64,000 nucleotides of DNA from Sphingobacterium multivorum (GTDB lineage: Bacteria > Bacteroidota > Bacteroidia > Sphingobacteriales > Sphingobacteriaceae), in contig NZ_CP154261.1 of the NCBI RefSeq assembly GCF_039511225.1, positions 2,604,001-2,668,000 on the forward strand. The letters run 5' to 3'. Position 1 is the stretch's first letter, and the number at the start of each line of letters is the position of its first letter. The position numbers were made by a program, and so were the translations under genes. Below the pieces are notes generated by a model that saw nothing but the letters and a program-made list of their open reading frames with translations, was not told where the DNA came from and did no database searches. Shown here piece by piece: positions 1-64,000 of this stretch.

Positions 1-2
1 GT

Positions 3-119
3 TCCAGTGACAATGAATCACCAAGGGACAAAGTCCTGGATATTGGTACCGGAGCAGGTAAAATCTGCCGTGTTTGCGGGCATGTGATTATTGTCTCAAT
101 CTTTGGCGGAAGATGGATT
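3..119 (+). other. Left-edge stretch, possible methyltransferase remnant
   Basis: No complete gene lies here. One plus-strand frame, open from the window edge, contains VLDIGTGAGK, which looks like the glycine-rich motif I of SAM-dependent methyltransferases. The following residues do not continue such a fold. It may be a truncated or frameshifted gene, or chance. Confidence 0.2.
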
Positions 120-148
120 AAGCCCAGCAACTTATTCGTGCTGGGCTT
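120..148. terminator. Hairpin terminator after FISUMP lipoprotein gene
   Basis: A perfect 10-bp inverted repeat (AAGCCCAGCA / TGCTGGGCTT) with a 9-nt loop ends 11 nt beyond the stop codon of the minus-strand lipoprotein gene. No long T-run follows on either strand. Confidence 0.65.
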
Positions 149-158
149 CGTACTGCTG

Positions 159-1949
159 TTATTTTCTTACACAGCGGACATTAAATCCATAATTGCCACC
201 ATAAGCCCGCAATGCTTTTGTCTGATAGCGTATAGAATAATAAAAAGGCTTTTGGTAATCTACCGTTGCATCATCTACCATGCAGACCGCATTGCTGCGG
301 CTTCCTGTACTTGACCAGTAACCCATCGATACCTGTTGTGTAAACGGTCGGTTGATGTGTGAGTCTATGCTTTTTCTTGTGGCATTGATCGTGCCGTCCA
401 GGCGGTAACCATTGAAGGTGAAGATCAGCTTATCACTATATCCCGAAAAATCGCCCTGACCTTTCGGAGAACCACTGTCAACATTGATGCTCTGGTTCAC
501 AACAGCATACCACTGGTAAGTATCTGCGGTACGTATGGAGCCACCCTGGTTGGGTAGACCGTAATATTCGTAGCTGCTTGTATTGACCACGCTTGTCAGC
601 TCACTTTGGGTAGGCATACGCCAGGTATTTGCGGGATATACCAGCACACAGGGGTCTCCACTGCCCGCGATACCTGCTGGTGTCGTCGCTTTCCAATTCC
701 AATATTCTGATTGAGAATTGCCATCATAGGGCGGGATTCCAGCGTCGGCTTTGAAACGGTATTTGTCGATCTGACCGGAACTGCCATCGTACCATAGATC
801 ACTTCTCGCCCAGGAGATGCCATTGACTTTAATTGCCGATTCGATCAATCGGGTGCTCAGCTCATATTGATCGCCTGCTCCAGGGTTGAACGATGGGTTG
901 TTTAAGGGCAAATAGGTTGACGTAGTGCCATATTTCCGGGTAGATAATGTTGTCGTTGCTGGGGGATATAAAATCTCATGGTCCAGCTTGATCGAAAAGA
1001 TCGGCTGTATCGTTAAATTCTTGGCGACGATCTGTGTACCGGTTGGGAGGATGGTGTAAATAGAAACCGTCTTTACCAGATGACCGGTCACTGCAGGGTC
1101 CTTATCTGCAATATTGGCCGCAGTATATGGGGCATCAACGGTTTTCAGGGTGCCGAATTGGCCCGTCAGCAGATCGAAATCTGCGGCGTTGACCAGGCTC
1201 TTGAACTGTGCTCCCGTGCCGGTGCCGATCAGAAGTGATTCAAAGGACTGAATGCCGCCAAATATTCCCCTGGTATCGATATTGACATCAAAACGGACTG
1301 TTTTATGATCAAATACGATTTCCAGTAGATTTTCCCCAGCTTGGGTATCCAGTGTGCCCGATGCATACAGCACATCTTTGTTGGCTATATCCGCAGCTGC
1401 AATTTTTCCCTTGTTCAGGTCGGGTACTGTACTTGCGTTGATCGAAAACGCTACCCACTTATAGCGCATGCCTATTTCGACAGGAATTTCGGGGTTTTTA
1501 CCCACCGTGGCAACGACATTGTGCAGCAGGTTTGTGCCGTCCTGGTTGAAGATCAATAACCGATAGCTGGTTGTATCCGGCAAAGCGGAAGCCGTCGTGT
1601 TTGTGGCTGCTTTTTTTGCAGAAGCCAGCAGGTTTTGTTTTACAAACGGGCCTTTTGAGGAGACTAGGGCATCAAAGCCATTGGCTTCAATGAACGTTTC
1701 ATCCAACGGCCGATCAGCCACATGGTTTGCAAGGGCGGCCTTTGCCGTCAGGCTATTGACTTCCGATGTTGTTCTCGGGCTACTACCCTTAACGCTTACC
1801 TTTAAGACATCGCCATGTGTTTGTTCGGGTGCTAAATCTTCCTGGTTTGATTTACAGGAGTTCATCGCGATGAATATCGTACCGAATACGGCCCAAAAAA
1901 GGAAAGGGCGAATGTGTTGTCTGAGTTGTTTCATGTTAAATCGTGTCAT
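159..1949 (-). CDS. FISUMP / fimbrillin-like lipoprotein
   Basis: This is a 596-aa surface lipoprotein. The N-terminus has a signal peptide ending in a lipobox (AMNSC, Cys near residue 32), so the mature protein should be acylated. The middle (about 120-330) resembles fimbrillin-like beta domains. The C-terminal third (about 370-596) has the style of FISUMP domains, ending in FNVRCVRK. A downstream in-frame ATG (residue 6) could also be the start. It lies 8 bp downstream of a 66-aa peptide gene, and the pair is repeated at 8432-10217. In Bacteroidota such proteins are usually adhesin or pilus components exported to the outer surface. The actual partner or ligand cannot be read from sequence. 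Confidence 0.8.
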   Translation of the reverse strand: MTRFNMKQLRQHIRPFLFWAVFGTIFIAMNSCKSNQEDLAPEQTHGDVLKVSVKGSSPRTTSEVNSLTAKAALANHVADRPLDETFIEANGFDALVSSKGPFVKQNLLASAKKAATNTTASALPDTTSYRLLIFNQDGTNLLHNVVATVGKNPEIPVEIGMRYKWVAFSINASTVPDLNKGKIAAADIANKDVLYASGTLDTQAGENLLEIVFDHKTVRFDVNIDTRGIFGGIQSFESLLIGTGTGAQFKSLVNAADFDLLTGQFGTLKTVDAPYTAANIADKDPAVTGHLVKTVSIYTILPTGTQIVAKNLTIQPIFSIKLDHEILYPPATTTLSTRKYGTTSTYLPLNNPSFNPGAGDQYELSTRLIESAIKVNGISWARSDLWYDGSSGQIDKYRFKADAGIPPYDGNSQSEYWNWKATTPAGIAGSGDPCVLVYPANTWRMPTQSELTSVVNTSSYEYYGLPNQGGSIRTADTYQWYAVVNQSINVDSGSPKGQGDFSGYSDKLIFTFNGYRLDGTINATRKSIDSHINRPFTQQVSMGYWSSTGSRSNAVCMVDDATVDYQKPFYYSIRYQTKALRAYGGNYGFNVRCVRK

Positions 1950-1957
1950 TGGATACC

Positions 1958-2158
1958 TTAAAAATCAAAGTCGTTTGAACCACCACCGATATCGCCCTTA
2001 TTGGACCAATCATTTGCACCTGGAGAATCTGGTGTAGTAGGGTCTCCGGGGCGCATGGTGGCTCCAGAACCGGCAGCGATGCCTTCTTCCATTTCAATAA
2101 TTGTCACATCGAGCATGGGGGTGATGTACACCTTTTTTGAGTTTTTTTTATTTTCCAT
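1958..2158 (-). CDS. Small peptide paired with FISUMP lipoprotein
   Basis: This 66-aa protein has no obvious signal peptide. It contains a KVYITP segment (residues 9-14) followed by IIEMEEGIAAGS (residues 20-31) and an acidic, Gly/Asp-rich C-terminus. The peptide at 10038-10217 shares the pattern YI(T/S)P...I.ME.GIAAGS and the same position directly upstream of a FISUMP lipoprotein, which supports it as a real gene. The 8-bp spacing implies one transcript with the lipoprotein. The function is unknown; it could be a co-secreted peptide, an assembly factor or a precursor. Confidence 0.75.
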   Translation of the reverse strand: MENKKNSKKVYITPMLDVTIIEMEEGIAAGSGATMRPGDPTTPDSPGANDWSNKGDIGGGSNDFDF

Positions 2159-2365
2159 CGTATTTCATTGTGGCTTTACTTACTTGGTCTGATCTGTAGG
2201 ATGCTAAAGTGAATTGGATCGGATTATTCTGTGCAAATGTTTGCTATTCAATTCGTTGTACCGTGAAGATGTGCCTATTTTTTACAGCCACAAATGTCGA
2301 AAGATAACCTGGACTTATTTATGCACAAAAATGAAGAAGTTTGGTACAATTTATCTATTTCCGCA

Positions 2366-2629
2366 TCAATTGACAATGCTGTGTGCAGTCGGGCATATAC
2401 TTTTTGTAACCTGTTCGCACCAAATGCACTTGGAAAAAAGAAAGCCGAAGAATCTGATAAGAGCTGATGCCGCGCTTGCAACACCGACACGATGATTGGC
2501 CAATAACTGCCTGTCCATGGAAACGATTGAATTGACCTTTAGCGGCTGATAACCCCTGATGATCAGCGCCGATTTTTGGGGGGTAAGCAAGTGGTCTTTC
2601 ACTTGGTGACGGGTAGGCTTTGAACTCAT
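2366..2629 (-). pseudogene. Isochorismatase-family hydrolase remnant
   Basis: The first ~54 codons (2629 down to about 2468) read like the N-terminus of the Bacteroidota isochorismatase/cysteine-hydrolase family: TRHQ.KDHLLTPQ, then ALII.GYQP, then VNSIVSMDRQLL. In intact relatives the ALII(I/V)DYQP strand carries the catalytic Asp. Here that position reads RG, and after about residue 54 the frame loses all similarity. The usual length is about 200 aa, so this is a truncated, inactivated relic. It sits divergently from a Crp/Fnr regulator. Family recognition is from memory of conserved motifs, not from a search. Confidence 0.55.
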
Positions 2630-2979
2630 AATGCTTTTATTTAATGATTGTTGTATTCTCCAGTGGGCGTTTTTTTTTGTTTAATAATTCTAACCTAAAG
2701 GTAGGGATCTGACGGGCGACAAGACTTAATGCAGGTCAAGAAATGCAATTGATAACAAGAAATTGGAATTCCCTTGGTTGGGGCAGTAGAAGTTTCCGTT
2801 AGCAACAAACACACAGAAATTATGATTTTGTAAAGTGATTGAATAAATTGGAAAACCCATAGAATGCGAATAATCTGTTTATTTGTATATTCCATCTGCT
2901 ATTCCATCTGCGGGTGGTGACAATAGTGCAATTTAAACGGATATAATCTGTCACAGGAATAAGGATTAACGACTTACCA

Positions 2980-3567
2980 ATGATTAATTTGCTTATTGAA
3001 AATATCGTCAAGTACGTGGAACTGGAACCTGAAGAAAAGAGAAAGATAGCAGCAGTGGTCTCGCTGAAGAAAGTGAAACGGAGGGAAATGCTCCTACAGG
3101 TTGGAGAAGTTCAAAAATCGATCATTTTTGTGGTGAAAGGCTGCCTGCGCAGTTATGCTTTGGATCATAAGGGATTTGAACACGTACTGCAATTTGCACC
3201 AAACAACTTTTGGATAGGTGATCTAACCAGCTTGAAGCTGAAGCACCCGAGCATTCTTTACATCGATGCGATATTTGAAAGTGAGATCCTGGTAATTTCC
3301 CATACAGACTTTGAAGCACTTTACCATGCCGTTCCAAAGCTGGAACGTTGTTTTCGAATATTATATGAAAGATCCATCGCAGCATCGCAGCGCCGGATTG
3401 TTGAAAGGCAAACGCTGCCGGCATTTGAACGGTATCTTTGCTTTCTAAACAGATTTCCCGATTTATGCCACATATTGCCCAAGCGGATGATCGCATCTTA
3501 CATCGGTGTTACACCTGAGTTTTTCAGCCGACTGGTGCATTTATCGTTTAAGCATAAAAAAGAATAA
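2980..3567 (+). CDS. Crp/Fnr-family transcriptional regulator
   Basis: This 195-aa protein has a cyclic-nucleotide-binding-like beta barrel (about residues 15-120, including the GEVQKSIIFVVKGCLRSYA segment). A C-terminal helix-turn-helix carries the family phrase RMIASYIGVTPEFFSRL near residues 167-185. The usual glycine- and arginine-rich cNMP pocket is not obvious, as is common for Bacteroidota members. The last residues (VHLSFKHKKE) differ from the usual RKK-type ending of the recognition region, so DNA specificity may be altered. The gene is divergent from the isochorismatase relic at 2366-2629, its probable former target. Confidence 0.85.
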   Translation: MINLLIENIVKYVELEPEEKRKIAAVVSLKKVKRREMLLQVGEVQKSIIFVVKGCLRSYALDHKGFEHVLQFAPNNFWIGDLTSLKLKHPSILYIDAIFESEILVISHTDFEALYHAVPKLERCFRILYERSIAASQRRIVERQTLPAFERYLCFLNRFPDLCHILPKRMIASYIGVTPEFFSRLVHLSFKHKKE

Positions 3568-3874
3568 CATCTGGTCTTTTTATAGCTGGTACAGGACAGT
3601 CGGTAGAAAAATCCGCATTTTTGGATAAGCTTCGCTTTGGAAGGTGAAGCTGGCCGCTGTTTTTACCGAAAGTTGCGGGATTTATTGGAGAAGTTGCTGT
3701 AATTATTACTTTTTCGAAATTTACTGACAGGGATTGTAAATTGCGGCGTATTGCCGTTGTGTCCATGCGAGATTGGTGGTCGCGTCGTCATGGCTGTACG
3801 GGTTGATGCAAAATGCTTACACGTTGCTAAAAAGTATTTTTCGGTCGTCCATTCGATAGTGAAAATGTTTACAA
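3568..3874. other. Intergenic, nothing recognised
   Basis: The stretch lies between the Crp/Fnr gene and the first AraC gene. Minus-strand open frames here have no recognisable protein features. No strong hairpin or clear operator was found. Confidence 0.5.
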
Positions 3875-4723
3875 ATGAATAGAACAAGATGTTTGGAGCG
3901 TAACTTTGAAGAATACCAAAATAAGCTGGATTCAAATAACGAGGTGTTGTACTATCCGCTGATCGGCAAGTCGGACACAACAGAAATATGCCGGCATGAT
4001 TTTTTTCTGCTCTTGCTGGTTGAAAGTGGCACAGGAATCCATACAATTGATTTTATCGATCATCAGATAAGACCGGGGCAGTTGCATCTCGTCCTTCCCG
4101 CCCAGCTGCATCTGCTTGAAATCAGCAAGGATGCTGTGGTACATCAGTTCCTGATCGCTACAGAAATATTTAAAATATTTGCTGGGTCTTTCCGTTTTGG
4201 AATGGCGGTTTATCGCAAAAGCCCGGTATTTGATCTGAATGAGGAGGAGTTTTTAAGTCTGTCGAACGAATTTTTAGGTATCCGTCGAGATATTGAAAAC
4301 AAGGAAATGTTTAGGAAGCTCGTTGTTGCCCGGTTATTTGTCATAGGCTATTATGTGAGTCAGATGGCTGCTCAATTGGTGGAGGATAAGACCGTATACA
4401 AAGGTCACCCGCTACTATTTGAATTCTTGGCACTTATAGATAAATATTATACGAGTCATCGAATGGTTGCTTTCTACGCAGAGAAATTGAAGGTGACCCC
4501 CAATTACCTGAATGTACTGTGTAAAAAAGATTTTTATTGTAAAGCAACTGAGCTTGTCGACGACAGGGTTTTATTGGAAGCGCAAAGATTGTTGATAGCC
4601 GGGGTTTCTATTAAAGAAACGGCTTTTGAGCTCAATTTTTCCGATGTGTCTTATTTTTCAAGATATTTTAAACTTCGGACAGCACAAACGCCCAAAAGTT
4701 TTCGGGACATGTACTTGCTATAG
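3875..4723 (+). CDS. AraC-family transcriptional regulator (paralogue 1)
   Basis: This 282-aa protein has an N-terminal cupin-like sensing domain (about 1-170), with the segment GTGIHTIDF followed by a PGQLHLVLPAQLHLLEI strand pair. A C-terminal AraC DNA-binding domain covers about 185-280, with VAFYAEKLKVTPNYLNVLCKK as the first HTH and IKETAFELNFSDVSYFSRYFK as the second. It shares this layout with the proteins at 5343 and 37767. The effector is unknown. It is monocistronic, with hairpins just downstream. Confidence 0.88.
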   Translation: MNRTRCLERNFEEYQNKLDSNNEVLYYPLIGKSDTTEICRHDFFLLLLVESGTGIHTIDFIDHQIRPGQLHLVLPAQLHLLEISKDAVVHQFLIATEIFKIFAGSFRFGMAVYRKSPVFDLNEEEFLSLSNEFLGIRRDIENKEMFRKLVVARLFVIGYYVSQMAAQLVEDKTVYKGHPLLFEFLALIDKYYTSHRMVAFYAEKLKVTPNYLNVLCKKDFYCKATELVDDRVLLEAQRLLIAGVSIKETAFELNFSDVSYFSRYFKLRTAQTPKSFRDMYLL

Positions 4724-4744
4724 CTTCACAATTTACCTATCGGG

Positions 4745-4768
4745 GGCCACAAGGATTTCTATGTGGCC
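4745..4768. terminator. Hairpin downstream of AraC gene
   Basis: GGCCAC and GTGGCC pair across a 12-nt loop, followed on the plus strand by a T-rich run. It lies 21 nt after the AraC stop codon. Confidence 0.55.
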
Positions 4769-4787
4769 ATTTTTATGCTTTTTTTTT

Positions 4788-4815
4788 AAGAGCGCTCAGA
4801 GAAATGAGCGCTCTT
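4788..4815. terminator. Second hairpin, 11-bp stem
   Basis: AAGAGCGCTCA and TGAGCGCTCTT form a perfect 11-bp stem with a 6-nt loop. A T-run precedes it on the plus strand, so it could act with the hairpin at 4745 or as a terminator for minus-strand transcripts. Confidence 0.5.
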
Positions 4816-5342
4816 CTGCTTATGAAAAACAGCTGGGCAAATCGGGGCGATTTCCAGCGGACCTTAATACAAAGTTCCTGTTTCGGAATGATAAATTCCT
4901 GGTTCAACATAATAAATTGTTTTATTAAATTATCCAATCGCTTTATATAATTATAACTAAATCAATCGCTGAAATTTACTTCTTCGTTTCGTTATAGAGC
5001 CGAATAAGAGCTTGTGATTGAACGGCGCTGTCGCTGCAAAGTCAGCTTTCTCGTTCAGTTAGTTATGCTTAACTCGTAAGAAATAAGGTGTTTGTCGTGT
5101 TTGTTGCAGTAGTTATGCCTTTTTTTAATGGGAGTCTTTTAAAGCAGGTACCGCAGGTTTTAACGAATACCATCGGATCGGCAGGGGCTTGAATTGGCCC
5201 TTTTGTAACATTCCTGCTATTGAGAAAAACTGGAATTTACTTTTATTTTTACCCTATCCAATTTTATATCAACATATAAAAGCGTTGCGTGTCAAATGGA
5301 AGCTGCTATGTTGACTGAATGGGTTTTTAGCTATAGTATGCA
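4816..5342. other. AT-rich intergenic region
   Basis: Apart from the hairpins before it, I see no coding potential or repeat here. It should hold the promoter of the AraC gene at 5343, but no clear TAnnTTTG box was identified. Confidence 0.4.
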
Positions 5343-6200
5343 ATGAAAAAGAAAAAATACAAGACGGAATTATTTAAGGATTTTCAACAAAAGCAGGGAC
5401 TTCCCGGTGATATTATCTGTTATGAAATTGACCAGCCTCTTTATCAGGCTATACCTAGAGGGCTGGATTTCTTTTCATTTATGCTGTTCGAACATGGGAG
5501 TGGTACGCATACCATCGATTTTGTGGAATACCCGATTTATGACCGTCAGATCCATTTGATTTTTCCTGGTCAGGTTCATACCTGGCGTATTGAGGGCAAC
5601 GTGAAGCTGCACCTCATTTTTGTTGCGGGGGCGACTTTCAGCATCATGGAGGATTACCTGGTCTATCCCGTGGAATATTATATGAAAAATCCCACGCTGA
5701 GCCTTTGCACCGAGAATTTTGAGGCGATTCTCAGTGAGTTCAATGGCATTAAAAGAGAGCTAAGAAATGAACATTGGCTTTCGGAAATCATATTCTCTAA
5801 ATTCCGCGTAATTAGCCTGATGGTCAATCGGGAGATGCTGGGCAGAATCGATCGCGGAAGCTATGGGAAGCCAGAGGCGCTATTTACCCGATTTTCGATA
5901 TTGATTATTGAATATTGCAGAGAGAACAGAAAGGTTAGTTTCTATGCAGAAAAATTGGGAATCTCGGCAAACTACTTAAATATACTCTGCAAAAAGCATC
6001 TCAATATGACGGCGAATTCTTTTATTGCCAAAGAAGTCCTGAACGAAGCCAAACATGAGCTTATCATTTCTAAAAAATCCATCAAGGAAATTGCTTTAGA
6101 ACTGAAATTTAACGATATCGCTGGTTTTTCAAATTACTTTAAAAGACATGCGGGTATTTCGCCCAGACAATTTATAATTGACCAAAGAAGAGTGGACTAG
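5343..6200 (+). CDS. AraC-family transcriptional regulator (paralogue 2)
   Basis: This 285-aa regulator has the same plan as the neighbours at 3875 and 37767. The N-terminal cupin-like half has GSGTHTIDFVEYPI and IHLIFPGQVHTW. The C-terminal AraC domain (about 190-285) has VSFYAEKLGISANYLNILCKKHL and IKEIALELKFNDIAGFSNYFKRHAG in its two HTH motifs. Its 3' end overlaps the convergent 78-aa gene at 6172 by 29 bp. The ligand and targets are unknown. Confidence 0.88.
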   Translation: MKKKKYKTELFKDFQQKQGLPGDIICYEIDQPLYQAIPRGLDFFSFMLFEHGSGTHTIDFVEYPIYDRQIHLIFPGQVHTWRIEGNVKLHLIFVAGATFSIMEDYLVYPVEYYMKNPTLSLCTENFEAILSEFNGIKRELRNEHWLSEIIFSKFRVISLMVNREMLGRIDRGSYGKPEALFTRFSILIIEYCRENRKVSFYAEKLGISANYLNILCKKHLNMTANSFIAKEVLNEAKHELIISKKSIKEIALELKFNDIAGFSNYFKRHAGISPRQFIIDQRRVD

Positions 6201-6408
6201 CATTATATTCCACTTCTGGGTAGGATTTGAGCTTATTGGAAACCGGTATTCGCCAAGTGCTCTGTGAACGATCGAGAAATACATAGACTTCAATAGTAAT
6301 ATTCTTTCCGTTTCGGAAAATAGCTGTTTTCTTGAAATCGGGAAATTGCTGGGCGCCGGCGTGAAAAATAACCAGCATAGTCAATTGGATGAGGATTGTT
6401 CTTAACAT
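6172..6408 (-). CDS. Small secreted protein, unknown
   Basis: This 78-aa protein starts with a typical signal peptide (LIQLTMLVIFHAGAQQ, cleavage near residue 20). The mature part is about 58 residues (KKTAIFRNGKNITIEVYVFL...) and has no recognised domain. It follows the TPR-AraC gene by 12 bp on the same strand, so it is probably cotranscribed. The 3' end overlaps the convergent AraC gene by 29 bp. That overlap and the short length make the annotation moderate. Confidence 0.5.
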   Translation of the reverse strand: MLRTILIQLTMLVIFHAGAQQFPDFKKTAIFRNGKNITIEVYVFLDRSQSTWRIPVSNKLKSYPEVEYNASPLFFGQL

Positions 6409-6420
6409 ATACTTAGCTGA

Positions 6421-8052
6421 TTAATCGTCGGAACCTGTTTTTAGCTGACTGATAAAATAGGAGGGGGTAACACCACGTTCTTTCTTAAAAGCGATGACAA
6501 AAACCTGCGGTGAGGCATAGCCACATTTTTCTGCCAGATAGCTAATTTTGTATGCCCGATACTCGGGTTCATTGTATAATTTTTGGACTATGAAGTTTAT
6601 TTTTAGACTATTAATGTAGCTGTTGAAGTTCTGCGCCCTATGATTTTTGATCACCTCAGATAGATACTTAGGGTTTGTGCCCAGCAAGTTGGAAAGTGAA
6701 GTTAGAGTCATTTCTTTTCGGAGGAATTTCTCTGTTCGCTCAAAAGTTTCAAGCTTCTTGAGCAATTTTTTTTGTGCATTTTCGGAAATAATGATTTTTT
6801 TCAAGCTCCCGGCTTTTTCTTCGTTAGTAGCTTCGTATGATCTTTCTTGGGGTATCTGGAGTCCTTCAATGAGTTGATCATAATTTTTGCGATAACGACG
6901 CTGCTTTTTTGTTGTGTAATAGGAAACTCCTGTCACTGCACTTAGGCTAAACAATATGGCGATAGCGACAATCGCCATATTGCGATTCGAATAAGTTGTT
7001 TTTGTCTTTTCTTTTAATTCGACAATTTTCTTTCTGGACAGATCGATGGCATTCTTTTTTTGAGCTTTCGTTAGGCTATCGCTTAGGATGGTATATAAGC
7101 GTAGATATTTAAGTTCTTCCGCGCTGTTTCCCAGTGCTTTATAAGCGTCTTTCAATTCGCTATAGGCATCTAGCCGTTCTTCAGGTTTATTCTTTATTTT
7201 TTCATGTTGTAGTACCTTTTTGGAAAATTCAATACATTTATTGTAATCGCCTTTTGTCAGATAAAATGCGCTCACAGATTCGTATACTTCAATATCACAG
7301 AGTTTGAAATATTGTGGATGTGTATTCGAAAATTGCAGGGCATTCTGGAAATACGTTTCTGCTAGGTTCAATTTTGGTGGATTGCACTTATACGTATAAG
7401 TTATTCCCATATTCATCAATTGGAAGATACGCAAGTAGTAATACCTGATTTTTTGATATTCGGATAGATCATTTGTAGGAATTGACTCGACAAATTCCAG
7501 ACTCTTTTTGGTATAATAAAGTACAGAATCATTGCTGTCCTGATGCGAGAAAACTCCAGCGAGAAGCATATTTTTATTGGAAAGATAAAGGTTGCGGTCT
7601 ACTTTGTTTTTTATTTTGTCCCTGAATGTTGCTGATTTTAGCATTTCTTTTGCTTCAGAATAGAACCCCAATCCCATAGTTGCTGCTACGCGATTGACGT
7701 GAATCAAACTTAAAGCGTACTCATTTGCCTGTTTATGTGCTAACTGCTCTGCTTCATTACCGTAATTTTCAGATAAGACATAATCACCCTGTCTTAACGC
7801 ATTCCGTTGAAGAAGAATTAGTCCGCGAAGCACACCTGCTTCAAAATTAAATTGCTTTGCAGCATGAAGGATGCGCTTGATCTTATCGCCGCTTGTTATT
7901 TGGCCAATATCATTATATTCCAGACTGTCATATTGCATCAAGAGATCTTTTTCCCTTTTTAAAGTACTTGCAAATTGCGCATTACAGAAGAATGGAATAA
8001 AGAAAGATAATAGATATGTCCACACAGTTCTACCCATCATATGATCCATCAT
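6421..8052 (-). CDS. TPR / AraC-type hybrid membrane regulator
   Basis: This 543-aa protein has a signal peptide-like N-terminus (to about residue 26, FFCNAQ) and a helical TPR-like region to about residue 350. One membrane segment follows near 360-382 (NMAIVAIAILFSLSAVTGVSYY), then a cytoplasmic C-terminus ending in an AraC HTH pair (about 440-543: LTSLSNLLGTNPKYLSEVIK, then ISYLAEKCGYASPQVFVIAFKK). This family occurs widely in Bacteroidota as one-component regulators with periplasmic TPRs. The signal is unknown. The neighbouring 78-aa secreted protein is a possible partner. There are two early Met codons; the first was kept. Confidence 0.82.
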   Translation of the reverse strand: MMDHMMGRTVWTYLLSFFIPFFCNAQFASTLKREKDLLMQYDSLEYNDIGQITSGDKIKRILHAAKQFNFEAGVLRGLILLQRNALRQGDYVLSENYGNEAEQLAHKQANEYALSLIHVNRVAATMGLGFYSEAKEMLKSATFRDKIKNKVDRNLYLSNKNMLLAGVFSHQDSNDSVLYYTKKSLEFVESIPTNDLSEYQKIRYYYLRIFQLMNMGITYTYKCNPPKLNLAETYFQNALQFSNTHPQYFKLCDIEVYESVSAFYLTKGDYNKCIEFSKKVLQHEKIKNKPEERLDAYSELKDAYKALGNSAEELKYLRLYTILSDSLTKAQKKNAIDLSRKKIVELKEKTKTTYSNRNMAIVAIAILFSLSAVTGVSYYTTKKQRRYRKNYDQLIEGLQIPQERSYEATNEEKAGSLKKIIISENAQKKLLKKLETFERTEKFLRKEMTLTSLSNLLGTNPKYLSEVIKNHRAQNFNSYINSLKINFIVQKLYNEPEYRAYKISYLAEKCGYASPQVFVIAFKKERGVTPSYFISQLKTGSDD

Positions 8053-8431
8053 TTGGTATTATAATTACTAATTCTTCAATAAAAACTCGAGAGCAATTGA
8101 TCCTAATCGGTTGAGGTCAAGCTAATGGCTGAGCTATTTGTTTTTCAATACTATAATTTACGAATAAAATCCAGTATTTCGTTCGAATCAGGCTTTTTTT
8201 ATTCGGTATGAATTGCATTATATGTTGTCCCTTAAAAAGAGCATTGGTATGGCTTTTACTGGTGTGATCCAGCAGTATGAAAATTGAAAAAAGGCGCAAT
8301 TAACTTGCGCCTTTAATGGACTCTCAAATAATATAGGTTGATTTTGGTATATGCCTCTTCCCATTAAATTTAAACAAGAACGCATTACTGTTATAAATTA
8401 GAGACATACGCTATTGAAATGCAAACTAAAT
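8053..8431. other. Intergenic with one strong terminator
   Basis: Apart from the hairpin at 8290-8314 I see no gene here. The part next to 8052 should carry the promoter of the TPR-AraC gene. Confidence 0.4.
8290..8314 (-). terminator. Intrinsic terminator of FISUMP gene
   Basis: AAAGGCGCAA and TTGCGCCTTT form a perfect 10-bp stem with a 5-nt loop. Reading the minus strand, the stem runs into a T-rich tail, the classical intrinsic arrangement. It lies about 118 nt past the stop codon of the gene at 8432-10018. Confidence 0.8.
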
Positions 8432-10018
8432 TTAAGGAGTCACATCCTTAACGCAACGAATAGGATAACGATCGTCGATATTTTCAGAATCCAGGCTGAA
8501 GGTAAGCGTGCCACCATCAAATACCGCAACATTAATATTGCCGGTACCATTGCCACCACCATCGGAAATCTGGTAACCTCCGAAACCTTTTTGTCTCATC
8601 GCCGTGCCACCGTTTCTCTTGTAAGTTCCAGACTTATAGAAATAGAGTTTATCGCCATTTGATGCATTAAAGAAAATATAAGAAGTCAGCGGACTATCAT
8701 CGGCCTGACCACTCGGGTTGTTTGTGCCACCTCCCAATGGGCTAGCTACTAGCGTTTGGAATTCTGCGAAAGTTGGAATTCTCCAGCCAGCACCCATTTT
8801 CGCACAAATATTGTTATCAAAAGGATTTGGAGGACTTGGACGTGTACCATCATCCGGAATCAGATTAGAATCAAATCTCCAATAATGGGTCGGTTCATAA
8901 GTCAGTCCAAGGTGGGATGGATCATCGAAGGAATAGGTACCTGTGCCATTTGAAGGACCGTTGTAAGCTAAATTACCCTTCGCCCAGATCAGGTTGCCGA
9001 TCTGTACGCCATCGGATGCCTTTATGGTTAGATTAAGATTATATTTTACCCCTGGAGCGATGCGCAATCCACTAACTTGGAGGTTGCTTTTGGTAACACC
9101 GTTAATCGTAATCGAGGGAATATTAAATACAGCAGGTGCAGCGGTGCCGATACAAACAAGTGTAGGAACACTGCTTACAATAGAGCTACCCAGAGCAGAA
9201 AAAGGTACTTGTGCTGAGGTAGCAGATCCATTATAGCTGAGCGCAGCATCCGAAAGTTTGATGTTTGCTGTCGGATAATGTGGAGCAATATTGGCGCTTA
9301 CAGCAGAAATATTACCTATTGTAGAAGCGTCAATTTTTGTTGTAATCTGGCTAAACTTATGCTTTAAAGTTATATTTAATTGATTTGCGCTAACATTGGA
9401 GACGGTCATCGTTGTCTTGAAATACATCAAGTCTGTATTGCCATTTACACCCGTTAATACCGCTTCACTCGATTTACTCTGTGTATCCGTCCAACTTGGG
9501 GCAACGACATCGTTATAGGAAACGACAACAAAGTCATAAGAAGTATTAGCTGCTAAACCCGTGATATTTCCTTCAGCTTGTTCACTGCCTGTTGTATATG
9601 TTTTTTGAGAAACATAATTTCCTGAAGCTGTTTCGTATACTAACACCGTATATTTCTTCCCTGAATCCATTTTATCCGTGGTACTGCCAGCCGCTCTCAA
9701 TCGGGAAGAAGCCTGCAGTGATCCCTGTGACGACACCGTTGGTGTTAATGTCGCAACTAAGGACAGATTATTGCCAAAGGGAATAATTGCTTGCTGGGCT
9801 GAGTTCTGAGATCCTGTCCCCGCATTCGTGGAACCAATCTTAATCGGGGTCGGATCCTCACTTGCAATCCCCTCCATTTTAACTTTAACAACGACGCCCT
9901 CGCTTGCCGTTGTTGTATTATCATCACGTTTACAAGAAAATAGACTGATCCCCGCAGCCAAAAACAATAGCGCCGTTTTGACCGGTATACTGTTTAAAAA
10001 TCGTTTTAATTTTATCAT
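8432..10018 (-). CDS. FISUMP / fimbrillin-like lipoprotein (second locus)
   Basis: This 528-aa predicted lipoprotein has a signal peptide ending at ISLFSC (Cys near 29). A fimbrillin-like N-terminal half follows (YTVLVYETASGNYVSQKTY, LKHKFSQITTKIDAS). The C-terminal FISUMP-type region (about 350-528) includes LIWAKGNLAYNG, WRIPTFAEFQTL and a final YPIRCVKD. It resembles the protein at 159-1949 in layout, and its gene is also preceded, by 19 bp, by a small GIAAGS peptide gene. It likely acts at the cell surface, with unknown function. A clear intrinsic terminator follows. Confidence 0.8.
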   Translation of the reverse strand: MIKLKRFLNSIPVKTALLFLAAGISLFSCKRDDNTTTASEGVVVKVKMEGIASEDPTPIKIGSTNAGTGSQNSAQQAIIPFGNNLSLVATLTPTVSSQGSLQASSRLRAAGSTTDKMDSGKKYTVLVYETASGNYVSQKTYTTGSEQAEGNITGLAANTSYDFVVVSYNDVVAPSWTDTQSKSSEAVLTGVNGNTDLMYFKTTMTVSNVSANQLNITLKHKFSQITTKIDASTIGNISAVSANIAPHYPTANIKLSDAALSYNGSATSAQVPFSALGSSIVSSVPTLVCIGTAAPAVFNIPSITINGVTKSNLQVSGLRIAPGVKYNLNLTIKASDGVQIGNLIWAKGNLAYNGPSNGTGTYSFDDPSHLGLTYEPTHYWRFDSNLIPDDGTRPSPPNPFDNNICAKMGAGWRIPTFAEFQTLVASPLGGGTNNPSGQADDSPLTSYIFFNASNGDKLYFYKSGTYKRNGGTAMRQKGFGGYQISDGGGNGTGNINVAVFDGGTLTFSLDSENIDDRYPIRCVKDVTP

Positions 10019-10037
10019 GTTAAATAGCTTTTATGAA

Positions 10038-10217
10038 TTACCAATTGATCGTTTTGTCTTCGCTGTCTGTATCCCATTGCTGTGTTGGCTCAACAGATCC
10101 CGCAGCAATCCCATGTTCCATCGCAATGTGTTCATGGGCAACTCGCGGAGAGATATACATTTTCTTGTCGATGATCGTATCAATTGACACGACAGATCGT
10201 TCTTCATTTTTTTTCAT
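10038..10217 (-). CDS. Small GIAAGS peptide paired with FISUMP lipoprotein
   Basis: This is a 59-codon gene starting at the ATG at 10217. The product has KMYISP at residues 19-24, then IAMEHGIAAGS at 31-41, then an acidic tail ending TINW. It matches the 66-aa peptide at 1958-2158 in motif order and gene position, which is the main evidence that both are real. It has no signal peptide of the usual type. It is probably cotranscribed with the downstream lipoprotein. Confidence 0.7.
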   Translation of the reverse strand: MKKNEERSVVSIDTIIDKKMYISPRVAHEHIAMEHGIAAGSVEPTQQWDTDSEDKTINW

Positions 10218-10717
10218 TATTTTTTATTTTAATTGTTTAACACCCGAATTTTTTAGGCTCCATTATACTTTGTTCAATAGGCGGGCCTCTAGTGATAGCG
10301 CTAAATTCTATGCGATTCTTGCTGCAATATTAGGGAGCTAAAATTGAACAGCAAACTGAACTTTGGAAGGATTATTGAAAATATTCTATGTGTTGTTAAA
10401 CAATAAAATCATGATTTTTTTATTCCCTGTAATTTTGTGTCAATTGTTTGTTTATTAGTATTTTGTGTGCTATTGGTTGCTGAATGATTACGGTATTTAT
10501 GCTATTGATTTTATTCGATAATTGATATCATTTTTTTTGTTTTTTTGCGCGCACACTTTCGTTTTTTTTCTCCTAATATTTTTGGTTTTTCAATTTAAGT
10601 GGGACAGTAATAGGCTTTGAAAATGCAATTATGAGCGGGTACTATTTGTGGAAGTTGAATGATGCAGGTGAAGTCTATCAATTGCCCCTCTAGCTACTTA
10701 TTTCGGATAAATTTAGA
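10218..10717. other. Very AT-rich intergenic region
   Basis: This is a low-complexity, T-rich stretch between the FISUMP locus and the receiver-domain operon. A 20-codon plus-strand frame (10631-10693) is present but unsupported. Promoters for both divergent units should be here; none was identified with confidence. Confidence 0.4.
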
Positions 10718-10897
10718 ATGAATAATTACGGAAATCCGTCTATAGCCGATTTGTTGAATCTTAACTACTGTATTAAACTTGCAGTAGCATTCGTCTATTA
10801 TTTATCCAACCAATTGAACGGGAGCGGTCAAGATAAGCGAGCTGATCTCATGAATAGGGGGGGGGTAAAAAAAGGAGATACAATTCAGGTATTATGA
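10718..10897 (+). CDS. Small ORF with G9 tract, coupled to receiver gene
   Basis: This is a 59-codon frame from the ATG at 10718. Residues 11-31 are hydrophobic (ADLLNLNYCIKLAVAFVYYL), so it may be membrane-associated. A run of nine G (10857-10865) lies near its end and encodes Arg-Gly-Gly-Val. The stop codon overlaps the receiver gene start as ATGA, which suggests translational coupling. I do not recognise a family. A one-base change in the G run would shift the frame; one extra G would fuse it to the receiver protein. Confidence 0.45.
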   Translation: MNNYGNPSIADLLNLNYCIKLAVAFVYYLSNQLNGSGQDKRADLMNRGGVKKGDTIQVL

Positions 10898-11304
10898 GTC
10901 ATAAAATAAAACTGGTTTTTGCTGATGATAGTGTCTTTCAGCAAATCATGATAAAGGCATTGGTTCGAAATATAGGTAGCTATGATCTACTTTTTACCTG
11001 CAGGGATGGTAACGAACTTCTCTATGAACTGGAGCGAGCACTTATATTGCCTGAAATATGCATCATTGATCTTCATATGCCAGTCATGAATGGCGTGGAA
11101 ACAGCCAAGGAGATAAAGGAAAGATTTCCAACAATAAAATTGTTTGGCTATACGTCCACTCAAAGGGGGGAAGAAATTGATTGCCTTAAACAGAGTGGAG
11201 TACTGAAAGTCTTTGGTAAAAGTCAGCCAAGAAATATGTTAAATGAGATCGGTCTGTTGATGAACAAAGAGATGAAGAATTTGTATACTATGGCGAGAAA
11301 GTAA
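10894..11304 (+). CDS. Stand-alone response regulator receiver protein
   Basis: This 136-aa protein is a single receiver (REC) domain without an output domain. The acidic pair Asp11-Asp12, the phosphoacceptor Asp59 (CIIDLHMPVMNG), Thr87 (GYTST) and Lys109 (FGKSQP) are all in place, so phosphotransfer should be possible. No histidine kinase gene is adjacent, so it is probably fed by a distant kinase or acts like a CheY-type single-domain regulator. It overlaps the preceding 59-codon ORF by ATGA. Its stop codon lies inside a terminator stem. Confidence 0.85.
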   Translation: MSHKIKLVFADDSVFQQIMIKALVRNIGSYDLLFTCRDGNELLYELERALILPEICIIDLHMPVMNGVETAKEIKERFPTIKLFGYTSTQRGEEIDCLKQSGVLKVFGKSQPRNMLNEIGLLMNKEMKNLYTMARK

Positions 11305-11332
11305 CCTCCTATGCTAAGCTTACTTTCTCGCC
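11292..11332. terminator. 13-bp stem terminator between convergent genes
   Basis: GGCGAGAAAGTAA and TTACTTTCTCGCC form a perfect stem with a 15-nt loop. The receiver gene stop codon is part of the left arm. It can serve both the plus-strand receiver gene and the minus-strand lipoprotein gene ending at 11355. Confidence 0.75.
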
Positions 11333-11354
11333 AATTAGTTCATATGCACCAACC

Positions 11355-12149
11355 CTAATCCAGGTAAAAGAAAAGCCGGCTGAATGTTTGATTCGGTGCT
11401 TTTGGCGCAATAAAATAGGGCTGAACTTTGCCCTTGTCGTTTAATTTTGGTAGAAAGAACCCGACTGCAGGCAGTTTGCTTTTTGCTTCATCGCCGTCAA
11501 AAGCCCACTCATCATCGGTATTGGCTTTGGTAAAATTGACCGTGGCATTCGACAGATCAACGCCTTTCTCAAAATCCTTCGATGGTAGATAGTCCACATA
11601 AACCCACCTTCCGGGAAGCACATTTTTTGCGATGTACTCCTTACGGATATCGCCCGTCGTTGCATTGACCTTCTGCAATGAAATATCAATCGGGAAATCA
11701 ATGTTTTTATCATAAATATAAAAGCCCAGTTTATTGACATTGGGGTCTGCAGCAGGTGGGGTCACTTCCTGCGCCTTGCCATCAAAATAGACGTAGTTGA
11801 AATTGACTTTGATCGTGTTTTCAGGCAATTCGGCACTGTAAACCACTTCCTTGGTCTCCGTATCGGTTAAGGTAACTAGTCTTTTTTTTGGTATTTTGTA
11901 GCTGTAAGCCGTTGCAAAATGGATATTGTGCTGCGGCTGGATGATAAAAGCGCCATCTTTATGATCAAATACGGTCGTGTCAATGGCGATCTGCAATGGA
12001 TGGTCACTGCCATTATAGCCATTGATCAGAATATGCATCGCGCGTTCCACCTCCGCAGCGTCCTTATTGCAGGCACTGAACAGGAAGGGAAAGCTCATCA
12101 GCAGGAGCGCAGTGACCAGGGAATACAACTTTGTTGATAAATTTTTCAT
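11355..12149 (-). CDS. Lipoprotein, partner of TonB receptor (B)
   Basis: This 264-aa lipoprotein has a signal peptide ending FLFSAC (Cys near 27). The body is beta-rich with no named domain I can assign. It is a divergent duplicate of the 267-aa protein at 12153-12956: both have a GYN(G/N)S segment near residue 45 and a VYFDGK / VIYMDGK segment near 120. The genes are 3 bp apart and follow a TonB receptor, so these are likely surface-exposed accessory lipoproteins, taking the position SusD has in Sus systems without resembling SusD. Confidence 0.75.
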   Translation of the reverse strand: MKNLSTKLYSLVTALLLMSFPFLFSACNKDAAEVERAMHILINGYNGSDHPLQIAIDTTVFDHKDGAFIIQPQHNIHFATAYSYKIPKKRLVTLTDTETKEVVYSAELPENTIKVNFNYVYFDGKAQEVTPPAADPNVNKLGFYIYDKNIDFPIDISLQKVNATTGDIRKEYIAKNVLPGRWVYVDYLPSKDFEKGVDLSNATVNFTKANTDDEWAFDGDEAKSKLPAVGFFLPKLNDKGKVQPYFIAPKAPNQTFSRLFFYLD

Positions 12150-12152
12150 ACT

Positions 12153-12956
12153 TTATAATTCTAAAACCTTATTAAACCGCATCATGGTGTTGATGGGTGC
12201 TTCATTGATGATAAACAACTTGGAAATGGCTTTTGTGGGTGAAGGGACAGGTGCACCCGAGCTAAGCTGGCTGAATTCAAAAGACGATCCTTCGGTATAG
12301 GGGATGTCGGTGCCTGCTTTATAAATATAGGCCCGAAAGAGTACCGAGGTCTTTTCTCCCTTGTAGTCCTGGATGCCTAAGGGGAAGGGATCAAAAACGA
12401 GGGGTTGGGAGAACGTATTGGGTGTTAGATTTTTGATCCGTATGACCTCTTCAAACACTTTGGGCGTGAAATAGTATTTTCCAAATACAATGTCCACGGG
12501 CTCCCGGTAATTTAAGATGTTGGACTGGAGCATATAGATCAACTGTACTTTACCCTCCACAGGTGCCGGCACTTTTGGAAAATCGGCTACTTTTCCGTCC
12601 ATGTAAATAACATTGAGGTCTGTTATAACCGCCGTATCGTTGGCTTTGATTTCCCGTTCCAGCAGAATTTTATCGGTCGCCTTAGACTTCATGGTAAATT
12701 TTAAACGCTGCTTGGCCGGGTCATTGAAATTATAATTCGCAGCAAATGCGATGCGGCTAAAGGCTGGTGTTACCGTAGCGCTAAAGGTGTCCAATTGCAG
12801 GATAAGTTCCTCGTTGCTGTTGTTGTAACCACTTAAATTGATCATATGCACATTGGAATGATACAGCAGTTGGTCGCCACCTTTATCGCATGAAAGGAAG
12901 GTGGATAGCAAAAAAAAGGCGATCGCCGTGGCTATTAAGATTATTTTTGTTTTCAT
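12153..12956 (-). CDS. Lipoprotein, partner of TonB receptor (A)
   Basis: This 267-aa lipoprotein has a signal peptide ending STFLSC (Cys near 23). It is a paralogue of the adjacent protein at 11355-12149, with the same length and order of motifs (GYNNSNEELILQLD, then VIYMDGKV). It lies 10 bp downstream of the TonB receptor gene and is surely cotranscribed with it. No enzymatic motif is visible. It probably captures or presents the receptor's ligand at the outer membrane, which is inference from position. Confidence 0.75.
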   Translation of the reverse strand: MKTKIILIATAIAFFLLSTFLSCDKGGDQLLYHSNVHMINLSGYNNSNEELILQLDTFSATVTPAFSRIAFAANYNFNDPAKQRLKFTMKSKATDKILLEREIKANDTAVITDLNVIYMDGKVADFPKVPAPVEGKVQLIYMLQSNILNYREPVDIVFGKYYFTPKVFEEVIRIKNLTPNTFSQPLVFDPFPLGIQDYKGEKTSVLFRAYIYKAGTDIPYTEGSSFEFSQLSSGAPVPSPTKAISKLFIINEAPINTMMRFNKVLEL

Positions 12957-12966
12957 AGCGGTTGAT

Positions 12967-15900
12967 TTAAAAGGTATATCCGATGGAAAGGCTAAAGGAA
13001 CTGCCCACTTTCCGGTTAAAAGTTTCTTTGTCGCCTATGCGCATCTTTTTTGTTCCGTCTTCGGAGGTCTCGTAGTAACCTTCCTCATATTTCTGGGAAA
13101 AACCAAACTTCCATTCGTAGATCTCGTCCCATTCCTGTGTGGGCCATTCGGAGTTTGACAGCCCTTTCCAGCGATCCTGAACTTTGAACGTCTCGGGTCT
13201 GTTCACATAGAAGCGAAACGGACTGTTCAACAGATTGCTCAGGTTCAGTTTAAGATCGAGGTTTTTGTTTTTCAGCAATTTGTAGCTTAACTGTGCGTCG
13301 AGTTGGTTGCGCGGGCGCTCGTATTCAATCAGATCTTCGCTCATGGCTGTCATAAAGGTTTTATAGCCCATATGGTTAAAGGCTACGTTGGCTCCTAAGC
13401 GGTCTCCGGCGTATTGGATGGCCGCGTTATAGACCACTGGTATCTGTCCATAAAGTGGGCGCTTGCTTTTCAGGAATTGCTTTTCACGGTATTCAAAGGT
13501 ATTTCCGTATTTATCGGTGCCGATGCTCTTTGCCCTAAATTCGGCCGACTGCACTTCAGAACTTTGAAGCGTAATGTTTCCGCTGACATTGAAATCCTCC
13601 AATAGGGAACCGGGCGCCATAAAGCCCAGGTTTTTACGGATATCAAACTCCAGTCCCTTTACTTTGGCCCATTCCGAGTTATTGGTGGTCACATAGATGC
13701 GGTGCGACGAATCCATCATCTGCCGGTACAATTCGATTGGGTTCTGAAAATATTTATAGAAAAAGCCGATGGAAATAACTTCGGCAATGGAAGGATACCA
13801 TTCAAAACGCATATCATAATGGTCAATTAAGGTCGACAGCACACCTTCATTCCGACGGTAAGCACCGCCCAATGCGGGGTCCTGCCGTACCATCTTGGAG
13901 TTTTCAATCAATGCCGGCCGCACCACGGACTGTGAGTAGGCCATGCGGATGTTGAAATCGGGTATGGGCGTCAATGTTAGGCTCACCGATGGCAGGTAGC
14001 GCCAGGTTTTCTCTTCGGTTTCGGGATCGGCCGTCATGCCCACCAGTTTGCCCGTTTTGGGATCGACAAAGCGTTGCTTGCGCATCGCAATGGTTCTGGC
14101 GTCCATCTGCAGGTCATTATCGCCATTTTGCAGGCTTTTATACTTGAAGTATTCGGCACGTACACCCCAGACCAGTCGGATCCACGAGTTGAAGCGATTG
14201 TCGAGTAGACCATAGACAGCCTGGTTTATATTTTTCCCTTCGTAAGCACTGACGGAGAATGCCGCTGGATAGTAAAACATGCCATGTAAGGGATCTGTAA
14301 ACTCCAGGTATTTCGACCAGGTGTTGACAGGCGTAAAGGTATTGGCACCGACCGAAACGATAGGCAGCGAAACCCATTCGAACAGGCCATGCCGATCCAT
14401 ATATTGGTATCCGGCTTTGAACGTCTGCTTTTGCCCGAGCCAATTCGTCTGGTAGCTCAATGCACCTTCCGCAATTTTGTTGGTCTCCGTATAATGGTAC
14501 TCGGAGCGTGTAAATGTTCCGTCACCGGCATTGGCGTAGTGCGAAGGGATCACATTATAAAGGGTATCATTTAAGAAACCGATCGGAGCGAGCCAGGCTT
14601 CGGTGGCATCTTTCTCACGGTTGTTCAGCTGATTGCGGGCAATATTCCACTCGAGTTTGAAATTGCCGAACCGATGTTCGCCATCCAGCTTATTCTGCAG
14701 CATATCGATAAATTTGGGACGGTCATATTCGCGGATAGCTGGCCTCGAATCGTAACCAATATCATTTCCCCAGCCTTCGATTACGGAAAACTGATTGTTG
14801 AACATCCGGGAATAGAAATTCCGCGAGGTTATCTTGTGATTTTTGCTGTTCCAGCCCAGGTTGACCAAAGCGCCTAAGCTTGAATTAAAGTTATACTGTG
14901 TTGAGGTCGTTGGATGGATTTCTTTGCCCGTGCTGACATCGAAAGTTGTCCCCTCTACTTTTTGCCAGTTGCCGCGCTCAAAATTGGAGATGTGATCAAT
15001 AGATTGCTCATTTCGGTAACTGAGCGAGCCGACAAATCCAAAGACGCCCTTTGTACCACTATAACTCCGCCCCAGGCTGAACTGGTAGTTTTGCCCGGGT
15101 AGCGCCGTATATTTTCGGGTACCCAAACGCTCCAGTCCGCCGATACGCCCGTTCTGTGCAGCGATCATTTCCGGTGTAAAAGGTTTCACGCCTTCAGGCA
15201 CGGGTTTATAGGGATTGGCAGGGTCATAATTGATCCCGTCGAAAACGGTCAGATCGCGCGGGAAATTACCGCGTGTACCATCGTCAAAGGCGAGGTAATC
15301 TAAGCTGCCGCGACCATAACCCAGGAAATCTTTGCCCGTGGATCCATTGATATATTTACTCCCCACCGAAAAGGAAGTGAAGTTTTTGACCGGAATGGCC
15401 AGGGTGTTGATCTGTACCAGTCCACCGCCAAAACCAAAGCTCAGGTCGGGGGACGAAGATTTGTGAATGATGACATTGTCGATCAGGTTGCTGGGGACAA
15501 TATCAAATTCGAAGTCCCGTACCTGCACGTCTGTACTGGGGAGGGTGGCGCCATCCATCATGGCCAGGTTGTAACGCTCGGCAATACCGCGGATCACCAC
15601 CCGACGGTTGTCGTTTGTACTGACGCCGGAGATGCGTTTGAGGGTCTCACCAACGTTTTTATCCGGTAAAACGGCAATTTGCTCGCGACTGATCCCGTTG
15701 GAGATGGTGGCTTCATTCTTCTGTTTGGCATATAAGGAAGCCACACTTTCCTGTTTATAACTTCCTGTCACGACCACCTGCTCCAGGCTTTTCACCACGC
15801 TCTTCAAAACGATGTTGAGATTGGTCTGTTTGCCGGACTGCACCACGATGTCGGTGATTCTTTTTGTCTGATGCGAAATGTAGCTGACTTCGATGGTATA

Positions 15901-16422
15901 GGTGCCGGGGGCGAGGTTCAAGCTGTAGCTGCCATCGGCTTTACTTTTTAAGGATTGGCCGCTTCGGAGCAGCGTAATGCTTGCATCGGCGAGGACTTCC
16001 CCATTTTCATTGATGATTCGTCCGCTGATATATCCTTGCTGTTGGGTGGTGCTGTTGCCGATGCTGGCGGATAGCGGAAGGGGGATAGCGGCCATGCTTT
16101 TTGCCGAAACGATCACAGACTGATCCTTCAGCACAAAGCTGAGCGGCTGGTTTTTGAAAATTTGGGCCAATACAAGATTGATGTCGGTATTGCTGGTTTC
16201 TATGGTAACGGGTCTGGCGATGCGCAGCAGGCTGCCCTCGACCAGAAATCCATACCCCGTCTGTGTACTTATTTTCTTGAATACTTTGGCCAGGGAGCTG
16301 TTCTTCTCGGAGAGACTGATGTTTTGTCCTATTGCTCCGAAGCTGATCTGTAGCATGCCAAAGAGTGTCATGAAGGTGCCTAGCTTCATTTTCAATAGTA
16401 TTTTTGTATTTTTTTTATACAT
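12967..16422 (-). CDS. TonB-dependent receptor with STN signalling domain
   Basis: This is a 1151-aa outer membrane transporter. After a signal peptide (cleavage near 33) comes a secretin/TonB short N-terminal (STN) domain at about 34-107, typical of transducers that talk to FecR. Next are a carboxypeptidase-regulatory-like domain (about 130-210), the plug (about 215-330) and the barrel, ending SFSLSIGYTF. The STN domain fits the adjacent FecR and ECF sigma genes, so substrate binding should switch on this operon. The substrate is unknown. The layout could serve iron chelates or a polymer. The two following genes encode paralogous lipoproteins rather than SusD. Confidence 0.9.
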   Translation of the reverse strand: MYKKNTKILLKMKLGTFMTLFGMLQISFGAIGQNISLSEKNSSLAKVFKKISTQTGYGFLVEGSLLRIARPVTIETSNTDINLVLAQIFKNQPLSFVLKDQSVIVSAKSMAAIPLPLSASIGNSTTQQQGYISGRIINENGEVLADASITLLRSGQSLKSKADGSYSLNLAPGTYTIEVSYISHQTKRITDIVVQSGKQTNLNIVLKSVVKSLEQVVVTGSYKQESVASLYAKQKNEATISNGISREQIAVLPDKNVGETLKRISGVSTNDNRRVVIRGIAERYNLAMMDGATLPSTDVQVRDFEFDIVPSNLIDNVIIHKSSSPDLSFGFGGGLVQINTLAIPVKNFTSFSVGSKYINGSTGKDFLGYGRGSLDYLAFDDGTRGNFPRDLTVFDGINYDPANPYKPVPEGVKPFTPEMIAAQNGRIGGLERLGTRKYTALPGQNYQFSLGRSYSGTKGVFGFVGSLSYRNEQSIDHISNFERGNWQKVEGTTFDVSTGKEIHPTTSTQYNFNSSLGALVNLGWNSKNHKITSRNFYSRMFNNQFSVIEGWGNDIGYDSRPAIREYDRPKFIDMLQNKLDGEHRFGNFKLEWNIARNQLNNREKDATEAWLAPIGFLNDTLYNVIPSHYANAGDGTFTRSEYHYTETNKIAEGALSYQTNWLGQKQTFKAGYQYMDRHGLFEWVSLPIVSVGANTFTPVNTWSKYLEFTDPLHGMFYYPAAFSVSAYEGKNINQAVYGLLDNRFNSWIRLVWGVRAEYFKYKSLQNGDNDLQMDARTIAMRKQRFVDPKTGKLVGMTADPETEEKTWRYLPSVSLTLTPIPDFNIRMAYSQSVVRPALIENSKMVRQDPALGGAYRRNEGVLSTLIDHYDMRFEWYPSIAEVISIGFFYKYFQNPIELYRQMMDSSHRIYVTTNNSEWAKVKGLEFDIRKNLGFMAPGSLLEDFNVSGNITLQSSEVQSAEFRAKSIGTDKYGNTFEYREKQFLKSKRPLYGQIPVVYNAAIQYAGDRLGANVAFNHMGYKTFMTAMSEDLIEYERPRNQLDAQLSYKLLKNKNLDLKLNLSNLLNSPFRFYVNRPETFKVQDRWKGLSNSEWPTQEWDEIYEWKFGFSQKYEEGYYETSEDGTKKMRIGDKETFNRKVGSSFSLSIGYTF

Positions 16423-16588
16423 TTGTTAAGCTGAAATATGTGTTCATTGGATCGAGAAATTCATAGGCCTATTCCGGCTTTTTGGCCAGTAGTGTTGCGA
16501 CCACTATTGGCTTTTTTTGGAATTGGGCATGCGGTATAATGTTCTATCAGGTGCTGTCCTAGGGCAGTCACCGATGTCAGTGCTTGTC

Positions 16589-17755
16589 TTATTTTGTTTC
16601 TACGATAAGCCTCCTTCCTTGCATCTCGACCTGGATGCTTTTAAATGTTTTTAATAGATTCAATACTTTTTCAAAAGACCAGGACCGCGGGATTCTTCCG
16701 GTAAAGGTTTCGCTCGTTGGGGTACCCCGATACTGGATGTCCACATTGTACCAGCGGCCAAGTTCGTCCACAACGCTGCCGATATCGGCATCTGTAAAAT
16801 CAAAGTAACCCTCTTTCCAGGCGATCACTTCCGCGGGGTCCACATTTTTAATGGACATGGATTCTCCCGCAACAATACCCTGTTCTCCAGGCTTGAGAAT
16901 GACGCGCTGATGCGCATTGGTCAAGGCGATGGAGCCGCTCAGGAGGGTTGTTTTGGTTCTGGATTTTGATGTGTAGGTATTAACATTAAAATGGGTTCCC
17001 AGTACTTCAATCACTTGATTTTCGGAGCGTACCCGGAAAGGCATAGCCGCATTGTGTGCCACTTCAAAATACACCTCACCGCTGATGCTCACCTCGCGCG
17101 ACGAGCCCCGGAAGGCTGAAGGATAGCTGATCGACGACTGTGCATTGAGCCAAACTTGCGTACCGTCGGCTAATGTCAATTGGTAGCGGCCACCCCGTGG
17201 GGTAGTAAGCGTATTGACATGTACCTTATCGACGTTCTTGCCGGCCGTATACACCAGATTACCGGGTTTCAGTTTGTTGATATGGATATTTCCTTCGCTG
17301 CTGAGCTCGCCATTTTTGGACTCGTCCAGCAGGATTTTTTCACCATTGCCGAGGGTTAAGATGGCTTTATCCATTGCGGGATGAATGCTGCTGCTTTGCT
17401 TTTCAGCAGCGGTAGGTGACTGGTCTGTCTGCTGTTTGAAGATGTAAAACGACACCGTGCAAAGGAAGATGAGGGATGCTGCTGCTTGCCATAGCCTATT
17501 TCCCGGATGAAGGAAGGATCGCTTCTTTGGAAGGGCGGTCGATGCGGATGTCTCCGCGTCGATCTGATCGAAGATTTTTTCCTGCAATTGGCTTTTCCGG
17601 AATACACGCTCTTCGGCGCTTAACCTGTCGATGAGATCTGGATTGGCTTCAAAGGAAGCGTACCAATTTTCAAGAACCTGGAGCTCATCCTCCGTTATTG
17701 TGCCGGCTTCGTATTTAGCGAGTATATCACGTATCTGTTGATGTTGATCGTCCAT
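16589..17755 (-). CDS. FecR-family anti-sigma factor
   Basis: This 388-aa protein has a cytoplasmic N-terminal part (1-85) that should bind the sigma factor and a single membrane helix near 88-107 (LWQAAASLIFLCTVSFYIF). The periplasmic FecR domain covers about 175-275 (TPRGGRYQLTLADGTQVWLNAQS, VSISGEVYFEVAH). A C-terminal domain of the DUF4974 type covers about 315-388 (FDFTDADIGSVVDELGRWYNVDI). It sits between the sigma gene and the TonB receptor, the standard order. It transmits receptor occupancy to the sigma factor. Confidence 0.92.
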   Translation of the reverse strand: MDDQHQQIRDILAKYEAGTITEDELQVLENWYASFEANPDLIDRLSAEERVFRKSQLQEKIFDQIDAETSASTALPKKRSFLHPGNRLWQAAASLIFLCTVSFYIFKQQTDQSPTAAEKQSSSIHPAMDKAILTLGNGEKILLDESKNGELSSEGNIHINKLKPGNLVYTAGKNVDKVHVNTLTTPRGGRYQLTLADGTQVWLNAQSSISYPSAFRGSSREVSISGEVYFEVAHNAAMPFRVRSENQVIEVLGTHFNVNTYTSKSRTKTTLLSGSIALTNAHQRVILKPGEQGIVAGESMSIKNVDPAEVIAWKEGYFDFTDADIGSVVDELGRWYNVDIQYRGTPTSETFTGRIPRSWSFEKVLNLLKTFKSIQVEMQGRRLIVETK

Positions 17756-17828
17756 TTCCTGTGCTTTATACTAAGGAGTACCCGAAGTCTGCAAAAGCGG
17801 GAACGGAAATCTGAAAAAAATACTTTGC

Positions 17829-18437
17829 CTATTTTTTGTGCGTGTAGAGCAGCAGAACCAGGTAGAAAATATCCATTTGATGTGCTTTGATTTCCGTGCG
17901 CATGATCTTCATGGATTTTGTGATGTGTTTGCGCACCATGGCCACCGAAATGTTGAGCTGGTCGGCGATATCCTGATTGGAGCGCTTTTCGAAGCGGCTC
18001 AATAGAAAGACCTCTTTGCAGGTCGCGGGCATTTTTTCGGTGATCTGAATAATCTCTGCGTGGATTTGCTTGGCTTCGAGCAGCGTGTCGGGCTGAATCG
18101 GAGCGGTATAGCCGAGCTGGGCGGCGGATTGGATATATTTATCCTGCACTTGTTGCGCCCGATAGGTTTTAAAGACCTGAAATTTAATCGCCGTTTTTAA
18201 GTAGGCCGAAAGGGAGTGGCTGAGTGTGATCTCCTTCCGCCGCAGATAAAAATCGACAAAAATAGCTTGCACGATCTCTTCGGCCATGGCCAAGGAGCCT
18301 GTCCGTTTACCGGCATGATTGATCAAAGGTTCCCAATAGCGGTTATAAAGTTCGGAAAATGCGGCTTTATGGTCTTTTAGTTGGACCAATTCCACCAGTT
18401 CCTGATCCGAAAGCGTTTTCAATTCACAATTAGCCAT
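17829..18437 (-). CDS. ECF-type RNA polymerase sigma factor
   Basis: This 202-aa sigma-70 family protein has region 2 at about 20-90 (FSELYNRYWEPLINHAGKR, EEIVQAIFVDFYLRR) and region 4 at about 130-185 (PATCKEVFLLSRFEKRSNQDIADQLNISVAMVRKHI). It is the first gene of the sigma/FecR/receptor/lipoprotein set and should direct transcription of the receptor genes when released. The hydrophobic tail (DIFYLVLLLYTH) is unusual but common in Bacteroidota ECF factors. A 29-bp palindrome lies 52 bp upstream of its start. Confidence 0.92.
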   Translation of the reverse strand: MANCELKTLSDQELVELVQLKDHKAAFSELYNRYWEPLINHAGKRTGSLAMAEEIVQAIFVDFYLRRKEITLSHSLSAYLKTAIKFQVFKTYRAQQVQDKYIQSAAQLGYTAPIQPDTLLEAKQIHAEIIQITEKMPATCKEVFLLSRFEKRSNQDIADQLNISVAMVRKHITKSMKIMRTEIKAHQMDIFYLVLLLYTHKK

Positions 18438-18488
18438 TCTAGTTAAGCAAAGACCAAATGTAAATAGGCAATTAAACCTGAGCGTTTT

Positions 18489-18517
18489 ACGAATATTAAT
18501 AAATTATTAATATTCGT
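18489..18517. promoter_or_regulatory. Perfect 29-bp palindrome upstream of ECF sigma gene
   Basis: Two 14-bp arms (left arm ACGAATATTAATAA) are exact reverse complements around one central base. The element lies 52 bp before the sigma gene start codon and is not followed by a T-run, so it looks more like a dimeric regulator site than a terminator. The binding protein is unknown. Confidence 0.55.
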
Positions 18518-18562
18518 TTGGCCTGCTGCTGTGTTGGGGGCGCCGACAAATAAGCGCTCGGT

Positions 18563-18610
18563 CCATCAAATAATCCGTTTTCCTTCTGTGGAAAGCGGAT
18601 TATTTGATGG
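18563..18610. terminator. Long 21-bp stem hairpin
   Basis: CCATCAAATAATCCG pairs with CGGATTATTTGATGG, and the stem extends to 21 bp with one G-U pair, closing on a 6-nt loop. It lies about 145 nt beyond the stop of the minus-strand phosphodiesterase gene and insulates it from the sigma operon. Confidence 0.7.
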
Positions 18611-18739
18611 TGAATACCGCCGGGCTTGCTAACCCGGGGAGTTTAGACTTGATTACCTGGTTATTCAGCTATAATTACCCCGGTATCTGGCTATTTACTT
18701 GCTGTCCGGCCATACTTGTTCGGGTATTCTATATATTTG

Positions 18740-18771
18740 CCGAGGTCTTCAAATTTATTTGAAGATCTCGG
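18740..18771 (-). terminator. Hairpin overlapping phosphodiesterase stop
   Basis: Two 15-nt arms (CCGAGATCTTCAAAT on the minus strand) pair with one G-U mismatch around a 2-nt loop. The stop codon of the phosphodiesterase gene lies within the stem and loop. Confidence 0.55.
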
Positions 18772-19642
18772 TAGGAGCAATTCCCGACCAGGATTTTGGT
18801 AGATTTTTTAGTCCAAATAGGCGGGCCAGTATCCACGAGGTATTTCTATTGCTATTGAAGAAGGCATTGGTCACGCCTAGATTTTTGATTTTTTTGCCCG
18901 TAATGCCAAAAGGGATCTGCATCTCGTTCATGCTCGTGCCGCCGTGACCCTTCTCGATGCCACCATGATCGGTCAGTAATAGGAAATAGCAGTCCTCATA
19001 GAGATTTTGTGCTTTTAATGTCTGTATAAAATTCCCGATGGCAACATCTGCTTCTTCGATTGACGCTATATATTCCGGTGACATCCAGCCGTGGCCATGT
19101 CCGGCATGATCGGTATTCACACTGTATAGAAATACCAACATCGGATTGTCTTTATTGTCCTCGATAAATTTTAAGGCTTTCGCATAGTTGTTCTCGTACT
19201 TATCGTCCTGCTCAAAGGAGACTTCATCCAGGTATTTTTTGTTGATGGGATTGATGAGCTCAGCCCAATTGTAATAGAATGCGGTTTTTGTATTCGGTTT
19301 CTGCTCCTTCACTAGTTTGAATATGGATGGCGAATAACCCTCTTGATCTACCTCCAAAGCTTGCAAGGGGCGATTGTCCAGCGTCCAGTTGTTGGCCGTG
19401 ATACCATGTTCTTCGGGGCCCTGTCCCGTGAGATGGCTTGTCCAGTTGGGGAGTGTGACTGATGGAAGGACGGGCCTGCTGGATAGTGTCAGCAGTCCTT
19501 TTTCAAACAGCTTGTCGATATTTGGATGTTTTGAACCCCTAAAGCCTTCGGAACTAAAACCGTCGAGACCGATGATAACAATACGTTGTGCATTTACAGC
19601 GCTGCATACAGCGAGAAATAATAAAATCAATAGGGTTTTCAT
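18755..19642 (-). CDS. Secreted alkaline phosphatase-superfamily phosphodiesterase
   Basis: This protein of about 295 aa starts at the ATG at 19642, chosen because a clean signal peptide begins there (KTLLILLFLAVCSAVNAQ). An upstream frame reaches 19720 but adds 26 residues that do not look like a signal. Metal-site motifs of the type I phosphodiesterase/nucleotide pyrophosphatase family are visible: IIGLDGFSSEGF, PSVTLPNWTSHLTG (nucleophile Thr), NTDHAGHGHGW and LLLTDHGGIEKGHGG. The enzyme probably hydrolyses a phosphodiester or pyrophosphate in the periplasm; the substrate is unknown. It is a single-gene unit between terminators. Confidence 0.82.
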   Translation of the reverse strand: MKTLLILLFLAVCSAVNAQRIVIIGLDGFSSEGFRGSKHPNIDKLFEKGLLTLSSRPVLPSVTLPNWTSHLTGQGPEEHGITANNWTLDNRPLQALEVDQEGYSPSIFKLVKEQKPNTKTAFYYNWAELINPINKKYLDEVSFEQDDKYENNYAKALKFIEDNKDNPMLVFLYSVNTDHAGHGHGWMSPEYIASIEEADVAIGNFIQTLKAQNLYEDCYFLLLTDHGGIEKGHGGTSMNEMQIPFGITGKKIKNLGVTNAFFNSNRNTSWILARLFGLKNLPKSWSGIAPTEIFK

Positions 19643-20035
19643 GCGTCTCATCGCATAACGATAGACGCTGGAAAGTGGACTGCTGCCACGATTCCAGTGA
19701 TAGGTTGGTGAATTTTTCATGAATATAAATATACGTAAGTTTTGTAATACTAAACAAAGTTTATTTATACTGTATTTCTATGCGATTAAATTTGTTTGAA
19801 ATCAGAAAATAGACAATAAGCGTCGGTCGTCTTTTCCATGCTTAATATAGTAACAAGAATGCTATTGCTTTATTTTCTAAGTATTAAAGTGGAAATAACA
19901 ATTTTAACTCCTGACTATTGTTGCGTAATGGTCAGAAGTTTTTTATATTTACGGCACGTTAGCGAACCTTGGGCCGATAATCTGAAAAATCTGGCTTATT
20001 GTCGGAATGCGCAATGATTAAAAACTTATTAAAAT
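19643..20035. other. Divergent intergenic region with a plus-strand hairpin
   Basis: This stretch separates the phosphodiesterase and the 78-aa gene. It contains TAAATTTG, matching the TAnnTTTG promoter element on the plus strand, then a terminator-like hairpin at 19906-19946. A second weaker hairpin (CCGATAAT / ATTGTCGG) follows near 19974-20006. Confidence 0.4.
19906..19946 (+). terminator. Terminator-like hairpin upstream of 78-aa gene
   Basis: Arms of 14 nt (AACTCCTGACTATT / AATGGTCAGAAGTT, one mismatch and one G-U) are followed by a run of T on the plus strand. No plus-strand gene precedes it, so it may be an attenuator in the leader of the gene at 20036. Confidence 0.5.
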
Positions 20036-20272
20036 ATGAAATATTACTTACTGACCTTTTCCGTTTCTGCTCAGGTGCTCACCAAACGCACTGAATTGAT
20101 CAATTACCTCAGCCGGCATATTGCTGATCTGAAATACATTTCGGCCGATCTTCAGGATAAACTTTGTACCATTACCATCCGGACCTTACGACGAGACGAA
20201 GGTGTTGTTCTTAATCTTTTGGCCATAAGGGGTTTCAAGGCATCTTTTCTATCGGCGACCGAAGGCCCTTAA
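20036..20272 (+). CDS. Small conserved-looking protein, unknown
   Basis: This 78-aa protein (MKYYLLTFSVSAQVLTKRTE... start) has an alpha/beta pattern and no clear signal peptide or membrane helix. A good AT-rich region precedes the ATG. I do not recognise the family. It is followed by a gap and a convergent HTH gene. The upstream terminator-like hairpin could regulate it. Confidence 0.5.
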   Translation: MKYYLLTFSVSAQVLTKRTELINYLSRHIADLKYISADLQDKLCTITIRTLRRDEGVVLNLLAIRGFKASFLSATEGP

Positions 20273-20401
20273 TGCGGTTAGTGGGAAAGATGGTCTAGAC
20301 GATTTTGTTTAAAAGCGCCGCAGGATGCACTTTAGGATCAGCTGGGGTTAGCGTGGGACGCAGTGAACTGCTGCGATCCTGCCTATTGAACGAGCTTAAA
20401 A

Positions 20402-21064
20402 TTACCGGTTCAAAACGTTTGTCCGTTCGATTACCGCGATTTCCTCTTTCGCGGCAATCTGCTGTTTTTTTGAAGTTCTACAGTAGGTATACTGTCGTGA
20501 ACGACTAAAGCCACGGGGCAAGACTTTCCGCTCCAGATAACCCTCCGCTACATATTTACGCAATAGTGAAGTAATTCGTTCAACCTTTAAAGTAATCTGA
20601 TAAGCTTTTTCAAGATCAGCGATAACCTGTTCAATGGTACGGGGATCGTTAAAATAATCCGAGTTAAAAATCAGCTGCATGACAGATTCCCGCTGATAAC
20701 GGTGATCCAGATTTTGCGTCCTTTGGAGTTGGTATTTGTCAGTGACCTCATCAGTAAAGAACTTTTTGCCTAAAGGAAAGAATTTGGTCCTAAATCGACC
20801 GACATTACTGTGGGCACCTGTTTCTATTCTTAATGAAATTGATCGATCAAAAAATTGGGGCATCGGAATAGACAGTGCTTCACAGAGCGTGGCTACAGCT
20901 TCTACAGAGATCGCCGAATTTTTGTGGCAGTAGCTCTGAAGTCGGCTTTCGGGTATTTCGCAAAAATTAGCTAGGCCCGCTAATGTCATTGATGTTTTGT
21001 CAAGGATTTCTAAGATCCGCATGGAAACCCATTCAGCTAAGGCGATATTGGTGATTTTTCCCAT
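20402..21064 (-). CDS. Helix-turn-helix regulator
   Basis: This 220-aa protein has an N-terminal XRE-like helix-turn-helix (about 20-72: MTLAGLANFCEIPESRLQSY, ISVEAVATLCEALSIPMPQFF). A later segment at about 140-200 (RTIEQVIADLEKAYQITLKVERITSLLRKYVAEGYLERK) resembles a winged-helix fold. The basic C-terminus (PRGFSRSRQYTY) could add DNA contacts. No neighbour suggests a target. The regions on both sides are AT-rich and gene-poor. Confidence 0.6.
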   Translation of the reverse strand: MGKITNIALAEWVSMRILEILDKTSMTLAGLANFCEIPESRLQSYCHKNSAISVEAVATLCEALSIPMPQFFDRSISLRIETGAHSNVGRFRTKFFPLGKKFFTDEVTDKYQLQRTQNLDHRYQRESVMQLIFNSDYFNDPRTIEQVIADLEKAYQITLKVERITSLLRKYVAEGYLERKVLPRGFSRSRQYTYCRTSKKQQIAAKEEIAVIERTNVLNR

Positions 21065-21568
21065 ATTAATTGCAAAATTCCGCTCGAAATTTAATGGATT
21101 GTACCATTTGTTCAGAATTCTTTTATAATGTATAGTTTTTCTTTTTTTATTTTGGTCAGCCGTCCTTTTTTTTGTTAATATCTAAAAGGATATGTTATCG
21201 ACAGATGCTTAACATGAGCGGTATTGTTTATTTTCGTAATACAATTGATTAGTTGGATAAAAAAAATGACGTTAAGTCTCATTTTTTTATTTATATAGAC
21301 GATATTACTGATTTTACTGAAAAGCTGACGGTTTTTTAACACAGATAAATGTGTTTTTGACAGAAATATGTTTTTTGCTTCAATTGATTGGTTCCTGAGA
21401 TCGGCACAATGCTGTCTCCATTTGCTCGATCCTTTCAGATAAAAGCGGACTTTTTTCTTTCCGATTTGGCTATTCGGTAGTGCATACTCAGGGCATTGAC
21501 CACAGGATCAGGTGTTGAATAGGGAGAGTTCGATTATTCTTTGTTCATGAAAAAGGACGGCTACCCGG
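21065..21568. other. AT-rich intergenic region
   Basis: About 500 bp without coding signal. An A/T-rich inverted repeat (AAAAAATGA / TCATTTTTT, near 21261-21287) could be a weak bidirectional terminator. Confidence 0.4.
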
Positions 21569-22036
21569 CTATTTTGAAACCTTGCCAAACTCGAAGGGAA
21601 TTTGGAGGCTGTCGCCAGCTACATTTGCTTTCAGCTTTTCACCTTCCCGCCAGTAGGTAATTTTTTTAGGAAAGGGCAGCGAGTCATTCGTACATTCGAA
21701 CAGACCATTTTTCATCATGGTCATCTCAAAAGCGATAAAATCTTTCTCATCAGGTGTCTTGACCTTTAAATTCCATGCACCATCAGATTTTGATAAGTGC
21801 ATTTTTTCCTGATGTATGGTATCCTGGTTATGTAGGGTAAAAGCAAAACCGACATATTCAGCGTCTTTGATTTTCTTCCAATATTCAAAGGTCCTTTTAT
21901 CCTTGGTTTCGTTGGTACGCTGCCATTTTCCCACGAGCCAATCGAAATTTTCAGATGGCTCATTTTGAAGCCCTGAACATCGTACCAAAACGAGTAGAAT
22001 CAATAAGGGAACTCCAACTTTGACTAATTTTGCCAT
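21569..22036 (-). CDS. DUF6265-like lipoprotein
   Basis: This lipoprotein of about 155 aa starts at the ATG at 22036, chosen because the lipoprotein signal (VPLLILLVLVRC, Cys near 20) begins there; the frame extends to 22105 without a fitting signal. The mature part starts FDWLVGKWQR and continues with a lipocalin-like beta pattern, typical of DUF6265 proteins. The role is unknown; such proteins may bind small hydrophobic molecules. It is convergent with nothing and appears monocistronic. Confidence 0.65.
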   Translation of the reverse strand: MAKLVKVGVPLLILLVLVRCSGLQNEPSENFDWLVGKWQRTNETKDKRTFEYWKKIKDAEYVGFAFTLHNQDTIHQEKMHLSKSDGAWNLKVKTPDEKDFIAFEMTMMKNGLFECTNDSLPFPKKITYWREGEKLKANVAGDSLQIPFEFGKVSK

Positions 22037-22255
22037 CTTCTGTTTTGTTTTAAAGTTTATAAGCCAGCATAATGGAGCTGCTGAGACGGGCCCAAATATT
22101 GACAAGAGGCTCTGTTGCCCCTGTCCGATTAAATTTAATAAAAAAAACGGAGTTTGAAAAGTATCGGTTTGGTCATTATTCTGTCAATTGCACCAGTCTA
22201 ACGACGCCCTTTGCAGGCATGTGCTTTTTCGTGTAAAATACGTTATATTTACCTG

Positions 22256-22681
22256 ATGGAGCTTGTACTTTCTAGCGTAATTGCCGCTATTTTTATTTTT
22301 TTGGCTTTGCTGCATTTTTTTTGGCTGTTCGGCGGCCAATGGGGAATGAACGCTGCCGTTCCGACCGACTTGAGTGGAAGAAGGATATTTAATCCCACCA
22401 GGGTAGGTACTTTATTGGTAGCCATCGGATTATTGATTTTTGCGTGGGTAAATCTATGTGCCACCGGGGTTTTGAAGATCTCGATGGACCCCAAGTATAT
22501 TCGGTATGGAATGTATATGGTCAGTGCTGTTTTCTTCCTCCGATTTATTGGCGATATGAAGTTTGTCGGCATTTTTAAGAAGTATAGGAAGACTCCTTTT
22601 GCCCTAAGAGATACGTATTTTTATAGTCCATTATGTCTTTTTTTGTCGCTGTCCAATGGCTTTTTGTCGCTTGTATTATGA
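22256..22681 (+). CDS. DUF3995-like small membrane protein
   Basis: This 141-aa integral membrane protein starts at the ATG at 22256, chosen because the first membrane helix begins there; 15 extra upstream residues are possible. Four membrane segments are visible (about 4-25, 48-70, 82-103, 120-138), with the LHFFWLFGGQWGMNAAVP motif after the first, which is typical of the DUF3995 family. The function is unknown. It converges with the nitrilase gene. Confidence 0.7.
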   Translation: MELVLSSVIAAIFIFLALLHFFWLFGGQWGMNAAVPTDLSGRRIFNPTRVGTLLVAIGLLIFAWVNLCATGVLKISMDPKYIRYGMYMVSAVFFLRFIGDMKFVGIFKKYRKTPFALRDTYFYSPLCLFLSLSNGFLSLVL

Positions 22682-22818
22682 GAAAAAACAAGTGCTTTTT
22701 TTAAGATTGGAAGTGCTGTCATCGAGTAAACATTTGGAGGTTGATCGGTGGGATTATTGGATCAACTACTTTAAGACGATGTATAAAGGTCTTAAAGTAG
22801 CCGTTCGGTTTTGCGGAA

Positions 22819-23775
22819 CTAGCTATTGTCGGTATGCAACCAGACCACTTTTTGTTGGGACTCATGCTGTTGGCCGATAATGTCACCGTAAAGGTCAGGC
22901 CTTCGGGCATTGATGTAACGATATCCACCGGCTTGAATCAATTTTTCGGGTGTAATGGTGGCTAGTGTAAAACTATCTTCAAATGTACGGCATTCGCTCA
23001 GGATATCCCCGAAAGGATCTAAGATCATAGAGCATCCATTTTTTAGCTGATCGTCATCCATCCCGATGGGGTTTGAAAAAACAACGTAGAGCGCATGATC
23101 ATAGGCCCGGGCTGGCAGCCATTTCATCAGCCAGCTGCGTCCTTTCATTCCGTCAAACTCTAGGCGCAGGCTGGTTGGATCGTTTTCGCGGTTTTTCCAG
23201 AGCTGTGGATCGACAAAACCTGCACCGGGTCGGGAAGAAGGGGTACACATGGTTACATGGGGCATAAAGAGGATATCGGCACCTAGCAATTTTGTTGCGC
23301 GTACATTTTCGATGACATTGTTGTCGTAACAGATTAAAATGCCACATTTCCAACCATTAATTTCAAAAATAGTATAGCCTTGCCCTGCTTTCAAATGGGG
23401 GTTTATAAAGGGGTGAAGCTTGCGATGCTTTGCAATCAAGCCATTTTTGTCTACACAGATATATGGCTTGTACAAATTGTCGTCCTCATCCTTTTCAAAC
23501 AGGCCGGCGAGGATAATAATGTTGTACTTAGCGGCGATTGCAATCAGCTTTTGTGTACTTTCGCCGTCGGGAACAAGTTCGGCAATCGCAAGCATCTGCT
23601 GCTTGTCTAAATTTCGGGCGAAGGTATATCCCGTTATGGAGCATTCGTGAAAGGCGATTACTTCGGCCCCTCGTGCAGCGGCCTCTTGTGCAAGTCGTTC
23701 GATAACGGTTAGGTTATAAGCCTTGTCAGCACTCTTGTGCTCAAATTGTGCGGTAGCAATTTTTAAGTTGTCCAT
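22819..23775 (-). CDS. Carbon-nitrogen hydrolase (nitrilase superfamily)
   Basis: This 318-aa enzyme carries the Glu-Lys-Cys triad of the nitrilase superfamily: Glu44 in AFHECSITGY, Lys in KHRKLHPF near 118 and Cys in GILICYDNN near 152. The length fits amidase or N-carbamoyl hydrolase-type members. It should hydrolyse an amide, carbamoyl or nitrile bond in the cytoplasm. The substrate is not evident. The AraC gene upstream on the same strand (41 bp gap) is probably cotranscribed and may sense the substrate. Confidence 0.85.
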   Translation of the reverse strand: MDNLKIATAQFEHKSADKAYNLTVIERLAQEAAARGAEVIAFHECSITGYTFARNLDKQQMLAIAELVPDGESTQKLIAIAAKYNIIILAGLFEKDEDDNLYKPYICVDKNGLIAKHRKLHPFINPHLKAGQGYTIFEINGWKCGILICYDNNVIENVRATKLLGADILFMPHVTMCTPSSRPGAGFVDPQLWKNRENDPTSLRLEFDGMKGRSWLMKWLPARAYDHALYVVFSNPIGMDDDQLKNGCSMILDPFGDILSECRTFEDSFTLATITPEKLIQAGGYRYINARRPDLYGDIIGQQHESQQKVVWLHTDNS

Positions 23776-23816
23776 ATTTCTTTCATTGATCTATAGACAA
23801 AGCTAGATGCGGATCC

Positions 23817-24656
23817 CTAGGTAAAATTGTATAAACCCGACATCTCACCAGCGCTATTCTTAAATTCCATAAAATTGATCGCTAGCCGATTTGTACTATT
23901 TAAATATTCGGAAGGGGTGATACCAGTATATTTTTTAAATGCCCTGATGAGGTGAGATTGATCAAAATATCCACTTTCGTGGCTGATCGTCGTTAAGTTT
24001 GTTTCAGCTGATTTGTTGCGTAGCAATTTCAAAAAGGAATGGAATTGGACAATATTACCAAATTTTTTGGGGCTCATTCCCACCTGTTCCGCGAATATTC
24101 TTTCCATATGCCGTTCGGTGTAGCCGCTATATTGGACGATTTGTCCGACGGTAACCAATCCTTTTTGTGCTGTGATATGTTGCAGAACTGCAGGCAGTGG
24201 GCTTCGATTTGGAAACTTCTGCCGGACTGCATAGGCATAAAAGAAGGCATTTAACAGCTGTACTTTCTCCTTTGGCGACTTCGCCTGCAGCAGGTCCTCA
24301 TAAAGCTGTGCAACATACTTCCTAAATACATCTTGCGTAACAATAATTTGATCTTTTAGTGCATGAGCAGCAATACCGAGTAACTTATAGAGCCCATCGG
24401 GTTGGAAGACAATAATAACAAATGAAGTCTGTGCCAGCAGCGCGAGATCCTGGAAATGGCTGATCTGACCATACAAGAAAGAAGCGGGGAGCGGCTGACT
24501 CTCGTTGATGGACAGGTGGCCTTCATTGAGCAGAAATACCATTCCCGTGTTGCCATCGGAAAATAACCGCAGTTTTTTATGCTGATCGCCAGCACTTTCC
24601 AAAAAAAGATAATGTTTGATGTAGGACGATAAAACTTTTGGAGGAAATAGCTGCAT
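23817..24656 (-). CDS. AraC-family transcriptional regulator
   Basis: This 279-aa protein has an N-terminal beta-rich sensing half resembling the DUF6597 type (PPKVLSSYIKHYLFLE, VFLLNEGHLSIN). A C-terminal AraC domain covers about 165-265 (VGQIVQYSGYTERHMERIFAEQVGMSPKKFGNIVQF, LTTISHESGYFDQSHLIRAFKKYTGITPSEYL). The order AraC then nitrilase on one strand suggests it controls the hydrolase and itself. Confidence 0.85.
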   Translation of the reverse strand: MQLFPPKVLSSYIKHYLFLESAGDQHKKLRLFSDGNTGMVFLLNEGHLSINESQPLPASFLYGQISHFQDLALLAQTSFVIIVFQPDGLYKLLGIAAHALKDQIIVTQDVFRKYVAQLYEDLLQAKSPKEKVQLLNAFFYAYAVRQKFPNRSPLPAVLQHITAQKGLVTVGQIVQYSGYTERHMERIFAEQVGMSPKKFGNIVQFHSFLKLLRNKSAETNLTTISHESGYFDQSHLIRAFKKYTGITPSEYLNSTNRLAINFMEFKNSAGEMSGLYNFT

Positions 24657-24794
24657 GACCTGATCGATATTTGTCTGTATTCAAATGTACATATTTCTGT
24701 CAGCTCTACGACATTGATTGACTCTATTTTTGGTCAGGAAAAAGATTATTGAAAATAAAGTCTACTAATATTATAGAATTTATTTTATGTTTAC

Positions 24795-24802
24795 TATATT
24801 TG
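24795..24802 (+). promoter_or_regulatory. TAnnTTTG promoter element of SusC operon
   Basis: TATATTTG matches the Bacteroidota -7 element TAnnTTTG exactly. A convincing -33 TTG was not found. It precedes the leader ORFs and the SusC gene, giving a leader of about 280 nt. Confidence 0.5.
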
Positions 24803-24859
24803 TTTTATCAACCTAGGAGATAAGCCTGTCTTGCGTACAAGCCGCATCTTCCGCACGTA

Positions 24860-24895
24860 ATGATCACAATGTTTCACTTAATTCATTATTTATGA
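24860..24895 (+). CDS. Leader mini-ORF 1 (11 codons)
   Basis: ATG at 24860 opens an 11-codon frame (MITMFHLIHYL) that ends in a TGA overlapping the ATG of the next leader ORF (ATGA). It is only notable together with leader ORF 2 and its place in the SusC operon leader. Translation would deliver ribosomes to the second ORF. Confidence 0.3.
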   Translation: MITMFHLIHYL

Positions 24896-24996
24896 ACGGC
24901 AAATTTTATCTAAACCCTTTCCAACCGAGCGCAGGTCTGCGCAATGGTACATCCTTTTGTTCTGATTTCAATAAGCGAATGTGTAGCTGCGGTTAA
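24892..24996 (+). CDS. Cys-containing leader peptide upstream of SusC
   Basis: This is a 34-codon frame. Cysteines are at positions 23, 31 and 33, and the peptide ends RMCSCG, so two Cys codons lie just before the stop. It begins in an ATGA overlap with mini-ORF 1 and ends 92 nt before the SusC start. Short leader peptides with clustered Cys codons near the end are a known way to sense cysteinyl-tRNA supply in other bacteria. Here that role is inferred, and it fits the sulfur-related genes downstream. Confidence 0.45.
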   Translation: MNGKFYLNPFQPSAGLRNGTSFCSDFNKRMCSCG

Positions 24997-25088
24997 AGGG
25001 AAGTATTTCTTTCTATAAAAGCAGCTTTTTCTGACAAGTAATCAATTGGCGTTGGCACTTGTAAATATTCACTGTTAAAATTTTACCT

Positions 25089-28000
25089 ATGAAAAATAGC
25101 GTATGGAAGTACGCCGTGACAATTTTTTTGTCACATGGTTTGCTATTGCCTGCATTTTCGCAGCAAGCTGAGCCCCTTATTAACGCAACCTTAAAAGGTG
25201 TTGTATTGGATTCGATTACCAATCGGCCTATTGAAGGTGTTACCATAAAGCTCGAAGGTGTTACGCACCAAGTAAAGACCGACGCGTCGGGAAGATTTCA
25301 GTTTGTCACGGGGCAACGGCTTCCGTTGACATTCTCCACTTCATTTTTGGGATATAAAGGTCGAAAGATTACCGCACGGGAGGCGCAGATTCAGATCTTG
25401 CTTCAACCGAGCGTTTCTGACCTGGATGAAGTGGTCGTTGTGGGCTACGGTATACAAAAACGAAGAAGCCTTACGGGCGCAGTTGCCAAGATCGACGCTG
25501 CCGAAGTCAACAAAATTCCGGTAGCCAGTTTTGATGCCCAGTTGCAGGGTAAACTCTCCGGAGTGCAGGTTTCCACCAACTCGGGTGTCCCCGGCGAAAG
25601 TATCTTTCTGCGGGTTCGCGGAACAACATCCATCAACTCCAGTAGCGATCCCTTATATATTATTGATGGCGTATTCTTAAACAATACCTCGCTTCAGAAT
25701 ATCGGACTTGGTGGACGGACCAGTTCACCGCTCACAGATATCAACCCGGCAGATATCGAGTCGATTGAGGTGCTCAAAGATGCTTCGGCAACTGCAATTT
25801 ATGGCTCCCGGGGGGCCAATGGTGTAATTATCATTACCACCAAAAAGGGAAGCTACGGTAGCCGGACCAAAATTGACCTTAACCTGCAGGGAGGCTGGGC
25901 TGAAGCTAATAAATCTTTGTTGCCCAAACTGGCTACAGGTCCCGAAACGGCAACCCTCGCCAACGAGTGGTGGATAAACTCCGGACTGGACAATCCGGCA
26001 TTGAAACAGACTTTCGCCAACAGGCCTTACCGCCCTGTCTCGGAAGGCGGGAAAGGAAATCCCGAAGATCAGCCTACTTACGATCGCCTTGGTTTCCTCT
26101 TGCGCCACGGGAAGCTGCAGGATTATAACATCGGTATACAAGGGGGCGGCGACAAATCGCGGTTTTATATTGGTGCCGGCTACACAGGCCAGGAAGCTTT
26201 TATCAAGGTGATCGACTTCTCGCGTACCAATCTCAAGTTTAATTTTGACCATCAGATCAGCAGCCGTGTGAAGATCGGTCTGACCAATAATTTTTCCAGA
26301 ACTTACCGCAATCAGGCACGTACAGGCGATGGCCCACAGGTAAGCCTGTTCAATTCGGCCGTTTCTTCGGCAACGAATGTGCCGATATTCAATACCGATG
26401 GATCAATCAACGGCACCGATAATACGTATACCCTGGTAGACAACTACGATGTTAATACCACAAGTCTGCGTTATGTGGGAAGTGCCTTTGCGGAAATCGA
26501 TCTGCTAAAGGGACTAAAATTCAAATCCAGCTTTAGTGCCGACTATAACCTCTACGACGAATCACAATACTGGAACAGTAAAACCAGTATCGGTATTGCG
26601 AATAATAATCAGGCCACCTCGGGAATATCAAGAAATGCAACCTGGATCAATGAGCAAACCTTGTCGTATCAGAATGCCTTCGGTAAGCATAGCCTCAATG
26701 CTATTTTGGGAAATACTTTGCAGAGCAATGTGCTTGATTACAAGTATTTGGAGGGGAATGGTTTTGCCAATGATTCCTTTAAACAGATCTCATCGGCAGC
26801 CAATATCATTGCCGCCGACAACTGGACCAAATATACCATTGCTTCCTATTTTGGAAGGGTAGGTTATAGCTATGCTGACCGTTATTTTGCAGAGGCAACC
26901 CTGCGGGCAGATGGCTCGTCCAAGTTTGGTGCCAACAACCGATGGGGGTATTTTCCCGCTTTTTCGGCGGGCTGGCGGATTAGCCAAGAAGCCTTTCTGG
27001 CGGATCAAACCTGGTTAAACGACCTGAAAATAAGGGCTTCCTATGGATTGACGGGCAATCAGGCCGGAATCAGCAATTTCGCCGCCAGAGGTCTTTGGTC
27101 GGGCAATGAAAAATATGCGGACAGCTATGGCAAGGTGTTGCCAAGTACAGGGCCTTTCCAGCTGGGCAACGAAAATCTGCGCTGGGAGAAAACAGCACAG
27201 GCCGATCTTGGGCTAGATGTGGCGTTATTCAAAAATCGCCTGTCCATTACCGTGGATCTTTATCATAAATATACCTCCGATCTGCTGCTCGAGCGACCTA
27301 TTGTCGGCAGTTCCGGTTTTTCAAAGTATTGGGCCAATGTGGGCGAGATCAGCAACAAAGGCTATGAAGTGTTGATCAATTCGCTCAACGTGAAAACAAA
27401 AGACTTTACCTGGAATACAAGCTTCAACATCTCGGGTAATAAAAATAAAATCGAGAAACTGCCAACGCAGATCACCCAGTATACCCGCGATTGGGTGATC
27501 CTGAAAGAAGGTTATTCGCTCAACTCATTCTGGCTGTATGAGCAGTTGTATGTCGATCCACAGACCGGAAAGGCGGTATTTGACGGACAGCTGAGCGATG
27601 GTTCTTTGCCCACTTCGGCACGCAAGGTATTTCGCAATGCCTATCCCAAGTTTTATGGTGGTATAGGCAATACCTTTACCTATAAAAACTTCGATCTGGG
27701 TGTAGACTTTAGTTTTCAATATGGCAATTACGCGGTGAACCTCAATCGCTATTTCAGAGAGCGTAATCCCAGCAGTGGTGGGGTGTTTCAAAATGTGCTT
27801 AACAGATGGCAACAACCCGGGGATATCACCGATGTGCCCCGGCTGACATCGGAAGGGCTCAACTATACCATCGATGCCAATAGCCGTTATCTCGAAGATG
27901 CCTCGTTTTTGAAACTCAGACAATTGTCATTTGGATATAAACTCCCGAAAGAGCTGGTAGAGCGGGCTAAACTGACTGCTGCGCGTATCTATTTTGTAGG

Positions 28001-28142
28001 TTCCAACCTCTTTGTCTGGAGCAAATATACAGGCGATCCGGAATCGAATGTCACCAGCAACCCAAATGCGCAGGGGATAGGTTCATTTGGAACTCCACCA
28101 CAGCCCCGTACGTTTCAACTTGGGCTCAATGTTACTCTATAA
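25089..28142 (+). CDS. SusC-family TonB-linked outer membrane transporter
   Basis: This 1017-aa protein has a signal peptide (to about residue 25, LLPAFSQQ), a carboxypeptidase-regulatory-like domain (about 35-110) and the TonB-box-like LDEVVVVGYG. The plug has the SusC signatures DPLYIIDGVFL and SIEVLKDASATAIYGSRGANGVIIITTKKG. A large beta-barrel ends with RTFQLGLNVTL. It pairs with the SusD lipoprotein encoded 25 bp downstream to import a ligand into the periplasm. The ligand is unknown; the rest of the operon points to a sulfur compound rather than a glycan, since no glycosidase is present. Confidence 0.95.
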   Translation: MKNSVWKYAVTIFLSHGLLLPAFSQQAEPLINATLKGVVLDSITNRPIEGVTIKLEGVTHQVKTDASGRFQFVTGQRLPLTFSTSFLGYKGRKITAREAQIQILLQPSVSDLDEVVVVGYGIQKRRSLTGAVAKIDAAEVNKIPVASFDAQLQGKLSGVQVSTNSGVPGESIFLRVRGTTSINSSSDPLYIIDGVFLNNTSLQNIGLGGRTSSPLTDINPADIESIEVLKDASATAIYGSRGANGVIIITTKKGSYGSRTKIDLNLQGGWAEANKSLLPKLATGPETATLANEWWINSGLDNPALKQTFANRPYRPVSEGGKGNPEDQPTYDRLGFLLRHGKLQDYNIGIQGGGDKSRFYIGAGYTGQEAFIKVIDFSRTNLKFNFDHQISSRVKIGLTNNFSRTYRNQARTGDGPQVSLFNSAVSSATNVPIFNTDGSINGTDNTYTLVDNYDVNTTSLRYVGSAFAEIDLLKGLKFKSSFSADYNLYDESQYWNSKTSIGIANNNQATSGISRNATWINEQTLSYQNAFGKHSLNAILGNTLQSNVLDYKYLEGNGFANDSFKQISSAANIIAADNWTKYTIASYFGRVGYSYADRYFAEATLRADGSSKFGANNRWGYFPAFSAGWRISQEAFLADQTWLNDLKIRASYGLTGNQAGISNFAARGLWSGNEKYADSYGKVLPSTGPFQLGNENLRWEKTAQADLGLDVALFKNRLSITVDLYHKYTSDLLLERPIVGSSGFSKYWANVGEISNKGYEVLINSLNVKTKDFTWNTSFNISGNKNKIEKLPTQITQYTRDWVILKEGYSLNSFWLYEQLYVDPQTGKAVFDGQLSDGSLPTSARKVFRNAYPKFYGGIGNTFTYKNFDLGVDFSFQYGNYAVNLNRYFRERNPSSGGVFQNVLNRWQQPGDITDVPRLTSEGLNYTIDANSRYLEDASFLKLRQLSFGYKLPKELVERAKLTAARIYFVGSNLFVWSKYTGDPESNVTSNPNAQGIGSFGTPPQPRTFQLGLNVTL

Positions 28143-28167
28143 ACGTTAACCTTAATCCGTAAAGCTC

Positions 28168-29535
28168 ATGAAAAAAATTATATATTTCCTTTATCCACTT
28201 CTTGTCCTTCAGCTCAGTGGCTGCAGTTCTTTTTTGGAAGTTGAGCCCAGAAGTTCTGTATCTGATGAAGTGACTATTGTCGATGCGAGTTCTGCTGCAA
28301 CAGCAGTACGAGGCATCTACTCTGCACTTCGGTCCAACGATTATTATGGTTATAGCTTTCAGCTGCTGGGATTCTTTTCGGCAGACAATATTGTATATCG
28401 AGGTAGCCAGACTGTCCATCAGACCCTAACCAATCATACGGTTAAATCCGACCTTGCCGTGTTGGCTACCGCATGGAACCAGATTTATGCCACCATCAAT
28501 AGGACCAACCATGTAATCAGCAAAGTACCCAACCTAGCGTTGACGACGACTTTCACCGAAGCTTACCGCAACCAGCTTGTGGGGGAAGCCTATTTTGTGC
28601 GCGCACTGGCGTATTTTGATCTGGCCAGAACCTGGGGTGGTGTACAGATCGTGTTGCAGCCGACAACTTCGGCCAGCAGTCTGCCGCAGGTCAAAAGAAG
28701 CTCCCTGGCCGACACCTATGCGCAGGTGCTGCAGGACCTGCAAAAAGCGGAACAGCTCTTGCCCAATGACACCAATCGCATCCGCGCTACCAAGAAAACA
28801 GCCCGCGCGCTGCTGGCAAGATTTTACCTCTACCAGAAAAACTGGAGCGAAGCCATAAAATATGCATCCTATATTATTGACGACAACGCCAATTATAGCT
28901 TGGTCAATCCATACCGCTCGTTTTATGCCAACAATACCTCCAACACCAAAGAGTCTGTCTTCGAATTGGTCTATGATATCAACAATACCAGCGGTCAGGC
29001 CAGTCAATGGTTATCGGGCAATAATGGCGGGACTGCATGGATCAGACCTTCGCAGGGGATCTACGACCTGCTGGTGGATCCCACGATCGGGGGAGACCGT
29101 GCTGCGCTCGTATCCAAAACCTCTTCATCCACCGATCCGAATATCCTGATTGGCAATCTCTATTACCGAACAGACCGTACTGATCCCGTCTTTTTAATCC
29201 GTACGGCCGAGCTTTATCTGATCCGTGCCGAAGCCTTGGCTCAGCGGAATGGTTCGGGCGATCTGACAGCAGCATTGGCTGACTTAAATGCCGTACGCTC
29301 GCGCGCCAACATTAAACCGTTGCAAGGTCTGGGAGCTGCAGCACTGCTGCAGGCCGTGGAAGATGAAAATCGCGTGGAATTTGCGCTGGAGAACCATCGC
29401 TGGTATGATCTTTTGCGGACGGGACGTGCACAGCAGGTGCTTAATATTTCTTCCGTGAATAGGCTTTTGCTGCCGATACCGTACGCTCAGGTTTCGATAG
29501 ATCCGGATCTACAGCAAAATCCTGGCTTGGATTGA
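28168..29535 (+). CDS. SusD/RagB-family surface lipoprotein
   Basis: This 455-aa lipoprotein has a lipobox LQLSGC (Cys19). Typical SusD features are the early TPR-like helices with EAYFVRALAYFDLARTWGG near 140-160, and a C-terminal part with RTAELYLIRAEALAQRNG, DLNAVRSRAN and VEDENRVEFALENHRWYDLLRTGRA. The protein forms the lid over the SusC channel and binds substrate. The length is slightly short for the family. It is followed by a T8 tract that may weaken downstream transcription. Confidence 0.95.
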   Translation: MKKIIYFLYPLLVLQLSGCSSFLEVEPRSSVSDEVTIVDASSAATAVRGIYSALRSNDYYGYSFQLLGFFSADNIVYRGSQTVHQTLTNHTVKSDLAVLATAWNQIYATINRTNHVISKVPNLALTTTFTEAYRNQLVGEAYFVRALAYFDLARTWGGVQIVLQPTTSASSLPQVKRSSLADTYAQVLQDLQKAEQLLPNDTNRIRATKKTARALLARFYLYQKNWSEAIKYASYIIDDNANYSLVNPYRSFYANNTSNTKESVFELVYDINNTSGQASQWLSGNNGGTAWIRPSQGIYDLLVDPTIGGDRAALVSKTSSSTDPNILIGNLYYRTDRTDPVFLIRTAELYLIRAEALAQRNGSGDLTAALADLNAVRSRANIKPLQGLGAAALLQAVEDENRVEFALENHRWYDLLRTGRAQQVLNISSVNRLLLPIPYAQVSIDPDLQQNPGLD

Positions 29536-29558
29536 TCCATGAATCAGGTGTTTTTTTT
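29531..29558 (+). terminator. Possible weak attenuator after SusD
   Basis: A short stem (TGAT / ATCA around CCATGA) overlaps the SusD stop codon and is followed by eight T residues (29551-29558). The stem is weak, so partial read-through into the membrane protein genes is expected. Confidence 0.25.
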
Positions 29559-29575
29559 CATTTAATCGTATTGAA

Positions 29576-30925
29576 ATGACCATATTAACAGACTCTCATT
29601 TTTTTAAGCGCCATCGCTCAGCGATCGCATACATTGGCCTGATTTTCTTTTTGATACTAAGTATCCCTTACGACCCCAATCTTTTTAAGGACCGTTCATG
29701 TGGGGATCTGTTTTCCTTGGAGAACTGGTTTGCGTTGGCCACTTACCGCACATCTTTTATTGCGGAGAGCCCTTACGTCGGTACGGATGTACGCGGATAT
29801 TACAATTGGGCTATTGCGCTGCTGCTCGCGTTGTTGCTATTTTGGGCCTTTGGTCGTAAAATCAGGCAAAGTTTTCAGGCCAATGATGATAGTGTATTTT
29901 ATTGGCTTCGCGTCCTGCTACGCTATCGTTTAGCCCTGGCAATGATTTTCATTGGTCTTGTCAAAATCATCCCTATACAACTTCCCGAACCGACCATTAG
30001 CGAGCTGCATACCGAATACGGTGATTTCCTGCTCTGGAAGCTCTATTACCTGACCAACGGCATTGCAACCGCGGGCTATCTACCGGTAATTGGTGCACTG
30101 GAGATTGTGAGTGGACTCTTTTTACTGAACCGGCGCACAGCAATCATCGGGTCGGGGCTGCTTATCGCTGTATTGCTCAATGTTGTTATCGTCAACTATG
30201 TCTACGAAATCGGTGAGCAGGTGTATAGTTCATTTTTACTACTGTTTGCGGTCGTGATCTTCTCGTACGACTGGCCCCGTTTTTATCAGCTCCTGATCAA
30301 AAAGGGAGCAACTGTTCCCGACGGGTTTTGGCCTGTATATGGACGCCGCATTGCGCGCATTCGCCCTTATCTGCAGGTCTTATTCCTGCTACTGATAGCG
30401 GTATTTAGCGTGCAGGCTTACTTGAGCTGGAAAAATTCGGATTATCCCTTCCCCGATGAAAAAGGGTTGGAAGGAGCAGCAGGGGTATACAATGTGAAAG
30501 ATTTCGTGTGGAAGGGCGATACCATCCCGTATTCGCTGAGCGATACATTGCGGTGGAAGGACGTAGTTTTTGAAAAATGGAATACGCTCAGCATACGCGG
30601 AAACCGTTCTGTACGGGTTGATAGCCTCAAACCACGTATCGCCTTCAACCGCGAGCGTAACTACGAATACCTAGGCAATGGTGGCCGCGAATTCTTTGCT
30701 TATGCGATCAAAAAAGGAGCAAACAAGGCGGAGACAGCGATCAAATTGACGGGAAAGGTCAGTAAAGGCCACACCTTTTCCTTTGTGGTCAATCGCCCGG
30801 ATAAGCGCACGCTTGTGCTTGATGGTGTCAACCAACTCGGCGATTCCCTGCATGTGCGCCTGGAGAAAATAAACAAGAAATACCTCTTGCAGGAGGGACG
30901 CAGAAAGCCGATCCGTATTTATTAA
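29576..30925 (+). CDS. DoxX-like membrane protein with periplasmic C-domain (A)
   Basis: This 449-aa protein has about seven membrane helices in residues 15-290 and a soluble, beta-rich C-terminal domain (about 300-449). The segment FYWLRVLLRYRLALAMIFIGLVKIIPIQLP is nearly repeated in the next gene's product. The helical core resembles the Bacteroidota DoxX-like group, related by fold to thiosulfate:quinone oxidoreductase DoxD. That relation is inference. The tandem arrangement suggests a heteromeric membrane complex. No Cys pair or heme motif is evident. Confidence 0.6.
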   Translation: MTILTDSHFFKRHRSAIAYIGLIFFLILSIPYDPNLFKDRSCGDLFSLENWFALATYRTSFIAESPYVGTDVRGYYNWAIALLLALLLFWAFGRKIRQSFQANDDSVFYWLRVLLRYRLALAMIFIGLVKIIPIQLPEPTISELHTEYGDFLLWKLYYLTNGIATAGYLPVIGALEIVSGLFLLNRRTAIIGSGLLIAVLLNVVIVNYVYEIGEQVYSSFLLLFAVVIFSYDWPRFYQLLIKKGATVPDGFWPVYGRRIARIRPYLQVLFLLLIAVFSVQAYLSWKNSDYPFPDEKGLEGAAGVYNVKDFVWKGDTIPYSLSDTLRWKDVVFEKWNTLSIRGNRSVRVDSLKPRIAFNRERNYEYLGNGGREFFAYAIKKGANKAETAIKLTGKVSKGHTFSFVVNRPDKRTLVLDGVNQLGDSLHVRLEKINKKYLLQEGRRKPIRIY

Positions 30926-30946
30926 CGATTCATTTAGACTAAGCTT

Positions 30947-32416
30947 ATGGCAACGATTCAATATTTGGAAAGCACTCCAACCAGCCAGCAGGGGCAGGGC
31001 TGGAAATACTGGGAGAAAGTGGGATTTAGATTTACTTTTATTTTCTTTATCCTGATGGTAGTACCCCTGGATGGGGACTGGTACGAAAAAGTATTTAAAC
31101 CCGATTCGTTATACGATTGGATGGCAACGATCGCCGGTGGCTCGCGCACAGGTTGGATAGAAATAGACAGCGAAAGTGGCAAATGGGGGTTCGCGTCGTA
31201 CACGTCCTGGTGGCTCAATGGCGTGATAGCTGTGCTGGGCGCTTCCATTTGGACGATATTGGCCCGGAATAGCAAGGTGCAACGCTACGATGCGCTTTAT
31301 TATTGGTTGCGGGTGTTGGTACGTTACCGCATTGCTTTGGGACTTATCGCCTTTGGATTTATCAAGTTCTTTCCGATGCAGATGCCATTTCCATCGCTTG
31401 CCAATCTGAATACCGACATCGGCGAATATGCTCCCTTTAAGTTGTACTGGCAGATCGTCGGTGTATCCTATAAGTATGAGATTTTCTTAGGCTTTTTGGA
31501 GATCGCCGCAGGAAGTTTACTCTTCTTCAGGCCTACTGTTGTCATCGGGGCCATTATCAATGCGGGCGTGCTCTTTAACATCGCTCATGCCAATATCGCC
31601 TATGACGGCGCGGTACACGTATACAGTTCGTATTTTGTTCTGCTTTCCCTTTTTCTATTGCTCCAGTACCTGCCAGCGATCTGGAAGCTCTTTATCTTGC
31701 GTGAACCGGTGAGCACCTATTACTATGTGCCCAAGTTTCTCAAGCAGTGGAATAAACCCCTGTATTTCGGCTTTAAGTCAGTCATTGTGGTGCTGTTTAT
31801 ATTTGTTTACGGCTTTTACCGCTATGAGCGATTCTATGATGAAGGACGTTTAAAGGAACCGGTGCTTCCAGGGCTGGCAAAAGCAGCAGGACATTATGAA
31901 GTTTCGGGTTTTCTGCTCAATGGAAAGCCACAGCCTTATTCACCGGCCGATTCGGTACGTTGGCATGAAGCCTTTTTTGAACGCTATTCGACCTTGGTCT
32001 ATAAGGTCAATAAAGCCAATTCCATCGATCTTGGCAATGGCACTCCGGCCTTGAATGATGTGCTCAAAACGTATGAATTTACAGGCCGGGCGGGAGGAAA
32101 GAACTACCTGTATTATGAAATAGACTCGGCAGAACATGCACTGTACCTGATCGACAAAAATCAGAAATTTAGTAAGGAGCAACGAAAAAAACTCGATGAA
32201 AAACTGGATGTGGGACTGAAGGCCCTGTATGGAAAAGCACAGGGCGATAGCTTAGGTATTCTGAAATGGGCTTACGAACGACCAACGCCAGAACAGATTA
32301 GACTCAAGGGGCTAGACGCCAGTGGTAATAACTTTGAAATTACGCTCGACCGGGTTAAAGAATCCTATCTCACCGGTAAAGAATGGTATATGAAAAACAC
32401 CCTCTTTACCTATTAA
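30947..32416 (+). CDS. DoxX-like membrane protein with periplasmic C-domain (B)
   Basis: This 489-aa protein is a paralogue of the preceding gene's product. It has membrane helices over about 25-295, including YYWLRVLVRYRIALGLIAFGFIKFFPMQMP, and a C-terminal soluble domain (about 305-489) with GHYEVSGFLLNGKPQPYSPADSVRW, matching AGVYNVKDFVWKGDTIPYSLSDTLRW in copy A. A conserved HANIAYDGAVHVYSSYF stretch replaces the VNYVYEIGEQVYSSFL of A. It is in the middle of the SusCD operon (21 bp gap). A role in electron transfer or sulfur oxidation at the inner membrane is possible but unproven. Confidence 0.6.
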   Translation: MATIQYLESTPTSQQGQGWKYWEKVGFRFTFIFFILMVVPLDGDWYEKVFKPDSLYDWMATIAGGSRTGWIEIDSESGKWGFASYTSWWLNGVIAVLGASIWTILARNSKVQRYDALYYWLRVLVRYRIALGLIAFGFIKFFPMQMPFPSLANLNTDIGEYAPFKLYWQIVGVSYKYEIFLGFLEIAAGSLLFFRPTVVIGAIINAGVLFNIAHANIAYDGAVHVYSSYFVLLSLFLLLQYLPAIWKLFILREPVSTYYYVPKFLKQWNKPLYFGFKSVIVVLFIFVYGFYRYERFYDEGRLKEPVLPGLAKAAGHYEVSGFLLNGKPQPYSPADSVRWHEAFFERYSTLVYKVNKANSIDLGNGTPALNDVLKTYEFTGRAGGKNYLYYEIDSAEHALYLIDKNQKFSKEQRKKLDEKLDVGLKALYGKAQGDSLGILKWAYERPTPEQIRLKGLDASGNNFEITLDRVKESYLTGKEWYMKNTLFTY

Positions 32417-32438
32417 TCACCTTAAAAAATAGCATGTT

Positions 32439-33890
32439 ATGAATAGAAGATCATTTATCCACCGTTCAGCTGTCCTTTTCACGCTTGCTTCGGCAGGCCA
32501 GGGCATATCCTGTTTTGGAAATACCGATCACAGGGGGGCGGGCTACAGTATCAAACAGTTCGAAGATGAGGGCCTCGCACAGTTTTCCTATGCGATTTTG
32601 GCCGATAAGAAAATTGTGCTTGTGGACCCTGCCCGTGATCCCAGGCCTTATTACGCTTATGCAAAGGAACAGGGTGCCACAATTATCGCCGTTGTGGAGA
32701 CCCATCCGCATGCTGATTTTGTGAGTTCACATCTGGAGATCCACCAAGAAGGAAAAATTCCGATTTATGTCAGCAAGCTAGTTCGTGCAACGTATCCGCA
32801 TCATACGTTTGATAATGGCGATAGGTTGAAGATTTCGGACCATATTGTGTTGCATGCCATCAACACCGCTGGTCATTCACCTGATAGTATCTCTATTCTG
32901 TTAAAAGAAAACGGTCGCGATGTGGCGATCTTTTCGGGGGATGCGGTGCTGATTGGCGGGGTGGGAAGGCCCGATTTGCGCGAGTATTCGGGTGAGCAGG
33001 CGACAGTACGCGAAAAATTGGCGCGGCAGCTCTATCATACCGTGCATGATGTCTATGCCAACTTAGGCGATCAGGTGCTTCTGTATCCGGGCCATGGTGC
33101 TGGGTCGCTCTGTGGCAATGCCATAAAAGGCGCGAAGCAAAGTACCATTGGTGCAGAAAGAACGCATAATTTTGCCTTCCAGCAACAATCCGAAGAAGCG
33201 TTTGTCAAACAGATACTAGCAGACCGTCCACCCATACCGATCTATTTTCCCTATAATGTGGCGTTAAATCGTCGGGGAGCAAAGCCATTGTTGGCTTCGT
33301 TGTCGGGTATTTCATTGGTTTCGGCAGCTGCGGTGCCTCATGGATCAAGCACTGTCCTTGACACACGCTCAGCTTCAAAATTTAGAGCGTCGCATTTTCC
33401 GGAGGCCATTAATATCCCCGAACGGAGCAAGTCGGAATCTTGGGTCGGGACTTTTATTGAACCGAAAGACGGTTTTTATCTCGTTGTGGATACCAAAGAA
33501 CAGGGGCAGCTGCAGCTTGAAAAATTGGCCAAAATTGGCTATGAGCAGTTTGTAAAAGGGATTGTGCTGTATGGGGATTTCGCAGGGCAGCCTTCGACAG
33601 CTTTTGACCAGACTGCTTTCGACCGGGCGCAAGATCACTATTTTATCGTCGACGTACGCACCGCCGAGGAGGCTAAGGCCGGGCCAGTATTCAAGGGGGC
33701 GCATAACATTCCGCTGGCGGAACTGAAGCAGCATATTGCCGAGCTACCGGTCGATAAACCTATTGTCGTGCACTGCGCTTCGGGTTATCGTTCGGCCATT
33801 GCAAGTAGCCTGATCAATGAATCGCTGCCAAAAGCGCAGGTCTGGGATATCGGAGAACATATTAAAACCTACAAGCAATCGGTGAATTAA
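32439..33890 (+). CDS. CstB-like MBL-fold / rhodanese protein (persulfide dioxygenase type)
   Basis: This 483-aa exported protein has a twin-arginine-like N-terminus (NRRSFIHRS) and a Cys at 25. The metallo-beta-lactamase domain (about 35-285) has His89-Pro-His91-Ala-Asp93, then AGHSPDS, GDAVLIGGVGRPDL and YPGHGAGSLCG. This is the pattern of ETHE1/CstB persulfide dioxygenases. Two rhodanese domains follow. The first (about 305-380) lacks a Cys in the active loop. The second (about 400-480) has Cys446 in VHCASGYRS. This MBL-pseudo-rhodanese-rhodanese order is that of CstB, which oxidises persulfides. Tat export would place it in the periplasm. Confidence 0.85.
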   Translation: MNRRSFIHRSAVLFTLASAGQGISCFGNTDHRGAGYSIKQFEDEGLAQFSYAILADKKIVLVDPARDPRPYYAYAKEQGATIIAVVETHPHADFVSSHLEIHQEGKIPIYVSKLVRATYPHHTFDNGDRLKISDHIVLHAINTAGHSPDSISILLKENGRDVAIFSGDAVLIGGVGRPDLREYSGEQATVREKLARQLYHTVHDVYANLGDQVLLYPGHGAGSLCGNAIKGAKQSTIGAERTHNFAFQQQSEEAFVKQILADRPPIPIYFPYNVALNRRGAKPLLASLSGISLVSAAAVPHGSSTVLDTRSASKFRASHFPEAINIPERSKSESWVGTFIEPKDGFYLVVDTKEQGQLQLEKLAKIGYEQFVKGIVLYGDFAGQPSTAFDQTAFDRAQDHYFIVDVRTAEEAKAGPVFKGAHNIPLAELKQHIAELPVDKPIVVHCASGYRSAIASSLINESLPKAQVWDIGEHIKTYKQSVN

Positions 33891-33922
33891 CACGAGGGAT
33901 TACACTTAAATGCATACATGAT

Positions 33923-34594
33923 ATGAAAGATTTAAAACTATTGGCTACGATGTTGTTAGCAGTGGCAGTGTTACTCAATATGACGAACTGCCAATCCAGA
34001 CAGGACACCCAGGAAGCCGTAAAAAATAGTCAGGTTTCGTTTAAAAAGGAAGAAGGAGTGCGCTTTAAGCAGGAGCTCGAAAGCCTGAATAAAACGAATA
34101 AAGTGCCGGTACAGATTCCCGACAATCCGCGGATCGTTTATGCGACCGAACAGGATGTGCTGGAGCTGGAAAACGGCATTGTGCTGTTTGGATGGCCCAG
34201 TTGTCCATGGTTTCGCAATGCCATAACGCCATTGCTGGAATTTGCCCAGGAGGAAAAGGCGGCCATCTATTACCTCAATATCCACGATATCCGGGATCTC
34301 AAAGAGAAGGATAAAGAAGGTAAGGTGATCACAACCAAGGCGGGTAGCCCCGGCTATGAAGCTATTTTGGCCAAATTTCATGATATCCTCAATCCCTATA
34401 CGGCTGTGGGCGTAGACTCTATCAAACGGATTTCTTCACCAACGGTGTTATTTATTGAAAAAGGCAAAGGTGTGCATAAGGTTGTTTCGACGGTCGTATC
34501 GCAGACCGATCCGAAGATCAAGCTCGATAGCACACAACAGCAGGAGTTAAAGCAACGGTATCGCGCATATTTTTTAGATGAACATACGATTTAA
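33923..34594 (+). CDS. Thioredoxin-like lipoprotein with a single active-site Cys
   Basis: This 223-aa lipoprotein has a lipobox LLNMTNC (Cys23). From about residue 70 the protein reads as a thioredoxin-like fold: IVLFGWPSCPWFRNAITPLLEFA, a long loop, then the cis-Pro segment SSPTVLFIEKGKGV. The usual CxxC is reduced to one Cys (Cys94, followed by PWF), so it may form mixed disulfides or persulfides rather than act as a dithiol oxidoreductase. The shape recalls bacteriocin-transport-accessory-type thioredoxins. It lies 33 bp after the CstB-like gene. Confidence 0.7.
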   Translation: MKDLKLLATMLLAVAVLLNMTNCQSRQDTQEAVKNSQVSFKKEEGVRFKQELESLNKTNKVPVQIPDNPRIVYATEQDVLELENGIVLFGWPSCPWFRNAITPLLEFAQEEKAAIYYLNIHDIRDLKEKDKEGKVITTKAGSPGYEAILAKFHDILNPYTAVGVDSIKRISSPTVLFIEKGKGVHKVVSTVVSQTDPKIKLDSTQQQELKQRYRAYFLDEHTI

Positions 34595-34637
34595 GACCAC
34601 AGGATTTCAACAGCATCATAAATTAAATGGATAACAT

Positions 34638-34799
34638 ATGAAAAAAATAATCAATCTTGGACTTTTAGCGTTTGTTTTAACGACATTTACAGTATCCTGT
34701 GGATCTGCAGGCAAGAAAAAGGAAAATGGCAAAGCACAGTCGGATTCCACATCATCAAAAGGTTCTAAAAAGGATCAGCCCAATACGGGCTGCGACTAA
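34638..34799 (+). CDS. 53-aa lipoprotein with C-terminal Cys
   Basis: The 54-codon frame starts at the ATG at 34638, with an A-rich region before it. The product has a lipoprotein signal (LLAFVLTTFTVSC, Cys21), then a Lys/Ser-rich hydrophilic tail ending NTGCD. The mature peptide is only about 33 residues. The Cys next to the C-terminus is unusual and could take part in thiol chemistry with the neighbouring thioredoxin-like lipoprotein, which is inference. Its place between two operon genes with 20-40 bp gaps supports it as real. Confidence 0.65.
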   Translation: MKKIINLGLLAFVLTTFTVSCGSAGKKKENGKAQSDSTSSKGSKKDQPNTGCD

Positions 34800-34820
34800 T
34801 AGACTGTAACACGATAACAC

Positions 34821-36248
34821 ATGCGAAGATTTGACGCAATTATTATTGGCTCGGGACCGAACGGACTGGCGGCAGCCATTACCTTTCAGCAACAGGGGCT
34901 CAGCACCCTGCTGATTGAAGGTGCCGATACGGTCGGTGGGGGAATGCGGACCAAGGAACTTACACTTGCGGGCTTCAAACATGATGTTTGTTCGGCAATC
35001 CATCCCATGGCCATGGCCTCGCCATTTTTCAGGAAGTTGCCTTTGGAAGTTTTTGGGCTATCGTTTGTGAAGCCGACATATGCGGCGGCACACCCACTGG
35101 ACAATGGGGAAACGGGAATTCTTTACCATAGTCTTGCCGAAACCGTCGAGGGCCTGGGAGTGGACGGTGAAAGCTATTGCAAGCTGGTGGAAAAGGTTGC
35201 AACACATTGGGACGAACTAGCGGACGATATTATGGGGCCCTTGGCCTTACCAAAGCATCCGTTGCGATTAGCTTCCTTTGGTCTGGATGCGCTTCAGCCG
35301 GCAAGTTGGACGGCAAAGCGTTTTGCCAGTGCACAGGCTAAGGCATTATGGGCCGGCATGGCCGCCCATGGTATTCAGCCGCTAAGCAATTGGACAACCT
35401 CCGCCATTGCTATTGTGCTCGCTGCGGTAGGCAACAAATATGGCTGGCAAATTCCAGTAGGTGGTTCGCAGTCCATTGCCGATGCCTTATTAAGTTATTA
35501 CCAATCGTTGGGCGGGGAGATCCAAACGGGCTTTTGGGTAGAGGATATCCGTGATCTGCCGTCCCATAAAGTCCTACTCTGTGATATCACACCCCGGCAG
35601 TTGCTCGCGCTTAAAGGAATAAATCTGGCTAGCAGCTACCGCAGGCGTCTTGAAGGCTTTCGACAGGGGATGGGGGTCTTTAAAGTTGACTGGGCATTGT
35701 CAGAAAAGACGCCCTTTAAAGATCGGCGCTGTCAGCAGGCCGCTACCGTGCACTTGGGCAATACCTACGCTGAAATTGCCGAGAGCGAACGGCTGAGTCA
35801 TCTTGGAAAGCAAGTCGACAAGCCATTTGTGCTGTTTACACAGCAGAGTGCATTTGATTCCAGTCGTGCTCCCGATGGAAAGCATACGGGATGGGCCTAC
35901 TGTCATGTCCCCAATGGAAGTAGGGTGGATTATACCGAAGCGATCGAAACTCAGATCGAGCGCTTTGCTCCGGGTTTTAAAGAAACCATTCTGGCCAAGC
36001 ATACCTTTTCTCCTGCGGAGCTCGAGTTGTACAATCCCAATTACATTGGTGGTGATATCAATGGCGGTATTATGGATGTTTCGCAACTGTACAGTAGACC
36101 TATTTTGGCCCTAAACCCGTATCGCACGTCGGTAGACAGCATTTATCTCTGTTCATCATCGACGCCTCCGGGAGGTGGGGTGCATGGCATGTGCGGTTAT
36201 CATGCCGCACGTACAGCGCTCAAAGAACATTTTGGCTTGTTGCCGTAA
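34821..36248 (+). CDS. Phytoene-desaturase-like FAD oxidoreductase
   Basis: This 475-aa flavoprotein has an N-terminal Rossmann dinucleotide site GSGPNGLAAA (about 11-20) and GGGMRT near 40, typical of the phytoene dehydrogenase / PYROXD2 group. C-terminal motifs include GWAYCHVPNGS, the conserved YNPNYIGGDINGGIMDVSQL and CSSSTPPGGGVHGMCGYHAA, all usual for this group. It has no signal peptide, so it should be cytoplasmic. The substrate is unknown. It is the last gene of the SusCD operon, and a terminator follows at 36459. It may oxidise the imported compound or a product. Confidence 0.85.
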   Translation: MRRFDAIIIGSGPNGLAAAITFQQQGLSTLLIEGADTVGGGMRTKELTLAGFKHDVCSAIHPMAMASPFFRKLPLEVFGLSFVKPTYAAAHPLDNGETGILYHSLAETVEGLGVDGESYCKLVEKVATHWDELADDIMGPLALPKHPLRLASFGLDALQPASWTAKRFASAQAKALWAGMAAHGIQPLSNWTTSAIAIVLAAVGNKYGWQIPVGGSQSIADALLSYYQSLGGEIQTGFWVEDIRDLPSHKVLLCDITPRQLLALKGINLASSYRRRLEGFRQGMGVFKVDWALSEKTPFKDRRCQQAATVHLGNTYAEIAESERLSHLGKQVDKPFVLFTQQSAFDSSRAPDGKHTGWAYCHVPNGSRVDYTEAIETQIERFAPGFKETILAKHTFSPAELELYNPNYIGGDINGGIMDVSQLYSRPILALNPYRTSVDSIYLCSSSTPPGGGVHGMCGYHAARTALKEHFGLLP

Positions 36249-36299
36249 ATGGCGCTAATGTACTTGTTGTCATAAATGGCACCGACCGGCTTGTTGTTA
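36246..36299 (+). repeat. Imperfect 27-bp tandem duplication
   Basis: Two adjacent 27-bp units share TAAATGGC at the start and CTTGTTGT near the end. The first starts at the FAD oxidoreductase stop codon. It may be a relic of slippage at the gene end. Confidence 0.4.
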
Positions 36300-36650
36300 A
36301 CTTACACAGCTGCCTGGGAACAGGTGATTTTTGCCGTTTTATATTTTTCTGGAGCATAGGGCCTTTAGGAAAAATAGACTAATGAGTATGTTTTTGTAAT
36401 TTCGGCAGTATTTTTGCTGTATAGGGCTACGAAAACACCCCAAATAATATGTTGCATCAGGCCAAGATAATTTCTTGGCCTTTTGTATGTACTTTACCTT
36501 AAGAAAAACACAGGCAAATATATAATTCTGTAAAGCGATACAATAATTGACGCAACCTCTCGGAATATAATTTCACTTAATTTCACATGAGTTTTGAAGA
36601 GCGGACATTGTTGGAAACATGTGTTCGAATTTGTAATTAATTGTGGTATT
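36249..36650. other. Intergenic with terminator
   Basis: After the tandem duplication there is a terminator at 36459-36484. The last 150 bp are AT-rich and should contain the promoter of the SDR gene. No gene was seen. Confidence 0.4.
36459..36484 (+). terminator. Intrinsic terminator of the SusCD operon
   Basis: AGGCCAAGA and TCTTGGCCT form a 9-bp stem with a 5-nt loop, followed by TTTTG on the plus strand. It lies about 210 nt after the last stop codon of the operon. Confidence 0.7.
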
Positions 36651-37439
36651 ATGAGCAGTACAAGCAACAGGGTGTTGTCTAGATTTATCGGTAAGACAGC
36701 ATTGATTACCGGCGCAGGTTCCGGTATTGGAAGGGCTACCGTTTATCGATTTTTAAAAGAAGGAGCACGGGTAATTGCGGTGGATATCGTTGAGTCGGGC
36801 CTGAGGCAGACTAAGGAAGAAGCGCGTCTTTTAGGTTATGGCGAAAATCTAAGCACTGTGGTCTGTGATATTTCAGATGAATCTGCAGTTCACACCAAAA
36901 TAGGTGCAGCAATTGCCGAAGTCGATGGGCTCCATGCGCTGGTAAATGCAGCAGGGATACTACACGCTGCCCACACGCATGAAATGACATTAGATTTTTG
37001 GAATAACATTATTAAAATCAATCTCACCGGAACATTTTTGATTACGCGGGAATGTATTCCAACACTTTTAAGAACTGCGGGTGCGAGCATTGTCAACTTT
37101 AGTTCAACTTCAGCCTCCTTTGCCCATCCATACATGGCCGCGTATGCTGCTACAAAAGGTGCAATTCAATCCTTTACACATGCGATAGCTTCGGAATACG
37201 CTAAACAAGGCCTCCGCGTTACTGCCGTTGCTCCAGGTAGTATTGAATCTGGTATGGTGCATAATCCTGGATTTCCGGAAGATGCGGATCTGTCTCTTAT
37301 CGCTAAACTGACGCCAGGTCTTGGAGAAGGGTTTGGTTCGGCGGATTCTGTTGCAGGAGTTGTTGCGATGTTAGCTTCTGAAGATGGAAACTTCATCACC
37401 GGAACGGAAATCCGTATCGATGGCGGTACGCATATGTAA
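36651..37439 (+). CDS. Short-chain dehydrogenase/reductase (SDR)
   Basis: This 262-aa protein starts at the ATG at 36651; the open frame reaches 36594, but those 19 residues precede the normal SDR start. Classical SDR motifs are present: TGAGSGIG cofactor loop (about 20-27), NAAG, the catalytic Ser in VNFSSTSASFA, and Tyr-Lys in YAAYAATKGA. It is a cytoplasmic NAD(P)-dependent oxidoreductase with no visible substrate clue. The gene is monocistronic with a terminator downstream. Confidence 0.88.
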   Translation: MSSTSNRVLSRFIGKTALITGAGSGIGRATVYRFLKEGARVIAVDIVESGLRQTKEEARLLGYGENLSTVVCDISDESAVHTKIGAAIAEVDGLHALVNAAGILHAAHTHEMTLDFWNNIIKINLTGTFLITRECIPTLLRTAGASIVNFSSTSASFAHPYMAAYAATKGAIQSFTHAIASEYAKQGLRVTAVAPGSIESGMVHNPGFPEDADLSLIAKLTPGLGEGFGSADSVAGVVAMLASEDGNFITGTEIRIDGGTHM

Positions 37440-37463
37440 ATACAAATAAATTAATAACAATCA

Positions 37464-37500
37464 ATCCCCAGAAAAGCTTTAATGCCTAAATTCTGGGGAT
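37464..37500 (+). terminator. Terminator after SDR gene
   Basis: ATCCCCAGAA and TTCTGGGGAT form a perfect 10-bp stem with a 17-nt loop, 24 nt after the SDR stop codon. Confidence 0.65.
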
Positions 37501-37670
37501 CTTATGCCTCAAATTAAGGGCAATAGCACAAGTGTTCTTCCTCCCAAACTATCGATCAGGTACAGATTTCGTACGGTCAGTTTTGTATGGTGGGCCAAAC
37601 CGTATCATTTTATGCAGATAAATTGAATGTTTCGGCAAATTATAATTGGTATTTAAATTGCGGAAGTAAC

Positions 37671-37705
37671 CCTAGTGAGACTAGCTAATAGTCCTAGTAA
37701 GACTA
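37671..37705 (+). promoter_or_regulatory. Two 13-bp direct repeats, 22 bp apart
   Basis: CCTAGTGAGACTA (37671) and CCTAGTAAGACTA (37693) differ by one base, and their starts are 22 bp apart, two turns of DNA. They lie 62-96 bp before the AraC gene at 37767. Direct repeats of this spacing suit binding by an AraC-family protein, so autoregulation is plausible. Confidence 0.5.
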
Positions 37706-37766
37706 CATAAAATAGCGGTGTTTCAGCTGCTTGTAAACACGTAGACTTACTTTAATTTTACCTTTA

Positions 37767-38597
37767 ATGAAAACAGAAAAACTGCCAATTACGCTCACGG
37801 AAGAGGGGGTATTTTACAAAGAAATAATCGGGACAGAGGATTATAATAAGACAACAAAATGTACTTATTTTTTGATGGTACTATTTTCTGAAGGAAGCGG
37901 CACGCATTTCATCGACGCAGCGGAATATCCGATCAAAGGAAACCAACTTCATTTCTTATTTCCAGGACAGCATCACCACTGGATTACCGGCGCGGAGACA
38001 AGGGCCCAGAAAATTGTAGTAGGAAAGAAAGTATTTGAAACTTTCTCCAGTCTTAGTGAGATTTATTTCATTCGTCATAATTTGCACCCCGTTTTTAAAC
38101 TCAGTACATCTTTATTTGAGGTGATATTCAATGAAATGAAAAATATTCAACGCGATCTTTTGGCACAAGAATCGGATGGCCAGTGGAGCGAAATTGTCCG
38201 TTTGAGAATCGATATATTAGTGTCTTTGATAAAAAAGGAAGCTGGAGATTATTTAAAGGAAAATCTTCTGGGGAATTCAAATGTCATTATTGATTCCTTT
38301 TGGGATCTTGTCAATATAAATTTCGCAGCCCAAAAACACGTGAGTTGGTATGCGGAGAGATTACATGTGACGAGTAATTATCTGAATATCCTGTGCAGAA
38401 AACATCTCCATATTACTGCTTCTAGCGTAATTCAACAACGAACGATACAAGAGGCTAAGCAACTCTTAAAATTTTCAGATAAAAGTATAAAGGAGATTGC
38501 ATTTTATCTAGGATTTGAATCGCTATCGGCATTTTCTACATTCTTTAAGAACATCAGTGGTTATTCGCCATCTGGTTATAAAGGACATTCATCTTAA
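37767..38597 (+). CDS. AraC-family transcriptional regulator (paralogue 3)
   Basis: This 276-aa regulator is related to those at 3875 and 5343. The N-terminal cupin-like half has GSGTHFIDAAEYPI and LHFLFPGQHHHW. The C-terminal AraC domain (about 180-276) has VSWYAERLHVTSNYLNILCRKHL and IKEIAFYLGFESLSAFSTFFKNISG. It is monocistronic. Direct repeats at 37671-37705 may be its own operator. The effector is unknown. Confidence 0.88.
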   Translation: MKTEKLPITLTEEGVFYKEIIGTEDYNKTTKCTYFLMVLFSEGSGTHFIDAAEYPIKGNQLHFLFPGQHHHWITGAETRAQKIVVGKKVFETFSSLSEIYFIRHNLHPVFKLSTSLFEVIFNEMKNIQRDLLAQESDGQWSEIVRLRIDILVSLIKKEAGDYLKENLLGNSNVIIDSFWDLVNINFAAQKHVSWYAERLHVTSNYLNILCRKHLHITASSVIQQRTIQEAKQLLKFSDKSIKEIAFYLGFESLSAFSTFFKNISGYSPSGYKGHSS

Positions 38598-39403
38598 AAG
38601 GTCAATAGTAGGATCTAAAATTCGGCTTACTGATGCAGACTTGACAACATGGTTTGCCGGGAGATCTTGTGTATGAAAAGGGCATCTTGATCCGGTATAA
38701 ATTAAAGCCTGGAAGGAATAAAATCGAGGTGGGGATCGTCGACCGCCATACCCTTCCAGGCAAGAGTTTATCCTGCCATCGCATGACGAACTCCTGACGG
38801 ATGATATCCGATGCGTAAAATGGATGTTTTATAAAGAGAATAGTGTGTGGTATTTGTTTATAGTACGTTTCTTAAATAGCTTATTTATACTATTTTATGA
38901 TTAATAATTTTTGGCCTTACGCCAGTTTGTCAGTTGCCTGTTTAGTTGCTCAATAAGCTTTGCCGAGTGTCGTGATTCTAGAAAATGGAGTTTGGTATGC
39001 GGTCAACTTGTGCATGATCTTGACGAATAAGATAAAGAGGCAGGATCAATTCGTTGTTTTTATAGGGCGAGTGCCTTAATTTAGCTTTTGTTAGCTTGGA
39101 TTAGGAAGGTGTTTTAAGCCGAAAATTTCGATGGCGCGCTATTATTTTATAGTGGTATCGGTAGCGTTTTAGTAGAAAAAATATGAGCCGTACAGCAAAT
39201 TAATCATATTTTTTTCGGCTTATATAAATATGTTATCTGCTTATATGCAGTCTTTTGTAGTTTTTATATCGATTAAAAGTATAGCTGTTGTTTTGCTTAA
39301 GAAAAGCAGCAAAGGTCTCTTTGGAAAATTGCTGTGTGGGGTGAAGGGATCAAATGATTGTGGAAAAAAATCCATAAATTAGGGGAACTAAACAAGCTGT
39401 TTT
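38598..39403. other. 806-bp gap with a possible decayed gene
   Basis: Between about 38650 and 38850 two plus-strand frames read like protein: one has LIRYKLKPGRNKIEVGIVDR, then the next frame has EFILPSHDELLTDD. The join suggests a frameshifted fragment of a lost gene. I cannot name the family. The rest (38850-39403) is AT-rich with no gene signal. Confidence 0.3.
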
Positions 39404-39997
39404 ATGAATGTAAAATTTATCCCAAAAGCTTTTTTACTATTTGCGCTTTGCATGATCCATATAATCGGTCACACGCAAGAAAGCAACAACAATAAGAAAT
39501 TGTGGGCGAAATCAATTTTGAATCAACAGGCGCCAAAACTTGAGGTCGAGCAATGGCTGACTGATGTGCCGGATACAAAAGGTAAATTTATCCTCATTGA
39601 TTTTTGGGCAACTTGGTGTGGGCCGTGTCGGAAAGTAATTCCTGAGCTCAATGAATGGCATAAGAAATACGGTGATAAGCTTGTGATCATTGGTCTTTCG
39701 GATGAAAAGGCAGAAGTCATTAAAAAGGCGAGAGAAATTAAAATAGACTATTTTTCGGCGATCGATACGAAAGCTAGATTGAAAAAACAGCTCGAAGTGC
39801 AGGGAATTCCCCATTGTATTTTGGTGGATCCCGACGGTATTGTACGTTGGGAGGGTTTTCCTACATTGGAGGGGCACGAGCTAACCGATGATGTTGTCTC
39901 GGGTATCATCAGGAAGTATTCTAGGAAGCGAGGAAAATTCAGAGATAGCAGTCCATATTTTCTGCGCCAGGAAGAAGTGATGTTGGCCGGATTGTAA
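39404..39997 (+). CDS. TlpA-like periplasmic thioredoxin
   Basis: This 197-aa protein has a signal peptide (cleavage near 25, IIGHTQ) and a thioredoxin fold with FWATWCGPCRKVIPELNEW (Cys72, Cys75). The cis-Pro segment GIPHCILVDPDGIVRW follows. TlpA/ResA-type proteins reduce disulfides in the periplasm, often for cytochrome c maturation. The C-terminal tail (KYSRKRGKFRDSSPYF...) is basic and not typical of the family. It stands alone on the plus strand, convergent with the cold-shock gene. Confidence 0.85.
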   Translation: MNVKFIPKAFLLFALCMIHIIGHTQESNNNKKLWAKSILNQQAPKLEVEQWLTDVPDTKGKFILIDFWATWCGPCRKVIPELNEWHKKYGDKLVIIGLSDEKAEVIKKAREIKIDYFSAIDTKARLKKQLEVQGIPHCILVDPDGIVRWEGFPTLEGHELTDDVVSGIIRKYSRKRGKFRDSSPYFLRQEEVMLAGL

Positions 39998-40072
39998 AAA
40001 TCTGGACGAGCGGCAGGGTGAAACTAAATTCTTCTCTTTGGGGCGCTGGCCCCGCATGGAAGGGGTATAAAA

Positions 40073-40098
40073 AAGTGTAACGGTTACCCGTTACACTT
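40073..40098 (-). terminator. Intrinsic terminator of cold-shock gene
   Basis: AAGTGTAACGG and CCGTTACACTT form a perfect 11-bp stem with a 4-nt loop. On the minus strand a T-run follows directly, as expected for termination of the cold-shock transcript. Confidence 0.8.
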
Positions 40099-40100
40099 CG

Positions 40101-40126
40101 CAAGAAGATTCGTGACGATCTTCTTG
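40101..40126. terminator. Second hairpin before cold-shock terminator
   Basis: CAAGAAGAT and ATCTTCTTG form a 9-bp stem with an 8-nt loop, lying between the cold-shock stop codon and the terminator at 40073. It may stabilise the mRNA 3' end. Confidence 0.5.
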
Positions 40127-40139
40127 TGTGTTTACTTAA

Positions 40140-40331
40140 TTATGCGATACGTACGTTAACTGCGTTAACGCCTTTTTTGCCGTTTTCTACGTCAAATGTT
40201 ACACTGTCATTTTCGCGTACTTCGTTGATTAAACCAGATACGTGTACGAAAATATCGTCTCCACCAGCAGCTGGTGTGATAAAACCAAATCCTTTTGTTT
40301 GGTTAAAGAATTTAATAGTTCCTTCTTGCAT
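40140..40331 (-). CDS. Cold-shock domain protein (CspA family)
   Basis: This 63-aa single cold-shock domain has RNP1 KGFGFI (residues 13-18) and RNP2 DIFVHVSG (26-33), which bind single-stranded RNA or DNA. The size and sequence are typical of Bacteroidota CspA-like RNA chaperones. It is monocistronic with strong terminators. The long non-coding region upstream is compatible with the long leader usual for such genes. Confidence 0.95.
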   Translation of the reverse strand: MQEGTIKFFNQTKGFGFITPAAGGDDIFVHVSGLINEVRENDSVTFDVENGKKGVNAVNVRIA

Positions 40332-40688
40332 TGTTTTATATATTATATTAAAGTAATCTGTACTGCACTATTGTGATAAGTGAATATGAACAATAGTTAA
40401 TCGATTTTTTGCAAGAAAAATAGGATTTGATTTTAATGATCTTGGATTAACTCAAGTCCAAAAAGGTCTTTACCTCCGTTTTGCTACAAAAAAAGCTTCT
40501 GAAAATGCGAAAACTGAGCGGAAAGTATAACTTGACGATTTCAGATAAGCAAAGGCGGAGCCGATTATAATCCAAATTTAAGTATAAATTATTGATATAT
40601 ACAGTGTTTTATTTTTTTTTATATAAAATAAATTCTTACCACGCTTAAAACTTGCGATATACGAGCAGGATATATCGCCCCGGCAAAG
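40332..40688. other. Upstream region of the cold-shock gene
   Basis: AT-rich, with no ORF of note. It probably holds the cold-shock gene promoter and 5' leader on the minus strand, plus the 3' end of the FabH-like unit. Confidence 0.4.
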
Positions 40689-41747
40689 CTATACGCGATA
40701 GACAAAAGCATTGATGTTCATGCCGGCACCAACAGACGCAAATAGAATAATGTCGCCTTCCTGCAGGGATTGATTGTCTAACTGACCGTGCGAAATAAGA
40801 TCATAGAGGGTAGGAATAGTGGCGACGCTACTATTTCCTAAGGTATGAATCGTCATTGGCATAATATCGGGTGGTGGTACAGTATTGTATAGTGCGTAGA
40901 ATCTTGTGAGAATGGCTTCATCCATTTTCTCGTTGGCTTGGTGGATCAGTATTTTTTTGACTGCTGTGATATCGATCTGCGCTTTTTGGAGGCAAGCTTG
41001 CATGGCTAAGGGAACTTTGCTGAGGGCAAACTCATATATTTTGCGTCCTTTCATTTTGATATACCGGATATGAGGATCCTGCTCTTGTTGATACGAGCTT
41101 CCGAAGTTGAGATATTCAGCTTCCTCAAGCGCGTAAGTTGCGCTTTCAAACGATAGCAGACCTTGCCCGGTTGCAGTTGCTTCTACAATGACGGCTCCAG
41201 CACCATCCGCATAGATCATCGAATCTCTGTCAAAAGGATCTATAACGCGGGAAAGCGTCTCGGCGCCAATGACCATACAGCGCTTCGCCATACCTGATTT
41301 TATGAAAGCGTTGGCATGCAATATACCTTCGTTCCAACCGGGGCAACCAAAAAGCAGGTCATAAGCCACGCATTTTGGATTCCTGATCCCTAATTTTTTC
41401 TTTACCCGGCTTGCTAAGCTCGGTACGGTATCCGATTGGATTTTGCCCGATTGTACATCGCCATAATTATGTGCAACAATGATATAGTCCAATGTTTCGG
41501 CATCAATGCCTGCGTCTTTAATGGCAAGTTGACCAGCTAGGAAAGCAAGGTCTGAGGCCACTTGGTTCGGGTTGGCGTAGCGGCGTTCTTCAATGCCGGT
41601 GATTGCCTTAAATTTTTCGATCACAGAAGCGGGCTGTTTGAACGGTAGCCCATTTTCGTCCAAAAAAAGATGGTCGGCAAAGTCCGCATTGGTTATTTTG
41701 TGGGGTGGAATATAACTGCCAGAACCGATAATTCTAATATTCATCAT
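40689..41747 (-). CDS. FabH-like 3-oxoacyl-ACP synthase III
   Basis: This 352-aa thiolase-fold condensing enzyme has Cys135 in LLFGCPGWNEG, His in ILIHQANEKMDEAI and Asn in TLGNSSVATIPTLYDLI, giving the Cys-His-Asn triad of KAS III. The N-terminal segment GSGSYIPPHKITNADF is typical. It may start fatty acid synthesis or a specialised acyl product. Being alone and not in a fab cluster, a secondary role is possible. The second Met is an alternative start. Confidence 0.88.
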   Translation of the reverse strand: MMNIRIIGSGSYIPPHKITNADFADHLFLDENGLPFKQPASVIEKFKAITGIEERRYANPNQVASDLAFLAGQLAIKDAGIDAETLDYIIVAHNYGDVQSGKIQSDTVPSLASRVKKKLGIRNPKCVAYDLLFGCPGWNEGILHANAFIKSGMAKRCMVIGAETLSRVIDPFDRDSMIYADGAGAVIVEATATGQGLLSFESATYALEEAEYLNFGSSYQQEQDPHIRYIKMKGRKIYEFALSKVPLAMQACLQKAQIDITAVKKILIHQANEKMDEAILTRFYALYNTVPPPDIMPMTIHTLGNSSVATIPTLYDLISHGQLDNQSLQEGDIILFASVGAGMNINAFVYRV

Positions 41748-41892
41748 TGTTTTCCCTTACGTATTGTGTTTAAATATATTTCGACGATCATCCCCTTATG
41801 CTATGCTAATTCCTCATGGTCGTATACATTCACATTTCTGGCGGCTTATTTCCTTTCTCAGCTTTAATTTACTAAATTTTATCGGGATAGCG

Positions 41893-43035
41893 TTAATTTT
41901 CTTTCGCGCACCAGTCTAATAGTGGCTTATATAAGCGCTGAATATCTTTGGGGTTATTGTCCTTATAAAGACGAAACAATTCGGCGTTAAATTCATCGGC
42001 TTTGGGAAATCCTTTTTTGTTGACCATCATGTCATTGACGTTTTCGACAATCTGCCCAAAAAGATCGTGATCTTCCCCAAACTTGTCGTAACAATATAAA
42101 ATGAAAAGTCCCCATGTTAAATATTCGTCGAACACTTTTACCGGAGTTGGATAATGGACCGTACTTTTGTTCGTGGCATCTACCCATACTTCCCTGTTAT
42201 TGAATATTGTATCAATCTGTTTTTTGTTTTTTTCGCTCAATGGGCCTACGTAGTTGTGGTCTATTTCTGTGAAAATGATGCGTGTATTGAATGCTTTTTT
42301 GAATTTGGGGCTCCAGGATTCATCTTCGCGGAGGGTTGGTAAAAAAAGCAGAATTTCTTTGAAACCTTTGTACTTGAAGGTGTGGGTCGCATTCATTCCT
42401 GCAATCAGTGGGGAGGTCAATACACGGTAGCTATTGATTGTATAATCGAATTTATGTTCTAACCATTCTTTCTGCTCGGCAATGGAAGCATACTCCTGAT
42501 ATGCTGTACGAAGGCTGTCGTAATAGGCTTGATGCGCTTTGTAGAATGCCCGGTATCCACTCTGTCTGGCAAATTCTTCCAGGTCGTTTTTGTAACCGGG
42601 GATGGGATTTGATTTGACCTGATAATTTCCAACTCCTCTTGCCGGAAAAATATAGATGTTGGTAGGGACTAATTGATCGTTTTTGAACTTAAAGCCATAT
42701 ACATTGGCCGCTAAGAGGAAATAGTTGGTTAGATTCTCTCGCAGCTGCTGATCAAATTTCTTTACGATAGGCAGATTGGAAAATGGAGTAAAATGCGCTT
42801 TGACCTCTTCAAAATAGGCTGTGTTCTGCTTGGTCATGTTTGGATTTTCTTTGCCAAAGTCAGTTATTGCAAAGATAATATAGATGAGTTCCTGTGCCTC
42901 ATTGATTTCAACAGTTGTCTTGCCGTCGTTTTGGGCAATATAGGCTTTGCTAAAATCGACGTCTTTTTCTTGGCAGATCGCTAGGTTAGCCATTAATGCA
43001 AAGCCTATTAAAATAAAAAAGATATTCCTTTTCAT
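41893..43035 (-). CDS. Secreted DUF4932-like protein
   Basis: This 380-aa protein has a signal peptide (cleavage near 21, NLAICQ). The body resembles DUF4932 proteins of Bacteroidota: INEAQELIYIIFAITDFG, a later FKEILLFLPTLRED and a helical C-terminus. No HExxH protease motif is obvious: EIDHNYVGP is the only His/Glu-rich place, so enzymatic activity is unclear. It is monocistronic. The family call is moderate. Confidence 0.55.
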   Translation of the reverse strand: MKRNIFFILIGFALMANLAICQEKDVDFSKAYIAQNDGKTTVEINEAQELIYIIFAITDFGKENPNMTKQNTAYFEEVKAHFTPFSNLPIVKKFDQQLRENLTNYFLLAANVYGFKFKNDQLVPTNIYIFPARGVGNYQVKSNPIPGYKNDLEEFARQSGYRAFYKAHQAYYDSLRTAYQEYASIAEQKEWLEHKFDYTINSYRVLTSPLIAGMNATHTFKYKGFKEILLFLPTLREDESWSPKFKKAFNTRIIFTEIDHNYVGPLSEKNKKQIDTIFNNREVWVDATNKSTVHYPTPVKVFDEYLTWGLFILYCYDKFGEDHDLFGQIVENVNDMMVNKKGFPKADEFNAELFRLYKDNNPKDIQRLYKPLLDWCAKEN

Positions 43036-43309
43036 GGTATCGTTATTTCATATAATTATTGATAGGACATGTTGGTGATAGCGTAACATTTTACAATTTA
43101 TGGTCATGTCTGTTTAGGAATTTCACTATGAAATGAAATATTCCCGAATGCAATTATAGGGAGATTTCTGCTTGTTTTATAATAAAATTTGTACAATCAA
43201 AAATGAATTCTGCTAATGGAAGAGGTTATATATTATCAGTAGGGAAGAAATTGCTTGCCAGGTTATCAGCCATAAGGGTGTGGAACTGTATCGGGCAGTG
43301 ATTACAAAA

Positions 43310-43550
43310 GTACAAGGTAAGAAGGGCGGCGGTATCGAGCAGGTTCGTACCTGCTTCGTACCTTATTCGGATGCGATACAGATATTGTACAGATGCTGAC
43401 CTGATTCCGACCAGACCCTGTACAGGAATTATCTGGTCGGAATCAGGTCACGAATGGTCGCCAGATTGTCCATCTCCGAAGGTGGTTCGAACACAATACG
43501 AACACCACCCGAAGACCTGAGCGTTCGAGGTAATAAACACAGGCTAGCCT
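43310..43550. repeat. Palindrome cluster
   Basis: An 18-bp perfect inverted repeat (GACCTGATTCCGACCAGA, 43399-43416 and 43433-43450) encloses the palindrome CCTGTACAGG. It is flanked by GCAGGT/ACCTGC with a 4-nt loop, an imperfect GGTGG...CCACC stem, and GGCTAGCC. The base composition differs from its surroundings. It may be a small repeated element or a structured RNA. Confidence 0.5.
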
Positions 43551-43593
43551 GCACTAAAAAAGAGGATTGGATTTGAAAAGGTCTAATTGAATA

Positions 43594-43639
43594 GAGGCAT
43601 TCATCTGACGCTCAAAAAAGTACGTTAGATGAATGCTTC
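43594..43639. terminator. 17-bp stem terminator
   Basis: GCATTCATCTGACG pairs with CGTTAGATGAATGC and the stem extends to about 17 bp with two G-U pairs and a 12-nt loop. It lies 11 nt after the stop of the 44-aa gene on the minus strand and likely ends the heme oxygenase transcript. Confidence 0.65.
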
Positions 43640-43649
43640 ATACGTTGTG

Positions 43650-43784
43650 TTAAATAGATATGCTGCAGGACTTTGCCGCGAAAAAGAATACAGCGAGCCA
43701 TACGAGTCCTTTGGCCAGAAAGAAGAGAAATGCTCCAATTCCGGCACGCTTAAGCCATTTTGATTTGTTGTCTTTTTGCTCCAT
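43650..43784 (-). CDS. 44-aa membrane protein
   Basis: This short frame starts at the ATG at 43784. The product has a charged N-terminus (MEQKDNKSKWLKR) followed by one membrane helix (about 15-37, GAFLFFLAKGLVWLAVFFFA) and a final KSCSISI. This layout is common for small Bacteroidota membrane proteins. It lies 29 bp downstream of the heme oxygenase gene on the same strand and before a terminator, so it is probably cotranscribed. The function is unknown. Confidence 0.55.
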   Translation of the reverse strand: MEQKDNKSKWLKRAGIGAFLFFLAKGLVWLAVFFFAAKSCSISI

Positions 43785-43813
43785 TTAAGGAATTAAACAC
43801 GATTGCTCTTGTT

Positions 43814-44377
43814 TTAGTTTGCGCTGGTAATAGGGGTGAATACTTCGCCAAAGTTATAAAAAGTTTGGTTTGCAATCTCTACTGCACGATCGTAAGTTGC
43901 CGGATCTTCTGAATACTTGTTCAATACCGCTGTAAAACCGGCCCACATGTCACGGCTATTTTCGCCATAACCTTCAAAAAAAGAAGTGCCGGTAGTAACA
44001 CCATACTTATTGAGCATCTGTACGATATATGGGCCTCCCATGATGGATCCTTCTAGGACATACAATGATGCAAGTGCTTCCTGTACGTTGGCTACCGTTG
44101 GAGCCGTGGCTTCCGGAAGGTTATCTACTGTACCTCCCAAAGCTTCGATATCACTTTTGATGTAGGATGAGTTGCGGCGTTCAGCCAAATCAGGCAATAC
44201 TTCGGCGGTTACGAAAGGAGCGATGCTGTCTTCCACAGCACGGAAATAAGCATAAAAACCTTTTAATACTTCTGCGTAATCTGCTTTAGAACGAATATTT
44301 TTCAATTGGCGCACGATCGTTCCTTCTACGTTTTGGTGAGCTGCGTGCGTTTGCTCTTTGATATGTTGACTTAACAT
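43814..44377 (-). CDS. Heme oxygenase (biliverdin-producing)
   Basis: This 187-aa protein starts at the ATG at 44377, chosen because the normal heme oxygenase N-terminus LSQHIKEQTHAAHQNVE begins there; 27 residues are possible upstream. His14 in THAAHQ is in the position of the proximal heme ligand. ALASLYVLEGSIMGGPYI matches the distal helix style. It opens heme to biliverdin, CO and iron in the cytoplasm and completes the heme uptake system encoded nearby. A TTTAGAAT-type near-palindrome lies just upstream. Confidence 0.85.
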   Translation of the reverse strand: MLSQHIKEQTHAAHQNVEGTIVRQLKNIRSKADYAEVLKGFYAYFRAVEDSIAPFVTAEVLPDLAERRNSSYIKSDIEALGGTVDNLPEATAPTVANVQEALASLYVLEGSIMGGPYIVQMLNKYGVTTGTSFFEGYGENSRDMWAGFTAVLNKYSEDPATYDRAVEIANQTFYNFGEVFTPITSAN

Positions 44378-44390
44378 GTTCTTGTTTTTA

Positions 44391-44407
44391 TTTATAACGA
44401 TTCTATA
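44391..44407 (-). promoter_or_regulatory. TTTAGAATnATTCTAAA-type site before heme oxygenase
   Basis: On the minus strand it reads TATAGAATCGTTATAAA, three mismatches from the palindrome TTTAGAATnATTCTAAA. Similar sites lie before other heme genes in this window, so an iron- or heme-responsive repressor is a reasonable guess. Confidence 0.4.
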
Positions 44408-44518
44408 CAAAGATTCGTATTTATTTCCACAAATGTATGCTGTTTTCTGCTTTATCATCTATGAAAAATGGTTTTAATTTACATAGGAGTATGACAGAAT
44501 CCAGCTTCAATCAGTTTC

Positions 44519-45766
44519 TCACTTTAGCCTAAAATTTGTTTTCAGTAGCAAATTTTCGTCTGCTGGCGGTGGAAAATAAGATGCGGATGAAATTGCTTTG
44601 ATCCGTAGGTCTCCTACAAGATCTTTTAATGCTGCTGCAAGCCAGGCTTCCTTGGGATCTCCGGGATGGCGGAAGGTTTCGACCGGAGCTAGGGCCAGGT
44701 CGACGGGTATGCCATCAAAATAATCAGACCAGCCATCAGCATTCCGAATGAGAAATGAGGCCAGATAAATATCGAAGGCCCCTATGCGTATGGAAAAGAA
44801 GCCTACGGGTTTGCCGAAAGTCTGCTGACCAATAAGGCGTATCGGAATATAAGGTTTGAAGCAGCTGATCAGTAATTCACTAGCCGAAGCCGTGCGTTCT
44901 GATACAATGCATGACAGCTGCTGCAAAGAATTAAAATTGCCCTTTTTGATAAAGTAATGCGTATTGGCCTTTTCACTATAGTCCACATCGGCAAGGGTGG
45001 CAGGGCGTCCTTTGTATTGGACCACTTTGCCATTTGCATCAAGATAGGGTTGGTTAAGGAGTAGTTTTGCTCTTCCTTGCTGTACATTCGGGTGAAATTG
45101 CTCGCTGAACATAACTTTTTTATCTAGTTTGGGTGGACTAATGAGGTTGGCCAAATATTCTGCGGTCTCCACATACCCGCCACCGTTATGTCGTAGATCG
45201 AGTATTAAATGAGTAACTTGCTGCTGTGCGAGTTCGACCGTAAGTTGATCGAGTTCGGCCTTCACTGTCTGGAGTTGGGGAAAAGAGGGGATATAAATAT
45301 AAGCAATCCGTTTGTTTCCCACAGACCAGTAGGACAGATGAGTCGCATACCGATAGGGGGTGGTGGTACTTGCTAGGTGACCGCTACTCTTCTTTTCAGT
45401 CCGGCGACGCTCCAAATATGAATATTTGGGTTTATTGGGGATGGTCGACCACTCATAAGGCTTTTCCGTTATACGCAAGGCGTATTGGCTGAGGGCAAAA
45501 AGTTCACGCTCGTAGGCCGTTTGCTCGGGTTCTATTTGGGCATACTGTGCCCGCGGATCAAAACTGGTATACGAAGGGAGAGCTTCCTGCCAGCGGTAGA
45601 GCTGTTTGGCATACAGGTAGATTGAGTCGAGCGTCAATTCTTTTTTTGTTCCTGTTTTTGGACTAATGAGTTCATCAGGCAGCGTCGTTGCTCTATTGCC
45701 ACGCTGGCAAGCGGTTATAGCAGTTATTGTAACAAATAGACCAACTATTTGGCGGATTCGACGCAT
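44519..45766 (-). CDS. S41-family peptidase, lipoprotein
   Basis: This 415-aa lipoprotein has a signal ending TAITAC (Cys20). The C-terminal half (about 140-370) is a tail-specific protease fold: RIAYIYIPSF, HLILDLRHNGGGYVETAEYLA, the catalytic Ser in SERTASASELLI near 300 and GKPVGFFSI. No PDZ domain is evident, as in several Bacteroidota members. It probably cleaves peptides in the periplasm or at the surface. It sits between the heme oxygenase and peroxidase genes, but nothing ties it to heme. Confidence 0.82.
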   Translation of the reverse strand: MRRIRQIVGLFVTITAITACQRGNRATTLPDELISPKTGTKKELTLDSIYLYAKQLYRWQEALPSYTSFDPRAQYAQIEPEQTAYERELFALSQYALRITEKPYEWSTIPNKPKYSYLERRRTEKKSSGHLASTTTPYRYATHLSYWSVGNKRIAYIYIPSFPQLQTVKAELDQLTVELAQQQVTHLILDLRHNGGGYVETAEYLANLISPPKLDKKVMFSEQFHPNVQQGRAKLLLNQPYLDANGKVVQYKGRPATLADVDYSEKANTHYFIKKGNFNSLQQLSCIVSERTASASELLISCFKPYIPIRLIGQQTFGKPVGFFSIRIGAFDIYLASFLIRNADGWSDYFDGIPVDLALAPVETFRHPGDPKEAWLAAALKDLVGDLRIKAISSASYFPPPADENLLLKTNFRLK

Positions 45767-45929
45767 TGTATGATGCGGATTTTGTTCCTTATGTGTAGTT
45801 GATTCGCTGCAAAATGGATAATTATCTGAAATTTAATACTTTTTTACTTTTTTATTTAATATAAAAGCCTAATTTTGTGCCAATTTATTTAATTTTTGAT
45901 GCCTCCACTACTGTGGAGTACTCAAAATG

Positions 45930-45960
45930 TCCCAAAGGTATCCCCTTTGGGATTTTTTAT
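45930..45960. terminator. Terminator after cytochrome c peroxidase gene
   Basis: TCCCAAAGG and CCTTTGGGA form a 9-bp stem with a 5-nt loop, followed by six T on the plus strand. It sits directly beside the minus-strand peroxidase stop codon. Confidence 0.6.
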
Positions 45961-45961
45961 T

Positions 45962-47083
45962 TTAGGGTAATACTGGCCGCTCGGTGTACTTCGGTTCGCT
46001 GGATAAGCTCCACAAAAAAGCAACTATATTTTCCTGCTCTTTGCTGCTCAATCGGACGTTTTGGATATGCGACGATAAGGTGCCGTTGATTTGTTGCCCC
46101 AGCTTTTGGGGCATGCCCTGACTCAGCAGGTTGATCAGTTCACTTAAGTTTGCAATACTACCATTGTGTAGGTAGGGGGCCGTATGGACCACATTGCGCA
46201 GACCCGGTGTGCGAAATTTACCTCTGTCTGTTTCCAGGCCTGTCGCTTCAAAGCGACCCTTATCCAAGGCACCTTTGCTAGTAACAGCATAACCCAGGTT
46301 ATGAAAATCGAGATCGGTAAAGAATGCTCCATTATGGCAGTTGATACATTTTCCTTTGGTTCGAAACAGATGGAGGCCCTCAAGCTGTGCATCGCTTAAT
46401 GCCGGGTAATCTCCTTTGATAAAACGGTCAAAGGCGGTTTCACCGCTACTGATCGACTTTGAATACGCTGCTATGGCATCCAGCAGTCCTTCGACACTCA
46501 TCGTCTGGCTTGAGTAAGCCGCCTCATATAAACGAAGATAGCCTGGTATAACTTGCAGTTTAGCGGGTAAGGCAGTCGTATTGCCGCCCATTTCAATAGG
46601 GGAGTTGATGGCTTCGGCGATCTGCTCTCGATAGGTTTTTGCGCGGCCATCGTGAAAGAGCTTGCCTTCCAGGTACCAGACATTTTCTAGGGAAGGTGTA
46701 TTGCGGTGATGCAGTGCGATACCATCTGCCGTTGTTTTTTGGTCGATCCAGTAGGTGTCCGGATGATGACATGAAGCGCAAGTCTTCATGCCATTACCGG
46801 TGCGGGGGTCGAAAAATAAGGCTTTGCCAAGTGCGATAAGCTCGGCCTTATCTTTCGATGGGTTTTCGGGTAAAGCGGCTAGTTCACGTACCTTGCTATT
46901 GTTGTACCAAGTGGCAGCTGGCCATTGCGTTACCGATTTACTATATTGTTGGCGTAAGGTTTCTTCAGGTTGAGGGACAATCGTCGGATCTTCTGGCGTA
47001 GCCTTATCTTTGCCGCAGCTGTATACAATGATAGCTGCTAATGCGATCATGATAAAATGCTTTGTTTGATTAGTGACAAACAC
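45962..47083 (-). CDS. Diheme cytochrome c peroxidase lipoprotein
   Basis: This 373-aa protein starts at GTG 47083, chosen because the lipobox IVYSC (Cys23) then has a proper N-terminal region. Two heme c sites are visible, CASCHH near 105 and CINCHN near 245, as in the bacterial CcpA/MauG group, along with FRTPGLRNVVHTAPYLHNGS near the C-terminus. It should reduce hydrogen peroxide in the periplasm. It follows the HmuY gene set on the same strand and is compatible with protection against heme-driven oxidative stress. Confidence 0.88.
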   Translation of the reverse strand: MFVTNQTKHFIMIALAAIIVYSCGKDKATPEDPTIVPQPEETLRQQYSKSVTQWPAATWYNNSKVRELAALPENPSKDKAELIALGKALFFDPRTGNGMKTCASCHHPDTYWIDQKTTADGIALHHRNTPSLENVWYLEGKLFHDGRAKTYREQIAEAINSPIEMGGNTTALPAKLQVIPGYLRLYEAAYSSQTMSVEGLLDAIAAYSKSISSGETAFDRFIKGDYPALSDAQLEGLHLFRTKGKCINCHNGAFFTDLDFHNLGYAVTSKGALDKGRFEATGLETDRGKFRTPGLRNVVHTAPYLHNGSIANLSELINLLSQGMPQKLGQQINGTLSSHIQNVRLSSKEQENIVAFLWSLSSEPKYTERPVLP

Positions 47084-47108
47084 GATTAAAACGAATTGAT
47101 GAGGCGTA

Positions 47109-48092
47109 TTAGTTTAAGGTGATATAATACGTATCCTCCAATAATACTTTTCCTGACTTGTCCACCATTTTTAGCTTGTTGATTCCACTACCCATTACAT
47201 TTGAAGGTATAGGGATGGTAACTGTCATTGCGTTGACATCAAACATCACATTGTTTATACTATATTCTTTATTCAGGTTATCCACTGCGATGAAATGGTC
47301 AAAATCGGTTTTAAAATAACGCTCATAAAGGACTTTACTCTGCAAAGGAGCCACAAAGTTCTCTCCTTTTTTAACGCTATATAACAGATTGTTCTTTATT
47401 AATACATTGAGGACGCTAGGTAAGACAGCTTCAAATGAATCGCTTACAATGGAATAACGGCCTGAAACCAATTTGATCTTATAGCCAGTACCTGCTTTGA
47501 AGTCATCTGGAGCCGTAAAAGTAACAGCAAAATTAGTCGGTACTATATTTTTGCTAAACAAAAGTAATGTTTCTGTTCCGTCTTTATCTATTAAATAGCC
47601 TTTAGTTTGTGTCTCGCTAGGGATAATGTTTTCTCCGATAAAAGTAAACGTATTCGGATCAGTGATGTAGTATTGACCAGACGATAAACTATTGAATGTA
47701 GCTTGCACGATGGGCTGATTGTATTGGAAGGTCAATGTGTAATTTTTGCTGGATCCGTCCTGTGCGCGAACAGTATAGGTGATGGGTTTTTCGGATTGGA
47801 GTTTTATCGGTGTACCTGATGCCGGGGTAATAGTCGCTAATTCGGAAACTTTAATCGTAGGTGTAATGCTTTCGGGTTGCTCCACTAAGGGTGGCCAATA
47901 TAAGATAATCCGGTCATCCACAATGCTGGCTGATAAGGTTTTACCATCAGCGTCCTGAATGTTAAAGGATTCGATGTCATTGAAGGGTAGGCTAGGATAT
48001 TCGGTTTTACAGGACGAGCATGCTAGTGCTAGCACAAAAATAGCCAGGAATTGAAGGATATGTATTTGTTTTTTCAAAAATGAGTGTTGCAT
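47109..48092 (-). CDS. Ig-like lipoprotein (DUF5018-style) A
   Basis: This 327-aa lipoprotein has a signal peptide ending ALACSSC, with Cys near 25-28. A first beta domain (about 35-125) has SFNIQDADGK, IILYWPP and ITYTVRAQDGSSKNYTLTF, the style of cadherin/DUF5018-like Ig domains. A second beta region covers the rest, ending LLEDTYYITLN. It is paralogous to the 329-aa lipoprotein at 48835. A terminator separates it from the gene at 48198, so it may have its own promoter. The role is unknown. Confidence 0.65.
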   Translation of the reverse strand: MQHSFLKKQIHILQFLAIFVLALACSSCKTEYPSLPFNDIESFNIQDADGKTLSASIVDDRIILYWPPLVEQPESITPTIKVSELATITPASGTPIKLQSEKPITYTVRAQDGSSKNYTLTFQYNQPIVQATFNSLSSGQYYITDPNTFTFIGENIIPSETQTKGYLIDKDGTETLLLFSKNIVPTNFAVTFTAPDDFKAGTGYKIKLVSGRYSIVSDSFEAVLPSVLNVLIKNNLLYSVKKGENFVAPLQSKVLYERYFKTDFDHFIAVDNLNKEYSINNVMFDVNAMTVTIPIPSNVMGSGINKLKMVDKSGKVLLEDTYYITLN

Positions 48093-48140
48093 AATTTTTT
48101 TGGTTAAAAAAATCGTTATGCGGATGTTGATTAGGCTAAA

Positions 48141-48176
48141 AAGATCCGCAACCCATCCACCAGGTTGCGGAATCTT
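48141..48176 (-). terminator. Terminator after HmuY-like gene
   Basis: CCGCAACC and GGTTGCGG pair across 9 nt, and the stem extends with AGAT/ATCT around a one-base bulge. On the minus strand a run of five T follows. Confidence 0.65.
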
Positions 48177-48197
48177 TCATTCATTAAATAGGAAAGA

Positions 48198-48767
48198 CTA
48201 TAATGCCTTAACTTCGATATTGGTATCTGCTTTTACTTGTAATTGACCTGCCACTACTTGTTGGCCAACATTTGTAAAGTTAATTAACTTAACCGCATAT
48301 GAAGCTCCGGAAGAATTTCCGACCAATACGGTCAAAGGTTGGATTGCTTGGTTTGCATGGCTATCTAAATCATATTCATACCATTCGCCACTGCCCTGTG
48401 ATGATACCGGAGTCGCTGTTGCCCAATCTGATGCTGTAACGGAAGCGATGTCTTTTGTTACCGTTCTGATCGAATAAGATCCATTAGCCTTGATAGAACC
48501 ATTTACATGGCTAAAGAATGCAACTTGACCGGAGCTACTCAGGCTTTGTGCACCTGTAGCAAGGTCTACATATACCGCAGGCCAAGTTGCTGCAGCGGCT
48601 GGACTCCACCATTGACCTACAACAGTGTAGTTACTATTTGCTTTGGCCTGGTTTAAAGCCAAAGGAGCTGTTGCTGATCCTGCTGTTGGGGCTGCTGCCC
48701 ATACTGCTGCCGATAGCACAGTCACGGCCATCGCTGATTTTAAGATAGTTTTGATGTTTGAGTTCAT
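48198..48767 (-). CDS. Secreted HmuY-like protein without lipobox
   Basis: This 189-aa protein has a signal peptide (VTVLSAAVWAAAPTAGSA) and no Cys anywhere, so it is predicted to be cut by signal peptidase I and released. The C-terminal half has GEWYEYDLDSHANQAIQPLTVLVGNSSGASYAVKLINF, matching the HmuY pattern of its neighbours at 51564 and 49866. HmuY proteins bind heme. A soluble version could be a hemophore. The His/Met heme ligands are not obvious. It is the last gene of the 49866-48198 operon. Confidence 0.6.
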   Translation of the reverse strand: MNSNIKTILKSAMAVTVLSAAVWAAAPTAGSATAPLALNQAKANSNYTVVGQWWSPAAAATWPAVYVDLATGAQSLSSSGQVAFFSHVNGSIKANGSYSIRTVTKDIASVTASDWATATPVSSQGSGEWYEYDLDSHANQAIQPLTVLVGNSSGASYAVKLINFTNVGQQVVAGQLQVKADTNIEVKAL

Positions 48768-48834
48768 GTTGAGATCTCCTCTTGTTTTAATTTATTTAAT
48801 TTTGATGCCACCATGGCATACTGTGGATGCTTGT

Positions 48835-49824
48835 TTAGGATTCCGTTATTGTACTTGGAGACAACTGTGTCTTTACAACATCGGCCCAGTCTTTAAATTG
48901 GAATTTGATCTGCAAATTATCAAAGGTTCCGATTGGCAGAGTCGCTGGTAATGAAACTGTTATTTCGGTACGGTTATTAGATTTAATAGTCAATGGATAA
49001 TCTTTTCCATTGAGTGTCATGATAACGGCCGTAGGATCTAGAATAACCTTATCTAGGCCAGCTTTTATGGTCCAATCTTTATTTTTTGCGAGATTTAGAC
49101 CCAATAAGCTAACAATTACGTCAGGTTGACGATATGTAATTTTGAGCGGATTGGCTAATGTAATTATATGGTTGATGTTGGTTACCTCTACATCATAGGT
49201 GCCTGCTTTAATATCGGACGGAATACGGTTTTCTCGTTCAGTTCCCGTATAACTTAATTGATAACCAACATTTCCTGATACTTTCAAGCTATTGGGCGTA
49301 GCCATCTTATAGCGTTCTTTGGTCTCTTGATTAATCAATGCGATACTGACCAATGCGGGATTGGTATGCATGAAAGTCCCATTTATCGCTGGAAATGCAC
49401 CTCCAGGCCCTTTTGTAAGTGAAATGGAAGATGTCGATGCAAAAGTCGCTTCAAAAGATGGCGTACTTTGTAGCTCAATCTTTAAGCTATAGGTTCTTGT
49501 GGTACCTGTAGCGGACTTTACGGTATACGTCTGTCTTTTTTCATCTGTTTTAACGGGCAAAATTTCTTCTGTTAAACTGGCTCCGTTAGCAACTTTAATA
49601 GTCGGATCGATGACGAGCAAGCCATAATAATAAGGGAGATATACCGTAATTGTATTGGCCTCATTGTCAATGGCACCGTAAATGACATCATCATTGGGGA
49701 GGTTGGTGACCTTGTATTCGAGTACCTTATCTGCAGGAAGTAAGGCTAATTCTTCCGTTTTGGTGCAGCGGGTTAGCAGCAATCCTAAAAAAAGGAAGCT
49801 TAAAATGCTGTATATTCTTTTCAT
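48835..49824 (-). CDS. Ig-like lipoprotein (DUF5018-style) B
   Basis: This 329-aa lipoprotein has a lipobox LLLTRC (Cys20). A first domain (about 35-120) has VLEYKVTNLPNDDVIYGAID and the TYTVKSATGTTRTYSLKIEL end typical of DUF5018-like Ig modules. The second part (about 125-329) is beta-rich. It is flanked by HmuY-like genes in one operon, so it may be a surface cofactor of heme capture. It is related in plan to the lipoprotein at 47109. Confidence 0.65.
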   Translation of the reverse strand: MKRIYSILSFLFLGLLLTRCTKTEELALLPADKVLEYKVTNLPNDDVIYGAIDNEANTITVYLPYYYGLLVIDPTIKVANGASLTEEILPVKTDEKRQTYTVKSATGTTRTYSLKIELQSTPSFEATFASTSSISLTKGPGGAFPAINGTFMHTNPALVSIALINQETKERYKMATPNSLKVSGNVGYQLSYTGTERENRIPSDIKAGTYDVEVTNINHIITLANPLKITYRQPDVIVSLLGLNLAKNKDWTIKAGLDKVILDPTAVIMTLNGKDYPLTIKSNNRTEITVSLPATLPIGTFDNLQIKFQFKDWADVVKTQLSPSTITES

Positions 49825-49865
49825 GTTAGTTTAGTGTCTAAATCAGAATGCGTAGCTTATCGTAT

Positions 49866-50606
49866 TTAGTTAGCAATCACAAATTTGGTACTACCAGCTT
49901 TGGCAAGTACATATTGGAATGTAAAGAATGGTGTTGGTGAATCTTTAAACCAGTCTTTTGGATTCAAGAGGTCTTTGTAGATACTTTGTATCTTGATCTT
50001 GGCGTAGTTCCCCTGGGCTGTACGGACGATCAATGTATTGCTTTCGATGGGATAGCAAACGTGTTTTTTGTTTTCCGCTCCACCACCTTTGATTACGCCA
50101 TCAAAATCATATAAATACCAACCTAGGCCTTCACCAAACGCTCCTGAGTCATCTGTGCCATAGGCTTTTTCACCTTTTCGGAATTCGACATCTGAGGGGA
50201 TATCGATTACATCTTCAAATTTTTTCTTGACAATTAAGATACCACCTTTCCCTGGACCACCCTTACCAAATCCGTTTGCTGTGTTGTTGCAATTGATAAA
50301 ACTGCGGTATATTTCTGAGCAAGAGATATCCCACCGTGCGGTTAGTTTATAATCCGGCGTCACAGCTTTGTTCTGTTCCAAACTATAATATATTGGTGAT
50401 TGCGCTGTGGTTGGTGCACTACCCGCGGGTAAATCTTCGCCAAAATTCTTAACCGTAATCAAGCGATTGAACATAGCTTCTGGTGCAACTGGATCTGGTT
50501 CAGGCTCTACTGCTGTGGGCTCGCTTTTGCTGCAAGACCCCAACACAATTAAAAATGCCAATACCGGTATGAATTTTAATAGTTTACTGCGTTTCTTTAT
50601 TGTCAT
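49866..50606 (-). CDS. HmuY-family lipoprotein (2)
   Basis: This 246-aa lipoprotein has a lipobox VLGSC (Cys25). HmuY features are present: YYSLEQNK near 75, ARWDISCSEIYRSFINCN, GWYLYDFDG and the terminal NTLIVRTAQGNYAKIKIQSIYKD. HmuY binds heme between surface loops. Here a Gly/Lys-rich insert (GFGKGGPGKGG) follows the Cys-rich strand. It is the first gene of a unit with its own upstream TTTAGAAT-type site at 50685. Confidence 0.75.
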   Translation of the reverse strand: MTIKKRSKLLKFIPVLAFLIVLGSCSKSEPTAVEPEPDPVAPEAMFNRLITVKNFGEDLPAGSAPTTAQSPIYYSLEQNKAVTPDYKLTARWDISCSEIYRSFINCNNTANGFGKGGPGKGGILIVKKKFEDVIDIPSDVEFRKGEKAYGTDDSGAFGEGLGWYLYDFDGVIKGGGAENKKHVCYPIESNTLIVRTAQGNYAKIKIQSIYKDLLNPKDWFKDSPTPFFTFQYVLAKAGSTKFVIAN

Positions 50607-50684
50607 TGTAACTTGTTTTTTTTGTTAGTTGATAACTTGTCCCTTTTCTATACATGCAGTAGGGATATTAGTATGTTATTTTTA

Positions 50685-50701
50685 TTTAAATTTATTCTAA
50701 A
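50685..50701 (-). promoter_or_regulatory. TTTAGAATnATTCTAAA-type site before second hmuY unit
   Basis: The minus strand reads TTTAGAATAAATTTAAA, two mismatches from the palindrome. The surrounding 29 bp (50677-50705) match the block at 54746-54774 at 25 of 29 positions. Confidence 0.45.
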
Positions 50702-50791
50702 TAATAGTAAAGATAAAATCTTTTGCTGATAAAGTGTATATGAAAATTGGTATTTAATATATTTTTTTCGGTTTTTGATTTTTGGTTAACG

Positions 50792-50819
50792 AAGCAGCTG
50801 GATCTTAAACCAGCTGCTT
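50792..50819. terminator. Terminator between HmuY units
   Basis: AAGCAGCTGG and CCAGCTGCTT form a perfect 10-bp stem with an 8-nt loop, 8 nt past the stop codon of the gene at 50828. It ends the hmuR-led transcript. Confidence 0.7.
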
Positions 50820-50827
50820 TATTGATA

Positions 50828-51535
50828 CTATTTAAATTCTTGGTAATCGATGGAGTAGAAAACCATATTGCTTGCTTTTTCACTTGCATTTGGTTTTCCA
50901 TCTGAATAGATGCTGTTCATGCGTACTTTAAATAATGGTTTTTTATCTTTTGATATTACAAGTGTTCTATTTTCTACTACAGTTACTATATGATTGATCA
51001 TACTATAATTGCACCAACCTGATTCAGTTCTAATCCTTTCCGTTGCAGGAGGGATAATCATTTTATAGATTTCACTGGCGTTATTCTCAATAGAGATTAA
51101 TTGGTCGGAAGCTTGGACTTGATCAAAATTTTTATCAATATAGGATAATGTATAGCCCTTTTCGGCATTCGTTTTTAAAGTTACAGCTGCTGTCCCAGAT
51201 AGACTTAACATTTTGTCAGCATCGCTGGTTGCATCATTCTCTTTGAAATCAAAATAATAATCTGCTGATGCAGTTGTTGTCGCTTTTCCATCTTCACCGA
51301 TTGTAAATTGTTTGAAGTTACGAAGTGAATAGGTATTGCCTGTACGCTTGATTGTTCCTTGTGTATTGATGGTTTTGGAAACTTTTGTTAAATCAACAGT
51401 TTCACCGTCTTTGACCATAACCTTAGCTTGGTATTCTGGCTCGACTTGCTCCACCTTATCATCATCCTTGCTACAAGAAGTAAAACCTAAACTCAATGCA
51501 CATAGTAGTGCTGCTGTTGTAAATAATCTATTCAT
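50828..51535 (-). CDS. HmuY-like lipoprotein (3)
   Basis: This 235-aa lipoprotein has a lipobox LGFTSC (Cys21) followed by an acidic linker. The C-terminal half has SGWCNYSMINHIVTVVENRTLVIS and LFKVRMNSIYSDGK, the strand pattern of HmuY. The N-terminal half (DYYFDFKENDATSDADKMLSLSG) is less typical. It is 28 bp downstream of the 251-aa HmuY gene, in one operon. A terminator follows. Confidence 0.68.
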   Translation of the reverse strand: MNRLFTTAALLCALSLGFTSCSKDDDKVEQVEPEYQAKVMVKDGETVDLTKVSKTINTQGTIKRTGNTYSLRNFKQFTIGEDGKATTTASADYYFDFKENDATSDADKMLSLSGTAAVTLKTNAEKGYTLSYIDKNFDQVQASDQLISIENNASEIYKMIIPPATERIRTESGWCNYSMINHIVTVVENRTLVISKDKKPLFKVRMNSIYSDGKPNASEKASNMVFYSIDYQEFK

Positions 51536-51563
51536 CTTTAATTTAATTGTGTAATTTTCCTTA

Positions 51564-52319
51564 TTATAATGTGTTTGTATTTAAATCTTTGCTGCCATCC
51601 TGCTGTACATAATATTTAAATGTATAATACGGGGCAGGCCAATTGAGGTTGGTTACCGCCGCTGGATTTCCCTTATAGGCATTGATCAGTTGCAACTTGG
51701 CATATTTGCCATCGGGTAAGCGAATCGCATAGGTACGATTGGGAAGCGCCTGCATAATATGGGTGCTTAAGCTATAGCGAAACCATCCATCAGAACCATC
51801 GGTTGCTGCCCAGCCAATTTTGTTTACTTCACTTTTATTAAACTCTTCATCCGAAGGGGCTACAGTGACACTCTGATAGGCTTGTCGCAGTAAAACCACA
51901 GCGGTATTATTTGCCTGGCCGCCATAACCCGGATTGTATTCATGCTGGGAATTGTTCACATAGATCTCCGAATTGTAAGGACCTGTAAAGGCAATATCCC
52001 AATCTTTTGTTTTAAGCCACTGCGCAGAATCGGCTTTGGTCTTAACCCAGATTTGCTTTTGGTCTTTAAAACGAAAAAGAAATATAAAAAATGGTCTTTG
52101 CTCTTTTCCTTCAGTACCTTCGCCCATGGCTGCATCGGTATCGCCAGCAAGATCTCTGATCAGAGTACTTTTGCCATCTTCCAATCCGATAGTATAATCT
52201 TTGTCTTTCCCGCAGGATACGACTGTCAATAGCAATAGTGCTGAAAAAATACAACGGCCAATCTTGTGAAAGGAAAGCCAGATGCTACATTCTCCTATAA
52301 TCATGCGAATCGTTCTCAT
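51564..52319 (-). CDS. HmuY-family heme-binding lipoprotein (1)
   Basis: This 251-aa lipoprotein has a lipobox LLTVVSC (Cys36). HmuY features are clear: WDIAFTGPYNSEIYVNNSQHEYNPGYGG, then GWFRYSLSTHIMQALPNRTYAIRLPDGKYAKLQLINAYKG and the terminal PAPYYTFKYYVQQDGS. It is the closest match to classical HmuY in the window and lies 47 bp downstream of the TonB receptor gene. It should capture heme at the surface and pass it to the receptor. The N-terminus is long; an internal ATG at residue 6 is possible. Confidence 0.78.
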   Translation of the reverse strand: MRTIRMIIGECSIWLSFHKIGRCIFSALLLLTVVSCGKDKDYTIGLEDGKSTLIRDLAGDTDAAMGEGTEGKEQRPFFIFLFRFKDQKQIWVKTKADSAQWLKTKDWDIAFTGPYNSEIYVNNSQHEYNPGYGGQANNTAVVLLRQAYQSVTVAPSDEEFNKSEVNKIGWAATDGSDGWFRYSLSTHIMQALPNRTYAIRLPDGKYAKLQLINAYKGNPAAVTNLNWPAPYYTFKYYVQQDGSKDLNTNTL

Positions 52320-52366
52320 CTTTTATCTTGTACTTGGTGTGCTAAATTCTTGTTCATTAGTGCTTA

Positions 52367-54745
52367 TTATTCTTTTATCCAACGGTAGCTGACACCACCC
52401 ATAATAACCCGTCCAGGCTGCCCGAGTAGATAACGGCTGGTAAAATTGAATAAGTTGTCACCGATCAGGCGGAGGGTCAATCTCCTGTTCATCAGACTCT
52501 TTTCCACAGTCATATTCACCAGTGTGTGATAGGGGATAAAGATGTCGTATTTGTCGATAAACTGGTTGCCATTGTATTCCTGAAAAGGTGTGGCACTTCT
52601 GAAATTAACCCGCGCGTTTATGTTGACGCCCCAGGGTTTATACTCATATTGGGCTTTTGCATTGAACATGTGTCTCGAACGGTCCTCAATACCCCAATAA
52701 TCCGATTTTTTACTCTGACGATATTCGCCTGTAGCGGGATCGTTGATTTGGTTATAGGGGTAACTTCCCTTGGCAATACTATCCAAAACACTCAGGTCTT
52801 TGGCAATGAGGTATTGATAGCCCATCGACAATTGCAGATCTTTGGTCGCCTGATAGGTCAATGAAACTTCAAACCCCTTATTCATCGCTTTGGGCAGGTT
52901 GCGGTAGCTATAGATCTGTGCGACTTTGGTACCGTTACCTACACTAACCGTGTTGATCTGATTGTTGATCCGATGGTAGAAGACCGAGAAATCGGCCTGA
53001 AATCTCTTGAACGGGTTCCAGGTCAATCCAATATTGTTTGAAATGCTGGTTTCGGCTTTGAGGTTGCCCGCCACCAAATTGAGCATATAGCTGTTTTTAT
53101 AACTGAGTTCTCCGGCTTGATCCATGGCTGCAATCACATCGGCTACGCGCTCTGAACCGACGACAAGATAGTTGGCTGCTGGATTGAAGAAGACCTGATA
53201 GCGCATTTTATAGTCGGGGGCTTTGAATCCTGCACCAACACCACCTTTGATCAAAAGTGTAGGACTGAGATGATATTGCAGGCCTAAACTCGGGCTGAGA
53301 TGACCATTGTAGACATTCGTCTGATCATAGCGTAAGCCCAGCGTCGTTAATAAACGGTCTACAGGTTTCCATTCGGTCTGCAAATAGGCGAATGCGCTGT
53401 TCAAAGAGCGTTTGGCATCCAGATCTTGGTTGTCCATCCGTTCAAGGCTACCGCCTATACCGCCGGTAAGTTTAACCTGTTGTGCAGGGCTATACGCAAA
53501 TTGCTGTTCAATGCGGTGAACATTCTGACCAAACTGCTCGGCGCTTGCAACGATACCTTGCTGCAACCATTGCGCGGCTATCTGGGAGTGGAAACGCGAG
53601 AAATAGTAACGCGTCATACTACGCAATCCAGACGTAAAATTACGGTCGTAACTTGCCGAAAGATTGATGTCCTGATCTTTTTGTTTATCCTGTAGTGTAG
53701 CCGACTCAGACCAGGCATTGATCATTTCGGACTCTCGGGCTGCATAACGCCCTGTCACGCCCAAGGTGCCATTTTTGCTTGTACGATAACGTACTCGCCC
53801 CTGGAAACTATAGTTCGTATAGGGTGGGAAAGTGGTACTCTTGGAGTCCAGATACTGCTTGTCGGTATTAAAACCATCCGTGCGGTAGTAATTGCCCGAA
53901 AACACTGCGCTGCCACGCTGATTAGCAAAAGGTGTCTCAGCTTCCAAAGTGGCATCGACGGTATTGAGACTGCCGTAAAGAAACGATGCCTGCGCCTGTG
54001 GTGTGATAGCACCATGGCGTGTAATGATATTGATCGCACCACCTAATGCGTCACTGCCGTATAAGCAGGAGGAAGCTCCCTTGATGATCTCGATACGCTC
54101 AATATTGGTCACCGAAATACGGGACAGGTCAAAGTTGCCACTGTTGCGCCCCAGAATAGGCTGCCCGTCTACCAGGACCATCACGTAGTTGCTGCTGAAT
54201 CCCTGGATCTGCACACCGACAGCTCTGGATCCACCGGCAATATCGTTCACAATGGCGATACCTGTCTGTTCCTTGAGTACCTCATCTAGCCGACGGCTGC
54301 CCATAAGTTCAATCTCACGCTTGGTAATAACTTTAACGGGCATCGCTGCATTTTCGGCCTTGACGAGATTGTCTACAGCCTGCACTTTACCCTGCACATC
54401 AACTACATCCATCTGCCGTTCTTCAGCTTTTAAAACAATGTTCAGCTGCTGATTTTTGTCTTCCAAATCGATAACTTGACGGTACTGTTGATAACCCATG
54501 GCCTGTACCTGTAATTCGTAGCGCCCCGCATAGAGCTGGGTGAATTGAAATCTCCCTGCAGTATCTGTTTTAAAAGCATATTTATCTGGATAAAGATAGA
54601 CGGTCGCATTGGCGACGCCTTTATTGGATTCGTTTTTCAATACACCGGAGATTTTCCATTTTTCCTGTGCTTGCACAGTGTAGATCTGGCAGGCGCAAAG
54701 GGCGATCAGGGTGCTTGTTCGAATAGGTGAACTGCTTTTAAACAC
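52367..54745 (-). CDS. TonB-dependent heme receptor, HmuR-like
   Basis: This 792-aa outer membrane receptor has a GTG start at 54745, supported by the signal peptide (LIALCACQIYTVQAQ). A carboxypeptidase-regulatory-like domain (about 30-115) and plug (about 130-240) come before the barrel. The barrel has GAGFKAPDYKMRY and a following AGNLKAETS, reminiscent of the FRAP/NPNL heme receptor signature. There is no STN domain. It heads the HmuY operon and is divergent from hmuTUV, so heme is the likely substrate. Confidence 0.82.
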   Translation of the reverse strand: MFKSSSPIRTSTLIALCACQIYTVQAQEKWKISGVLKNESNKGVANATVYLYPDKYAFKTDTAGRFQFTQLYAGRYELQVQAMGYQQYRQVIDLEDKNQQLNIVLKAEERQMDVVDVQGKVQAVDNLVKAENAAMPVKVITKREIELMGSRRLDEVLKEQTGIAIVNDIAGGSRAVGVQIQGFSSNYVMVLVDGQPILGRNSGNFDLSRISVTNIERIEIIKGASSCLYGSDALGGAINIITRHGAITPQAQASFLYGSLNTVDATLEAETPFANQRGSAVFSGNYYRTDGFNTDKQYLDSKSTTFPPYTNYSFQGRVRYRTSKNGTLGVTGRYAARESEMINAWSESATLQDKQKDQDINLSASYDRNFTSGLRSMTRYYFSRFHSQIAAQWLQQGIVASAEQFGQNVHRIEQQFAYSPAQQVKLTGGIGGSLERMDNQDLDAKRSLNSAFAYLQTEWKPVDRLLTTLGLRYDQTNVYNGHLSPSLGLQYHLSPTLLIKGGVGAGFKAPDYKMRYQVFFNPAANYLVVGSERVADVIAAMDQAGELSYKNSYMLNLVAGNLKAETSISNNIGLTWNPFKRFQADFSVFYHRINNQINTVSVGNGTKVAQIYSYRNLPKAMNKGFEVSLTYQATKDLQLSMGYQYLIAKDLSVLDSIAKGSYPYNQINDPATGEYRQSKKSDYWGIEDRSRHMFNAKAQYEYKPWGVNINARVNFRSATPFQEYNGNQFIDKYDIFIPYHTLVNMTVEKSLMNRRLTLRLIGDNLFNFTSRYLLGQPGRVIMGGVSYRWIKE

Positions 54746-54753
54746 TATTTTTA

Positions 54754-54770
54754 TTTTTAATAATTCTAAA
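54754..54770 (-). promoter_or_regulatory. TTTAGAATnATTCTAAA-type site at hmuR-like start
   Basis: The minus strand reads TTTAGAATTATTAAAAA, two mismatches from the palindrome. It lies only 9 bp before the GTG start. Another, weaker version (TTTAGACTGATTATTGA) is on the plus strand at 54957-54973, toward hmuT. Confidence 0.45.
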
Positions 54771-54774
54771 TAAT

Positions 54775-55056
54775 GTTACAAAAAAAGGTAATCCTATTGG
54801 ATTTTTCTCTATGCAAAACGTCATAAATTCTATTTAATTCGTTTTTTATGGACTGAAAAGCAGTTTATATTTAGGTGTAAATCGTTGTTTATAAGTGTTT
54901 TATTCTCTTTTTTATGTTATGATGTACTAGTTTAAAAGAAATGATATAATTTGTATTTAGACTGATTATTGATTTGTTTTGTACTCAAGTTTTACGGCGA
55001 GAGGTAAAACCATTCCTGGAAATCCGCTATCGCCATACTGGAGATAAAGAATTACA
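54775..55056. other. Divergent promoter region of heme uptake genes
   Basis: This AT-rich stretch separates the hmuR-like and hmuT-like genes. No ORF was seen. A long 5' region precedes hmuT. Apart from the TTTAGAAT-type sites no other element was recognised. Confidence 0.5.
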
Positions 55057-55914
55057 ATGAGTAGATTTTATGTTATTATACTGTGTTTTTTGATGCAAAT
55101 CGGTGGATGGGCGAGGGCACAGCAGAGAATCATTACGTTAAACAGTTCGTTGACCGAAACGATCTACGGACTGGGAATAGGTGAGCGCATGGTCGCTACC
55201 GATGTGACAAGTATATCGCCCAAAGCAGCGGCGGCCTTGCCGAGGGTAAGCAAGAACCGTTCGATATCGGCCGAAGGTTTATTATCTTTTAAGCCAAGCA
55301 TCGTCATTGCAAATGAAGGTGATGTATCCAAAGCAGTCATTCATCAGATTCGCGCGGCTGGCGTGAAGTTTGTCTCCATTAAGCCCAGCTATTCTGTTTC
55401 GGGTGCGCTTCGTTACATCCAGGAGGTGGCAGATGCCGTCGGTGAATCTGCTGCCGGTAAAAGTCTGGTTTCACGAACAAAATTGAGCCTGGATCATACC
55501 ATAGAATTGGTGAAAAAGGAAAACCAAGGTAAAGCAGCACCCAAAGTATTGTTTTTATATGCCCGTGGTACGGGTACCATGAGCGTGGCGGGTAAAGGCA
55601 GTAGTCTAGATGCGATGATTAATCTGGCTGGTGGTAAAAACGCCGTTCAGGAATTTTCGGATTTCAAACCCTATACAACGGAAGCGCTGGTGCAGGCCAA
55701 TCCAGATATTGTGTTGCTATTTGATTTTGGCGCAAGTAGTCTTGGGGGGCAGGATGCTATCCTTAAATTGCCGGGTATGCGTATCACGAATGCGGGTAAA
55801 AACGAACGTATCTTGGTGATGAATGCCTCGCTGCTGGTCAATTTCAGTAATCGGCTGCCAGATGCGATCTTAGCATTGCACCGTGGATTTGGAAAAGTGA
55901 TGGATTCAAAATAA
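55057..55914 (+). CDS. hmuT: Heme ABC transporter periplasmic binding protein
   Basis: This 285-aa protein has a signal peptide (cleavage near 22, GGWARAQ). The fold is the class III (BtuF/HmuT-like) binding protein: RIITLNSSLTETIYGLGIGERMVATDVTS at the N-terminus, then KPSIVIANEG and a long helical backbone. The VLFLYARGTGTMSVAGKGSSLDAMINLAGG segment is typical of hemin-binding HmuT. It delivers heme to HmuUV. The gene starts the plus-strand hmuTUV operon. Confidence 0.88.
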   Translation: MSRFYVIILCFLMQIGGWARAQQRIITLNSSLTETIYGLGIGERMVATDVTSISPKAAAALPRVSKNRSISAEGLLSFKPSIVIANEGDVSKAVIHQIRAAGVKFVSIKPSYSVSGALRYIQEVADAVGESAAGKSLVSRTKLSLDHTIELVKKENQGKAAPKVLFLYARGTGTMSVAGKGSSLDAMINLAGGKNAVQEFSDFKPYTTEALVQANPDIVLLFDFGASSLGGQDAILKLPGMRITNAGKNERILVMNASLLVNFSNRLPDAILALHRGFGKVMDSK

Positions 55915-55919
55915 AGCCG

Positions 55920-56951
55920 GTGCAAAAGAAACAGAAATTTATTCTAGTGGCTTTGGGCCTGGTATTGGGTGTCGTCAGTATTGTTGCCTTGGGGTTGGGG
56001 GCTTACCCTATTTCGCCCGCGGATATCTTAACGATGTTGATGCAAAAATTGCACTTGGGGAGTGCCGGAGTTGTGCATAATATGCAAGCAGATGTTCTTT
56101 TCGAGATTCGTATGCCGCGTCTTTTGCTTGGACTTTTGGTGGGGGCAGCATTGGGTATATCCGGTGCTGCGATCCAGGGTATATTCCGCAACCCCTTAGC
56201 GGAGCCCGGATTGATCGGGATTTCATCTGGAGCTTCCCTTTTTGCGGTACTGATCATTGCCTTTGAGACTTTTCTATTCACCTCTTTGGCTGCTTGGATT
56301 GGCTATTATATATTGGCTTTTGGCGCTTTTGTGGGCGCTGGTTTAACCGCTTTTTTGGTTTACCGTATTGCCAGTAAAAATGGCCGCCCCAATGTGACGA
56401 CGATGCTGTTGGCGGGTATTGCCATCAATGCCTTTGCGGGTGCGCTGACAGGTTTGATGACCTATATGTCTACAGAGCAACAGTTACGTACCATCACTTT
56501 TTGGATGCTGGGCAGTCTTGGTGGGGCTACTTGGGATAACTTAAGAGCTTTGGCGCCATTTATTTTGATCCCGCTGCTGATCTTGCCCTTATTTGGAAAG
56601 TCGCTGAATGCCTTTTCCCTTGGGGAGTTGCAGGCAGATCTTTTGGGTATGCGTACCGATCGCGTCAAACGCTGGGTGGTTGTTTTATCCACACTTGCTG
56701 TGGGAGCATCAGTTGCGGTATCGGGTATTATTGGTTTTGTCGGACTGATTGTTCCGCATACCGTTCGCTTGATGGGTGGAGCGGATCACCGATTTGTGCT
56801 TCCGGGTTCATTATTATTGGGGGCGCTGGTGCTGACGTTGGCAGACGTGATTGCACGGGTCGCTGTGGCACCCATCGAATTGCCCATCGGCGTGATTACA
56901 GCTTTACTGGGCACACCGGTATTCTTGTATATTTTAATCAAAGATAAATAG
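55920..56951 (+). CDS. hmuU: Heme ABC transporter permease (FecCD family)
   Basis: This 343-aa integral membrane protein has a GTG start 5 bp after the hmuT stop, with no better ATG nearby. About ten membrane helices are visible, with the family motifs RMPRLLLGLLVGAALGISGAAIQGIFRNPLAEPGLIGISSGA (about 63-105) and GIIGFVGLIVPHTVRL. FecCD-type permeases import iron chelates or heme. The context with hmuT and hmuV favours heme. Confidence 0.92.
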   Translation: MQKKQKFILVALGLVLGVVSIVALGLGAYPISPADILTMLMQKLHLGSAGVVHNMQADVLFEIRMPRLLLGLLVGAALGISGAAIQGIFRNPLAEPGLIGISSGASLFAVLIIAFETFLFTSLAAWIGYYILAFGAFVGAGLTAFLVYRIASKNGRPNVTTMLLAGIAINAFAGALTGLMTYMSTEQQLRTITFWMLGSLGGATWDNLRALAPFILIPLLILPLFGKSLNAFSLGELQADLLGMRTDRVKRWVVVLSTLAVGASVAVSGIIGFVGLIVPHTVRLMGGADHRFVLPGSLLLGALVLTLADVIARVAVAPIELPIGVITALLGTPVFLYILIKDK

Positions 56952-56984
56952 TCTTTTGACAAAGGCTTTAAAAATAATTGCATT

Positions 56985-57776
56985 ATGCTACGTGTAGAGA
57001 AGATCAACTACGAAGTGAACGGACGAAAGCTTCTGAAGGATATTACCTTTCAGGTACGTAAAGGTGAAATTCTGGCAATCCTCGGAGCTAATGGCGCTGG
57101 TAAGTCGACGCTGATGGGGGTGCTTTGTGGTGAAAAGAAACCGGATTCGGGAGCTGTTCATCTCAATGGCAAGGCGCTGTCTGCATACGAACCTGCGGCT
57201 TTGGCCAAATGTAGGGCTTTGCTGAGCCAACAACAGCAGATGACATTGAGCTTTAACGTAGAAGAGATTGTGCTAATGGGTCGGTATCCGCATTATAAGA
57301 ATACACCCAAACAAGAGGACTATAAGATCGTGGCCGAAACTATGGAACTTTGCGGGGTATCTGCTTTTGCTGAACGGGATTTTTTGAGCCTTTCCGGCGG
57401 TGAACAACAGCGTGTTCATCTTGCACGTATCCTAGCACAGATATGGGATAATCCAGATGCACTGTTGTTATTGGACGAACCTATTTCTGCATTGGATCTG
57501 CATTATCAGCAGAAAGTATTGGCCATTGCACGTGCACTTGCCCGAAAAGGATTTATGGTGGTGCTGATCGTGCACGACGTTAATTTTGCTGCCATGTATG
57601 CCGATCGTATTCTGATGCTCAAAAATGGTCGCAAGCTTTTTCATGGTACACCGGTGGAAGTATTGGCCCAAAAAGAGATCTATACCATCTTTTCGGTCGA
57701 GTCAAATGTCATTATGAACCCAAGAACATTGAAACCTTATGTTCAGTTGGAGGAAATGGATATTGACTTGGATTAA
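56985..57776 (+). CDS. hmuV: Heme ABC transporter ATP-binding protein
   Basis: This 263-aa ATPase has Walker A GANGAGKST near 36-44, signature LSGGEQQR near 139, Walker B LLLLDEP near 163 and the H-loop LIVHDVN. The FecE/HmuV style (HYQQKVLAIARALARKG) supports heme or chelate import. It lies 33 bp after hmuU and closes the operon; the PchR-like regulator follows after about 90 bp. Confidence 0.93.
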   Translation: MLRVEKINYEVNGRKLLKDITFQVRKGEILAILGANGAGKSTLMGVLCGEKKPDSGAVHLNGKALSAYEPAALAKCRALLSQQQQMTLSFNVEEIVLMGRYPHYKNTPKQEDYKIVAETMELCGVSAFAERDFLSLSGGEQQRVHLARILAQIWDNPDALLLLDEPISALDLHYQQKVLAIARALARKGFMVVLIVHDVNFAAMYADRILMLKNGRKLFHGTPVEVLAQKEIYTIFSVESNVIMNPRTLKPYVQLEEMDIDLD

Positions 57777-57784
57777 CTATGTTA

Positions 57785-57801
57785 TTTAGAAAGATTATAA
57801 A
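57785..57801 (+). promoter_or_regulatory. TTTAGAATnATTCTAAA-type site before AraC gene
   Basis: It reads TTTAGAAAGATTATAAA, two mismatches from the palindrome, 67 bp before the PchR-like gene. This places the regulator gene in the same presumed regulon. Confidence 0.4.
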
Positions 57802-57867
57802 TAATTTTAGAATACCATCTTATTTCGTTAATTTTAACTGCTTCAGGCTTATTTAGGATTTGTAATC

Positions 57868-58830
57868 ATGTTGGTGAAAAGTAAAATAGTAGAGTTGGCA
57901 GATTGGCTTTTTGAAGAAGAAATTCCGGATAGCTATGTTCCCGACAAACCGTTGGTCGAAAATAGAATCTCGATTTCCAAGGACCCAGTCCATATGGAGA
58001 ATTTTCAACTTTCGACATCGGGGTTGTTTATCCTGCATGCTAAGATGCAGTTTGACCGGCCGGTGCAGGTTCTTACTGAAATTGAGGGTGAGACGATAAC
58101 AAGTCAGTTTATTTTCTTCAAGCCGACAGATAGCAAATTGCCTTATGGCATGAGCCGGCATAACATACGTTATATTCCTTCGGTCAACTCCATCCATGAA
58201 GTGGAACCCGGTATTGAATATACTTATTTTATAGCCGTTATTTCCAAGGAGTACTACCTCAATCTGATCAAACGCGATTCGTTATTGCATCAGCAATTTG
58301 TACACGAGATCGAAAAAGGCGAATACGTTTCCTTCTCCGAAGAAGATCTGATGGCGACCTATGAGATGCAGCATACCATAAGCGAGCTGATTGAATCCAA
58401 AAAAAAGGGCGAAATCCGCAGGCTTCATACCGAGTCGCGTATTGTTGAGCTGCTAATGTATCAATTTGAGCAATACAATGAGAAAACTGAAAGCAGTGAT
58501 GTGCTCTTTCATGAGGAGGATGTGCAGCGACTGGAGATGGCAAGACAGATTCTTGAACAGCGTATTGCCAATCCACCGACGCAAAAAGAACTGGCCGCGG
58601 AGGTGCTAACCAGTGAAAGTAAATTGCGTAAGGACTTTAAGGAATATTTTTCAGTGACCATTCACGACTACCTTACACGGGTGCGGATGGAAAAAGCCAA
58701 AAGTTATCTGCTCGAAGATAAAATGACCGTCTATGAAGTGGCCTTGTTGACGGGCTATGGTCACCAGAATAATTTTAGCAGTGCGTTTAAAAAATATTAC
58801 GGAATCTCTCCCGGGGAGCTCAAGATGTAA
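57868..58830 (+). CDS. AraC-family regulator, PchR-like
   Basis: This 320-aa protein has a beta-rich N-terminal half (about 1-170) containing FIFFKPTDSKLPYGMSRHNIRYIP, reminiscent of PchR-type siderophore-sensing regulators, and a C-terminal AraC domain. The domain (about 225-320) has PTQKELAAEVLTSESKLRKDFKEYFSVTIHDYL and TVYEVALLTGYGHQNNFSSAFKKYYGISPGEL. The position behind hmuTUV suggests it controls heme or iron uptake. Whether it activates the nearby operons is inference. Confidence 0.82.
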   Translation: MLVKSKIVELADWLFEEEIPDSYVPDKPLVENRISISKDPVHMENFQLSTSGLFILHAKMQFDRPVQVLTEIEGETITSQFIFFKPTDSKLPYGMSRHNIRYIPSVNSIHEVEPGIEYTYFIAVISKEYYLNLIKRDSLLHQQFVHEIEKGEYVSFSEEDLMATYEMQHTISELIESKKKGEIRRLHTESRIVELLMYQFEQYNEKTESSDVLFHEEDVQRLEMARQILEQRIANPPTQKELAAEVLTSESKLRKDFKEYFSVTIHDYLTRVRMEKAKSYLLEDKMTVYEVALLTGYGHQNNFSSAFKKYYGISPGELKM

Positions 58831-58848
58831 TATAAACTGCTGCTTGGA

Positions 58849-59511
58849 TTAGTTTCTTCTGATCGGGAAGATATGATCGTCCGAAATAGCATAACTTTGA
58901 TATAGGGAAGACAGGTCTTTGCTGTCCAATCCCGTAAAAGTACTAAAAGCGGGAAGGATAATCTGATGAGTACATACCAGAAAACAGGGTAGGCGAACCT
59001 TCCGTTTCGGTGGAATAACCAGGCTGATACCCGGATGGATATGGCCACTAATCCGAAATGAAGAGGAATCTGCTGCATCAGCGGGGTGGTGTTTAAATTG
59101 GATCTGTTGCATTTCGAAAACTTCTTTATGATGCTCTATACCGAAGCGAATGCCCATTTGTTGCGATAGGCGGTCGTGATTGCCTTTGACAAGATGAAGG
59201 TGGAGCTCAGGGTGGCGTTGTCTGAATGATTCCAGTAAAAGTACTTCCTGATTGATGCCGGCATGAATGAGATCGCCGACAACGATGACTTGCTTAGCTT
59301 GATAGTACGCTATTAGGGATTCTAATCGAGTAAGGTCCGTTATGGCAGTATCCGTCGGGATAGCAATGCCATGCTTCCTGAAATGTGCCGCTTTGCCCAG
59401 ATGCAGGTCAGATAAGATTAACGTTTTTTGGTCTTTCCAGTATATAGAGCGTTGTGTGTTAAGGGTTAATTCCTGTTTATTGAATGTAATTGTTTGTTCT
59501 CCGATTTTCAT
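58849..59511 (-). CDS. pdeM: Ligase-associated phosphoesterase PdeM
   Basis: This 220-aa calcineurin-like phosphoesterase has metal-binding motifs LILSDLHLGKAAHFRKHGI (about 32-50), VVGDLIHAG, VKGNHD and ISGHIHPG. Proteins of this type are found in the ligase-associated DNA damage response clusters of many bacteria and act as nucleases or phosphatases on DNA ends. Its start codon overlaps the helicase stop by 4 bp (ATGA), so the genes are translationally coupled. Confidence 0.88.
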   Translation of the reverse strand: MKIGEQTITFNKQELTLNTQRSIYWKDQKTLILSDLHLGKAAHFRKHGIAIPTDTAITDLTRLESLIAYYQAKQVIVVGDLIHAGINQEVLLLESFRQRHPELHLHLVKGNHDRLSQQMGIRFGIEHHKEVFEMQQIQFKHHPADAADSSSFRISGHIHPGISLVIPPKRKVRLPCFLVCTHQIILPAFSTFTGLDSKDLSSLYQSYAISDDHIFPIRRN

Positions 59512-61970
59512 TTTCTGCGCTTCTTTTTTTGAGCATTGGTCTTTTCCATGCGTTGAATCCGTTCAATCAAGGCTTCGCTCGACAGGGATTGCCGGAGGCT
59601 ATCCACTTTTATCGGAAAGCTCAATGGCGTATACTCTTCGACAAAGGTATAACGTATTTTGCTCTGATTGATCCTTTCGAATGCATTTATTAACCGATGT
59701 TCTTCCAGTTGCTGGTTGAATACTTCGGTAAAAGCCTGTTTGAGCAAAAGATTAGTGGGATCGTGTTCCATTAATACACGAAAAATAATCCCTGATGAGG
59801 CCTGCAACGATTTGTTGTTTTGCTGGGTGCCGGGATAGTTTTGGACAACCAGCCCGGAAATGACGGCGATATCCCTAAATTTGCGGCTGGCCATTTCTGC
59901 AGAGTTAATACTACTGATCACATCTTCCATCAAATTGCTGCGGCTCAATACCTGTTCGAGCTGCATTTGACTGAGCTGAATTTCCTTATCGGAATAGAGT
60001 TCGAAGCCATAGTCGTTCATGGCCATGGAAAAGCTGATCGGGTACAACTTGCTGATGCGGTAGGCGACAAGCGCTGCCATGACTTCATGGATCAATCGGC
60101 CTTCCAAGGGGTAGAAAAATAGATGATGACCTTCTCTGGTTTTGATATGTTCGACGAGGAATTCCGCTTCACTTGGCACGGCTGAAAGTTCAGCCTGTTT
60201 TTCGATCAGTGGCGCCAGGAAATGAAGCTCTTTTTCACTGGAGGGAGCGCTGGCTGCTGCAGCCAATTTTTTTCTCAGGAAATGGCTCAAATTGGATGAT
60301 AAGGGAAGTCTTCCACCGAGCCAGCTCGGAGTAATGGCTTTACCCGACGAATTTCTTACGAATACGGTCATTTCCTTCACCATCACAAGTTCGAGTATCC
60401 GCCCCGCAAGGATAAAGCGTTCACCTTTTTTAAGTTTGCTAATAAAATATTCTTCGATCATGCCGATGTAGCCACCGGAGAGAAACTTAACACGCATCAT
60501 GGCATCACCGACAATGGCACCGATATTGAGTCTGTGAAGCAGTGCAAGACGGCGGTTTTTAATGATCCATTTGCCTTCTTCATCCTGGATAACCTTGTGA
60601 AATTCTTCGTAGCGTTTTCCAATTTTTCCACCCGCGGTAATAAAATACATACACCATTGCCATTCTTCCGTTTCCATGTAGTGAAAGGCATGGGTACTGG
60701 CGACGATGGCATGCAATTCTTCCGAACGAAATCCACCGCCCAAGGCGATGGTTACCATGAATTGAACAAGCACATCGAAGGTCTGAACCATGGGATCCCG
60801 GTTTTCAATCGTCTGCGTTTTTACGGCCTCCTTCAGGGCGGCGACTTCGATGAGCTCCAGGGAGTGTGTGGGAACGAAATAGATCGTGGAGGTTTCGAAA
60901 GGGCTATGTCCGCTTCTTCCAGCACGTTGCATAAATCGAGCTACACCTTTACTTGATCCAACCTGTACCACTGTATCCACGGGTTTGAAATCTACCCCTA
61001 AGTCCAAGGAAGAGGTCGATACGACTGCTTTAAGTTTGCCGCTGCTGAGATTGTCCTCGATCCATTCGCGGATATGCGCGTCAATGGAGCTGTGGTGCAA
61101 GGCGATTTGTCCGGCAAAATCGGGGTGAGCCTGCAACAGCAATTGGTACCACATCTCACTTTGGCTCCGTGTGTTGGTAAAGATAATGGTGCTTTTGCTG
61201 GCAAGTATAATCGGGACGACCTGATCTACGAGGTTGCCGCCGAGGTGCCCTGCCCAGGGAAGCAGTTCCACTGTGCTGGGGAATATCGGTTTGATGGCAA
61301 TTTTCTTTTTCTCTTTGGCAATAATCTGGATACGTTTTATGGCTGTGGGGAGCAAAACATCCATTGCTTCATTGAGATTGCCGATGGTGGCTGTGATACC
61401 CCAGACGCGTAGGTTTTTTGTATATGCTTCCAAAAAGGAAAGTGCCAGTTCGACCATTACGCCCCTTTTGTTGCCCATGAGCTCGTGCCACTCGTCTACC
61501 GTCACACATCGGAGATTTTTAAAATATTTATCGCGTTGTTTTTGAGCAAGCAATAAGTGCAGGCTTTCTGGAGTAACAAGCAAAACGTCAGGCATGGAGC
61601 GGGTTTGCTGCGCTTTGATCTTGGGATCGGTGTCACCATTACGCACCTGTACGATCCAGTCGAGTCCAATTTCGTCTATTGCTGTTTGCATGGCCCGCGC
61701 AAGATCTTTGGCCAAGGAGCGTAGAGGTGTAATCCAGAGGAGCTTTAGGCCCTTTTGGTAATGTTCCGGATGATTGAGGAAGTCCATCAATACCGCCATA
61801 AATAGGGAGAAGGTCTTTCCAAACCCTGTGGGCGCGATAACCAGCCCGCTGTATCCTTGCGCATATTTTTCCCAGGCCCTGGTCTGGAAGCTAAAAGGGG
61901 TATTTCCCTGCGATTTGAAATAATCACTGATTATTCGAAAACCTTCACTATGTGCTATCTTTGCGTTCAA
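59508..61970 (-). CDS. Ligase-associated DEXH-box helicase (Lhr-type)
   Basis: This 820-aa superfamily 2 helicase has Walker A APTGFGKTF near 45-53, the Q-motif region FSFQTRAWEKYAQG, DEWH in CVTVDEWHELMG (motif II), GITAT (motif III) and QRAGRSGHS (motif VI). The C-terminal half has an Lhr-core-like domain (GVMVEL..., then a DUF-type tail). It should unwind DNA/RNA in concert with the ligase and nucleases of the cluster. It overlaps pdeM by 4 bp. Confidence 0.9.
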   Translation of the reverse strand: MNAKIAHSEGFRIISDYFKSQGNTPFSFQTRAWEKYAQGYSGLVIAPTGFGKTFSLFMAVLMDFLNHPEHYQKGLKLLWITPLRSLAKDLARAMQTAIDEIGLDWIVQVRNGDTDPKIKAQQTRSMPDVLLVTPESLHLLLAQKQRDKYFKNLRCVTVDEWHELMGNKRGVMVELALSFLEAYTKNLRVWGITATIGNLNEAMDVLLPTAIKRIQIIAKEKKKIAIKPIFPSTVELLPWAGHLGGNLVDQVVPIILASKSTIIFTNTRSQSEMWYQLLLQAHPDFAGQIALHHSSIDAHIREWIEDNLSSGKLKAVVSTSSLDLGVDFKPVDTVVQVGSSKGVARFMQRAGRSGHSPFETSTIYFVPTHSLELIEVAALKEAVKTQTIENRDPMVQTFDVLVQFMVTIALGGGFRSEELHAIVASTHAFHYMETEEWQWCMYFITAGGKIGKRYEEFHKVIQDEEGKWIIKNRRLALLHRLNIGAIVGDAMMRVKFLSGGYIGMIEEYFISKLKKGERFILAGRILELVMVKEMTVFVRNSSGKAITPSWLGGRLPLSSNLSHFLRKKLAAAASAPSSEKELHFLAPLIEKQAELSAVPSEAEFLVEHIKTREGHHLFFYPLEGRLIHEVMAALVAYRISKLYPISFSMAMNDYGFELYSDKEIQLSQMQLEQVLSRSNLMEDVISSINSAEMASRKFRDIAVISGLVVQNYPGTQQNNKSLQASSGIIFRVLMEHDPTNLLLKQAFTEVFNQQLEEHRLINAFERINQSKIRYTFVEEYTPLSFPIKVDSLRQSLSSEALIERIQRMEKTNAQKKKRRK

Positions 61971-61988
61971 TGTGTATGAAGCTATGCC

Positions 61989-63569
61989 TTATTGTATCAA
62001 CTTTTTAATATCTTCAAGACTATCGATCTCTGCGGCGGTCTTGTCTTTTCGCCAGCGTAATATCCTCGGAAAACGTAGCGCTACACCAGATTTATGACGT
62101 TTGCTGTATCCAATGCCTTCAAAGGCAATTTCAAAAACTAGTTCAGGTTTAACGGTTCTTACTGGGCCGAATTTCTCTAATGAATTCTGTTTCACAAAGC
62201 GGCTAACTTCTAGAATTTCCTTGTCTGTAAGACCTGAATAGGCTTTTGCGATCGTTACAAGCTGATCATCATCCCTTATGGCAAAAGTATAATCGGTATA
62301 ATGGGCACTTCGGCGGCCACTTCCTTTCTGTGCATAAATGAGGACAGCGTCTATGCTCATGGGGTTTACCTTCCATTTCCACCAGTCGCCTTTTTTGCGG
62401 CCGGCATGATAAGCGGAGTCCTTTTTCTTGAGCATTAGTCCTTCGCTGTTTACCTCGCGCGAGTTTGCCTGTATGTCTTGGAGGGCTGGCCAGTTTTGCA
62501 CCTGTATTAAGGGGGAAAGCTGTAGCGTGCTGTCTGAGTTTGCGGCTGAAAGCTGTTCCAGTTGTGTGCGTCTGTATGCAAGAGGCTTATCGCGCAGATC
62601 GATACCATCCAGTTCGACAATATCATAAAGGTAGACTGAAATAGGTACTTCTTCACGCAGCGACTTTGGAATGGTCTTTCGGTTGATTCGTTTTTGCAGT
62701 TCAGAGAAGTTGAGGACACGGCCGTCTCTGACGGCGAGGATCTCACCGTCAAGCACAAAGCTTCCTTTCCATTGTTTGAGGGCTTCGGTAATTTCAGGGA
62801 ACTGCGCTGTCACGAGTTCCTCTCCGCGAGACCAGATATGTATTTCATCTTCGCGCTTGATGAGTTGGCCGCGTATACCGTCCCATTTGTATTCTGCCTG
62901 CCATTCGGCTAGGGAGCCTAGCTCTTCGGGGCCCTTTTCTAAAGGATAGGCAAGGCAGAATGGATAAGGTTTGGAGCGGTTGGTATCGCTGTAAGCGCCA
63001 TTGACGAGTTTGTCGAATTCTACCGCATGCGGATTCCATTCGCCCATGATACTATGCGCTACTGCGCTTGCTTCGCTGTTGGTGTACTGCGCAATTGTAT
63101 TGATTAATCCCTTATCCGAAACACCTAACCTGAAGCTTCCGCCAAGCAGCTTATTGAAAATGAAACGCTCAACGGTATTTAGTGCATTCCAGGAACGAAG
63201 AACAAAAGCTTTTTTTTGGGCTATACTGTCATCCCGAATGGCAATGATCTCGTCCATCCATTCACTCAGACTTTTTTCGATCAGCTGTGACGGTGGTGGG
63301 AGCAGCAGCGACAAGGTCTCGGCCAGATCACCTACTGCAGCATACGATTCTATAAATAACCATTCGGGGATTCCTGTGATTTCCAAGGTCCATGTTTTGA
63401 GATCCTTGATCGCGATGCTGCGTTTTGGTCTTTTGCCAGTCATCAGGGCAAGAAACCAAAGTTTGTCTTTTTCGGAAGCCTGGTTGAAAAAGGTTAAAAT
63501 AGCTTCTTTCTTCGAGTTGGTCTTATTGCTGCTGTCAAGCGCATGGATCAATGTAGCAAATTCTTTCAT
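61989..63569 (-). CDS. ATP-dependent DNA ligase (cluster-associated)
   Basis: This 526-aa ligase has an N-terminal alpha-helical domain (about 1-190) and the adenylation domain with the active-site lysine in AEYKWDGIRGQLI (KxDG). FVLDGEI, SEGLMLKKKD and KGDWWKWK mark later motifs. A C-terminal OB region follows, ending RFPRILRWRKDKTAAEIDSLEDI. It is the smaller ATP-dependent ligase of the DNA damage response cluster and would seal nicks or breaks. It lies 18 bp before the helicase gene. Confidence 0.92.
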   Translation of the reverse strand: MKEFATLIHALDSSNKTNSKKEAILTFFNQASEKDKLWFLALMTGKRPKRSIAIKDLKTWTLEITGIPEWLFIESYAAVGDLAETLSLLLPPPSQLIEKSLSEWMDEIIAIRDDSIAQKKAFVLRSWNALNTVERFIFNKLLGGSFRLGVSDKGLINTIAQYTNSEASAVAHSIMGEWNPHAVEFDKLVNGAYSDTNRSKPYPFCLAYPLEKGPEELGSLAEWQAEYKWDGIRGQLIKREDEIHIWSRGEELVTAQFPEITEALKQWKGSFVLDGEILAVRDGRVLNFSELQKRINRKTIPKSLREEVPISVYLYDIVELDGIDLRDKPLAYRRTQLEQLSAANSDSTLQLSPLIQVQNWPALQDIQANSREVNSEGLMLKKKDSAYHAGRKKGDWWKWKVNPMSIDAVLIYAQKGSGRRSAHYTDYTFAIRDDDQLVTIAKAYSGLTDKEILEVSRFVKQNSLEKFGPVRTVKPELVFEIAFEGIGYSKRHKSGVALRFPRILRWRKDKTAAEIDSLEDIKKLIQ

Positions 63570-63572
63570 ACG

Positions 63573-64000
63573 CTATTCTGTTGTTTGGGTTTGAGGGTCC
63601 TCTTCATCTCCGTATTGCGTCTTAACTTCTTCGGCCTCAATACCGATTTCATTCAGATATTTGGCAAATGTTGCCGTCTGTCCGTGTGTGACATATACTT
63701 TTTCGGCAGCACTACCACGTATCGCCTGCAATAAGCCCTGCCAGTCGGCATGATCGCTGATCGCAAAGCCGGCATCAGCGCTGCGCCATCGCCGTGCGCC
63801 ACGGATTTGCATCCATCCGGAGCAGATCGCATGGGCGACATGCGGTATTTTCTGTAGAAGTTGACTGTCCAGCAAAGCGGGCGGCAGCAGCACAATTTGA
63901 TTGTCAAGCTGCTTGAGCTCCGATTTTAAATCGGCGATGCGGTAATTTGGTAATTTTATACCTGCTTGACTATAGGCTTCGTTTAGCTTGGCAATGCTGT
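63573..64000 (-). CDS. Ligase-associated MBL-fold exonuclease (5' end cut)
   Basis: The 3' part of the gene (about 142 codons) is in the window, and the reading frame stays open through the right edge, so the start is outside. The visible part includes IVLLPPALL, GWMQIRGARRWR and the DHADWQGLL ... VYVTHGQTATFAKYL motif, matching the C-terminal half of the metallo-beta-lactamase/beta-CASP exonucleases of this DNA damage cluster. The stop is 3 bp before the ligase start, giving a tight operon. Confidence 0.82.
   Translation of the reverse strand, partial: SIAKLNEAYSQAGIKLPNYRIADLKSELKQLDNQIVLLPPALLDSQLLQKIPHVAHAICSGWMQIRGARRWRSADAGFAISDHADWQGLLQAIRGSAAEKVYVTHGQTATFAKYLNEIGIEAEEVKTQYGDEEDPQTQTTE

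Follow-up and report, generated by a model that had tools for sequence, protein, structure and literature searches.

SusCD systems are usually taken to import glycans. Many of the pairs that lack carbohydrate enzymes have, to our knowledge, no assigned ligand. What could such a pair import in Sphingobacterium multivorum when it opens an operon of sulfur-redox genes, as it does in the 64,000-nucleotide stretch of DNA (the window) that we analyzed? A previous sequence-only reading had proposed the import of an organosulfur compound or the handling of reactive sulfur in the periplasm. Comparative genomics supports this well, because SusCD and a DoxX-like pair co-occur at about 55 loci, the SusC belongs to a distinct clade and a leader with a cysteine mini-ORF is shared. 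The best reading of the locus, to which we would give a probability of about two in three, is the cysteine-attenuated scavenging of organosulfur with oxidation in the periplasm, where the substrate, the DoxX-like chemistry and the attenuation are inferred. With the same confidence we regard the operon as one for sulfur scavenging that belongs, with several others, to a regulon apparently responsive to the supply of cysteine.

Gene content of the operon

ORF calls place eight colinear + strand genes at 25089-36248, and the short gaps described from the letters alone are indeed there, ranging from 21 to 43 bp (25, 40, 21, 22, 32, 43 and 21 bp in order). The same genes recur in the same order in a dozen Sphingobacterium genomes, so this grouping is not due to chance. 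The limits proposed earlier also make sense: the first, at 24795, is a putative promoter box of the -7 type (TATATTTG, 24795..24802, + strand) that matches the Bacteroidota element TAnnTTTG and is kept in most orthologous upstream regions, and the last falls just past an intrinsic terminator-like hairpin found by the terminator scan (AGGCCAAG...CTTGGCCT with a T run, 36459..36481, + strand). A sigma-54 promoter reading of TTGGCAC was dropped for want of a GC at the -12 position. Family assignment with Pfam and NCBIfam found no glycosidase or sulfatase among the eight genes, as had been claimed, nor any carbohydrate-active enzyme, and the operon does not qualify as a polysaccharide utilization locus.

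The uptake pair was correctly recognized, since a SusC-family TonB-dependent receptor (25089..28142, 1017 aa; TIGR04056, 809 bits) lies next to a SusD-family lipoprotein (28168..29535, 455 aa; PF14322 and PF07980). Receptors of the operon type form a distinct clade (SH-aLRT 100) in which 33 of 35 DoxX-linked rows group together, the remaining two being a different receptor type that stands beside linked SusCs. The N-terminal domain of this SusC is common to four other receptors of the same genome, and these same five receptors carry both the domain (at least 90 bits; next match 46) and the 18-mer of the leader described below. Genome L078 retains the leader and the DoxAB-MBL-Trx-tiny-FAD series without an intact SusCD, so the oxidizing part may work without the importer.

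The following two genes encode DoxX-like membrane proteins A (29576..30925, 449 aa) and B (30947..32416, 489 aa), the latter with a C-terminal beta domain and no conserved Cys. That they are a membrane pair stands, but their kinship to DoxX is weak, and it is the weakest part of the description of the operon. Neither protein has a family in Pfam or NCBIfam (best Pfam E 0.09, short of a PF07681-type score), and a PDB profile search with them found nothing. The likeness to the DoxX membrane core is visible only in profile comparison, namely in one single hhalign comparison with four DoxX proteins (81%, E 1.2e-5). For B, AlphaFold gave a model of low confidence (pLDDT 60), and the lipocalin-like barrel that it matches in the PDB is only a hint. 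B has matches in 136 of 251 family genomes at E<=0.001, a count that takes in shorter solo relatives.

The fifth gene (32439..33890, 483 aa) had been described as a Tat-exported MBL/rhodanese protein of CstB architecture, and this holds, with export remaining a prediction. The protein combines PF00753 with two PF00581 stretches and aligns to 3R2U (E 4e-46) and 3TP9 (E 3e-64) with its site residues in register (HPHAD at 89-93, GHSPDS, SGD, Cys225 and Cys446). Its ETHPHAD, GHSPDS and SGD align with ETHIHAD, GHTPES and SGD of 3R2U, as expected of a 2-His-1-Asp iron site of the ETHE1/PDO kind; we take these to be the iron-binding residues, and HxHADF is present in 20/20 orthologues. Cysteines occur only at 25, 225 and 446 and the middle domain lacks CxxGxR, which gives the CstB-like layout of an MBL domain, a Cys-less, inactive middle rhodanese and a C-terminal, active rhodanese with Cys. 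Judging from a Tat motif (NRRSF) conserved in orthologues, the protein is probably exported. It does not reach the NCBIfam model for the Blh bifunctional sulfur transferase/dioxygenase (NF040641; 22.5 bits against a curated score of 625). An ordinary paralogue (about 32% identity) is found throughout the genus.

Two lipoproteins come next, both as first described. In the thioredoxin-like one (33923..34594), the single active-site Cys (CPWF) lies in a WPSCPWF motif conserved in orthologues; the model (pLDDT 80) has the fold of a monothiol thioredoxin, and Foldseek returns thioredoxins with a probability of about 1, albeit with a best E of only 5e-3. A CPWC paralogue is found in L072. The other (34638..34799, 53 aa) is made of a lipobox Cys, a variable linker and an invariant C-terminal TGCD, the Cys-containing ending ...PNTGCD being conserved in orthologues. 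The last gene (34821..36248, 475 aa) encodes an FAD-dependent oxidoreductase in which no signal peptide was seen. The earlier label, phytoene-desaturase-like, fits its nearest families, CrtO and CrtI, although it scores far under their cut-offs. A gene of this kind follows the DoxX-like operons in most cases, and also several others that bear the leader.

The leader and its sulfur-gene neighbors

New in this follow-up is a leader that contains a cysteine mini-ORF, a hairpin and a conserved stem-loop. The mini-ORF, ATG TGT AGC TGC GGT TAA (24979..24996, + strand), would encode the putative cysteine leader peptide MCSCG*. In 39 of 41 related leaders the frame of the mini-ORF meets a stop within five codons, whereas the other two frames do so in 6 and 3; Cys stands at codon 2 in 34 of the 41, and 16 have a further Cys. 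About 12 of these leaders come from direct orthologues of the window operon, and those without Cys at codon 2 include MRT (L089), MRR (L155) and a lone M (L204). Ahead of linked susC genes in other genera we find MRCCCCCCA, MRCCCCCA and MCCCN. The frame test and shuffles establish a coding signal for a Cys-rich leader ORF; that it is translated is inferred.

The stem of a putative attenuator hairpin (24985..25031, + strand; AGCTGC...GCAGCT, an inner GGGAAG...CTTTC helix and a TTTTTC tail), predicted by folding, overlaps mini-ORF codons 3-4. A hairpin is found at the same place in 23 of 49 leaders (3.0 in shuffles), with changes on both sides of the stem. On its own, the window copy of the hairpin shows no unusual stability (z -1.3 for the leader), nor was it picked up by the terminator scan. 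Behind it, 26 nt ahead of the susC start, lies the stem-loop ACAAGT-AATCAATTGGCGTTGGC-ACTTGT (25034..25062, + strand), whose 18-mer occurs five times in the 5.95 Mb genome, once with a mismatch, and each time before a TonB-dependent receptor. Its arms vary among loci and remain complementary (ACAAGT/ACTTGT, ACAGGT/ACCTGT, ATCAGT/ACTGAT). Rfam gave nothing credible in the leader, at gathering or permissive thresholds. A three-way-junction riboswitch suggested by the single-sequence fold was rejected: the alignment fold pairs the mini-ORF otherwise, with GGCACUUG, at a weak energy of -1.9 kcal/mol, so we claim no structure beyond the two hairpins. A second match of GCGAATGTGY in the genome (L250) was set aside, as no long ORF follows it.

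The sequence-only reading would have been refuted by a lack of conserved co-occurrence in relatives, and this refutation did not come about. In the roughly 55 loci mentioned above, from Sphingobacteriaceae and related Bacteroidota, the SusC clade is followed by the same DoxX-like pair and then by independent, interchangeable sulfur modules: the CstB-like MBL-rhodanese of the window operon, SoxC with cytochrome c, a YeiH-type transporter, or CDO/rhodanese. Of the 34 SoxC genes that score above the TIGR04555 cut-off, at least 31 have a DoxX-like gene within 10 kb. Outside the window, a second DoxX-like operon of the same genome, with SusCD and SoxC, has an encapsulin-2A/cysteine desulfurase pair directly downstream, both above curated cut-offs. 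Elsewhere in the genus the leader is often found in front of operons for sulfatases, SoxC or transporters, and its kind of mini-ORF is common to sulfatase, SoxC and YeiH operons. Away from DoxX-like loci, sulfur genes follow 14 of 21 leader-bearing receptors against 1 of 20 control SusC loci (Fisher p 5e-5).

Proposed function and alternatives

We propose that, when Cys-tRNA is plentiful, the MCSCG* peptide would be translated and the hairpin behind the mini-ORF would stop transcription, and that, when cysteine is short, the ribosome would stall at the Cys codons and the operon would be transcribed. SusCD would import a sulfur compound whose size or low concentration rules out entry through porins, and the membrane DoxX-like pair, plausibly quinone-linked, would join in oxidizing this compound or its sulfane sulfur. 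Two lipoproteins, the monothiol thioredoxin-like one and the one ending in TGCD, would hold or pass on persulfide, which the Tat-exported MBL-rhodanese would oxidize to sulfite (or thiosulfate), the resulting oxyanion being taken up for assimilation. Sister operons would serve the same end through SoxC, from sulfite to sulfate, or through sulfatases, which would free sulfate from esters. The enzyme activities, the electron path, any direct part played by the DoxX-like proteins, the direction of sulfur flow and the response to sulfur supply are all inferred here.

It could be argued that an unknown regulator, and not attenuation, controls the regulon through the stem-loop, which would then be an operator or a promoter element, with the Cys mini-ORF being secondary or the by-product of a conserved motif. 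The loop core of the stem-loop does occur in both orientations: some loci have CAATTGGCGTTGG, and others have AACGCCAAT, the reverse complement of part of that sequence, which would be possible for a DNA site bound by a protein. It is also more conserved than attenuation requires. However, the frame-specific stops and the poly-Cys mini-ORFs of other genera need a translated peptide, and the arms differ between loci while keeping their complementarity, and we find such control unlikely.

Persulfide oxidation could also be detoxification and not supply. The CstB-like, thioredoxin-like and rhodanese parts would then clear polysulfide or persulfide stress from the periplasm, with SusCD incidental or importing a thiol. 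CstB is a sulfide and persulfide stress enzyme in Staphylococcus, the operon holds a monothiol thioredoxin and a Cys lipoprotein, and L078 has the enzymes without the intact importer. Yet such a defense has no need for a large-ligand importer, here from a dedicated and strictly linked SusC clade, and a cysteine-codon leader common to sulfatase operons points to starvation rather than stress; we hold it to be quite improbable. That leader suits assimilation, and thus also counts against a lithotrophic or mixotrophic gain of energy in which electrons from imported sulfur compounds would pass from the DoxX-like pair to quinone and from SoxC to cytochrome c, and YeiH would export sulfate. DoxDA is a thiosulfate:quinone oxidoreductase, and many sister operons carry SoxC with cytochrome c and YeiH, a "putative sulfate exporter". 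However, the window operon has neither cytochrome nor SoxC, sulfatase operons with the same leader give no electrons, and soxB, soxAX and soxYZ were not noticed in the neighborhoods that were read (not a genome-wide search), which leaves energy gain very unlikely.

For organosulfur uptake or sulfur handling in the periplasm, the strongest evidence lies in the leader and in the SoxC and sulfatase branches, none of which the sequence-only reading had noticed. A broader view is only tentative: a family of cysteine-sensing attenuators (from Met-Cys to MRCCCCCCA, with hairpin and stem-loop) would rule a TonB-receptor sulfur-scavenging regulon of Bacteroidota in which the SusC clade feeds organosulfur to the DoxX-like pair and interchangeable periplasmic sulfur oxidases, and in the branch of the window operon the lipid-anchored peptide of about 30 residues ending in TGCD would act as a minimal swinging arm that carries sulfur, functionally analogous to SoxY.

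Comparison with known systems

No published description of such a use of SusCD was found, in line with what had been suspected: searches for a link of SusC to DoxX or to sulfite dehydrogenase, of SusD to sulfur limitation or to thiosulfate, and of SusCD to persulfide yielded nothing relevant, most subscription papers being outside their coverage. If the combination of cysteine mini-ORF and stem-loop, SusC clade and shared N-terminal domain marks sulfur-scavenging receptors, the ligands of orphan SusCD pairs become predictable and testable. Such a signature would also connect encapsulin-2A and SoxC with the uptake of organosulfur, and the leader suggests a cysteine-responsive expression switch for Bacteroidota.

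Amino-acid attenuators include mycobacterial cysteine mini-ORFs, and our leader likewise has a short Cys-coding ORF before a hairpin. It differs in its occurrence in Bacteroidota before TonB-dependent receptors, in its extra conserved stem-loop, in a minimal ORF that can be Met-Cys-stop and in the lack of an Rfam match. Within Bacteroidota, a study of Flavobacterium psychrophilum reports hints that leader peptides attenuate operons for amino-acid biosynthesis (PMC9723704).

Among the enzymes, the MBL-rhodanese shares with CstB and other persulfide dioxygenase-rhodanese fusions (3R2U, 3TP9; BpPRF 5VE3) the iron-site residues, the MBL-domain Cys and the inactive middle and active C-terminal rhodaneses, all aligned with 3R2U, but it bears a Tat motif and shares its operon with SusCD and a DoxX-like pair. 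The DoxX-like proteins show a weak resemblance to the DoxDA/DoxX family in their membrane core (by a single profile comparison), whereas they are much longer, with extra helices and a C-terminal beta domain, form an adjacent paralogue pair and have no Pfam match. With the Sox sulfane/sulfite dehydrogenase SoxCD, sister operons share SoxC and a cytochrome c, without SoxB, SoxAX or SoxYZ noticed near them, and the window operon has the MBL-rhodanese instead. Family 2A encapsulins with cysteine desulfurase cargo are matched by the pair in the second DoxX-like operon, there linked to SusCD and SoxC. Finally, like SusCD polysaccharide utilization loci, the operon opens with SusC and SusD for the uptake of a ligand across the outer membrane; in place of carbohydrate-active enzymes, it has sulfur-redox partners and a cysteine leader.

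The operon and its neighbourhoods in relatives

The eight genes that the sequence-only reading had joined into one operon (24795-36484, forward strand) are at the places it gave, spaced 21-43 bp apart. The start given there is a TATATTTG box, which fits the Bacteroidota -7 element, and the given end lies just past an intrinsic terminator (36459-36481). The genome is a single contig of 5.95 Mb, and the window spans its positions 2604001-2668000. Divergent to the operon, and upstream of it, is a gene for an AraC-type regulator (23817-24656, reverse strand). It is unlikely to be the conserved regulator, because the matching place is occupied in just one other relative read (locus L081).

We used DoxX-like B as query against 251 genomes of the family and obtained some match in 136, with the tandem pair A and B in many. 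In the 20-kb regions examined, SusC and SusD precede the pair nearly always, sometimes with an intervening peptidase-S51 gene, and varying sulfur genes follow it. Family models identified these neighbours as SoxC (TIGR04555) and a family 2A encapsulin shell with its cysteine desulfurase cargo, each above cut-off, and also as cytochrome c, cyanophycinase-like S51, YeiH-like PF03601, CDO_I, a four-domain rhodanese and the Na/sulfate symporter family. As an independent test of linkage, SoxC was searched separately: 34 genomes have it above cut-off, and in at least 31 of them a DoxX-like gene lay no more than 10 kb from it (positions compared with the DoxX-like B search), while the remaining three loci, when read, had no DoxX-like pair alongside SoxC. 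There are also solo DoxX-like relatives (420-460 aa, no SusCD), which form a separate group.

The window's genome has a second DoxX-linked SusCD operon (L089, 4386500-4406400), whose colinear genes encode cytochrome c, SoxC, a TIGR01777 protein, an encapsulin 2A shell, its cysteine desulfurase cargo and a last protein that we read as a serine acetyltransferase. At another locus (L078, around 13000-13340), SusCD has shrunk to a 47-aa SusC remnant, and the leader is followed by DoxA-DoxB-MBL-Trx-tiny-FAD-MFS; leader and oxidising genes are thus retained without an intact SusCD, and the parts can separate.

A SusC clade and its putative cysteine leader

In a quick tree of 80 receptors, with some long branches elsewhere, one clade holds 33 of the 35 DoxX-linked SusCs (SH-aLRT 100, branch 0.49), and also two unlabelled rows, which come from DoxX-linked loci too; the two labelled rows outside it are a second receptor type adjoining a linked SusC. 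Among the many SusCs of the window's genome, the closest to that of the window is the other DoxX-linked one (1004 bits; next 450).

The upstream regions of the orthologues have ATTGGCGTTGGCACTTGT in common, some 44 nt ahead of susC. With up to 2 mismatches, this 18-mer, which belongs to the conserved leader stem-loop (25034-25062), occurs 5 times in the window's genome, each time preceding a TonB-dependent receptor. Two of these receptors are the DoxX-linked SusCs; two more belong to SusCDs, one accompanied by a sulfatase and one alone; the fifth is not a SusC and adjoins a YeiH gene. The exact 18-mer is found in 49/81 Sphingobacterium genomes (backward control, 0/81). The stem-loop arms vary among loci yet stay complementary (ACAAGT/ACTTGT, ACAGGT/ACCTGT, ATCAGT/ACTGAT), and the core is found in both orientations. 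In part of the other genera it is AACGCCAAT, the reverse complement of ATTGGCGTT, about 90 nt rather than 65 nt before the start (L085, L093, L094, L098, L106, L111, L167, L170 and L171). A covariance model of the leader scored the window leader at 94 bits, recovered all five leaders of its genome and, in another genus, matched directly before a DoxX-linked SusC gene (genome G161; by distance also G140).

Most leaders carry CGAATGTGY some 60-115 nt upstream of the motif. If its ATG is taken as a start, Met-Cys peptides result, most with two to five residues; the window's is MCSCG, and other leaders give MCS, MCR, MCC, MCTC, MCCY and MCCQM. A stop follows CGAATG within 5 codons in 39 of 41 leaders in this frame, versus 6 and 3 in the other frames; Cys is at codon 2 in 34 of these 41, with an additional Cys in 16, and Met-Cys mini-ORFs appear in 34 real leaders versus about 1/55 shuffled ones. 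In other genera the sequence differs, and the peptides before DoxX-linked susC include MCCCN, MC, MCC, MRCCCCCA and MRCCCCCCA (11/33 with Cys mini-ORFs, versus 2.1, maximum 7, in shuffles). In 23/49 leaders, versus 3.0 in shuffles, the mini-ORF is followed by a hairpin that often pairs GGGGAAGC with GCTTCCCC and ends in a U-rich tail; four of its pairs have changes on both sides.

The operons after the leader contain sulfatases, SoxC, TauE-like and YeiH-like transporters or the flavoenzyme, or adjoin encapsulin genes. Counted within 11 kb with one blast reference set, a sulfur-related gene accompanies 40 of 49 leader-bearing loci; without the DoxX-linked loci, the figures are 14/21 versus 1/20 for SusC loci of the window's genome lacking the leader. 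The sulfatase references were drawn from leader loci, which somewhat favours the leader group.

A search of the window's genome with the N-terminal domain placed exactly the five leader-bearing receptors on top, with 205 bits for the query itself and 91-94 for the other four, against 46 for the next match. The non-SusC receptor among them (L179 15475-12845, about 5510435 in this genome) has both leader and N-terminal domain in common with the SusCs, as if the two moved between receptors as a single unit; a dedicated TonB partner is possible.

The encoded proteins

SusC and SusD have clear family identity. Residues 37 to 460 of the MBL-rhodanese protein match 3TP9 and 3R2U, the latter of which we take to be staphylococcal CstB; the iron-site residues, Cys225 in the MBL domain and Cys446 in the last rhodanese are present, and the middle rhodanese lacks a Cys. 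Its orthologues have RRxF near the N-terminus (20/20), and it is 95% identical to the S. multivorum NCTC11343 counterpart, which places the organism, a Sphingobacterium, near that species. In some relatives an exported protein of 250-270 aa with a CGC motif and no known family separates DoxB from MBL-rhodanese or adjoins the latter (L072 11464-12222, L085 10272-11090, L143). The predicted model of the 223-aa lipoprotein is a thioredoxin with a single Cys, in CPWF or CPWL; at L072 a CPWC paralogue adjoins it. The 53-aa lipoprotein keeps its lipobox Cys and a C-terminal TGCD around a variable linker. DoxX-like A and B gave no match in a Pfam search and have no conserved Cys, and their putative relation to DoxX rests on hhalign, at 81%. 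The flavoenzyme, a distant relative of CrtI/CrtO, also stands with YeiH behind leader-bearing receptors without the DoxX-like pair (L209, L213, L223, L225, L226, L228), which makes it a possible general enzyme of the sulfur regulon.

A proposed role in sulfur supply, and comparison with known systems

The inference that the operon imports organosulfur or handles reactive sulfur in the periplasm is supported, and extended, by the DoxX-linked neighbourhoods, the clade of SusCs and the leader with its Cys codons. Together these indicate that expression of the operon serves sulfur supply and that cysteine controls it. The DoxX-like branch would supply sulfur through oxidation and the sulfatase branches through hydrolysis; in every branch the periplasm would receive sulfite, thiosulfate or sulfate. 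Judging from its family, the MBL-rhodanese protein would form sulfite from persulfide, which the Cys-tailed lipoprotein and the monothiol thioredoxin may, by inference, carry; that the DoxX-like pair hands electrons to quinone is a weak inference from DoxDA. YeiH is an exporter by model name only, and its direction of transport here is not established. In the literature searched we did not find this combination of parts, the SusC clade or a cysteine leader before TonB-dependent receptors. The individual components are already known, and we file the system as a kind of SusCD uptake operon.

Follow-up and report, generated by a model that had tools for sequence, protein, structure and literature searches.

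We analyzed the region ahead of a SusC/SusD operon in a 64,000-nt stretch of Sphingobacterium multivorum DNA (the window), which is part of a single 5.95 Mb contig (Table 1). The positions originally predicted for two short ORFs, the promoter box and SusC proved exact, base for base, and both ORFs do lie between the TAnnTTTG box and SusC. The longer of the two, a leader ORF of 34 codons, has Cys codons at positions 23, 31, and 33, i.e., three within the last twelve as had been claimed, and reads MCSCG-TAA at its end. It overlaps an 11-codon ORF by ATGA, the ATG of the leader occupying 24892-24894 and the TGA of the shorter ORF 24893-24895.

Table 1. Features of the SusC leader and the downstream operon, in positions of the window.
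Feature	Position	Strand	Basis or remark
Palindromic box TCTACTAATATTATAGA, candidate operator for a sulfur-responsive regulator	24761..24777	+	17 nt before -7 box
-7 promoter box TATATTTG, Bacteroidota type (TAnnTTTG)	24795..24802	+	Sequence; start site inferred
11-codon ORF, MITMFHLIHYL	24860..24895	+	Sequence; ATGA overlap with leader
Leader peptide ORF, MNGKFYLNPFQPSAGLRNGTSFCSDFNKRMCSCG	24892..24996	+	Sequence; 34 codons
Regulatory tail CGA-ATG-TGT-AGC-TGC (R M C S C)	24976..24990	+	
Hairpin A, candidate attenuator; AGCTGC (Cys-codon region) pairs with GCAGCT	24985..25026	+	Predicted
U-tract (U5) after hairpin A	25026-25030	+	Sequence
Hairpin B, ACAAGT-aat-CAATTGGCGTTG-gc-ACTTGT, 29 nt; conserved RNA element before SusC	25034..25062	+	
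SusC-type TonB-dependent receptor; gene controlled in this reading	25089..28142	+	Pfam Plug, CarbopepD_reg_2
SusD-type lipoprotein	28168..29535	+	Pfam SusD-like_3, SusD_RagB
DoxX-like membrane protein 1	29576..30925	+	Weak Pfam match only
DoxX-like membrane protein 2	30947..32416	+	Same similarity cluster as DoxX-like protein 1
Metallo-beta-lactamase/rhodanese fusion	32439..33890	+	Pfam Lactamase_B + Rhodanese
223-aa protein, thioredoxin-like by eye	33923..34594	+	No Pfam match, no known family

Alignment of the upstream regions of orthologous SusC genes, as the original prediction had proposed, showed the length, frame, and Cys tail of the leader to be conserved. The set for this locus comprised 11 copies, namely the window (L031) and 10 relatives (L032-L041). 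All 11 leaders start with an identical TTATTTATGAAC in the same frame, the CGA-ATG-TGY tail begins exactly 84 nt from the ATG in every copy, and each peptide ends in RMC plus one to three residues (RMCSCG in seven, RMCS in two, RMCC and RMCSSR in one each). The ORF was not lost from otherwise preserved DNA; the reverse was seen, with the ORF kept and the flanks carrying indels. Codon differences over the 55 pairs of leaders amounted to 727 non-synonymous vs. 155 synonymous, and those at the three codon positions to 330, 478, and 436, respectively. Since third positions do not stand out, only the length, frame, and tail look constrained, and the body of the peptide would be free to evolve. The shorter ORF fared differently. 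Its ATGA overlap with the leader is real, as described above, but the coupling that had been proposed on this basis is not borne out by conservation at the locus, where the ORF is full length in four copies, eight codons long in three and absent from four. It is probably not a functional part.

On sequence comparison, the leader is a member of a multi-copy family in Sphingobacteriaceae, which is marked by the 29-nt hairpin B before SusC. When 93 genomes of the genus were searched with the leader DNA, 73 had matches, mostly via the 46-64 nt directly 5' of SusC. The hairpin loop, CAAUUGGCGUUG, is near-invariant and the stem carries compensatory changes, one pair being AU in 28 copies, GC in 11 and GU in one; 92.3% of the stem cells are paired, vs. 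29-42% when the stem is slid. In approximately 20 loci, a second copy of the hairpin, with other stems (CGTT/AACG and GTTA/TAAC), precedes the leader ORF at the promoter end. Recurrence of hairpin B near SusC starts raised the possibility of a DNA recombination site, which was set aside because the stems covary around a fixed loop and a second copy occurs at the promoter end. Within the family, a covariance model (R1) built for this element identified matches in 43 of 201 genomes. A broader model (R2) was positive for 68 of 201 order-level genomes, every one of them listed in the same family as the window; of 296 genomes from the phylum, only that of the window matched. No Rfam 15 family matched the conserved hairpin in any locus scanned; the best Rfam hit in the window leader was unrelated (E 0.5), and four other leaders (L146, L049, L254, and L347) gave nothing but a tRNA. 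Three loci (L133, L140, and L141) possess hairpin B and no leader ORF, two of them with the promoter-end copy, suggesting that the hairpin has a role without the peptide. A short palindrome of the GGAGTAYTCC type, possibly a third hairpin, occurs a few codons into SusC, both in the window (25099-25114) and at other SusC starts.

Cys codons at the leader end are a family-wide feature. An in-frame CGNATGTGY ORF was found upstream of 53 of the 72 distinct hairpin copies, and a looser rule, (R/Q)M(C/R) near a stop permitted up to six codons away, was satisfied by 56 of the 72. The third residue of this motif is Cys in 53 of the 56 tails (TGT in 39, TGC in 14) and Arg in three, and every tail is followed in the same frame by a stop after zero to three codons. 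Cys is kept even where the local frame has changed, as in L138 (HVECEC, judged by eye) and in L272 and L174 (AECRCDC). After 23 of 94 copies had been dropped as redundant, the best Cys counts among the final 10 codons of ORFs starting with ATG summed to 87 over 71 hairpin-marked loci, vs. 28.4 in dinucleotide shuffles and 40 in the highest of 200 such shuffles. Leader ends in other genera include MRMCCCRA, ..MCCC, SPGCCC, LSLCCC, SCCCRD, and KCCRCWCCCRM, and MRMCCC was also seen. An independent set of 30 further loci was picked solely by model R2, four of which were removed as redundant. At least three Cys were present in the last 10 codons in nine of the remaining 26, vs. 0.235 in shuffles (largest 2), and at least two in 15, vs. 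2.7 (largest 7); 11 loci had fewer than two. Leaders in this set end in EMGCCC, RRYCCS, KQYCCCC, RMYCCC, CYCCS, NCCCTCCCC, NCCCICCC, RMCMPCCCC, or RMCVSCCC. Deviating tails, which count against Cys sensing, also occur: a paralogue in the window genome (L093/L118) ends in MRMRR and has no Cys, with a relative in G079 (L360) ending in MRMCC; the L104/L119 leader ends in HRMRT with two Cys further back; L151 has an Arg end; and L044 ends in RMRM with TGA replacing TGT.

The link to a sulfur-type operon, originally drawn for this locus, holds across the family. At the window, the metallo-beta-lactamase/rhodanese fusion is predicted to act in sulfur transfer or persulfide handling. The protein encoded directly after SusD, which we take to be DoxX-like, is common to 12 other leader-headed operons. 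We compared 47 such operons for which enough sequence was available, derived from 49 gene chains (in L124, at 1472, and in L252, at 1929, the core matches a second time within the locus), and found members of the sulfatase similarity cluster in 14, DoxX-like proteins, usually paired, in 13 and a YeiH-type putative sulfate exporter in six, or 33 of 47 in all. Of 99 downstream proteins, 92 were used, short or near-duplicate ones having been left out by hand, and 23 of the 92 matched Sulfatase. Controls were drawn from the window genome by taking approximately every fourth of its 86 SusD genes, giving 20 loci, of which L287/L296 and L300/L302 overlap partly. The three protein groups were absent from all 20 control SusC/D operons, with none of their 52 downstream proteins being similar, and 10 hand-chosen proteins among these 52 were glycosidases or had other functions. 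Three of the five leader loci in the window genome are of the sulfur type, namely the window itself, L117 with a sulfatase, and L119 with DoxX-like proteins and a SoxC sulfite dehydrogenase. The amino acid that would be sensed thus matches the content of the operons (sulfatase, YeiH, rhodanese, SoxC).

A second predicted structure, hairpin A, is located between the leader stop and hairpin B; in the window its outer stem involves the Cys codons themselves, a pairing that is kept in most copies at this locus. In other clades, hairpin A is often GGGAAG..CUUCCC with a pyrimidine-rich stretch 5' of it. The window leader region as a whole folds no better than shuffles (z-score -0.56), and a scan with loops of 3-8 only revealed no terminator-like site on its + strand. 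Pairing was evaluated in 28 of 40 loci, with nine left out by hand (the hairpin overlaps Cys codons or has another geometry) and three because they were too short. The stretch after the stop paired with the 5' arm of hairpin A at -9.1 kcal/mol vs. -7.4 when shuffled, with p<=0.05 in seven of the 28 loci. The tail after hairpin A contained 35% T vs. a background of 30% in the same loci, and most copies are without a U-tract. Because of these T-poor tails, intrinsic termination is not general, and hairpin A is not supported as a terminator with a U-tract throughout the family. Nor do the Cys codons clearly pair, across all loci, with the RNA ahead of hairpin B: in the swap test, their downstream pairing was only weakly better than with swapped partners (mean rank 0.40, 39 loci) and clear in some clades only, so that we restrict this pairing to the window clade and a few further ones. 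As for the read-out, intrinsic termination fits the window, and Rho or translational control may fit other loci. Loci L246-L268, from other genera, contain AGGAGG-like stretches and micro-ORFs (MMC, MIC, MYC) before hairpin A; Shine-Dalgarno sites are seldom used in Bacteroidota.

The conserved frame and Cys tail of the ORF, the family-wide Cys runs, the sulfur operons downstream and the predicted pairing, all established by comparison, argue that the leader ORF is probably a cysteine-codon attenuator of a sulfur-scavenging SusC/SusD operon, with cysteine starvation as the signal that it would sense. Transcription would start just 3' of TATATTTG and a ribosome would translate the leader. With ample Cys-tRNA, the ribosome would translate all the C-terminal Cys codons and arrive at the stop, and the downstream RNA would fold into hairpin A, whose 5' arm in the window would be the Cys-codon region itself, with U5 after it; once formed, the hairpin would reduce transcription of, or access to, SusC. 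When cysteine is short, the ribosome would stall on the Cys codons, the arm would stay unpaired and RNA polymerase would proceed into SusC. In this scheme, it is the translation, the stalling, and the type of read-out (intrinsic termination, Rho, or translation) that we infer.

We consider it unlikely, though not implausible, that the leader instead encodes an arrest peptide similar to TnaC, in which the (M)RMRMC end would stall in the tunnel on a small molecule or Cys and the stalled ribosome would mask a pyrimidine-rich Rho entry site after the stop. Such a peptide would be in keeping with the conservation of RMRM in Sphingobacterium, where the first Arg is encoded by CGA in 11 cases, CGT in three, CGG in three, CGC in one and AGG in one, synonymous variation that supports translation in the leader frame. 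It is also favored by the codon before M-C or M-R, which is CGA in 55 of 56 tails (CGA makes up 13.6% of 2125 Arg codons in SusC genes), by the missing U-tract in most copies and by the G-poor, pyrimidine-rich stretch after the stop (C 21%, T 41%, G 5% in the 28 loci). In other genera, however, RM is often lost and the Cys runs stay (SPGCCC, EMGCCC, KQYCCCC), so codon sensing fits better than a specific peptide. The fixed CGA codon and the Cys-less paralogue (MRMRR, L118) are unaccounted for by Cys sensing. An RNA motif in the conserved CGAAUGUG stretch, serving as a protein site or pairing partner and making the overlying ORF incidental, is quite improbable. The nine nucleotides CGAATGTGY are near-invariant, and CGAATGTG persists in L044 and L267 even though TGA stands in place of the Cys codon; yet an in-frame stop closely follows all 56 tails, the first Arg varies synonymously, the ORF is fixed at 84 nt and differing Cys-run sequences replace the motif in other genera. 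Short ORFs are common and the window region alone folds no better than shuffles, but the notion of chance Cys codons in a non-functional ORF, picked up as a scan artefact, is scarcely credible given the Cys enrichment in both the 71 and the 26 independent loci and the 84-nt spacing in 11 of 11 copies, and is contradicted by the hairpin-chosen set, in which nine of 26 loci have at least three Cys vs. 0.235.

Besides the proposed attenuation by cysteine codons, the family shows signs of control at initiation. The exact box TCTA-N9-TAGA occurs upstream in 38 of the 71 non-redundant loci vs. 0.94 in shuffles, usually 17-19 nt 5' of TAnnTTTG, and as an operator it would probably add sulfur control at this step. 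Only exact boxes were counted, since a pattern tolerating up to two mismatches was swamped by chance (216 matches vs. 301 for the reversed control). In the window genome, this box is also found ahead of a gene group that comprises an 87-aa ORF, a family 2A encapsulin with its cysteine desulfurase cargo, and a CysE-like (serine) acetyltransferase; sulfur starvation is described as inducing an encapsulin of this type in a cyanobacterium (PMC8049743). Paralogous 87-aa proteins of no known family are found behind an operator-like box in L094 and L105, one of them beside the family 2A encapsulin operon.

Extra tRNA-Cys genes were also observed. A complete tRNA-Cys (anticodon GCA) is located inside a SusC leader at L254:9088-9159 (-), and at the same place in L361; in L254 it is flanked by a poly-Cys leader ORF (..SPGCCC) on one side and hairpin B on the other, and is additional to the genome's ordinary tRNA-Cys. 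Another extra copy (L400:6979-7050, +, in G144) follows hairpin B in an operon of SusC, SusD, a sulfatase, and a formylglycine-enzyme-like protein (enzyme names by eye). Divergent tRNA-Cys genes occur directly 3' of a SAM riboswitch at L363:1345-1572 (+), as well as in L386 and L373, and these apparently constitute sulfur-controlled tRNA-Cys transcription units; the units in L363/L370 and L386 also have the TCTA-N9-TAGA box. Second tRNA-Cys-like matches are common in several genera of Sphingobacteriaceae. Tentatively, it is conceivable that the operator, the Cys-tail leaders, the new hairpin with its CAAUUGGCGUUG loop and the extra divergent tRNA-Cys genes in or beside the operons form an integrated, RNA-centred cysteine-starvation regulon in Sphingobacteriaceae, in which the hairpin might receive a sulfur signal acting in trans or serve as an element for translation initiation. 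If so, the leader peptide and SusC would be translated under one control.

Polycysteine leaderless short ORFs are described as cysteine-responsive attenuators in mycobacteria (Canestrari et al., 2020, as presented in PMC9094748). As far as that account goes, the leader resembles them in having a short Cys-codon ORF ahead of an operon and cysteine availability as the signal. Runs of Cys codons such as theirs are found in other genera (CCC to CCCC), whereas the window has C-S-C only. The mycobacterial ORFs are leaderless, while the window ATG (24892) is 89 nt past the end of TATATTTG (24802), just 3' of which transcription presumably starts. The phylum is also different, the target is SusC/SusD TonB uptake, hairpin B and the operator are added, and we know of no shared sequence. 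Since it would work like the mycobacterial attenuators but its ORF is not leaderless, the leader is related to that class rather than a member of it. Attenuators of the trp/his/leu type have regulatory codons near the leader stop, alternative hairpins and an operon of matching metabolism, and they usually control biosynthetic operons in Proteobacteria. The family shares with them characteristic codons near the leader end, here those for Cys, which stay conserved although the remainder of the peptide diverges; unlike them, it has an outer-membrane uptake target, and a general U-tract terminator was not seen. In TnaC of the E. coli tna operon, arrest takes place near the stop codon, which is followed by a pyrimidine-rich possible Rho site, and the peptide senses excess free Trp. 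A pyrimidine-rich stretch and possible Rho site after the leader stop are common to both, but our leader peptide changes its identity from genus to genus. Leader-RNA control of genes for sulfur or amino acids also recalls the SAM riboswitch (S-box, RF00162) and the T-box; in contrast to these, the leaders scanned (window, L146, L049, L254, and L347) had no Rfam cis-regulator match.

Cysteine leaders themselves are known in mycobacteria; the placement before SusC and the RNA element appear to be new, and an exact-word search of the open-licence PMC literature returned no report of cysteine leaders before SusC. If our reading is true, Bacteroidota would possess a cysteine attenuator, several per genome, that acts on outer-membrane SusC/SusD uptake and not on biosynthesis. 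This suggests sulfur scavenging as the function of a sizeable class of SusC/D systems that are commonly taken for glycan importers; the Cys-tail leader together with hairpin B may provide a sequence signature for finding them.
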